Of a stretch of DNA of 31,181 nucleotides, positions 1-31,181 are shown in pieces (within the stretch, counting starts at the first letter, position 1; each line of letters starts with the position of its first letter). Below the pieces are notes generated by a model, which did not search any database, was not told the DNA's origin, and saw only the letters and a program-made list of their open reading frames with translations. This DNA comes from a virus. The stretch is from IMG/VR virus record IMGVR_UViG_3300025127_000147, positions 1 through 31,181 of that record, one strand, 5' to 3'. A program made the position numbers and the translations under genes.

Positions 1-984
1 ATAAGGAGAAAAATCAGCATCATTTACAAAATCCTCATACTGAGATGCTTGCTGATAGTAATGTTTGTATGAACCTGATTGATACAGAGCATCTCCTGGT
101 GGAAAGAATCTCCAACTATTAGAACCCGAGACTGTTATGCTTCCACTCTTTTCAAATGTTGCTGATATATTTGTTGTACCATTAAATTCATTTTCTCCTA
201 TAACACAAAAATAAGAATATTCATTTAATGTAACTTGTGCTTTATACTTTAATGAAAAACCATCCGAACCTTTACCTGTTCCAACATCTATAAATTTTGA
301 TCCTGTATTTGTAAAAACTAAAACACCTTGATCGTAAAATACATTTCCAGCAAAACTTCCTGTTGCTTTCATTACATCTTCAAAATCACCAGCTGCAAAT
401 TCTGCAAAGCTAGATGATAATTCTCTATCATATAAATTACCATTTCCATCATCAACTATATCAACTGTGGTCGATGTACTATCATCCTTTAATAAAATAG
501 ATCCGGGTTTTATTCTCTCACCATAAAGGTTTTTAGAAACAGATATTACCGATGCTGAAGCATGTAGGTTTCTGTATTGATTTGGTGAGTTTGAAGCAAA
601 ATTATTATATGGATTTACAGGAGAATTAGTATTTAAAGAACCACCGCTTGTCTGTGCTCTAGTATCGGATCTTCCAACATTAGCTAAAGGACCACCAGCT
701 GATTTAGTATTTTTAGGTTCTTGAGATATAGGGGGTCTTTCATCAGAGGATCCTGCTTGTCTATAATATCTGTGATTTAATAAAAACCAAGCAGGTCTAT
801 GATAAAAACTAGCAGACTCAAAAGTAGTAACACCATCTATGTGTCTATTGTAATTTCTGTGACTTCCGCTTATCGCTCTAAAATTGTATATACCACTACC
901 GCTATCTACATTAGTGACAGTAAACTCTTTAAATACTTTAAATGGGGTTTTATTTACGTCAGTTGGGTCTAGCCTTTTAAACAT
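1..984 (-). CDS. Virion/tail structural protein, 3' part beyond window
   Basis: An open frame starts at the ATG at 984 and runs off the left edge, giving at least 328 residues that begin MFKRLDPTDVNK. An AAAGG just upstream serves as ribosome binding site. The protein is rich in Ser, Thr, Asn, Gly and Tyr and looks beta-structured. It contains an aromatic stretch (SFYHRPAWFLLNHRYY, about residue 55) and no catalytic motif. It follows the 382-residue virion protein in the same leftward run, which itself follows the baseplate genes, so I infer a virion or tail-associated structural role. I do not recognise a named family. The absence of a stop before position 1 shows the C-terminus is missing from the window. 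Confidence 0.75.
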   Translation of the reverse strand, partial: MFKRLDPTDVNKTPFKVFKEFTVTNVDSGSGIYNFRAISGSHRNYNRHIDGVTTFESASFYHRPAWFLLNHRYYRQAGSSDERPPISQEPKNTKSAGGPLANVGRSDTRAQTSGGSLNTNSPVNPYNNFASNSPNQYRNLHASASVISVSKNLYGERIKPGSILLKDDSTSTTVDIVDDGNGNLYDRELSSSFAEFAAGDFEDVMKATGSFAGNVFYDQGVLVFTNTGSKFIDVGTGKGSDGFSLKYKAQVTLNEYSYFCVIGENEFNGTTNISATFEKSGSITVSGSNSWRFFPPGDALYQSGSYKHYYQQASQYEDFVNDADFSPY

Positions 985-1002
985 GACCTTTATCTCCCAA
1001 AC

Positions 1003-2151
1003 TTAGAAGTCTAATTTGACTTTGATAATAGCTTCCCTTGAATAATTCTTTAGTAAAGGTTTGCTTAATTTAGCAACCGCAAGTAGTTCACCAGCATCAT
1101 TATACAATCCAACTTGTGTTATGAATGTTTTTGGATTTTTAAAGAAAGTAGGTTGTGTAAATGAACCATCAGAAGCCGTAGCAAATGAGGGATTTGAACT
1201 AAAGTTAAACTCTTTATTAGGTATTCTACAAAAGTAATGTTGTGATGTGATTACCTCCTCTCTTCTAGCAGCAAAATAAGCAGTATTTCCAGCTCCACCA
1301 TCAGCAATTTTTGAAGCTGCTGAACCAGTTAAAGCTCCATAGAATTTACCAACATTACCACCTTCTTCATTTGAAGTTGTGATTGTTCCTGATGCAAATT
1401 CACCTTCGTTTGTACCTATTCTCCTTATACCTAAAGAAGCAGAAGCGTTCAATATCGGGCCATTAAGAATTATCATACCTAAATCAGGATAAAATAAACC
1501 ATAAGCACCACCCGGCTGAGATGCCGCAGTTGTATTTATGTCTGCTGTTCCAGCAGTTATAGAACCACTAACAACATTAAACACTCTACCACCTTGATTA
1601 ACTTTTGGATCTGTAGTAGAGTTACTATCATCAATTAACTTTACAACACCACCGATTCCGTTTGTATGTGATACAGCACTTCCACTCAAATGAAGTTCCC
1701 AATTACCTGGATCCATCTTTTCTCTAAGCTGCTGTCTAGCTATTGATATAGCATATACATAATCAGGAGTTATGTTATCTCCTGTTCCAGCAAATGTGAA
1801 TCTGTTTTCGTTTGGTCCTAATAATGTTTGTGATAATTGTCTATACATAGTGGCTGAGGCTCTATCACCAGCAATTCCTTTTGTACCTAAAGAACCGCTA
1901 CCATAAAAGTGAGCATAAGTTATAGAAAATTGAGGTCTAGCAGTTGGGTCTGTTTGTGGGTCTGTTCCATAAATATCTAAATAATGAGCACCACTACTAC
2001 CTGACTGTGTTGAAGATGTAAAAAATGATGTTAGTGTAGAAGTTCCATTTTCCCACATTCCTGAGGAAACTATATCCTTTACATTACTTATTACATCACT
2101 TGACTCTGGACTTTCAGGACCTACGATGTTAAATTGTCTATATATTGCCAT
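1003..2151 (-). CDS. Putative virion structural protein (382 aa)
   Basis: This 382-residue protein starts at an ATG with AGGAG upstream and is rich in Gly, Ser, Thr and Asn. Its composition is typical of beta-rich phage tail proteins. A conserved-looking central stretch (about residues 120-150) contains TPDYVYAISIARQQLREK followed by WELHLSGSA. The final 50 residues contain TQVGLYNDAGELLAVAKLS, a kind of ending seen in tail or adaptor proteins that carry a short beta-hairpin. It lies directly between two other structural genes with gaps of 18 and 12 bases, so it belongs to the late tail operon. I see no enzyme motif, and the exact position in the virion cannot be read from sequence. Confidence 0.7.
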   Translation of the reverse strand: MAIYRQFNIVGPESPESSDVISNVKDIVSSGMWENGTSTLTSFFTSSTQSGSSGAHYLDIYGTDPQTDPTARPQFSITYAHFYGSGSLGTKGIAGDRASATMYRQLSQTLLGPNENRFTFAGTGDNITPDYVYAISIARQQLREKMDPGNWELHLSGSAVSHTNGIGGVVKLIDDSNSTTDPKVNQGGRVFNVVSGSITAGTADINTTAASQPGGAYGLFYPDLGMIILNGPILNASASLGIRRIGTNEGEFASGTITTSNEEGGNVGKFYGALTGSAASKIADGGAGNTAYFAARREEVITSQHYFCRIPNKEFNFSSNPSFATASDGSFTQPTFFKNPKTFITQVGLYNDAGELLAVAKLSKPLLKNYSREAIIKVKLDF

Positions 2152-2163
2152 ATTATTTTACTC

Positions 2164-2850
2164 CTAAAAATTACTTCCAGCGCCAGAAGATCCTGTAAGA
2201 ACAACATTATTTGTTATCGTTATAGATATTGTAGCGCCTGTATCATTACCTACTATTGTTAGTGATGTAGCAGCTCCATTTGATGTTGTGTTAGCTGCTA
2301 ACGGCACTACTCCGATACTAACACTAGCTGCGACAAGTGTTTTACTGTTTGGTACATCATCTTCACCTAAGAAAAATGGTGTTGTAGCACCTGTGCTTCC
2401 TCCTCCACCAGCAGGAGTTGCAACTGTCATAGTAGCTACACTTTGGTTATGTATTATAAATGTATAAGAATTATCTGCTACATTAGCGGTAGATGGATTA
2501 ATAGTAACATTTGGTTGATTCAATCCACCGCCTGCAGAAAAAGTCACTGATTCCGGCTGTACTGTTAGAACTGGCATTCTTTGTGTGCTCTTTGGGAGAG
2601 TAATCAATTTATATCTCATTACGTGATTTTCATCAGGAAAAGCTTCTAATAAAGGCATGTTTTCTAAAACTGCTCCATAAAAATCAGTTCCATTAGGATG
2701 TGAAGTATCCCATAATCTATAATCTATCTCATCATCAGCTAATGCAAATTTTGTTATATTAAATGCGTTAGTTCCTTGCGCTAATAACTCTCGACCCTTT
2801 TTAGTTAATATAGCATCAACTGTAACTGTTGTGTTATTTAGAAATCCCAT
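2164..2850 (-). CDS. Virion structural protein with C-terminal Ig-like region
   Basis: This is a 228-residue protein. The N-terminal third (MGFLNNTTVTVDAILTKKGR, then a stretch with FNITKFALADDEIDY) matches a type of conserved phage structural protein I recognise from marine T4-like phages but cannot name. From about residue 95 the sequence is Gly/Ser/Thr/Val-rich, with spaced strands such as SVTFSAGG and YTFIIHNQSVATMTV, resembling a bacterial Ig-like domain. Such domains often decorate phage tails and bind surface carbohydrates. The start has AGGAG upstream. The 85-base gap on its 5' side carries the repeated CATATATAAATATA element, suggesting a promoter or control site directly ahead of this gene. 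Confidence 0.7.
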   Translation of the reverse strand: MGFLNNTTVTVDAILTKKGRELLAQGTNAFNITKFALADDEIDYRLWDTSHPNGTDFYGAVLENMPLLEAFPDENHVMRYKLITLPKSTQRMPVLTVQPESVTFSAGGGLNQPNVTINPSTANVADNSYTFIIHNQSVATMTVATPAGGGGSTGATTPFFLGEDDVPNSKTLVAASVSIGVVPLAANTTSNGAATSLTIVGNDTGATISITITNNVVLTGSSGAGSNF

Positions 2851-2893
2851 AAGATAACTCCTAATTTACGTGTTTGGATTTTATAATTTGATT

Positions 2894-2907
2894 CATATAT
2901 AAATATA
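2894..2907. promoter_or_regulatory. Repeated CATATATAAATATA element (copy 1)
   Basis: The plus strand reads CATATATAAATATA in the gap ahead of the 228-residue virion protein gene. It contains TATAAATA, the classic T4 late promoter -10 sequence, at 2898-2905, but in rightward orientation while the flanking genes run leftward. Similar copies sit in three other gaps of this window. Its role as a late promoter or control site is inferred. Confidence 0.4.
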
Positions 2908-2935
2908 AAAGAATTAAATTTTTATTAAAATATTT

Positions 2936-5900
2936 CTATCTTCCACTACCTCTTCCGTTATTACTACCACCTCTGCTTCCACCGCCGCTTGTTTTATCTT
3001 CATCACCACCTTTTGTTCCTGAACCACCTTTTTTAGTTTCTTTACCACCACCCTCACTATCGCTTGGTTTGCCTGAAAAATCTTTGTTTCCAGCTGGCTC
3101 CACATTTCCTACTGTTTTAGGTGCGCCAGATCCACCATAACCACCTTTGGTTGTTGTTGTTTTTGTTCCTGTTTCCTTTTCATATGCATCTATCACCTTT
3201 TCAGATTCTTCTTTCGTTAAAGCTCCACCCTTTAGTTCCACTGCTTTTGCTACAGCATCATCCTTTGATACAGCTTTTTTAGCTATATCATCGGCTTTAC
3301 TTCTACCGCCCCTAACCTTTTTCTCTTTTGTTTTAAATTTAGCAACAGTTCCGACTCCTGTGTCTAATGTTGATTCACCAGGCTCTTTTGTCACAAGCTT
3401 TGTTGGAGAGGTTAATCTGATTTGAACAGGTGGAGTTCCATCTGTGGTAGTTTTTATAGTTTGCTTACAACCATCATAAAATAAATTAGTAAAAGCTTGA
3501 CTCTCAAACGCTAAATTATCAATATCAACATTATGAAACGATGATGAATTAAATACCCCACTACTAGCATTTTCCGATGTTGAAAAGAATTTTCTTAGTT
3601 TTTGATTATATCCCCTAATTCTAGATCCACTTATTATTGGCTGTAAAACTTCATTATAGTGAGTGTCTCCAAATGACATTGTTACGTCTGAATATTCACC
3701 ATCCTGCTTTAACCTTTGCCAAATGGATAACTCTGCTTGTCTATCAGCTATCTCTGTTATGCTTCCTGTAACATCTAAAAACTGACCGCTAGCAGATACA
3801 TAATGAGAACCTGTTTCATAAGTAAACACTCCTATTCTGCCATCATAAGCTGTAACGCTATCAACTATGTTTCTACCATGATTGTAAGAACCTGTAATAA
3901 TTATGAAATCTGTAGAAACATCGATTGAAGCGCTATAGTGATGTTCTGTGCTTATCGGTGTTTTTCCGATAACCACTTTTGGTCTCTCAAAAATATTTGG
4001 TTCAACTAAAATACCTAAATCAGGTTTAGCTCTAGCAGGTATCATTTTTCTAACCTGTGGGAACAATGATTGATCGTAATATTTTATTAGTCTTATATAA
4101 TCCCAAAAATTATTTGGAGAGGAATATTTTTGCCAATAGTTATTAGATACTCCTTTTAAACCACGATAATCTAATTCTTGTAAATCTCTTGGATCACCTA
4201 AAAAATTATCAAAATTTAAATTAGCAACCGATTCTATGATGTCATTATTAATGACATCTGTTGGAGCAAAGAAAACACCAACTTTATTTGAGTCAATCGG
4301 AGCTTGGTCGTGTGCGCTGAATGTTGCTCTATTTTTACGATGTAAATTTGCAAACGGAAATATTTTATTTTCTTCTATTCTAACCTTATTAGTAACCCTA
4401 CGCAATCCACCAATGCTAGGTATATTAGTTTTAGTTTCATCAACCACATTTGCAAAAAAGTTTCCTGTAAATCCTATCGCACCGCCTGGATTTGATGTGG
4501 TTGTATTTGCGCTGGTATCACGAATACTAGGCGAAGAGCTTAAATCTTTATTATCATCAAATGAATATCTTAAAATTAAATTATTATAAGATGATGATAC
4601 AGTATTTCCATCATAAGCTTTTGGATTACCTATATGATTTTTAAATGAGCCTGTATTTAAAACCTCAGTCCAATGTCTATATTCCATAAGTGAACCACTA
4701 AATTGAACACCCACACCCGAAACAGTAGAACTACCGCCTATATAAATTTTTCCATCATTTTCCCAATTTTGATTATAAGAGGAGGATGCAGCTATATCTG
4801 TATTCATAACTGATGTAGAATATAAATGCAATTTACTTCTACTAGCATCGTACTTACCAACAGATAACTTAAATGATTGAGACACATTTCTGTTATCGCT
4901 TCCGGATGTTCTCTGAATCATAACTGAATGAAATTCATTATCATATACAGGTAGATTAGAAGATGATATCTCCTTCAATCCATCCGAACCGCTTATTTGA
5001 AATGCTACAAAACCATAATCATCTGTAGAACCATTATCCTTTAATCTTACATAAAAGCTAGAAGATGCATTTGGTGAAATTGGTTTTTTTTCAATTAATA
5101 TTTGGTTTCTACTAGTAGGAGATTTAAATCTAAACTCAATAGTATCAGGCTTTCTATTCGTTGAAGAATCATCAGTCCAACTAGCTGACACATACTGTGA
5201 ACTTCTAAATCCTAAAGATTTTGTAAATTTTCTTTTTATTTCAAATTGTGGAGTAGCATCATCTGGCAAATTAGGACCACCATACTCTTTTACTCTTAAA
5301 ATAGTTGATGGTATACCATATGCACTTATCAATCCTTTTATTGCCCTGATAGTTCCTTTATTTTTTAAAAAGAAAGGCATGTTGTTTATTATACGACTCC
5401 AAATTTCTCTTGATATATCACGCTCACTTACAGAGGAATAATTAGAAAAAGCAGATCCAGTAACCTCTTTCCCTAAAGCGTATCTAGCTAAACTAACTCT
5501 ATCTTTTCCATCATCTAATTTCCATCCTAAAGATTTACCAACAGAGTATAATAAATCTTTTGATATACCCTCATTTAACTTTTCACGTCTATCGTAAGTA
5601 TCCCCTATAGCTTTTATGTAAATCCAAATATTATCAAAGTGATGGCCCATCATATCAATCATAGTTAAATAAGTCTGATTAGAAGAATCTACTTTTATAT
5701 GATTTGGTAATAAATTACTAATTTTATTAAGATTTTCTGTGTCATATAAAGATGCACTTGTTATTTGATTATTATACCAAGTTGTGGCTAAAGATGATGT
5801 GGTATGAGCTAAAATATAATTATCATTTACAGCACCACTACCTCCTGTTTTAGGCCATGCATTATCGTGAAAAACTCCGATAGAACTACTAACAAAAGAT

Positions 5901-8900
5901 GAACTTTGAAAATACATATATTTTTCAAACCCATCAAAATTATTTTTAACCTCTTTTATATTGTTGTGAAATAAATTTAAATCATCAGCTGAACCACTTA
6001 CTCCAATATAAGAAGCGCTTGTTTGATTGTATGATTCTAATAGTTCTAATTTGTATTTAAAGTTACTAATTCTTTTTTCAGCTGAACTAAAATTAATAAA
6101 ATTTTCAAAAGATGAGTATTCAACATTTATTTCAGAACTATCTAAACTTTGGCTTAAAAATTCATTTTGTATTTCATCAGATATAAATGAATCGTTTGAT
6201 AATATATCTGTTTCATTTTTATAATCTGTTGTCCTTCTTTGTATTGGACTTTCAACATTCATAACATCAGGAGATTTTAAAACTGTCGTTGGAACATCAT
6301 TATCTACAAATTCAACTACTTCAAAAGAGTCCTCTACAGGATCTAACATTTCTTTTACAACAGTAACCTCATCTAATCTTTCAATATCATTTGGAAGTGG
6401 ATCATATAATTTATAAACTATTGAAAATGGATATTCATTACTAATAACATCTTTTTTAAAATTAGTTGTTAAAAATAATCTATTACCCATTTTTAAATAA
6501 GTTCTTAAATCATATGGATTATAAACCAAATAAGAGACACTAAAATTATCAAAAACTCCTGGATTATCCCCTGTTACATATTCTATAAGTTCTGGAGTTT
6601 CTGTGCTTAAAGCTAAAGCCGCTTGTTGTATAGTTCTACTTAAAGTTGCTATAGTTCCATTTGATGAAATTGATTCTATTTGAGCAGTAAAATCTTTATA
6701 TAATGGAGTTGTAGTTGTTTCATTTACCAATGTGAAATCAGAAAAAACATTATCAATCCACACTATTCCATAACCATCTCCCGCTTGTTCATTAAAAGCG
6801 TTATGACCATTAATTTTTATGTACCAAGGAGCGGTTACATCCCAATTATCAGGCAATTCCATTGTTACCTCATAAGAACTCCATTGACCTGCTGTTGTTG
6901 CATATACCTGTTCGGTGGCTGATTCATAATTATAAGATGGAGCTCCTTCTATTGAAACCCACTCAGCTGACTCACCATCCCATCTCCACTGTTCGGCTGG
7001 ACTTAAAAATCCATCTAAAAGTGTTGCTGTAGGAAAGGTAAATTCAGAACTACCATCGTCATATAAGGGTTCTATCCTATTACCCTCACCATCCTCTCTA
7101 TAACCACTTTCAAATGTGGGATCTAAAATACCAAAATTTATAGCGGCTGGATTTCTGCTACCGAATGTTATATCTCCACCATCTGTGTCAAATTCTCCTG
7201 CACCGTAAGCAAAAGCACCAATGCTTAATGTTGAGGATATGCCCTCATTAGCTGGACTTTTCATATTGTAAACTTGATTTCCTATTATACATCTATATGT
7301 TGACCAATGACCACTGCTTCTATTTTTAGAAAAAGCAACTTCCCACTCACCAGGTAGTTCACCACCACCAAAAGCATTAGCAAAGCTATTATCTGTTAGT
7401 TCATCAAAGAACTCACCGCTTTGTGCTAACTCAAAGAAATCACCATCACCATCCGTCATTCTAAACATCACACCACTACCAGGAACAGAAAAATAATGTT
7501 GCCATTTATTTTCATAAGTTCCTGATGTTCTTCTAGCAAATAAAGTTTCAAACTTTCCACCATTCTCATTTACAACATTATTAAAGTTACCATCAAGCTG
7601 AGATAAAACCTTAACACCTTGATTATCTCCATAACCACTACCTATAACATCCTCAAAAGCCTTAGCTAAAAATGCTTTGTTTTGATTGACATCACCGGAT
7701 CCATCTGAATAGAATATTACATACCAACCATCTCTGATTCCCATATTGCCGCTACCACCACCTGTTTCTTTAGTTCTTGTTATGGTTTGTATGTAACCAT
7801 TTTCAAATATATCCTCATACAGCGTCTTTCCATTAGGCATTATAAAATTTAATGTACCTGGAAAGTAGTCAGCAAACTTATGTAAGGTTATTTTACTGGC
7901 GTTTGTCGTATACTCAGGCTCATCTAATTCCCATATTAAATCATCCTTTAATAGTATTAGTCCTTGAGATCCAACAACTGTTCCTGTCTGCCACCCCGTA
8001 TTTTCTCCTGGAGATATGTCTCTAGAAAACTTTGGTGTTCCCTGTCCAAAAAACTGATAAGGACTGCTGTTGACAGCAGTAGGAAACTCAGCTGAACTTA
8101 CAGTTCCAGCCAATGCTTCAGGTGAGCTTGGATTATTTTCACCCCAAGCACCGTCAGGTCCGGATACATTCCAAACCCAATCACTTCCCTCACTTAAAGT
8201 TCCTACTTTTGTATAATCAGGTCCTAAATTTGGACTCCATACATATCTTGTGGGAGATGATAATATATTGCTTATCTTCCAAGCTGCAGCTCCACCCCAA
8301 AGCTGTGATGTGTTTTGACCAATTTGACCATTAAAAGATGGTAATCCATATGTTGACATTATATTTGCAGCGTATTGTGGTGGTTTAGCCTCTATGTTAG
8401 TAGCATTAGCCTCACTGTTCGCTATGTAACCATTAGGCGGAGTATCTGGTATATCTTCTGTAGGTCCAGGATTATTAGGATCATAGTAACCAGGCGGTGG
8501 TGATGACGGAACTTCCTCTAAGAATATATCATTAGGATACTGAATCTCTATCTCAACACCCTTACCAACCAACGTGCTTTTCATATCAAATGATATGTTT
8601 ATTTGATCTCCTAAAGACGGGCCTAAAGATTGTAATTCTAATATCTGTTGTTTTACAGATAACTCTCTATGTCCATTTGTAGACGGCCAACTCTCATAAT
8701 CAATATACACTTGATTTTGATCTATAAATTTTATACAGTTACCTCCTGATTTACCTTCTCCGCTCACGAATTTTGCATGATAACCTATTTCTGTGCTACC
8801 AGCGAATTCTCCATCATCAAATAAATTAAACCCACTAGTCCAATCATTAACCTTTATAGAATCATTATGTATGCTTGAATCCCAACCTGCGTTTATTATA

Positions 8901-9814
8901 GTTGGAGCTCCTGTATTTGTGTCTATTTCAATATTTTCAAATCCTGGATTATTAAAAATATTATTTTCAGTTCTAACAAGAGTTTCTACATTTCTATAAA
9001 AGAAAAAATTAGGTATGTTTATAGTTCCACCTACCATATTAGGTGTTATAACTGAATTACCATCTCCAGGAGTTAATTGTATTTGGTTTGATGTATTGTA
9101 AACATAAGTTACTTCGGGAGGGCCTGAACCTGCGCCAAAACCACCTGAAAAATCAGATACTTCTTCTCCTATAAATTCTACAGGATAATTAAATAAATCT
9201 TTTCTTACGCTTTCTTGTAACTTTACAAAATCATCCACATATCTGTAACCAGGTACAAATTCAGTATTAAATATTTCAGAAAAATCATCAATTTTTTTAG
9301 CTTTTAATCTCACCTCTTTTCTAGAGTTTGAAATTTTATCTATGTCATAAGCGTAGTTTGAAAGAAATAGTTGTTGTGATTCTGTATCTGTTGTGAATAT
9401 TTTTCCATCTTCTTTAATCACAAGATTATCAATTCTAGATTGAGTATCCAATGCGTATACCGAACCATCTATTAAATCATTTCCTCTTAATAGTAAAACA
9501 GGATTATCATTACCGGCTAAGTTTCTTAAAAATCTATACTTAATATTAAACTTTCCAGTATTAAATCCAAAAAGCTGCATGTGTAAGCCAGGTTTTATTT
9601 GTAAATATTCGTCATTTACTATAATTGCAGAATCATTAAATGATACGTTTTTAAAATCAATTAGATTATTACTTTGATCGTAGAGTTCAACTAAAACAAT
9701 ATCACGATCAGGCTGTTCACCCCAATAACCATTTTCATATGGTTTATCGCCTACTTTTTTTATAATACCTTTTAGTATTTTATCTTTATCTTCTATTCTT
9801 AGCTGACTTGACAT
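2936..9814 (-). CDS. Giant tail/baseplate protein with tail-I-like segment and LamG-like domain (2292 aa)
   Basis: The largest gene here starts at an ATG sharing one base with the previous stop (TAATG). Regions by approximate residue: 1-280 is a structural head. Residues 287-430 look like the first half of a CBM_4_9-type jelly roll (NPGFENIEI to INISFDMKS), and 963-1030 like its second half (QWSSYEVTMELP, WIDNVFSDF), with about 525 residues inserted between. Residues 1375-1510 resemble phage tail protein I (MPFFLKNKGTIRAIKGLISA, YGIPSTILRVKEYGG). Residues 1525-1750 form a LamG/concanavalin-like domain. A conserved block at about 1860-1940 includes MIPARAKPDLGILVEPN. From about 2160 the end is charged and Gly/Lys-rich. 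Family knowledge suggests a baseplate-periphery or receptor-contact protein; the exact role is inferred. Confidence 0.8.
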   Translation of the reverse strand: MSSQLRIEDKDKILKGIIKKVGDKPYENGYWGEQPDRDIVLVELYDQSNNLIDFKNVSFNDSAIIVNDEYLQIKPGLHMQLFGFNTGKFNIKYRFLRNLAGNDNPVLLLRGNDLIDGSVYALDTQSRIDNLVIKEDGKIFTTDTESQQLFLSNYAYDIDKISNSRKEVRLKAKKIDDFSEIFNTEFVPGYRYVDDFVKLQESVRKDLFNYPVEFIGEEVSDFSGGFGAGSGPPEVTYVYNTSNQIQLTPGDGNSVITPNMVGGTINIPNFFFYRNVETLVRTENNIFNNPGFENIEIDTNTGAPTIINAGWDSSIHNDSIKVNDWTSGFNLFDDGEFAGSTEIGYHAKFVSGEGKSGGNCIKFIDQNQVYIDYESWPSTNGHRELSVKQQILELQSLGPSLGDQINISFDMKSTLVGKGVEIEIQYPNDIFLEEVPSSPPPGYYDPNNPGPTEDIPDTPPNGYIANSEANATNIEAKPPQYAANIMSTYGLPSFNGQIGQNTSQLWGGAAAWKISNILSSPTRYVWSPNLGPDYTKVGTLSEGSDWVWNVSGPDGAWGENNPSSPEALAGTVSSAEFPTAVNSSPYQFFGQGTPKFSRDISPGENTGWQTGTVVGSQGLILLKDDLIWELDEPEYTTNASKITLHKFADYFPGTLNFIMPNGKTLYEDIFENGYIQTITRTKETGGGSGNMGIRDGWYVIFYSDGSGDVNQNKAFLAKAFEDVIGSGYGDNQGVKVLSQLDGNFNNVVNENGGKFETLFARRTSGTYENKWQHYFSVPGSGVMFRMTDGDGDFFELAQSGEFFDELTDNSFANAFGGGELPGEWEVAFSKNRSSGHWSTYRCIIGNQVYNMKSPANEGISSTLSIGAFAYGAGEFDTDGGDITFGSRNPAAINFGILDPTFESGYREDGEGNRIEPLYDDGSSEFTFPTATLLDGFLSPAEQWRWDGESAEWVSIEGAPSYNYESATEQVYATTAGQWSSYEVTMELPDNWDVTAPWYIKINGHNAFNEQAGDGYGIVWIDNVFSDFTLVNETTTTPLYKDFTAQIESISSNGTIATLSRTIQQAALALSTETPELIEYVTGDNPGVFDNFSVSYLVYNPYDLRTYLKMGNRLFLTTNFKKDVISNEYPFSIVYKLYDPLPNDIERLDEVTVVKEMLDPVEDSFEVVEFVDNDVPTTVLKSPDVMNVESPIQRRTTDYKNETDILSNDSFISDEIQNEFLSQSLDSSEINVEYSSFENFINFSSAEKRISNFKYKLELLESYNQTSASYIGVSGSADDLNLFHNNIKEVKNNFDGFEKYMYFQSSSFVSSSIGVFHDNAWPKTGGSGAVNDNYILAHTTSSLATTWYNNQITSASLYDTENLNKISNLLPNHIKVDSSNQTYLTMIDMMGHHFDNIWIYIKAIGDTYDRREKLNEGISKDLLYSVGKSLGWKLDDGKDRVSLARYALGKEVTGSAFSNYSSVSERDISREIWSRIINNMPFFLKNKGTIRAIKGLISAYGIPSTILRVKEYGGPNLPDDATPQFEIKRKFTKSLGFRSSQYVSASWTDDSSTNRKPDTIEFRFKSPTSRNQILIEKKPISPNASSSFYVRLKDNGSTDDYGFVAFQISGSDGLKEISSSNLPVYDNEFHSVMIQRTSGSDNRNVSQSFKLSVGKYDASRSKLHLYSTSVMNTDIAASSSYNQNWENDGKIYIGGSSTVSGVGVQFSGSLMEYRHWTEVLNTGSFKNHIGNPKAYDGNTVSSSYNNLILRYSFDDNKDLSSSPSIRDTSANTTTSNPGGAIGFTGNFFANVVDETKTNIPSIGGLRRVTNKVRIEENKIFPFANLHRKNRATFSAHDQAPIDSNKVGVFFAPTDVINNDIIESVANLNFDNFLGDPRDLQELDYRGLKGVSNNYWQKYSSPNNFWDYIRLIKYYDQSLFPQVRKMIPARAKPDLGILVEPNIFERPKVVIGKTPISTEHHYSASIDVSTDFIIITGSYNHGRNIVDSVTAYDGRIGVFTYETGSHYVSASGQFLDVTGSITEIADRQAELSIWQRLKQDGEYSDVTMSFGDTHYNEVLQPIISGSRIRGYNQKLRKFFSTSENASSGVFNSSSFHNVDIDNLAFESQAFTNLFYDGCKQTIKTTTDGTPPVQIRLTSPTKLVTKEPGESTLDTGVGTVAKFKTKEKKVRGGRSKADDIAKKAVSKDDAVAKAVELKGGALTKEESEKVIDAYEKETGTKTTTTKGGYGGSGAPKTVGNVEPAGNKDFSGKPSDSEGGGKETKKGGSGTKGGDEDKTSGGGSRGGSNNGRGSGR

Positions 9815-10119
9815 TATAATTCCGTTATGTTTCTATCTATCACATCATTTATTGAATCATCATCTTTTAATTGATCTACTTTTCTTGTAACAAAAAGAGT
9901 GGTAGTTTCATCATCATATATTTCGCCTGTATATGGATTTTCAAAAAGTTGTATAACACCCTGTTGATTTCTAACTAATAAACTTCCATCATAAGCAGAT
10001 CCTGATATGCCTGCTAATCCTTGTAATCTTTCTCTTTCTACTAAATATTTTTGTTCTTCCTCATTAACTAAGTTTTGATAGAAAGCTAATTCTTGTAATT
10101 CTTCTGGAGTATATGGCAT
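9814..10119 (-). CDS. Small hypothetical protein in baseplate operon (101 aa)
   Basis: This 101-residue acidic protein has an N-terminal helix rich in Glu and Gln (EELQELAFYQNLVNEEEQKY) and a more beta-like C-terminal half (GVIQLFENPYTGEIYDDE). It lies between the DNRLRE-type virion protein and the giant tail protein, with a 2-base gap upstream and a one-base TAATG overlap downstream, so translation is probably coupled to both. No family was recognised. A small tail assembly or connector protein is the likely role from context only. There is no strong Shine-Dalgarno, which fits coupling to the upstream stop. Confidence 0.7.
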   Translation of the reverse strand: MPYTPEELQELAFYQNLVNEEEQKYLVERERLQGLAGISGSAYDGSLLVRNQQGVIQLFENPYTGEIYDDETTTLFVTRKVDQLKDDDSINDVIDRNITEL

Positions 10120-10121
10120 TT

Positions 10122-11261
10122 TTATTTAACAACTTTAAATGTGAACCCATCATCAAAATACTGAATTGTTTCTTCAACAGTATTGCTTCCACTAATAACT
10201 TTAAATTCAAAATCATAAAATCTTTCTGATTGAAATGCATTCATATCAATATTAAAATAGTTACCCGTTGAATCACAACTAATTAATGAGCCTGAACCGA
10301 ATGGTACTATAACTTCTCCTGTATCGGAATCCTTCACAGAGTAATAAACACCATCACCACCTATATTTTCCACACTACCGCTTGGTAAGTATTTTATAGT
10401 TAAATACTCTGAGGCTGTGTTTGAAAAAGACTTTGTAGGATACCTACCTCTACCAACAACTCTAAATTTTATTTTTGATTTCTCTTTGTATTCAGGTCTT
10501 AAATTTTTCATATAAAAAACTAAATCTTCTAATTCAGTTGAAGATAATGCTTCCAATGAACCTGTACTCCACTTTGTATCAAACCACTCTACTTCTAATT
10601 TAGGCGGATATATTGTGTTTGTTTGCCTAGAAAAGAAAGCAAAATTACCTCTTCTAGTGCTATCACCTTCTTCACCTGATCCTGTTATAGAGCTACCAAG
10701 TCCTATGCTACCACTCCTTTTCAATAAAAATCCCTCATTAGGATAAGTTTCATCTAGCCACTTATTTACAATCGGTGTTACATCCATTCTAACATCAGTC
10801 GTTTTATACTCAAATGATTGTGAGGAATAAACTTCTCCAAAAAAAGTTCCACCCCTTTGATAAGATTGTGAACCGCTAACCCAAAAATCACCCTCATTAA
10901 ATCCAGTTCTATAATCCCAACTACAACCTTCATTTGTTATTGGATCATCAGAACTAAATCCCTCACCAACAACCCAACTTTGACTTACAGGATAAGCGTA
11001 TAGAGATTGACTATAGGATAATTCAACTGTATTAGCATCATATAAATTTAAATAAAATTTAGGATTTGTTATTATACCACGAACTATCGATTGTGATATA
11101 TGAGATAAATCAAACTTCATCAAAATACGAGAAGCTCCCATAAAAGTTCCATCACTCTTTTGATCTTTTCTTATCTCTAATATCTCATCTAGTCCTGTAT
11201 TTTTACTGCTAGAAGCAGAGTATATTGTTGTATCAGCGTCTGGAAAAATAAAATAGTGCAT
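10122..11261 (-). CDS. DNRLRE-domain-like virion protein (379 aa)
   Basis: The N-terminal 200 residues match the DNRLRE (CBM96-like) pattern. They include PDADTTIYSASSSKNTG near residue 7, an ILEIRK strand, and SRILMKFDLS near residue 45. They continue with a SWVVGEGF motif and DVTPIVNKWLDETYPNEGFL (about 160), which is typical of this jelly-roll family. The remaining half is beta-rich without a recognised domain. DNRLRE domains occur on secreted or surface-attached proteins and probably bind carbohydrates. In a tail operon this suggests a decoration or host-surface contact. The gene overlaps the gp6 gene stop by one base (TAATG), and GGAGG provides a strong ribosome binding site. Confidence 0.75.
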   Translation of the reverse strand: MHYFIFPDADTTIYSASSSKNTGLDEILEIRKDQKSDGTFMGASRILMKFDLSHISQSIVRGIITNPKFYLNLYDANTVELSYSQSLYAYPVSQSWVVGEGFSSDDPITNEGCSWDYRTGFNEGDFWVSGSQSYQRGGTFFGEVYSSQSFEYKTTDVRMDVTPIVNKWLDETYPNEGFLLKRSGSIGLGSSITGSGEEGDSTRRGNFAFFSRQTNTIYPPKLEVEWFDTKWSTGSLEALSSTELEDLVFYMKNLRPEYKEKSKIKFRVVGRGRYPTKSFSNTASEYLTIKYLPSGSVENIGGDGVYYSVKDSDTGEVIVPFGSGSLISCDSTGNYFNIDMNAFQSERFYDFEFKVISGSNTVEETIQYFDDGFTFKVVK

Positions 11262-13246
11262 TAGTAAGATCCTCCGTTAGCTCCACCAATAGAGTCACCA
11301 ACAACCCTACCTTCAATGTCAATGTTTGGAAATTTTAATTCAAAGCAGCTGGGATCGGCTGATGGATAAACAACACCATCTACTGTAGCAGTTTTTATAT
11401 CATAAAGATTACCTGAATATCCGTTCGCCGTATTAAATTTGTTAACGATCTGAATGGGTGGTCTATTATTTGTGCTGGAATCCTCTTCTGGATCTTCCGG
11501 AGAAACAACAGATGAAACACCATCAACTAATGATATTTGATAAGCTAAATCTGCTAAAACTATTGGTTGACCTATCTGCCACTTATCTATTTCAAAATAA
11601 TTTTTTACTACATCAATTGCCTGTAAAAGAACCTGTTCTTTATTATATCCTGCTCTAGTTACTAAATTAAATTTAACCCCTATATTAATTACAAATCCAT
11701 CTTTTATATTTATAGCATCAGTAATCATTCTGAACTGAGTTAGATATGTTTGTATATTTTCTTTAACCGCCTGATTAATTTTTACTAATTTTTTATTAGC
11801 GTTAAATCCTAATATATACATATTCAAAGCTAAAGGATTTGAAATTATACCAGCACTAGCATCAGCTATACTAGCAGCAGGATCTATTTGTGTATCTTGA
11901 ACTATATGTGCTTTTGCTATATTACCAAATTTTGGTGGCATAGCATACAGTCTTGTTATGTAATCATTTTTAGTAACCGCCCTCTGTTGAGCTTGGAAGT
12001 ATGCTAAAGTATTTTGTTTAACATCTATGACACTCTCAGCACCTTTTCCACCGCTTGTTGGATTTGGATTAGTCACTGTTAGTGAATTTTTAGTTTGAGT
12101 TACTAAAGATGAGTTTAAGCCTGTTTCATCTAAAACAGTTGTTATGTTAGTAATGTTTCTAACTGTATTAGATGTAACATTATGGTTCACACCACCACCA
12201 TATCTGTAAGTAATCACCAAAGTTGTATTAGAAGGCGCTTGACCATATGTTTTTGTTTTTAAAAAATTAGCGGGATCAAATGCTGTGTTTAAGTAGGTTG
12301 GAGATCCTGGTAAAGAAGAACCAACTGAATCCGGATTAGGAATAATTTCCTCATCAGGATTATCACTAATCCCTGCACCAAATCTTAATTCTGTCCTATT
12401 ATCTGTTCTTATAAATGTTGTAAATCTTCTTGACGTTCTTAAAAGTTTTAATAAATATGGGGCAGAATCAGAGAAATTAGCTAAATCGGGATCATTGAGG
12501 CTTGTATTTTCCATATCTTGAAATACACTATCTTGAGCTAAAAATCCAACCTCATACCAACTGTTACCATCATCATCAACACAAGAAATTATTTCAGTTA
12601 CATTTGGGTTAGCTAATGCTATTCTAGAAAATTTTTCTGCATCACCAAATGAAAATCGTTCAGTTACTATTTCACCACTTTCAATCTTAACAGATTTTTT
12701 TAATAAATATGTAACAGGCACATTAGCAGCGCTTTCGTATACACTTACTCTCATCTGATCGTATGAGCTTGAAAATTTAAAATTTACATCATCTACAGTT
12801 CTAAAAGTTATTCCTGTTGTAGATTGTAATTGCATGCCTGAATTTATTTTCATACCATATGATAAATCAGGCTTTGTTGTATAACTTCCTCCTGTACCAG
12901 ATGCTATAGCTGGAACAGTTTGAAAAACATCAATTCTACCTAAAGATGGTGAAGCTAATTTTGGTTTATATCCAAATGATTGAGCCATATTATAAACAGT
13001 TCTTTTTTCTTCAGCAAAAGCTAATAAACTTTCTTTAAACTGATTATCTATATAGTAAGAAAGAACATCACCAACATAAGATGCCATTTCAATAAACATC
13101 ATTCCAGGTGAAGCTTCATTAAAATCGTTGTATGTATTTGGAAAATATACCTTAGCAAATTCAATTAGATTAGCTTTAAATGAAGAAAAATCTTTATTTA
13201 AATATCTAACTTCCTTTACTGATTTTTTAGAAACTGAATACGGCAT
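11261..13246 (-). CDS. gp6: Baseplate wedge protein, T4 gp6-like (661 aa)
   Basis: At 661 residues this is almost the same length as T4 gp6 (660). The N-terminal region has the family's signature: VRYLNKDFSSFKANLIEFAK, followed by FNEASPGMMFIEMASYVGDVLSYYIDN (split here only by reading). This is the conserved start of gp6/baseplate J-like proteins. The central part has the J-like core with RNRTELRFG-type sequence (FIRTDNRTELRFGAG, about 280) and AQQRAVTKNDYITRLYAMPP (about 420). Gp6 dimers form the inner ring of the contractile tail baseplate and link wedges. It sits beside the gp25 gene, the usual T4-like arrangement, with GGAG before the ATG. Confidence 0.93.
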   Translation of the reverse strand: MPYSVSKKSVKEVRYLNKDFSSFKANLIEFAKVYFPNTYNDFNEASPGMMFIEMASYVGDVLSYYIDNQFKESLLAFAEEKRTVYNMAQSFGYKPKLASPSLGRIDVFQTVPAIASGTGGSYTTKPDLSYGMKINSGMQLQSTTGITFRTVDDVNFKFSSSYDQMRVSVYESAANVPVTYLLKKSVKIESGEIVTERFSFGDAEKFSRIALANPNVTEIISCVDDDGNSWYEVGFLAQDSVFQDMENTSLNDPDLANFSDSAPYLLKLLRTSRRFTTFIRTDNRTELRFGAGISDNPDEEIIPNPDSVGSSLPGSPTYLNTAFDPANFLKTKTYGQAPSNTTLVITYRYGGGVNHNVTSNTVRNITNITTVLDETGLNSSLVTQTKNSLTVTNPNPTSGGKGAESVIDVKQNTLAYFQAQQRAVTKNDYITRLYAMPPKFGNIAKAHIVQDTQIDPAASIADASAGIISNPLALNMYILGFNANKKLVKINQAVKENIQTYLTQFRMITDAINIKDGFVINIGVKFNLVTRAGYNKEQVLLQAIDVVKNYFEIDKWQIGQPIVLADLAYQISLVDGVSSVVSPEDPEEDSSTNNRPPIQIVNKFNTANGYSGNLYDIKTATVDGVVYPSADPSCFELKFPNIDIEGRVVGDSIGGANGGSY

Positions 13247-13258
13247 TTATTTTCTCCG

Positions 13259-13708
13259 TTATGTGCCTTCTGCAATAGTAGGATCAGCAAAAACTTCATC
13301 AGCAGCTGCTAAATCTAAACTCACACTTTCAACAGTTTGATCTATATTTAAAGAAAACTGTAATCTAATATTTAAAAGATTAGGCCTTCTAGTTGATGGT
13401 GTCACAATAATATCTCTTATATTTACAAATGGTAAAAATTCATCCATAGAAGATCTAATACTTTCCTCTATTTGACCTTGTAAATCATTTACATTAGGTT
13501 CAAAAAGTATTCTCATTAATTCGCTACCAAATGTTGGATTCCCTAATCTTTCACCTTTCATTGTCATCAAAAGATTTTTTATATTACTTTTAGTTTGTTC
13601 TAAAGTAGTTTTTGTTTTTTTAAAAAACCCATCTTTATCTGTGTAATCTAATGGTAAAGATATACCTATAAAAACATCTGGATTTAAATCTTTTTCAATT
13701 ATTGACAA
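13259..13708 (-). CDS. gp25: Baseplate wedge protein, T4 gp25-like (149 aa)
   Basis: This 149-residue protein belongs to the GPW/gp25 family. It shows the typical order PLDYTDKDGFF, TKSNIKNLLMTMKGERLGNP, FGSELMRILFEPN and a final beta segment NLLNIRLQFSLN. Gp25 is the small inner baseplate wedge component that primes sheath polymerisation. The start codon is TTG at 13708, supported by AGGAG seven bases upstream inside the end of the preceding gene; no ATG is available upstream in frame near that site. It lies 12 bases upstream of gp6 in the same operon. Confidence 0.92.
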   Translation of the reverse strand: MSIIEKDLNPDVFIGISLPLDYTDKDGFFKKTKTTLEQTKSNIKNLLMTMKGERLGNPTFGSELMRILFEPNVNDLQGQIEESIRSSMDEFLPFVNIRDIIVTPSTRRPNLLNIRLQFSLNIDQTVESVSLDLAAADEVFADPTIAEGT

Positions 13709-13711
13709 TAT

Positions 13712-14197
13712 CTATCTCCTAACCTTTTTATCCACTGCTTTCATTACATTTCTGTAATCTTTTGTTAAATCTTGCATTACATTCTGAACTGCTTCATTAT
13801 TTGTATCAGCCCCAATTGCTTGTGCAGTTTGTATGGCTGCAGCTTTTCTACGACTTTCAGCATCACCTAACATATTACCATATCCTATAGCATCGGCCAT
13901 TCTTGCACTATCAAAGGGTTTACCAGTCATTGTAGGATACTCATCAAATTCATCAGTTCCAGCATTCGCAGTTTCATTAAGAATATCATTCAATGTGGGA
14001 TTTTTAGTATAAGTAACTTTTTCTTTAGGCTTTGGTTCTCTTTTAGGCAAAACTTCTACAACAGATTCATTATTTAAATGAATATTTTTAGTCATAGACT
14101 TCACGCCCTCACTAATAAATATCTGTTGAACTTCTTTTTTTACTTCTTGCCTGACTATTTCTTTGATTAATGAAATTAATTTAGTTGCTTTTGCCAT
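13712..14197 (-). CDS. Hypothetical helical protein in baseplate operon (161 aa)
   Basis: The ORF opens with two consecutive ATGs. AGGAG is four bases before the first and seven before the second, so I choose the second (14197, MAKATKLISLIKEI). The first 30 residues are an amphipathic Lys/Glu helix. A proline- and lysine-rich linker follows at about 52-65, then acidic and Ala/Met-rich helices containing MADAIGYGNMLGDAESRRKA, and a basic tail. No family is recognised. Position between the helical coiled-coil gene and gp25 suggests a tail assembly helper. Its stop TAG overlaps the ribosome binding region of gp25, pointing to coupling. Confidence 0.65.
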   Translation of the reverse strand: MAKATKLISLIKEIVRQEVKKEVQQIFISEGVKSMTKNIHLNNESVVEVLPKREPKPKEKVTYTKNPTLNDILNETANAGTDEFDEYPTMTGKPFDSARMADAIGYGNMLGDAESRRKAAAIQTAQAIGADTNNEAVQNVMQDLTKDYRNVMKAVDKKVRR

Positions 14198-14213
14198 CAT
14201 AAACTCCTATTTT

Positions 14214-14224
14214 ATATAAATATA
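14214..14224. promoter_or_regulatory. Repeated TATAAATA element (copy 2)
   Basis: The 34-base gap contains ATATAAATATA, with TATAAATA at 14215-14222 on the plus strand. It lies only about 14 bases ahead of the leftward gene start at 14197-14200, very close for a promoter of that gene. It shares the core of the other intergenic copies, so a control function is inferred. Confidence 0.3.
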
Positions 14225-14234
14225 ATGTTTTAAT

Positions 14235-14744
14235 TTATTTACCAAGCTGCTTATCTCTTTCAGCTTTTACATCATCAGATCTTTTTTTGTCTTTTATAGC
14301 CTGATTTAAATCATCTTTCATTTGAATTATTGATTTTTTTAATTTATTTACAGCAGGACCTATACCATTCGCAGCGCTTTTAAGATCATCTATTTCCTCT
14401 TTAAACTTAGTCACCAACTTTTCTTGAACTAATGCTATAGCAGCAGCAGCTGGATTTAGAGCAGATCCTATACTGTTAGCTTCCCTCAACGCTTCAGCTG
14501 TTTTTCTTAAAGCCTCAGAGCCTCTAATTAAATTTCTAGCTTGTTGTGAAAAATTTTCAAATTGAGTTTGTGCTTCTTTTAATTGATCTATTTTTGAAAT
14601 AAGCTCTTGTGCACGTCTAATTTCTGAACTTCCGCCACCTTCTCTAATTTTTTTAACTATGTTTTTAACTTTTTCTTTTTGAGAATTTATTGGTTCATTT
14701 ACCTTTTCCGAAATTAAATTTCTAACTTGTTCTCCTAATCCCAT
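14235..14744 (-). CDS. Coiled-coil hypothetical protein (169 aa)
   Basis: This 169-residue protein is almost entirely alpha-helical and highly charged. It has heptad-like stretches at about 35-60 (ELISKIDQLKEAQTQFENF) and 110-160 (KLKKSIIQMKDDLNQAIKDK), and an Ala-rich middle (IGSALNPAAAAIALVQEKL). It starts at an ATG overlapping the hub gene's stop (TAATG) with AGAGGA before it. Located between the gp5-like hub and gp25 genes, it could be a baseplate or tail chaperone or a hub-associated helical protein. No named family is recognised. Confidence 0.65.
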   Translation of the reverse strand: MGLGEQVRNLISEKVNEPINSQKEKVKNIVKKIREGGGSSEIRRAQELISKIDQLKEAQTQFENFSQQARNLIRGSEALRKTAEALREANSIGSALNPAAAAIALVQEKLVTKFKEEIDDLKSAANGIGPAVNKLKKSIIQMKDDLNQAIKDKKRSDDVKAERDKQLGK

Positions 14745-16048
14745 TATCCTCTTACTCCTGCTACAGGTGTTATTTTTTCAACCTCATAATAAACATCTTC
14801 AACATTTTCAACCTCATTCCACTCAACATCTTCCCACATACTTTCAGCATCCAAATCATCAGAATTACCACTATCAGATATTGAATTGTCTGTACCCTCA
14901 GCTTCAATAATTGGTGGGTTATGATCGTTAGCTATAAAAACTTTTTTACTGAAAAATGAAGCGTTTTGACCTAAATTTTGTTTTAATTCTGCAACAGATG
15001 TCATTAAATCTGTGCTAGCTAATATTTTATCTTCTTGACTTTCTGCCATTTTCATAGCATCAGCATAACTCTCAATTGAAGAAATTAGCTCAGTTAAAAA
15101 ATCATTTAATTCTTTACCTTTTACGACTGGGTTATTACTATCAACATCACCTAAATTAATCTCTCCAAACTCACTCTCTAAATTTATAGAACTCTGAGAG
15201 GCTAAATTTATATTTCTTCTTGCATAAATATGAGCGTCATGTTCCTTAGCATTTACAGCTATGGAATCCGAATTTGTTACTATTACAGATGATTGATTTC
15301 CACCTAATCTAATAGGTTTCATTTTACTCTTAGCTCCTGTTTTTAAAGGAACGTGTTCATTTGTAGTAATGTAAATGCTAGCATCATCTAAGTTAATATC
15401 AGATGGATGTGGTTCATATTCATTCCTAGACTTTGAACCAACTATAGTTAAATTTTTACTTTGCCCTACAGTCATTTTTATATTAGGCCTAACAAAGTTA
15501 ATATCACTGCTAAATTGAATTGATTGTCCAAATCTACCTTGAAAAATAGTATCGCCTTGCTTTACCTTAATAGGTCTATTATATTTTGTTAAAGCTGGAA
15601 AAACTTTACCTTCACCCTCTCTACCAACGATTCTATTCATATTAACTTTACTATCTAAATTTAAAGGATTGTAATAATATAAGTTACCATTATAGTTAGC
15701 CACATTAACTATTTCACCCTTCAGCGGATACTGAATTATATGTGGAGATATTGGTCTAACAAGCTCCGTCAAATAATCAACGCCTGGTTGAGAGTGTATT
15801 AAACGAACTGTTACAGATCCTAAATAACTTAAATCAGGAATTATTTTTTTATTAAGTTCAATTTTAGGAAAAGCTTTATCTTCGGGCTCTAAATGAACTT
15901 TTAGAACTTCGGCAGGCTCTATTTCATAAAATTCATCTGAAACCATATGTTGTTTTATTAAATCTAAAGCCTCATTTTTATTTATAAAACCGGTGCTAGT
16001 TCTATCAGAAACTATAAATTTTGTATTTTTTCTGTATCCAGGTTTCAT
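14744..16048 (-). CDS. Baseplate hub/spike protein, gp5-like without lysozyme (434 aa)
   Basis: The 434-residue product has features of gp5/VgrG-type hub proteins. An OB-fold-like segment lies at about 75-150 (SYLGSVTVRLIHSQPG, YPLKGEIVNVANYNGNLYYY) and KVKQGDTIFQGRFGQSIQFS at about 160. It then has short repeating strands (IYARRNINLASQSSINLESE, GEINLGD, about 275-305) that suggest the start of a beta-helix needle. The last 60 residues are very acidic. There is no lysozyme domain, unlike T4 gp5. Such proteins close the tail tube and pierce the membrane. Position in the baseplate operon fits. The exact T4 equivalent is inferred rather than certain. Confidence 0.65.
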   Translation of the reverse strand: MKPGYRKNTKFIVSDRTSTGFINKNEALDLIKQHMVSDEFYEIEPAEVLKVHLEPEDKAFPKIELNKKIIPDLSYLGSVTVRLIHSQPGVDYLTELVRPISPHIIQYPLKGEIVNVANYNGNLYYYNPLNLDSKVNMNRIVGREGEGKVFPALTKYNRPIKVKQGDTIFQGRFGQSIQFSSDINFVRPNIKMTVGQSKNLTIVGSKSRNEYEPHPSDINLDDASIYITTNEHVPLKTGAKSKMKPIRLGGNQSSVIVTNSDSIAVNAKEHDAHIYARRNINLASQSSINLESEFGEINLGDVDSNNPVVKGKELNDFLTELISSIESYADAMKMAESQEDKILASTDLMTSVAELKQNLGQNASFFSKKVFIANDHNPPIIEAEGTDNSISDSGNSDDLDAESMWEDVEWNEVENVEDVYYEVEKITPVAGVRG

Positions 16049-16050
16049 TT

Positions 16051-16443
16051 TTATTCTTTAAATATGTTGTCTGATTCTTTAGCTATTTTATCTGAGTGCT
16101 TTTGTGCATCAGCAGCGACATCTTCCACAGCTGACATTAACTGTTCCTTTTCTGCATCGGTAAGTCCAAATTCTGAAGCATCATTAGCTTTAGATTCGTT
16201 AGCCACCATGCGTTGCACAATAGCTGCTACCTTTACTAATTGATCGTCATTCTTTACGTTAATTTCTAAATATTCTTTTAACATAGGAATAATCTGTACA
16301 GCAGTATCACCATCTTTAATAAATGATGTTACTTCTTTCATCAATACTTCTAATTGTTTTTTATTTGTTTTTGTATTATCGTATATGTCTTTAAATAAGT
16401 CCGATAATGACTTACCTTCAAACACTTCAAAATCGCTAGCCAT
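16051..16443 (-). CDS. Hypothetical acidic helical protein (130 aa)
   Basis: This 130-residue protein is acidic and predicted helical throughout (FEVFEGKSLSDLFKDIYDNT at the start, LTDAEKEQLMSAVEDVAADA at about 95). It is the first gene of the leftward baseplate operon, starting 30 bases downstream of the repeated AT-rich element, with GAGG before the ATG. No domain is recognised. Its position just before the hub gene suggests a late protein linked to tail assembly, but this is context only. Confidence 0.65.
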   Translation of the reverse strand: MASDFEVFEGKSLSDLFKDIYDNTKTNKKQLEVLMKEVTSFIKDGDTAVQIIPMLKEYLEINVKNDDQLVKVAAIVQRMVANESKANDASEFGLTDAEKEQLMSAVEDVAADAQKHSDKIAKESDNIFKE

Positions 16444-16474
16444 TATTTTACCTCTTATTAATTAGGAATAGTTA

Positions 16475-16487
16475 CATATATAAATAT
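16475..16487. promoter_or_regulatory. Repeated CATATATAAATAT element (copy 3)
   Basis: TATAAATA lies at 16479-16486 on the plus strand within CATATATAAATAT, in the divergent gap between the leftward baseplate operon and the single rightward gene. Read rightward it is a perfect T4-type late -10 sequence that would start transcription about position 16492, into the rightward gene. Read leftward it may serve the 130-residue gene at 16443. Both readings are inferred. Confidence 0.45.
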
Positions 16488-16502
16488 GTGCGTTTTTAAG
16501 TT

Positions 16503-16531
16503 TTGATTAATATATATGATACTTATATATA
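16503..16531 (+). promoter_or_regulatory. Sigma70-type promoter for the 73-aa gene
   Basis: A -35 box TTGATT (16503-16508) and a -10 box TATATA (16526-16531) are separated by exactly 17 bases on the plus strand. The predicted transcription start is near 16538, about 35 bases before the ATG at 16573. This looks like a host RNA polymerase promoter serving only the rightward gene. Confidence 0.65.
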
Positions 16532-16572
16532 GGGTGAAATCCCCTTTTTTAATAACTAATAGGAGACTAAAC

Positions 16573-16794
16573 ATGAAGGAAATAATAACAATGGTAAAAG
16601 GCTACATTGATGACCTAGCTCATTTAATGATGTCTTTTATAGCCGTAGGTGTCATATCAGAAGTGATTTTTGGTACAGGCGTCTTTGGCGTTAATGTTAT
16701 TGGTAACCTGACATCAATCATAAACCAATTCGGCCAGTCCGGATTTGCAGGGCTTGTTGCCTTATTGGTGTTGGTGGGTTTATTCCGTAAATAG
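16573..16794 (+). CDS. Small two-helix membrane protein (73 aa), only rightward gene
   Basis: I choose the ATG at 16573 because it has AATAGGAG eight bases upstream; an in-frame ATG at 16516 lies before the predicted promoter -10 and has no ribosome binding site. The product (MKEIITMVKGYIDDLAHLMM...) has two hydrophobic segments, about residues 16-40 and 55-70, and ends in FRK. It is the only plus-strand gene in the window. It carries its own sigma70-type promoter and a strong terminator, and its codons are visibly less AT-rich than its neighbours, which suggests high expression. It might be a holin-like or envelope-modifying protein or a minor membrane factor. It is not adjacent to the endolysin, and no family is recognised. 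Confidence 0.8.
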   Translation: MKEIITMVKGYIDDLAHLMMSFIAVGVISEVIFGTGVFGVNVIGNLTSIINQFGQSGFAGLVALLVLVGLFRK

Positions 16795-16803
16795 TTCTAA
16801 AGT

Positions 16804-16832
16804 AAAAGGGGAGTGAAAACTCCCCTTTTTTT
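16804..16832 (+). terminator. Rho-independent terminator, bidirectional
   Basis: AAAAGGGGAGT (16804-16814) pairs perfectly with ACTCCCCTTTT (16819-16829) around a GAAA tetraloop, and seven T residues begin at 16826. It lies 10 bases after the stop of the rightward 73-aa gene. On the other strand the stem also ends in TTTT just after the sigma factor stop, so it may end both convergent transcripts. Confidence 0.92.
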
Positions 16833-17616
16833 AATCCTCATCTCTAATTAGAGAACCCGTATAAGAGATATCTACAATACCTTTTCTATCAAATTCACTA
16901 AATAATCTTTTGTTATATTTCTTCATTACATTAACTATACGAGTTATGTGCTGAGTGTTTGATCCGGTCATTTCACGAATTAATATATATAAAGCTTTTT
17001 TATTAAAGTTTTCTAAATTTTGTTTTATACGAAACAGATGTAAAACAGAATCAGCAACTCTGATATCCTTATCTCTACGAAATATATTTGTAAGATTATG
17101 CTCCCAAAACCTAACCAACTCATCTGTAAATAATACATTTACCTCTGCACGAATTTTATCGCTCTCTTCACCGATTATGTTTCTTTTGTAATCAATAACA
17201 TCTATTTTATCGTGAATCTTACCCATCTTATAATTTTTATTATTATTAAGTATGAGATAGTTTTTTGCCACAATACTAAAATAAGAGAAAGCTTTGCCCT
17301 TTCCCTCTTTAAATTTATGAATATTCATAACTAAAAAAGCAACAACTTCATTCTTAACCTCAATAGAATTACTATCAAAATAATAAAACTTAAATGTATG
17401 AATTATATTCTCAGCCAATTTATCAAATGCTGTCCTAATGTGTTCATTATAAATTTTATTTCTTTCATATGGATCTTCTGTATTGTTATAAAGAATTATA
17501 GCATCCTCAGTTCCTTGATGAAAATAATAATTCTTTTTCTTTTTAGCTCTTTTTCTTTTCTTTAGTTTTACAGGTACTGATTTATCACTCTTTGATGCTG
17601 ATACTACTGTAGCCAT
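16831..17616 (-). CDS. gp55: Late-transcription sigma factor, T4 gp55-like (261 aa)
   Basis: The 261-residue protein resembles the gp55-type late sigma factors of T4-like phages. After a very basic N-terminal tail (residues 13-28), about residues 55-130 form a sigma region 2-like segment, with AFDKLAENIIHTFKFYYFDS, VKNEVVAFLVMNIHKFKEGK and FSYFSIVAKNYLILNNNKNY. The last third is helical (FNKKALYILIREMTGSNTQH). Gp55 homologues direct host RNA polymerase to TATAAATA-type promoters together with the sliding clamp. T4 gp55 is shorter (185 residues), mainly because of the extensions here. It starts at an ATG overlapping the upstream stop (TAATG) with AGGAG. The gp33 partner is not identified in this window. 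Confidence 0.8.
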   Translation of the reverse strand: MATVVSASKSDKSVPVKLKKRKRAKKKKNYYFHQGTEDAIILYNNTEDPYERNKIYNEHIRTAFDKLAENIIHTFKFYYFDSNSIEVKNEVVAFLVMNIHKFKEGKGKAFSYFSIVAKNYLILNNNKNYKMGKIHDKIDVIDYKRNIIGEESDKIRAEVNVLFTDELVRFWEHNLTNIFRRDKDIRVADSVLHLFRIKQNLENFNKKALYILIREMTGSNTQHITRIVNVMKKYNKRLFSEFDRKGIVDISYTGSLIRDED

Positions 17617-17876
17617 TATTGTTGTTCTCCTTTGAACTTATCTAGTTGTTTTATTATTTTTTTAATTTCATTAAAGATTGCTCCCGTCTCATCATCTGAT
17701 TCAAACGAGCCTCTATAATCTATTTGTTTCAAATCAAAATTTATCTTTTCTATAGATTTTATAAAATCTGAAATCCAATCCTCTAACATCTCCTGCTTTG
17801 TATTTAGATTCCATATTACATAACACGAAGTTACGAATAAAAGCGATATAAATACAAAACTTATTTCTAAAATCAT
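17616..17876 (-). CDS. Small membrane-anchored protein (86 aa)
   Basis: This 86-residue protein has a single N-terminal hydrophobic segment (about residues 3-22, ISFVFISLLFVTSCYVIWNL) followed by an acidic helical domain. The domain contains IDYRGSFESDDETGAIF and a final amphipathic helix. It starts with an ATGA overlap with the HD-domain gene and ends overlapping the sigma factor start. The topology suggests an inner-membrane anchored protein with the helix in the cytoplasm or periplasm. Its function is unknown; I have the impression of related small proteins in marine T4-like phages but cannot name a family. Confidence 0.7.
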   Translation of the reverse strand: MILEISFVFISLLFVTSCYVIWNLNTKQEMLEDWISDFIKSIEKINFDLKQIDYRGSFESDDETGAIFNEIKKIIKQLDKFKGEQQ

Positions 17877-18637
17877 TTCTTCTCTCCAAAGAGTTCTTCA
17901 AAAAGATCTTGTGACTTTGCGCTCAACTTCGGTGATGGTTGTGGTTTCTCCTCAGTTGTAACCGCTTTCTTAAAGTTGTTACTAACTTCTTCATCTGCTC
18001 TCTTCCACTCATCGTACTCAATGTGTGTCGCCATCATATCCGCCTGATGTAGTATGTACGCTATGTTGGATTTCAATGACCAATCAGGGTTGTATGATAT
18101 GTAGTATGACTTATTACCTTCCTCATACAAACCATCGGTTAATCTCAATCCGATATACTCCCATTGTGACATTTTGATACCGAAATGGTTTAAAAGAAAG
18201 ATGGCTCTATCGGTAACTGTCATATATTGAAGCTTAGGATTATGTTTAAATATCTCTCCTCTGTTCTTACGATGCCATTCGGAATCTTGTGGGATATAAT
18301 AATCTTGATCTAAGTCACCAACCTTACCTAAGTCGTGGTGCATGGCGGCGAAGATAAGCTCCTCATCTGTGAAGTTGATCTCAGCTCCATTGGACTCCCA
18401 CACCTTTTTGATTTGAAGTGCGCAATCCGTAACATGCAGCACGTGCTCCACATACCCACCCACCATAGCGTTATGATAGTCAGCCTTACCGCTAGCGGGC
18501 GCCACAGACATCCTATCCTCAAAATACTTATACATATTCAGTAGGTTATCCCTACGATCACCTGTGAATGTATCGTTTATAAGTTGCATTAGATTGTTCC
18601 AATTATCCAATATCTGTTGTTCTGTAAGTTGTTTCAT
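17873..18637 (-). CDS. HD-domain metal-dependent phosphohydrolase-like protein (254 aa)
   Basis: The HD-superfamily pattern is visible: H65 in YVEHVLHVT, H100-H101-D102 in MHHDLGKVGD, and D200 in LHQADMMATH. These residues form the metal centre of HD phosphohydrolases. The family hydrolyses nucleotides, phosphodiesters or RNA ends, so a role in nucleotide or RNA metabolism during infection is inferred; the substrate cannot be read. The C-terminal 40 residues are a Pro/Lys/Ser-rich linker and a short acidic tail. It starts with GGAG seven bases upstream and ends with an ATGA overlap into the next gene. Its TGA stop is one of several in the window. Confidence 0.75.
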   Translation of the reverse strand: MKQLTEQQILDNWNNLMQLINDTFTGDRRDNLLNMYKYFEDRMSVAPASGKADYHNAMVGGYVEHVLHVTDCALQIKKVWESNGAEINFTDEELIFAAMHHDLGKVGDLDQDYYIPQDSEWHRKNRGEIFKHNPKLQYMTVTDRAIFLLNHFGIKMSQWEYIGLRLTDGLYEEGNKSYYISYNPDWSLKSNIAYILHQADMMATHIEYDEWKRADEEVSNNFKKAVTTEEKPQPSPKLSAKSQDLFEELFGEKK

Positions 18638-19990
18638 TTATTTTACTCCGTATCCATAATTTGTTAGCTTAATTGTTGGTTCTTTTCTTAACCTGTTTCT
18701 ATAAGGACTGAATGATATTCTAACACCCCAACCAAGAAAATCCAATATTTCTTTTTTGGTAACCGATTTCTTTTTGTGAATGAAATCTACAATCTTATGA
18801 TATGATTCGCTCTTATCTCCCATTATATCAAATGAATCTTCATTCAAAAAACTCCACCCATCAAACCAATTTGGAATTCTATCAGCCCACGGAAAATCTT
18901 TTGTTTTGGTTTTTAGATAATCCTTAGCTTTCTTTACGCTCCCATCCCCATCTAAAGCGCCATTTACCTTACTCAAAAATTCATCCTTACCTTTGTAAAG
19001 TAAAGGATATTCATTACCAACCATTTCAGGGTAACATAGTTCTTCCGGCAAAATATAGGGTACGCCCATACTCAAAGAATCTGTTGTCGATATAGACCAA
19101 GCAGAATATTTTTGAAAAGTACCAACCCCAAAGTGAACCGATTTTATGAATTTAAGATATTCTTTTCTACTACTTATGGTAACCTTTTTAGCATAAGGTC
19201 TATCTAATTCAGCTAATGTTGTAAGCACCTTAAAGTCCTGTCTTTGTTCATACAACTCATCCATTCTCTTTACAAACCAACTCCAACCTGTGTAAAAATT
19301 ACTTCTATGATTAAACAGAATCGTTTTCTTTTTGGTTTTTGTAGTAGATAAGTCTATCTCATCAACACCTAAATAATGTGGTTTGATTATCTTTTTAAAT
19401 TTATTGATAACCTTTGCTTTATATATTTCCTTAGCCTTATCGAGCACTAGCTCCTTTAACCAAATACTATTCACACCACACTCTTCCATCTCCAACATAC
19501 CATTAAAGTTAGCTGATAACATTCTAGCAGCATAGTTTGTATTCTCATCAACCTCATACCAATGACAATAACCTACAAACTTAGGACTTATATTTGTGCT
19601 ATTTAGAAATAAGTTTTTAAGTTGTAATGTATGTTCGGGTAGATGAGAGTAAACAACATCAAAATCATTATATTTCCAATTCAATAACTTTTTTAAATAC
19701 ATGACATCAAAGTGAGTTCTCATCTCATTTGGATAGGATGGTAACGGTATTGGTAAATGAGTTGTATTGTGAAAACATAGGCTTGGAGTCTCATAGGGTG
19801 ACAATATAGTCCAATGTATATCATCACGGATATCATTGAGTTCCTTAATCACATTATGTAAAACAACAACATAAGAGTCCTTTTCTAAATCCTTCTGAAA
19901 TGTTATGTTAGGATATACAAGAATCTTATACTTATATTCTACGGTGTTATCATCACCCTCTACTAATTTTGGAATATGGTATACGCTCAT
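18638..19990 (-). CDS. GT-B-type glycosyltransferase with C-terminal HTH-like tail (450 aa)
   Basis: This 450-residue protein has a two-lobed GT-B layout. The N-terminal lobe includes DFDVVYSHLPEHTLQL, FVGYCHWYEVDE and a linker. The C-terminal lobe starts near residue 220 with KTILFNHRSNFYTGWSWFVK. It contains VHFGVGTFQKYSAWSISTTD and LSMGVPYILPEE, the kind of region that binds the nucleotide-sugar in GT4-like enzymes. The last 45 residues (KKSVTKKEILDFLGWGVRIS...) look like a helix-turn-helix or winged-helix module. This suggests a DNA-directed sugar transferase, such as those that glucosylate modified bases, but glycosylation of another target is possible. It overlaps the 605-residue gene by one base. 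Confidence 0.65.
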   Translation of the reverse strand: MSVYHIPKLVEGDDNTVEYKYKILVYPNITFQKDLEKDSYVVVLHNVIKELNDIRDDIHWTILSPYETPSLCFHNTTHLPIPLPSYPNEMRTHFDVMYLKKLLNWKYNDFDVVYSHLPEHTLQLKNLFLNSTNISPKFVGYCHWYEVDENTNYAARMLSANFNGMLEMEECGVNSIWLKELVLDKAKEIYKAKVINKFKKIIKPHYLGVDEIDLSTTKTKKKTILFNHRSNFYTGWSWFVKRMDELYEQRQDFKVLTTLAELDRPYAKKVTISSRKEYLKFIKSVHFGVGTFQKYSAWSISTTDSLSMGVPYILPEELCYPEMVGNEYPLLYKGKDEFLSKVNGALDGDGSVKKAKDYLKTKTKDFPWADRIPNWFDGWSFLNEDSFDIMGDKSESYHKIVDFIHKKKSVTKKEILDFLGWGVRISFSPYRNRLRKEPTIKLTNYGYGVK

Positions 19991-21807
19991 TACTTATTAA
20001 AAACCTTATACAATTTTTCACTATCAGCTAAGATGTCAAATTGTTTATCTTTCATCAACCATTGTTCGTTATCTTTTACTAATTTTAGATTTTTTTCTGA
20101 AAACCACTTCCAATATCCTAATGTATCTATGTTGTGATCTCCTGAATGTTCTCTATTATGACCAGCAATTTGAACAAAAACATTTCCGACAATATAACCT
20201 ACATTATGATTTTTCTTTCCTAAATCTAATTTAGCTTCTTTTCTTGATTTACTAAAATCAATCTTTACAATCTTTGGTTTATTATAACTTTCTTTTTCTA
20301 ATAATACTGTAAACTCAGATGTACCATTTAAATTAGATGTTATCTTATTAAGTTCTTGTTGATATAAATGTTGGCGTGAAACCTTTTTTTCTTTTTCTAT
20401 ATCACGTTCCAATTGTTTATATGCCGGTTTAATTATCAAGTTAAATCTACTCTCCATGTGCTTTGGAGCCGAAAAAATTAAACTTTCCTCAACAACATAT
20501 CTTAATCTATTTCTTAAAGCTTCGATGAACTGAGATGTGTATGAATTTACCATGTCCGCAGGATTTCTTTTGTCCATACCAGGAACTTTACTTAATAGTT
20601 CTATAATTGAATCGATACAAGCCAAACCAAAATCCTCTTTACCTATGGAAGAGTCATCTAAATTCCTAGTATCATCATTTGAACTACATTGTTTTTTCAA
20701 AGTTTTTCTTTCGTTATCATAACTTACCCATTCATCATTACATATTATAATGTTAGCTATATCCAATGTAGCAATAGCATCATCGAATTTCACATTTTTT
20801 TTAGATAATGATTCTAATTGATTTTTTAAATCTTTTTCTTTTGTACAATCATATTTATTTGCTCTTTCTATGTATTTACTTTCATAAGTTCTAATAGCTA
20901 TTAATCTCAAAGGGAATATTTCTTCAAATTGTTTAACAGCTTTTTTATAACTATTCATAGATCTAGATAGTAATCCATTTGTTCTACTACCATTAAAACC
21001 CTCCATTTTATCAATTTTAGATCTCAATTTGTTAATATTTAAAACTTCTGTAAAGTATCCATCATCACCATCGATCTTCATTACATCCGTTACCCAAGAA
21101 AGAAAAGATTTTTGAAATGTAATCCATTGATTAGCAGAATTATTCAAACCTAATATTTCTTTCGAGTGAATCCAAATACTTTCTTTTCTAGCTTCTATAC
21201 TTATACGTGTATGGTTTAACATTTTATTAAAATCAGGTACATTCTCACAAATATTTTTTAGAGAAACTTTACAATCTTTACTTTTTAAAGTATTATTTTC
21301 CATATAGGTTTTCAAAACAGAATCCAAATACTTTTTTATATTGGTTAAAATCGGAACAGCTTTTGATATTCTAGAGTCATCTTTCCAATTATCAACTGAT
21401 TTATTATAAATTAAAGAGCTATTAACCACACCCATTATTAATTTTATTGAAAACTCCTCTCTGTACATCCAACATACTAAAGTTGTAATATGACCTCTAT
21501 CTTTCATAAGAAAGTTCTTAGCTCTATAAAAAGTATCTGTAATCCAACTCAAAGGTAGTTGATTATAAGAAGCTAATCCAGTTCCTATATCGAAAGCGTA
21601 AATTAACTTTTGTTTCAAAACCAAATCAATCCCAAAATTAGGAATCCTATTCCACACGGAATTAAAAATATGATAAGAAACATTTTTTGCTTTTTCCTTT
21701 TCGCTTTGTGGTCTATAGATTTCTCTTATTTCGGATATCGTTGTTTTAATAATATCCTCAGTTTCTTCACTCTTAGCAAACTCTTTTAGTTTATCTATTA
21801 GTTTCAT
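19990..21807 (-). CDS. Large protein of unknown function (605 aa)
   Basis: This 605-residue protein is charged and mostly helical, Lys- and Asn-rich, with no motif I recognise. The N-terminal 120 residues contain VLKQKLIYAFDIGTGLASYN and a Trp-rich stretch. The C-terminal part has a more beta-like core (VGYIVGNVFVQIAGH, then NREHSGDHNIDTLGYWKWF) with several His and Asp residues that could bind metal, which is speculation. It lies 34 bases downstream of the DruA-like gene with an AAGGAG ribosome binding site, and shares a base with the glycosyltransferase gene, so the three may form one unit. Nothing in it looks structural. Confidence 0.65.
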   Translation of the reverse strand: MKLIDKLKEFAKSEETEDIIKTTISEIREIYRPQSEKEKAKNVSYHIFNSVWNRIPNFGIDLVLKQKLIYAFDIGTGLASYNQLPLSWITDTFYRAKNFLMKDRGHITTLVCWMYREEFSIKLIMGVVNSSLIYNKSVDNWKDDSRISKAVPILTNIKKYLDSVLKTYMENNTLKSKDCKVSLKNICENVPDFNKMLNHTRISIEARKESIWIHSKEILGLNNSANQWITFQKSFLSWVTDVMKIDGDDGYFTEVLNINKLRSKIDKMEGFNGSRTNGLLSRSMNSYKKAVKQFEEIFPLRLIAIRTYESKYIERANKYDCTKEKDLKNQLESLSKKNVKFDDAIATLDIANIIICNDEWVSYDNERKTLKKQCSSNDDTRNLDDSSIGKEDFGLACIDSIIELLSKVPGMDKRNPADMVNSYTSQFIEALRNRLRYVVEESLIFSAPKHMESRFNLIIKPAYKQLERDIEKEKKVSRQHLYQQELNKITSNLNGTSEFTVLLEKESYNKPKIVKIDFSKSRKEAKLDLGKKNHNVGYIVGNVFVQIAGHNREHSGDHNIDTLGYWKWFSEKNLKLVKDNEQWLMKDKQFDILADSEKLYKVFNK

Positions 21808-21841
21808 TTATTATTTCTCCTTATTATTTTTCATTTATTAA

Positions 21842-23032
21842 TTATCTACCCACTTCTGATAGGTAGAGTTTTTTTGTTTCATCCCAAGTCTTACCTACGA
21901 TATCGCCGTAGAAAAGCTTCTCTGGTTTAAGTCTGTTCTCATCATATAGCTTAGTATATCTTCTGATAGCCTTTGGTTTCCACCACTTCATTATGTAATC
22001 ACTATCACCAACATACTTAGCTCTCATTCTTAAATCCTTTTCCTCAATCTCACCCCTTAGAAATTCCTTACCATTCTCATATATATCGGCGTAGAATATA
22101 CCACGCTTAAATCCATGCTGATAATCAGATGGTTTCACACCCACAGCTTTGAATATCATATTTATGGTTTTCTGTTTCACACCTGTTGGAGGACCTGCTA
22201 CACCTTCTTTTTGGGTTGTCTGTTTCAGATACTCATCTGTACGATTCTCTTTCAACCAATCATGCCATATATCATAAACAGAATCATCAGGCTTCAATGC
22301 TATCCTACCCTTAGATGATCCCAATGTTTTCCACAGAGGGATTGAGTTATACATAGAGTGTATTCCATACAAAGATGTGGTGGATAAACCAACCAATGTC
22401 TGACCGTATAATTCTTTCCATGCATCCCTAACCACAGATGATGTAACCAAAGCGGCTACCAACTTACCGCCTAAGAAGTTAAATCCTAAAGGTTGAGCGC
22501 AACATATGGTTGTGCCTATTGATGTATGTTTGAGCTTACCACCGAATTTATCTTCCTTAGTCCAACCTATGTAGTTATCCCTAGCACCCAATGATGTTAC
22601 ATCAGAACCCAAACATATGATACCTAAAAGTTTATTAGTAACCCTATCCTTAACAAAGAATTTAAGATTCCTACCTGGATTGGCTGTGAACTCCATAGTA
22701 TGTATCAACCTACGAACCAATGTCCAAGTCTCATTATCCTTAGCATTACCCTGTTCCAACATCTCAACATAGGGCTCTAATGCTTCAATCTCATTAATGG
22801 TTTGTTCTTTATTATTTATATCTTTGGGTATCCAAATAGAGTTATTTATTCTTTTGAATTTAGATGCTTTCTGAGTCATAGAATAGACATCAGCGTTGAA
22901 CTCCTGCCACTTTTTATAAAGTGTTTGTTCTTCAACTGTCATAGTTTTTAATAGATTGAGATTGTCTATAAAAGCCTTGCGCTCTTTCTCAAAGTCGAAT
23001 TTTGGTTCGTCAAAAAAATCACCAAACGCCAT
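21842..23032 (-). CDS. DUF4338 / DruA-like protein (396 aa)
   Basis: Residues about 135-250 match the DUF4338 signature. They include LLGIICLGSDVTSLGARDNY, IGWTKEDKFGGKLKHTSIGT, a hydrophobic strand region, VRDAWKELYGQTLVGLSTTS, and MYNSIPLWKTLGSSKGRIA. In family members the corresponding segments read ARDRWIGWS, RYGYRPVLVETF and Y.AANW..LG.T.GRGR. DUF4338 includes DruA of the Druantia defence system. Here it is a single phage gene without the DruE helicase. Its C-terminal 110 residues contain Trp/Lys-rich sequence (DYIMKWWKPKAIRRYTKLYD). The function in phages is unknown; possibilities are DNA binding, an anti-defence role, or superinfection exclusion. The start is the ATG after CAGGA. Confidence 0.6.
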   Translation of the reverse strand: MAFGDFFDEPKFDFEKERKAFIDNLNLLKTMTVEEQTLYKKWQEFNADVYSMTQKASKFKRINNSIWIPKDINNKEQTINEIEALEPYVEMLEQGNAKDNETWTLVRRLIHTMEFTANPGRNLKFFVKDRVTNKLLGIICLGSDVTSLGARDNYIGWTKEDKFGGKLKHTSIGTTICCAQPLGFNFLGGKLVAALVTSSVVRDAWKELYGQTLVGLSTTSLYGIHSMYNSIPLWKTLGSSKGRIALKPDDSVYDIWHDWLKENRTDEYLKQTTQKEGVAGPPTGVKQKTINMIFKAVGVKPSDYQHGFKRGIFYADIYENGKEFLRGEIEEKDLRMRAKYVGDSDYIMKWWKPKAIRRYTKLYDENRLKPEKLFYGDIVGKTWDETKKLYLSEVGR

Positions 23033-23087
23033 AGTAAGTCCTGTTTTTAATTTTCAATAGTTAAGTAGCCTAGCTGGCCAAATTTTG

Positions 23088-23159
23088 AGCGGAGGGTGGG
23101 AGTCGAACCCACATCTCTTCCTTGGAAAGGAAGTGTGTTTCCTATAACACTTCCCCCGC
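23088..23159 (-). tRNA. tRNA-Gly (anticodon UCC)
   Basis: The 72-nt minus-strand sequence folds as a cloverleaf. Acceptor GCGGGGG pairs with CCTCCGC (one G-U). The D arm is GTGT with ACAC around TATAGGAA. The anticodon stem CTTCC/GGAAG carries loop TTTCCAA, giving anticodon TCC, and the T arm is GTGGG TTCGACT CCCAC. The discriminator base is U, as in bacterial tRNA-Gly, and CCA is not encoded. It reads GGA (and wobble) glycine codons, which are frequent in these AT-rich structural genes. It is the only tRNA seen, and it lies in a gap preceded by a TATAAATA box. Confidence 0.95.
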
Positions 23160-23172
23160 AATAATATATATG

Positions 23173-23180
23173 TATTTATA
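23173..23180 (-). promoter_or_regulatory. T4-type late promoter box upstream of tRNA-Gly
   Basis: The minus strand reads TATAAATA, 13 bases before the tRNA-Gly 5' end, in the correct orientation. By T4 late promoter spacing, transcription would start about 23167, leaving only about 8 nt of leader before the tRNA. It is the only leftward-oriented copy of this box found in a gap. Confidence 0.45.
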
Positions 23181-23209
23181 ATCTCAAATACAAATATTTT
23201 TTACTTTTT

Positions 23210-23734
23210 TTAAAAATTTCCTTCGGCTACCTGAAAACAGGTCAAACCCTCAGATCTCCACATATCCACAACTTTCTGCCTGTCATCAACACACATTAAC
23301 ACATCATCTTTATCAACGAATAAATCCAACATCTTTTTCTTCAATATCTCATCAGGCATGAATCTCATATCGGCTGTTGCTGGATTACCCTCAGCGATTG
23401 GAAATGATTTACTTTTAAACTTGTCGGGTCTCATTACTAAATTGTGAAAAGGAACATCGTATTTCTTTAACCAATCTACAGTTGCATCGAATGACCTATC
23501 ATTCCTACCACTAAATATCATTATTCTATAACCAGCATCATAATATAACCTAGCCATACTTATTACAGGATAATTTGGTTCGTCAAGTTTAATGTTATCG
23601 GGATCAAAAAACACATCCCAATCCATTTTAGATTTATTTGGTATGTCTCCGGTCGGCGAACCGGCCTTCAATCTTCTTTTTTCTATGATAGCAAGAGTGC
23701 CATCTAAATCAAATATAACCGTTTTTTTACTCAC
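23210..23734 (-). CDS. HAD phosphatase, PNKP/PseT phosphatase-domain-like (174 aa)
   Basis: The HAD fold motifs are clear: D9-x-D11-G-T near the start (VIFDLDGTLA), S75-G-R in RIMIFSGRND (motif II), and D150-D-R in VLMCVDDRQKVVDMWRSEG (motif IV). This is the pattern of the 3'-phosphatase domain of T4 polynucleotide kinase (PseT). No kinase P-loop domain is present, so only the phosphatase half exists here. Proteins like this trim 3'-phosphates on RNA or DNA ends in repair, but other small phosphate substrates are possible. The stop is 51 bases upstream of the tRNA-Gly, and the start overlaps nothing. Confidence 0.8.
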   Translation of the reverse strand: MSKKTVIFDLDGTLAIIEKRRLKAGSPTGDIPNKSKMDWDVFFDPDNIKLDEPNYPVISMARLYYDAGYRIMIFSGRNDRSFDATVDWLKKYDVPFHNLVMRPDKFKSKSFPIAEGNPATADMRFMPDEILKKKMLDLFVDKDDVLMCVDDRQKVVDMWRSEGLTCFQVAEGNF

Positions 23735-24163
23735 TTAACCTCCAAGCTTATGATTTATGAAATCTTTCTGCTTCTTAATTGCCTTTTTAAGAGCAGCTTT
23801 CTTTTCAGCTTCTCTGGCAAGAAGTATCTCTTCCTGAGTTCTTCTTAGAATCTTTTTCTTTTCTTTAGATAATGTTATGGGTCTCGTTCCTTTTAACTTA
23901 GGTTGTTCCACACCTTTGTGAAAAACATTTCCCCATTTATCCACATACTCATTCATCCAATGCCATCCAGCAGGTCTGCCTGTTGGTTGTGGTCTTGATT
24001 TCTCCTTTGGTATTCCTACCCTACTCTGCATAGCCCTACCGCCTATTACAGACACCGAATCTGTACTCACATTAGCGACAGGCTCACCTGTGATTTTACA
24101 ATCCATATATGCTACTCCATCGATGAAGTAACCACCATTCTTTTCAAATGTATTTTTAGCCAT
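23735..24163 (-). CDS. Hypothetical protein, basic C-terminal helix (142 aa)
   Basis: A 142-residue protein starting MAKNTFEKNGGYFIDGVAYM. It has a Cys at residue 23 and the motif RPAGWHWMNEYVDKWGNVFHKG at about 83-104 (read in parts). The final 45 residues form a strongly basic helix of Lys, Arg and Ala repeats. It looks like the small conserved unknowns I have seen in marine phages. The gene overlaps the 3D-type protein's stop by 8 bases and stops one base before the phosphatase gene, so it is in the same leftward operon. Nucleic-acid binding by the basic helix is a guess. Confidence 0.65.
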   Translation of the reverse strand: MAKNTFEKNGGYFIDGVAYMDCKITGEPVANVSTDSVSVIGGRAMQSRVGIPKEKSRPQPTGRPAGWHWMNEYVDKWGNVFHKGVEQPKLKGTRPITLSKEKKKILRRTQEEILLAREAEKKAALKKAIKKQKDFINHKLGG

Positions 24164-24686
24164 TTGTTATTTCCTTTATTTTATCTACCCAAGGTAGTTT
24201 ATAGATATGAGCATCCGTAAACTTATACGGCTCTACATGCTCAGATTCCAAAATATCTACTACGTTTACCCACTTAGGGTTCATAGTGTCTCTTACCTGA
24301 TACACACCATCTTTATGACCAGCGCCTTTGAGTAGAATAAAATCTCCATAATCAAAAGCTCCGCCCCACCTTTTTAGTAAGTTACGAGATAAAGCAACAA
24401 ACTTATATTCAGATGCTTTTTGTATTCTGATTTTCGTACCATCTGCTGTTATGTCGGGTGTGGTATCTGTTTGTGGATATATCGGCTGATACATAGTTAC
24501 ATCAACCTCTACACCATATTTATAAAATTCTGCCAAATTAGTTTTCAAAGTAGAATTTTCTGATTCCAAATGTTCAACCTTATATGAATACATTTCTTTA
24601 TATTTTTTCATCATATTGGTTGAGAAAAAACCATTAACTATTGTTACCGCTATGACAGCAGCCAACGCTTTTTCTTTAGTTATCAT
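24156..24686 (-). CDS. Membrane-anchored 3D/double-psi-barrel-like protein (176 aa)
   Basis: I choose the second in-frame ATG (24686) because AAGGAG precedes it by 6 bases, while the first ATG at 24704 has none and lies at the predicted transcription start. Residues about 5-20 are a hydrophobic anchor (ALAAVIAVTIVNGFFS). After a coiled-coil linker, the domain reads VDVTMYQPIYPQT, ITADGTKI, FVALSRNLLKR, and GVYQVRDTMNPKWVNVVDIL. The order matches 3D (Asp-Asp-Asp) or RlpA-like double-psi beta barrels of peptidoglycan-acting proteins. An envelope or cell-wall role at infection or lysis is inferred. Confidence 0.6.
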   Translation of the reverse strand: MITKEKALAAVIAVTIVNGFFSTNMMKKYKEMYSYKVEHLESENSTLKTNLAEFYKYGVEVDVTMYQPIYPQTDTTPDITADGTKIRIQKASEYKFVALSRNLLKRWGGAFDYGDFILLKGAGHKDGVYQVRDTMNPKWVNVVDILESEHVEPYKFTDAHIYKLPWVDKIKEITNG

Positions 24687-24709
24687 TATTGTCTCCTTAT
24701 TCATATGTC

Positions 24710-24739
24710 AAGTTACAAAAGAATTGCAATACAAGTCAA
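24710..24739 (-). promoter_or_regulatory. Sigma70-type promoter, weak -10 (before 3D-type gene)
   Basis: Minus-strand TTGACT (24739-24734) is followed, 17 or 18 bases later, by GTAACT or TAACTT (24716-24710). The -35 region, GTCTTGACTT, is shared with the stronger promoter at 25665-25693. It overlaps the end of the preceding gene, whose TGA stop forms part of TTGACT. Confidence 0.5.
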
Positions 24740-25173
24740 GACTTTTTTTCAATATTTTTTTTAATTCTAACATACATCTTAGAAACCGCTTCCATTTGAT
24801 TCTTAGTAAGTGTCTTACGATTTTTAGCCTGAGCAATAATACTGTTAATAAAATTTAATGAATTAATCTTATACTGTCCGCTCCAATTAGTATTATCAAT
24901 CTGCTCCCTAACCATCATTAGTTTAGGTAAGACGCTTTGCAACCAACTATCTCTTTTAAATTTTTGTTCAGGACTTTCCTTTCTAATAATACCATTAATA
25001 GCATTCTGCATTTTTGTGGTTATTTTTCTACCACTAACCAATGCTACCAACATATCAGAAGTAAACTCATTAGCCTTACCACCATCCCTTACCTGACTCT
25101 CAATTATCTTTTTTAATTCGATGATTTGAACACCATACTCTTTTTTATTATGTTCAATCCACTTTTTGTTCAT
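24736..25173 (-). CDS. Hypothetical helical protein (145 aa)
   Basis: A 145-residue, strongly basic and helical protein beginning MNKKWIEHNKKEYGVQIIEL. The segment GGKANEFTSDMLVALVSGRK is followed by TTKMQNAINGIIRKE, and later KTLTKNQMEAVSKMYVRIKK. No enzyme motif is seen. The gene overlaps the zinc-ribbon ORF upstream by 20 bases and its TGA stop lies inside a promoter -35 box. The paired 'resist then continue counting' helical repeats could be nucleic-acid related, but that is a guess; the function is unknown. Confidence 0.65.
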   Translation of the reverse strand: MNKKWIEHNKKEYGVQIIELKKIIESQVRDGGKANEFTSDMLVALVSGRKITTKMQNAINGIIRKESPEQKFKRDSWLQSVLPKLMMVREQIDNTNWSGQYKINSLNFINSIIAQAKNRKTLTKNQMEAVSKMYVRIKKNIEKKS

Positions 25174-25279
25174 TAATCTTTCCCTCTGCTATTAAATCAG
25201 CTACACAATTTAAACAAAGTTTAGGGAAGAAAATCATCTTCCCATTTAACTTTGAATTACATTTCTTACACTTTCTCAT
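25154..25279 (-). CDS. Tiny zinc-ribbon protein (41 aa)
   Basis: A short ORF starts at an ATG sharing bases with the previous gene's TGA stop (ATGA overlap) and encodes 41 residues starting MRKCKKCNSK. Cysteines at 4 and 7 (CKKC) and at 22 and 25 (CLNC) form a C4 zinc-ribbon or rubredoxin-like knuckle spaced by 14 residues. A short acidic tail follows. It ends with TGA and overlaps the next gene's start by 20 bases, typical of translationally coupled phage genes. Zinc binding is highly likely; the partner is unknown. Confidence 0.65.
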   Translation of the reverse strand: MRKCKKCNSKLNGKMIFFPKLCLNCVADLIAEGKINEQKVD

Positions 25280-25638
25280 CTTACTATATAATTAGGACCA
25301 GTCCAACGAAACCAATCTGTATTCGTATCAAAGATTGAACCTCTGACATGCTTTGCTGGAGCTTTCCAAGTAGCAGCTTTAAATACATCGCCTTTGAAGT
25401 AAGGAATACCTTTTAACATTCCATCACTATTAGCGATAAAACCCCACACCGAACTACCACAGATTACTTTAGTATATTTCCTACCGGTTTTAATATTAAT
25501 ACCCTTATTAAATCTTTCAATACCCTCTGCCCAATCAGACCAACGAGAATAATCTTTTTTTATACCTGTAATTAGATTACTTATAGCTTCCGAAAAATCG
25601 ATAGCTGAATCTCTATTTAATTCATTTTCTAAGTTCAT
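25276..25638 (-). CDS. Conserved phage hypothetical protein (120 aa)
   Basis: A 120-residue protein with a mixed helical N-terminus (DSAIDFSEAISNLITGIKKD). The C-terminal half contains YTKVICGSSVWGFIANSDGM, FKGDVFKAATWKAPAKHVRG and WFRWTGPNYI. I recognise this arrangement (xxVWGFI, GDxxKAAxWxxPA, WTGP) as a conserved hypothetical family of T4-like marine phages but know no function. It is the first gene after the strong sigma70-type promoter, so it is probably expressed early. It overlaps the zinc-ribbon gene by four bases. Confidence 0.7.
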   Translation of the reverse strand: MNLENELNRDSAIDFSEAISNLITGIKKDYSRWSDWAEGIERFNKGINIKTGRKYTKVICGSSVWGFIANSDGMLKGIPYFKGDVFKAATWKAPAKHVRGSIFDTNTDWFRWTGPNYIVR

Positions 25639-25664
25639 TATTTTTCCTTTATTTCTGATACCTT

Positions 25665-25693
25665 AATATACGAAGAATATTTGTAAAAGTCAA
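25665..25693 (-). promoter_or_regulatory. Strong sigma70-type promoter (early)
   Basis: The minus strand has TTGACT (25693-25688), a 17-base spacer and TATATT (25670-25665), close to the bacterial consensus. The start would be near 25658, about 20 bases before the ATG at 25638. It lies in the 68-base gap between the coiled-coil membrane protein and the 120-residue gene, and suggests host-polymerase transcription of the genes to its left. Confidence 0.8.
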
Positions 25694-25706
25694 GACTTTT
25701 TTTAAA

Positions 25707-26564
25707 TTATTTTCTACTAAATCCACCTTTAGTTGGAATTCTTACATTGGATTTTTTTTCTTCAACTGGCGGTATGTCATCCATATTGGGCTCTAATTCT
25801 ATTGGATCTTCTATAAATTTAGCCACTTTTTTCTTTTCACCATATACAGGCCAATTTTTTTCTCTATTTAATAATGTTACATTATAGCTTATCACAAATA
25901 TAACCGCCATTGGATCAAATACAAAGATAAGTATGAAGATAAAGAATTTAACTACCGTATCCACATCAGAATCAAATACTTTTGCCAGATAAATAGCAGG
26001 CCCTACTTCCACACCTGTTTCTATTATCTGTACTTTTAAATCTCCAACCTCACTTTTAAGATTTATTATGTCATCATTTATTTTGTTTATCTTTGGTTGA
26101 TATTCTTCTCTCAGTTTTCTTTTTGCTGTTCTGTAATTATCAGGTAACTCAGCTACAGCGGCTTCCAACTCTTCTTTAAGAAATTTCTTATCATCCTGTA
26201 ATTGTTCTAACCTATCTTCTTTATATAGTAATGCGGTAGTTTCTTTTTCAAATGATACTGTAGCACCTTGGTACGCGTTGGATAAAAATCCAAATATGCC
26301 AGCAGATGTAATTAATACTAAAATTACTGTGGCAATTGTCATATATATTTTATGTAACAAATTTATATCTTTCCAATACCTATACAGAAATGATGCTGCT
26401 ACCAATTTACCAAACTCTAATGAACCTGCCATTATAATTACTGCTAGTTGAGCACCAGCAAATAGTTTAGATAATCCATAAACCGAAAAGAAAGCAGCGC
26501 TTCCAGCTATTGATAAGGCTGAAAATCCTACTAACTTATTAAATGATTTAGATTGTTCAAACAC
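25707..26564 (-). CDS. Membrane protein with coiled coil (285 aa)
   Basis: The 285-residue protein has three N-terminal membrane segments at about 11-30, 36-56 and 68-92 (including LAVIIMAGSLEFGKLVAASF). A charged coiled coil follows at about 105-180 (KEDRLEQLQDDKKFLKEELE), then a fourth segment near 208-230 (VVKFFIFILIFVFDPMAVIF). A Pro- and Lys-rich cytoplasmic tail ends in PTKGGFSRK. A segment resembling this recurs in phage and prophage proteins of unknown role. A holin- or spanin-like function is unproven. It follows AGGAG and is the last gene before the sigma70-type promoter. Confidence 0.7.
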   Translation of the reverse strand: MFEQSKSFNKLVGFSALSIAGSAAFFSVYGLSKLFAGAQLAVIIMAGSLEFGKLVAASFLYRYWKDINLLHKIYMTIATVILVLITSAGIFGFLSNAYQGATVSFEKETTALLYKEDRLEQLQDDKKFLKEELEAAVAELPDNYRTAKRKLREEYQPKINKINDDIINLKSEVGDLKVQIIETGVEVGPAIYLAKVFDSDVDTVVKFFIFILIFVFDPMAVIFVISYNVTLLNREKNWPVYGEKKKVAKFIEDPIELEPNMDDIPPVEEKKSNVRIPTKGGFSRK

Positions 26565-26604
26565 AGGGATTTCTCCTATTTATTAATAATAAATATATAA
26601 AACC

Positions 26605-26760
26605 CTATTTTAACTCTTTAAATTCAGCGTCTATAATCTTTTGACATACATAATAGTTAGATCCATTCCTAAGAACGGTATCGGCTAGATTCCACATTTT
26701 TTTGAGTTCATCAGTAGTATAACCAGATTCAACCGATACCGTTCCGAGAACGGAATACAT
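26605..26760 (-). CDS. Small hypothetical protein (51 aa)
   Basis: An ATG at 26760 with TAAGGAC upstream opens a 51-residue frame ending in TAG, in the gap between the Hsp20 and membrane protein genes. The sequence begins MYSVLGTVSVESGYTTDELK. It continues with MWNLADTVLRNGSNYYVCQK and IIDAEFKELK, a plausible helical domain; I have the impression of a conserved phage unknown. Its message can form several alternative hairpins. It accounts for the 222-base gap, so that region is not empty. Confidence 0.6.
   Translation of the reverse strand: MYSVLGTVSVESGYTTDELKKMWNLADTVLRNGSNYYVCQKIIDAEFKELK
26673..26753 (-). repeat. Inverted repeats able to form alternative RNA hairpins
   Basis: GAACGGTATCGG (26673-26684) and CCGATACCGTTC (26733-26744) are a perfect 12-bp inverted repeat. 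CCGTTC...GAACGG at 26739-26753 forms a local 6-bp hairpin with a 3-nt loop using the same bases. Pairing one way excludes the other. All lie in the 51-residue gene. Function, if any, is unknown. Confidence 0.4.
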
Positions 26761-26786
26761 GTCCTTATTGACTTTTAGTATTTTAT

Positions 26787-27263
26787 TTATGATATTTCCA
26801 CCAAGTTCTTCTTAGGTAGAGTTGGCTCTGCCTTAGGAATTTCGATTGAAAGAATACCCTCTTTGAAATTAGCTTTGACATTTTCACCATCAAGCAACTC
26901 ACCTAAAGTGAATGAGCGTTTGAATGATGATTGCTTTAACTCCCTACGAAGCACCTTAGCTTTAGTCTCATCAAATATTCCGTGATGCTTTTCACCAGCT
27001 ATGGTAAGAACACCATCCTCAACTTCTATGTTGATATCCTTTTTATCTAATCCAGGAATCTCAGCTATGATACCAACCTTATCATCAAACTCATAGACAT
27101 TTACTTTTGGATATGCTGAATTACCAAATGGATTTACACCAACAGTTTCATTGATTTGTGGAAATGATGATGAGATAATTTCATCAAACATTTTATCAAA
27201 CGGGGTTAGAAAAGAATCCCTATCGATTACAGGGAATGAATTACGAACAACTAGTTTAGTCAT
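26787..27263 (-). CDS. Small heat shock protein, Hsp20 family (158 aa)
   Basis: This protein has the alpha-crystallin domain of Hsp20 chaperones: YPKVNVYEFDDKVGIIAEIP, GLDKKDINIEVEDGVLTIAG and SFKRSFTLGELLDGENVKAN, with GILSIEIPK at the end. An N-terminal arm begins MTKLVVRNSFPVIDRDSF, and a short C-terminal tail has LPKKNLVEIS. T4-like marine phages commonly carry such a gene. Hsp20 holds unfolding proteins for refolding by Hsp70 systems. The neighbouring J-domain protein supports a phage chaperone module. The ATG has AGGAG upstream, and a 160-base gap holds AT-rich control sites. Confidence 0.95.
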   Translation of the reverse strand: MTKLVVRNSFPVIDRDSFLTPFDKMFDEIISSSFPQINETVGVNPFGNSAYPKVNVYEFDDKVGIIAEIPGLDKKDINIEVEDGVLTIAGEKHHGIFDETKAKVLRRELKQSSFKRSFTLGELLDGENVKANFKEGILSIEIPKAEPTLPKKNLVEIS

Positions 27264-27376
27264 TTTATTTCTCCTATTTTGTTTACTATTTAGTCAAACA
27301 TTAGCATCCTCTTTTGAGCGATACTAATAACTTTATTATACAATAATCATACCATAATATGCATATGTATTATTGA

Positions 27377-27390
27377 CATATATAAATATA
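27377..27390. promoter_or_regulatory. Repeated CATATATAAATATA element (copy 4)
   Basis: CATATATAAATATA on the plus strand, with TATAAATA at 27381-27388, lies in the 160-base gap ahead of the Hsp20 gene. Read leftward it gives TATATTTATATATG, as in the copies at 2894 and 16475. The gap also holds a leftward TATAAT (about 27330s) without a convincing -35. Role as a promoter is inferred. Confidence 0.4.
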
Positions 27391-27423
27391 TAATAACTGA
27401 CAAAAAAACATATTTTTTTTAAA

Positions 27424-27930
27424 TTATTTTCCAAGCGTTGTAATTATGACATTTTCAAAATTTAATCTTTCTTTATCAGGTATATTATACCACTGCATTA
27501 TCAGTGTTTTATTGAAGTATTCTAATTTACCTTTTAATTTTTTTATATTGGTGGTAAGGAATTCTTCCTCATCAACATCAACGCTTATATCAACATCATA
27601 CTCATGAGCCAAGTCCACAACTGAATCCATATCATAATCATCAACACTCTCTTTTAGTTTTTTAAAATCTTTTGTATTACCTGTTTTTTTATCGGGATGT
27701 ATTTTCTTAGCCAGTTTTTTATAAACCTTATCTAAGCTTTTAGTTCTTTTTTCAGATTTTTTACTCTTATTTGCTTTTTTAGCTTTTGGTGTGTCTAAAT
27801 TAAGCTTACCTGCAAACTTTTTATCGAATTGTTTCATAGCCTTTTTAAACAATTCATTTTGATATTCATATTCAGCTTTTAGGTAATCATACTCAGCTTT
27901 TAACTTTCTGAGGAGGATTTTTTGATTCAT
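27424..27930 (-). CDS. J-domain (DnaJ-like) co-chaperone (168 aa)
   Basis: Residues 65-95 contain SLDKVYKKLAKKIHPDKKTG, with the J-domain hallmark H78-P-D between helix II and III, and a following helix with KDFKKLKESVDDYDMDSVVD. J domains stimulate Hsp70 ATPase. The N-terminal 60 residues are a basic coiled coil (KAEYDYLKAEYEYQNELFK) and the C-terminus is acidic then helical, without the Gly/Phe or zinc domains of full DnaJ. So it could redirect host DnaK to phage clients. It sits next to Hsp20, suggesting a shared chaperone function. The start follows a GAGG ribosome binding site. Confidence 0.7.
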   Translation of the reverse strand: MNQKILLRKLKAEYDYLKAEYEYQNELFKKAMKQFDKKFAGKLNLDTPKAKKANKSKKSEKRTKSLDKVYKKLAKKIHPDKKTGNTKDFKKLKESVDDYDMDSVVDLAHEYDVDISVDVDEEEFLTTNIKKLKGKLEYFNKTLIMQWYNIPDKERLNFENVIITTLGK

Positions 27931-28371
27931 TTATTGAAAATCTTCTTTATCAAATATTGGTTTTTGTTTTACTTCCATCAAATCAGGATAATTATCTTCA
28001 AAAAACTTTTTTGTTTTTTTAATCATAGCTGAAGCTACTTGTTCTCTAACACTATCGTTATCCCAATCAGCATTCTTAAAACCATCAAATAACATTTTAT
28101 AATAATTAAGTATATTTAGCCAATCTGTATCTGTTAGTTTTCTCAAAGGTTTTGGCTCAGGACATTTATGATCTTCCGGAATCTGATAAGGTTTGCCTTT
28201 TCTTTTCATTTCAATGTCAAATGATTTTTCTTTTCCGCCCATATGGAATGGTTCGCTATATGTAACCCTACCTTCAACATCTAGATAATCTAATTTATTA
28301 ACTATTTCATTCAGCTTTTGTTCAAAAAACTCATTCCAACTTTGTGGCTCTTCATCTGCAAAAGTTATCAT
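27931..28371 (-). CDS. Hypothetical protein (146 aa)
   Basis: A 146-residue acidic, charged protein beginning MITFADEEPQSWNEFFEQKL. It contains YSEPFHMGGKEKSFDIEMKR, LTDTDWLNILNYYKMLFDGF and a helical C-terminus. No domain or motif is recognised. It directly follows the endolysin and precedes the J-domain gene with a one-base spacing, so it is in the same transcript. A helper of the chaperone or lysis genes is possible but not supported by sequence. Confidence 0.65.
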   Translation of the reverse strand: MITFADEEPQSWNEFFEQKLNEIVNKLDYLDVEGRVTYSEPFHMGGKEKSFDIEMKRKGKPYQIPEDHKCPEPKPLRKLTDTDWLNILNYYKMLFDGFKNADWDNDSVREQVASAMIKKTKKFFEDNYPDLMEVKQKPIFDKEDFQ

Positions 28372-28372
28372 A

Positions 28373-28849
28373 CTAAACCTCTAGTGCTCTCCTAAACCAA
28401 CCAAAATAAAACTTTTCTAAATCAGGCTTACGAGTTACCAAATCAGCGTAATACTTTACTCTGTATGCCCTAACTCTATCTGTTCCAACATTACTTACAG
28501 CTGCAATAGTTTTAGGTCCTAACCCACCATCTACCTTTAACCCAGCGCCTTTAGCATTAGCGGCTTTTTGTAATATCTTAACTGCCCTACCTCTACCTTG
28601 ATTTACACACATATCAAAATAAATGTGTCTAAGTTGTATTGGTAAGTCATCAACTCTGTTTTGATGCCAATAATGTACTTTGTATATTTCTTTAGCTTCT
28701 TGTTTTGTTAGATTTTTTATATCTACATCGGGGTGACTTCTCTTAGCTATGCCAAAATTAGTCTCGCCGCCTGGATCTTTCGGGTCGTTTACATATCCAC
28801 CCTCGTGATGTAAAACTACTTCAATTATTTCCTCAAATTCTGTTAACAT
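28373..28849 (-). CDS. Endolysin, GH108 N-acetylmuramidase (158 aa)
   Basis: Glycoside hydrolase 108 features are clear: HHEGGYVNDPKDPGGETNFG near residues 14-33, where E16 in EGGY is the expected catalytic acid. IYKVHYWHQNRVDDLPIQLR follows, then the C-terminal GLKVDGGLGPKTIAAVSN, typical of the PG-binding domain that follows GH108. It degrades peptidoglycan to release progeny. It has no signal peptide, so it needs a holin or other export. The ATG follows AGGAG with good spacing. It is adjacent to an exported beta-rich protein and lies in the leftward right-hand block. Confidence 0.95.
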   Translation of the reverse strand: MLTEFEEIIEVVLHHEGGYVNDPKDPGGETNFGIAKRSHPDVDIKNLTKQEAKEIYKVHYWHQNRVDDLPIQLRHIYFDMCVNQGRGRAVKILQKAANAKGAGLKVDGGLGPKTIAAVSNVGTDRVRAYRVKYYADLVTRKPDLEKFYFGWFRRALEV

Positions 28850-28858
28850 TTTATTCTC

Positions 28859-29455
28859 CTATAAAGATACTTCAATACCTACCTTAGCTTTGTAAAAATT
28901 TGTTTCCTTTAATTTAGATACCTCTCCCATTTTATACAATCTAATCTGATTTGTTAATCTCCAACTTAGTTTGAATTTATTTTCATACTCATAATCAGCA
29001 GGCTCTAAATCTCCATTCTCATTAGGATTTAAATATCCATCAATGCTTAATTCAATCTCTAATGGCGATATCCACTTATAACTCTTTACATAATCCCAAC
29101 CACCTGATAGAAATGTTTCATAACTATCAAAACTATCTGTGATGGATCTAGTGGTAAATCCAACATTAAAACTTTTCCAATTTTTACGCCAATCAAGCTT
29201 TAGATATTTTATATTCCTACTCTCTTTATTCATATATTCTGGCTTAAAGTAAAATCGATTATCAATCTTAACCCAAAACAAATCATCAATATACTTAGTT
29301 CCAAGCTCTCTTTCCCATTGGCGATTAGCATAATAATTATCATTTGTAAAACCAATGCTAACTTCATAATCATCGGGGTTGGGTTGCACATTTGGAGTTC
29401 TAAAAGCTAATGAACCAAATAACATAGTTCCAGCTAATATGTTACTCAGCATCAT
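28859..29455 (-). CDS. Exported beta-rich, outer-membrane-like protein (198 aa)
   Basis: The first 20 residues (MMLSNILAGTMLFGSLAFRT) look like a signal peptide. The rest alternates aromatic and polar residues in short strands, including YEVSIGFTNDNYYANRQWER, FWVKIDNRFYFKP, NWKSFNVGFTTRS, KFKLSWRLTNQIRLY and YKAKVGIEVSL. Such strands end in aromatic or hydrophobic residues as in outer-membrane beta barrels, though only eight to ten could fit, so a small barrel or lipid-interacting protein is possible. It is between the endolysin and DUF-like gene and overlaps the latter by 14 bases, with GGAG ahead. Its proximity to the endolysin suggests envelope action. Confidence 0.55.
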   Translation of the reverse strand: MMLSNILAGTMLFGSLAFRTPNVQPNPDDYEVSIGFTNDNYYANRQWERELGTKYIDDLFWVKIDNRFYFKPEYMNKESRNIKYLKLDWRKNWKSFNVGFTTRSITDSFDSYETFLSGGWDYVKSYKWISPLEIELSIDGYLNPNENGDLEPADYEYENKFKLSWRLTNQIRLYKMGEVSKLKETNFYKAKVGIEVSL

Positions 29456-30071
29456 TTATGATCTCCATAATTTTTTCCATCCACTTTTCTGTGGTTTCTC
29501 TCTTATGAATATCAACTTCACCTTTACCTTGTAATGACATTCCGTGAATATGGTTCTGAGGTTTATCAGCATATTTAAAACCCTCAAATGTAAATGGTTT
29601 ACCTTTAAGGCTTGAGTAAAATTGAGCAACCTTCATTGGATTGAATTTACTCATTTTCATATCAACCTTATTTACAGGTCTACCATCATCGCTAGTCTGA
29701 ATAAGTCTAGTGCCCTTCTGAGGATTATGTAGGACTATACCCCATTGTTTGTATTTATGTGCCAACTTAACCATAAATTTTTCAAAGGCCTTAGTATCCA
29801 TTAGAGGCTCACCACCAGCCTTTACATTCTTAACTAATAAGGATGGTTCTTTTACAGACCTAACCTTACCAGACTCATCTTCTTCTTGACCAACACCATC
29901 TATTCTAACATAACCAAAACCCGCACTACTGATAGCACCTTTTAATTTAGATAGATTAGCTTTATTATCCACACTTCCAACTCTCCAAGAAGTAATGATA
30001 CCAAATTCATTCTCTTGAAAGTCTCTATATATACGAGATAAACTGGCTTCTAATATCTGTTCTTTTTTCAA
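29442..30071 (-). CDS. Unknown protein with DUF3293-like pattern (209 aa)
   Basis: I start the gene at TTG 30071 because CGGAGA lies eight bases upstream and the preceding small gene ends one base before it. A longer frame begins at a TTG at 30179, without a ribosome binding site; an ATG at 30104 is another option. The core reads NEFGIITSWRVGSVDNKANL, KLKGAISSAGFGYVRIDGVG and VKEPSLLVKNVK, similar to the pattern of DUF3293 (an ITAW-type strand, then a Glu-Pro-Ser strand). A conserved-looking C-terminal half contains WGIVLHNPQKGTRLIQTSDD. Function is unknown. It lies in the compact small-gene cluster. Confidence 0.55.
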   Translation of the reverse strand: MKKEQILEASLSRIYRDFQENEFGIITSWRVGSVDNKANLSKLKGAISSAGFGYVRIDGVGQEEDESGKVRSVKEPSLLVKNVKAGGEPLMDTKAFEKFMVKLAHKYKQWGIVLHNPQKGTRLIQTSDDGRPVNKVDMKMSKFNPMKVAQFYSSLKGKPFTFEGFKYADKPQNHIHGMSLQGKGEVDIHKRETTEKWMEKIMEIINDAE

Positions 30072-30072
30072 T

Positions 30073-30213
30073 TTATTTTCTCCGATTTGTTTTACGCTTT
30101 TCATTTTTTCTTTTTCGTGATTTTCTTTTTCTCCTATCCTCACCGCTTCTTTTATCCTGAGATCCAAGTATAAAATCAATCACATCACACATTACTTTTA
30201 TTATCTTAACCAT
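30073..30213 (-). CDS. Tiny very basic protein (46 aa)
   Basis: This short ORF begins at ATG 30213 with AGAGG upstream, overlapping the preceding gene's stop by 8 bases, and ends in TAA one base before the next gene's TTG. The product starts MVKIIKVMCDVIDFILGSQD and then is almost all Lys and Arg (from about residue 20), so it is very likely a nucleic-acid or acidic-protein binding peptide, or a disordered basic tail. A different frame of the long neighbouring ORF overlaps it. I favour this one because both its signals and junctions fit. Confidence is moderate. Confidence 0.45.
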   Translation of the reverse strand: MVKIIKVMCDVIDFILGSQDKRSGEDRRKRKSRKRKNEKRKTNRRK

Positions 30214-30379
30214 TACTTACCTCTCTTAATAAATTTTTAGGTACGCTCCATATCCTACCCATATTATCCTTAACCCTAATATTTTTACCAACTGTGCCAG
30301 CGTTCCATTTTTTAACCACTTCATCAGCATACAGAACACCATCTGCTGTGGCATAATCTGTTAAAACCTTATACTTCAT
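30206..30379 (-). CDS. Small hypothetical protein (57 aa)
   Basis: I start at ATG 30379, which follows CAGGTGAC (a good Shine-Dalgarno) and comes one base after the previous gene's TAA. An in-frame ATG at 30415 lies inside the preceding gene with no ribosome binding site. The 57-residue product, MKYKVLTDYATADGVLYADE..., contains VVKKWNAGTVGKNIRVKDNM and GRIWSVPKNLLREV. It resembles a compact SH3-like or beta-barrel domain in its strand pattern, but no name can be given. Part of the small-gene cluster. Confidence 0.65.
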   Translation of the reverse strand: MKYKVLTDYATADGVLYADEVVKKWNAGTVGKNIRVKDNMGRIWSVPKNLLREVSNG

Positions 30380-30380
30380 T

Positions 30381-30557
30381 TTAGTCACCTGAAGTTGTGG
30401 TAGCTTCAAAGTCATAGTCTACTATCCACTTTTCAGTTTTCTTTTTAGGTGGTCTAATAAGTTCTAATATCTTAGCCACTGAGTGTCTAAGCTCTTTAAC
30501 TTCATTAGCTATTTTATCTAATCCATGAACTACTTTTTGTTCTACTATTTTAGCCAT
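30381..30557 (-). CDS. Small hypothetical protein (58 aa)
   Basis: This ORF starts with ATG at 30557 and encodes 58 residues beginning MAKIVEQKVVHGLDKIANEV. An N-terminal amphipathic helix of about 33 residues is followed by a basic RPPKKKTEKW segment and an acidic end. It overlaps the previous gene (stop at 30550) by 8 bases, and its end supplies the ribosome binding site of the next gene. Function is unknown; translational coupling is evident. Confidence 0.6.
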   Translation of the reverse strand: MAKIVEQKVVHGLDKIANEVKELRHSVAKILELIRPPKKKTEKWIVDYDFEATTTSGD

Positions 30558-30717
30558 CCTTAACCTCTCTTAATTTACCTAAACCACCACCACCAACTAC
30601 TTTAAGATAATCCTCAGCATCACTTTTATTTTCAGCTAAAAATGTGTAACCTTGATCGGTTGTCCATTTTTTATAGTGGTCAAACTGACCAGCTTTTTTT
30701 ATTACTTTCTTAGCCAC
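30550..30717 (-). CDS. Small hypothetical protein with GTG start (55 aa)
   Basis: GTG at 30717 is preceded by GGAGG in the nine-base gap after the selenoprotein-like gene. The 55-residue product begins MAKKVIKKAGQFDHYKKWTT (first residue from GTG). It then has a helical DAEDYLKVVGGGGLGKLREV. No family is recognised. It overlaps the following gene by eight bases. Small and basic, so it may bind nucleic acid, but there is no direct evidence. Confidence 0.6.
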   Translation of the reverse strand: MAKKVIKKAGQFDHYKKWTTDQGYTFLAENKSDAEDYLKVVGGGGLGKLREVKDG

Positions 30718-30726
30718 AAGGCCTCC

Positions 30727-30960
30727 TTATGTTATCCATTCATAATCGTTGAGTATATCCTCAACTTCGTTACTATTTGGGAATCTACCCAAATCTTTTT
30801 TACTGAATATTAGACTATTGTTAAGTTTAACTTCAAACACTCCGCCTGAACTTTTTATTAACTTGGCTTCAATACCAAATTGTTTTTGTATTGATTCTCT
30901 TAAACTAAGAGCTTTTGGTTCATAGTTTCACTGCATACAATATTCGATACTGATATTCAT
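30727..30960 (-). CDS. SelW/Rdx-family selenoprotein candidate with in-frame UGA (77 aa)
   Basis: From ATG 30960 the frame reads MNISIEYCMQ, then TGA at 30930-30928, then NYEPKALSLRESIQKQFGIE and onward to a TAA at 30729-30727. With UGA as selenocysteine the motif is C8-M-Q-U11, exactly the CxxU redox site of Rdx (SelW/SelT/SelH) thioredoxin-like proteins. Downstream SGGVFEVKLNN and IFSKKDLGRFP match family features (GGVFEV-type strand, SKK...G.FP). A 6-bp hairpin (30897-30911) begins 16 nt after UGA. UGA ends other genes here. A stop-broken gene or sequencing error remains possible, but both halves look intact. The role is likely thiol redox exchange. GGAAG lies upstream; the neighbour's stop abuts the ATG. 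Confidence 0.75.
30897..30911 (-). promoter_or_regulatory. Candidate bacterial SECIS hairpin
   Basis: The RNA from 30911 to 30897 reads CTCTTA-GTT-TAAGAG, a perfect 6-bp stem, or a 5-bp stem with loop AGTTT. It begins 16 nt after the UGA and the apical loop lies about 22 nt after it. Bacterial SECIS elements have a short apical loop with a G in the first two loop positions, and lie 16 to 37 nt after UGA; the loop here fits, including a GU. The stem is A-U rich and coincides with coding codons. Confidence 0.55.
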
Positions 30961-31181
30961 TTAACTTCCAAATACTTTTTTCTTTTCACCGTGATATTCG
31001 TAAGCATGTCCATTTTCTTTCAATAATTCGTTTACTGACTTATCATGCCCTTTAACAAATAACTCTCCAAGCACACGACCATACTTACCCTTACCATGTG
31101 AAATAATACTAAACTTACCATCATCAGAATTTTCCAAAAGGTCTTTAACATAAGCCTTAGCAGCTAAACCTTTTTCTTTTT
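30961..31181 (-). CDS. SNase-like nuclease, C-terminal part (5' end beyond window)
   Basis: The frame is open from the right edge to TAA at 30963-30961, giving 73 residues. The sequence contains GLAAKAYVKDLLENS, GKYGRVLGELFVKGHDKSVN and ELLKENGHAYEYHGEKK. This order matches the C-terminal half of staphylococcal nuclease-fold proteins. There, KYGR carries the catalytic Arg equivalent to R87 and VNE..L...G.A precedes the final helix. Catalytic residues of the N-terminal half (R35 and E43 equivalents) lie outside the window. It is likely an endonuclease acting on DNA or RNA. Its stop is directly next to the selenoprotein gene start. Confidence 0.8.
   Translation of the reverse strand, partial: KEKGLAAKAYVKDLLENSDDGKFSIISHGKGKYGRVLGELFVKGHDKSVNELLKENGHAYEYHGEKKKVFGS

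Follow-up and report, generated by a model that had tools for sequence, protein, structure and literature searches.

Does a phage gene that is interrupted by an in-frame TGA encode a selenoprotein, and if so, whose machinery would decode it? The question is raised by a small reading frame in a viral DNA stretch of 31,181 nucleotides (IMG/VR record IMGVR_UViG_3300025127_000147), which is referred to here as the window. A preliminary description, made from the sequence alone, had proposed that this frame is a phage selenoprotein of the SelW/Rdx type with a SECIS-like hairpin, a proposal which is supported by the conservation of the TGA, the covariation in the hairpin and the alignment of residue 11. 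We put the probability at about 0.93 that the locus is a functional phage-borne SelW (Rdx) selenoprotein gene, decoded by the host and likely to yield a thiol/selenol reductant; the incorporation of selenocysteine (Sec), the supply of the machinery by the host and the redox role are what we infer from the evidence presented below. The features are listed in Table 1.

Table 1. Features of the selW locus in the window, and loci of the second TGA-containing family
Feature	Position	Strand	Basis
SelW/Rdx selenoprotein gene (predicted), 77 aa, CMQU motif; ATG at 30960, TAA at 30727	30727..30960	(-)	translation with TGA read as U; Pfam Rdx PF10262, E=1.6e-19
In-frame TGA, putative selenocysteine codon, residue 11	30928..30930	(-)	TGA at the same codon in 20/20 other contigs with homologues
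SECIS hairpin (predicted), 6-bp stem CUCUUA/UAAGAG, loop GUU	30897..30911	(-)	folding; compensatory changes in 12 phage and 27 phage plus bacterial sequences
C-terminal end of staphylococcal-nuclease-like protein, upstream, directly adjoining selW	30961..31179	(-)	homologue L001:9358-9855 is Pfam SNase
Short downstream ORF, GTG start, AAGGAGG ahead of the start	30550..30717	(-)	read from the sequence
Trx-like W-U-x-x-C family	L001, L114, L127, L131, L146, L147, L149, L150, L153, L154, L159, L160, L163, L165		

When the TGA is translated as U, the frame reads MNISIEYCMQ-U-NYEPKALSLRESIQKQFGIEAKLIKSSGGVFEVKLNNSLIFSKKDLGRFPNSNEVEDILNDYEWIT, and the continuous Rdx-family protein of 77 residues ending at a TAA that had been described is borne out by the Pfam profile, which spans the TGA and is matched over positions 1-73 of 74. 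The codon was also correctly placed inside a redox motif: it occupies the second Cys position of CxxC, giving CxxU (C-M-Q-U), and residue 11 aligns with the second, redox-active Cys in the solved Rdx proteins 2ljk, 2fa8 and 3dex. Both C8 and codon 11 are invariant in all phage SelW homologues. An AlphaFold model based on 10 phage rows (pLDDT 89.6) has the thioredoxin-like Rdx fold in this predicted structure, and the best solved structures in Foldseek are the SelW-related 2fa8, 2obk, 2p0g and 2ojl (TM 0.84-0.89), with mouse SelW (2npb) ranking after these bacterial structures. The phage protein shares both fold and active-site position with 2fa8 (Agrobacterium), 2p0g (Vibrio) and 2npb, but 2fa8 represents the Cys-type bacterial subfamily (YCTQCNWLLRA), whereas phage SelW has the NYEPRAL Sec-type sequence which is common to bacterial Sec-SelW. 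The phage SelW family had no match in PHROG.

IMG/VR was searched for relatives by protein and by DNA-pattern scans, which gave 20 further contigs with a selW homologue (21 including the window). These represent 12 distinct phage types, with the window as one and L001 and L002 counted together, and the 11 others are 45-75% identical to the window protein. The downstream conservation that was to be checked in relatives was found in all of them: each of the 20 contigs keeps the TGA at the codon for residue 11, followed by an intact frame. The third base of this codon was left free in the pattern scan of viral contigs, and none of its Rdx matches had TGT, TGC or TGG, all of them having TGA, so that the search for Cys (TGY) homologues in related phages gave none; the remaining matches were non-Rdx proteins. 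That the phage genes found are Sec-only, and never Cys, points to specific selection for Sec chemistry in phage SelW. Downstream of the TGA, dN is 0.14 and dS is 1.8 between the window and L001, which argues that this part of the frame is translated and selected, and indicates, as far as sequence comparison goes, that purifying selection acts past the TGA. A tblastn search of the INPHARED phages returned no SelW match, so cultured phages supply no host, and a scan of genome contigs for relatives gave a Cys-type one only.

With regard to the hairpin, folding gives exactly the six pairs that had been noted 16 nt after the TGA (CUCUUA-GUU-UAAGAG), with the loop, which has an apical G, beginning 22 nt after the UGA. 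According to PMC13188914, the bacterial SECIS (bSECIS) model has a loop of 3-9 nt, a stem of 4-16 bp, a G within the first two positions of the loop and a loop located 16-37 nt after the UGA, and the window hairpin lies within these published limits with its 6-bp stem, GUU loop and distance of 22 nt. Its folding energy is unremarkable (z -0.96, no better than many shuffles) and was dropped as evidence, and because energy alone is unremarkable the significance of the hairpin rests on comparison, for which covariation was used instead. Across the 12 phage sequences, 97% of the cells of the six-pair stem are paired, with one unpaired position each in L004 and L020. There are eight two-sided changes in the stem (U-A to C-G, C-G to U-A and U-A to G-C) versus 2.5 in shuffles, and neither this number nor the covariation score of the stem was reached in any of the 500 shuffles, a count which is not to be read as a probability since the shuffle control leaves the relatedness of the sequences in. 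Controls with a slid register, which keep the relatedness, were far below the true register. Between the window and L001 the stem changes from CTT/TTA to CTC/TTG, a compensatory change that is silent on either side. AGT encodes the loop Ser in all 11 genes that have one there, whereas it makes up about 25% of the Ser codons across these genomes, and CTC, a rare Leu codon (3% of Leu), occurs repeatedly in the stem.

We compared the phage genes with those of bacteria. An Rdx match was present in 82 of 398 Pseudomonadota genomes, 81 of them without a stop; the matches that were read contain Cys, mostly of the CxxC-WLLRAAW type. The only Pseudomonadota genome with a TGA in its Rdx match, G160, was also the only one to have SelB among the five genomes checked. 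A search with the G160 protein in 385 genomes of the same class gave 27 Sec-type SelW genes, all 27 with the TGA (one, L079, has an additional TAA within the match, which was taken as the terminal stop). The 25 genes that could be compared have a hairpin, typically CCCUC-CGUGC-GAGGG, at the same distance after the TGA, and when 15 bacterial sequences were added to the phage set (27 in total) the two-sided changes were again above those in all shuffles. Judged from these alignments, the SECIS is common to phage selW and bacterial Sec-SelW. A tree built on 77 columns separates the sampled bacterial Sec genes from the Cys genes, each as a group of its own, and places the phage genes outside both, with the branching within the phage group weakly resolved.

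The genomic setting of selW differs between the phage records. The window carries endolysin and baseplate genes, and the gene for the staphylococcal-nuclease-like protein is likewise upstream of selW in L001 and L002. In L004 the gene sits amid baseplate genes, in L017 and L018 it is beside SSB, UvsX and exonuclease genes, with similar neighbours in L011, L015 and L023, and the L020 record has tail sheath and DNA polymerase genes. In most records checked the neighbours are thus phage tail, SSB, UvsX, DNA-polymerase or similar genes, and that a conserved gene is found at such different places in the genome suggests that selW has been relocated or gained repeatedly.

A scan for TGA codons at redox motifs also revealed, in the L001 record, a second frame (L001:3740-4861, TGA at 3944-3946) reading FATW-U-GPCQSEAP around the TGA. 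When read through, it scores above the Pfam cut-offs for AhpC-TSA, Redoxin, Thioredoxin and Dockerin, and just under the cut-off for a T9SS sorting tail. Related W-U-P-S-C frames are present in the SelW-carrying records G003, G016 and G018, making four such records with L001, so several phages appear to hold two selenoproteins, going by these reading frames. A scan for the Trx-like motif with the third base free gave 18 matches, 16 of which are this Trx-like protein, all with TGA (12 distinct types); the family also occurs in records other than those carrying SelW. Its members have a W-U-[GP]-[PS]-C motif, a signal-peptide-like N-terminus, dockerin repeats and in many cases a T9SS-type tail. 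They share a hairpin, CGGA-GGC-UCCG, whose loop lies 17 nt past the UGA; it is exact in 9 of the 12 types and present with a U-G pair in two more, leaving L165 as the only type without it. There were no two-sided changes in this hairpin among the 12 types because it is almost invariant, and it persists even though the codons that it imposes are rare (CCG is about 10% of Pro codons, GAG about 25% of Glu codons). Further readthrough candidates in the phage records had no convincing domain or conservation when judged by eye.

These comparisons bear on three other explanations. A single fragmentary record, taken alone, would have left room for a sequencing or assembly error, or for a Cys-type SelW gene in decay that had acquired a nonsense mutation, but such an origin has practically no probability left: the same codon is TGA in 20 other contigs, which with the window make up 12 divergent genes, with the frame intact behind it, dN is far below dS in that part, and no Cys version was found in the viral contigs. 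It is also very improbable that the contigs are bacterial fragments misclassified as viral and the gene an ordinary bacterial selW. Bacterial Sec-SelW genes do exist, and the T9SS-type tail and dockerin repeats of the second protein look host-derived, but the baseplate, endolysin, SSB, UvsX, tail-sheath and DNA-polymerase genes around selW are those of phages, and the sampled bacterial Sec-SelW group is apart from the phage genes.

The UGA could also be read as another amino acid, by a suppressor tRNA, a reassigned code or stochastic readthrough, with the hairpin unrelated to it. This would agree with the phage records searched, in which SelA, SelB, SelD and tRNA-Sec were not found, although this absence is only suggestive because the records are probably fragments. 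It is very unlikely on other grounds. TGA retains its stop function in the window, where 3 of the 30 genes end in it, as had been pointed out originally, and the selW genes of L001 and L002 themselves terminate in TGA, so that one gene would use the same codon both for Sec and for termination. ARAGORN lists no TCA-anticodon tRNA, either in the window or in the pieces that were examined. Moreover, the TGA is located exactly at the Sec site of SelW and is followed by a SECIS common to bacterial Sec-SelW, and in the Trx-like family it is likewise at the thioredoxin active-site position. Decoding as selenocysteine is well supported by these sequence features, and with no selA, selB, selC or selD found in the phage records searched, the dependence on a host that had been proposed is consistent with the result, and decoding would use the host machinery. 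Some phage records gave tRNA-Sec matches under the gathering score, and these fall on, or in the midst of, ordinary tRNAs predicted by ARAGORN. With respect to the host itself, the T9SS-type tails and a protein in the G015 record (L108:4538-7330) that has domains of the carboxypeptidase-regulatory and TonB plug types suggest a member of the FCB group, as a lead; the contigs are presumably marine, going by IMG sample numbers.

Delivery of Sec-tRNA at UGA by SelB is an established bacterial mechanism. During infection the host would translate the phage selW mRNA, its SelB with Sec-tRNA(Sec) would recognise the hairpin just past the UGA, and selenocysteine would be inserted at residue 11, giving a thioredoxin-fold protein of 77 residues with a CxxU active site. 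The product would most likely be a small reductant of thiols or selenols in the cytosol of the infected cell, a role that is suggested by the fold, the CxxU motif, the proximity to replication genes and a class II ribonucleotide reductase encoded about 5 kb from selW in G016; it may recycle oxidised enzymes, ribonucleotide reductase for example, or protect against peroxide or metal stress. Another possibility is a link with Fe-S or sulfur/selenium metabolism, from the neighbours in two records: in L020 (737-4511 of a 216 kb record) selW adjoins genes for cysteine desulfurase, a NifU-like protein, an FeS-assembly protein (PF01883) and glutamine synthetase, possibly a cassette for Fe-S or sulfur/selenium supply, and in L016 an IscA/ErpA-like Fe-S protein gene (637-1023) is located about 2.5 kb upstream of selW.

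The poxvirus glutathione peroxidase is a selenoprotein of an animal virus, from a eukaryotic system with the SECIS in the 3'-UTR. There, as proposed here, a viral genome borrows the Sec decoding of its host, but no bacteriophage is involved. The closest known proteins are the bacterial and marine SelW-like selenoproteins, which (PMC1088965, PMC2398784) have the Rdx fold, CxxU and a SECIS-type hairpin after the UGA as in phage SelW; the phage genes differ in being located in phage genomes and in grouping separately from the bacterial Sec-SelW clade as sampled. The GOS survey counts 427 Sec and 56 Cys members, which fits the finding of Sec alone in the phage genes, and a figure of 11.3% of selenoprotein genes comes from a later marine survey (PMC9402790). 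Similarly, the second phage family resembles the marine Trx-like UxxC selenoproteins described in PMC2398784, a likeness of motif (W-U-[GP]-[PS]-C) and not of directly compared sequences, but it is carried by phages, and its members have an N-terminus resembling a signal peptide, along with dockerin repeats and, in many cases, a T9SS-type tail.

Term searches gave no mention of phages in connection with SelW-like genes in PMC1088965 and PMC2398784, and none of phage or virus in a 2026 review of prokaryotic selenoproteomes (PMC13188914). The later marine survey, in the passages found, treats viral genes for other trace elements and none for SelW (PMC9402790). No earlier report of bacteriophage selenoproteins was found in open-access full text. 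Selenoproteins thus appear to be so far undescribed in bacteriophages, and a known protein and a known decoding mechanism seem to occur in a setting not reported before. Gene callers for which UGA is nothing but a stop cut such phage genes short. Compared with the preliminary description, there is now a conserved phage family, a SECIS common with bacterial Sec-SelW and a second putative selenoprotein in several of the same phages. If this is right, selenium availability and Sec decoding would be a host factor for these phages, phage genomes would need UGA-aware annotation, and marine selenoprotein surveys should separate viral from cellular genes. We give even odds to the broader view that a widespread group of aquatic phages carries a small selenoproteome dependent on host Sec decoding, consisting of a cytosolic SelW and a secreted Trx-like UxxC protein; if true, phage infection would be tied to the selenium supply of the host, and of the SelW-like genes, which metagenomes rank as the most abundant family of marine selenoproteins, a notable part would be viral.

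Finally, two minor observations concern the surroundings of the gene. The window also has a gene for an Hsp20-type small heat shock protein (26787-27263). In L011 and L021 the selW motif is not preceded by an ATG, and the frame has a GTG or TTG start immediately behind the upstream gene's in-frame stop and a conserved extra N-terminus (ASTT.NI.VT), which suggests that selW is translationally coupled to the upstream gene in these two phages.
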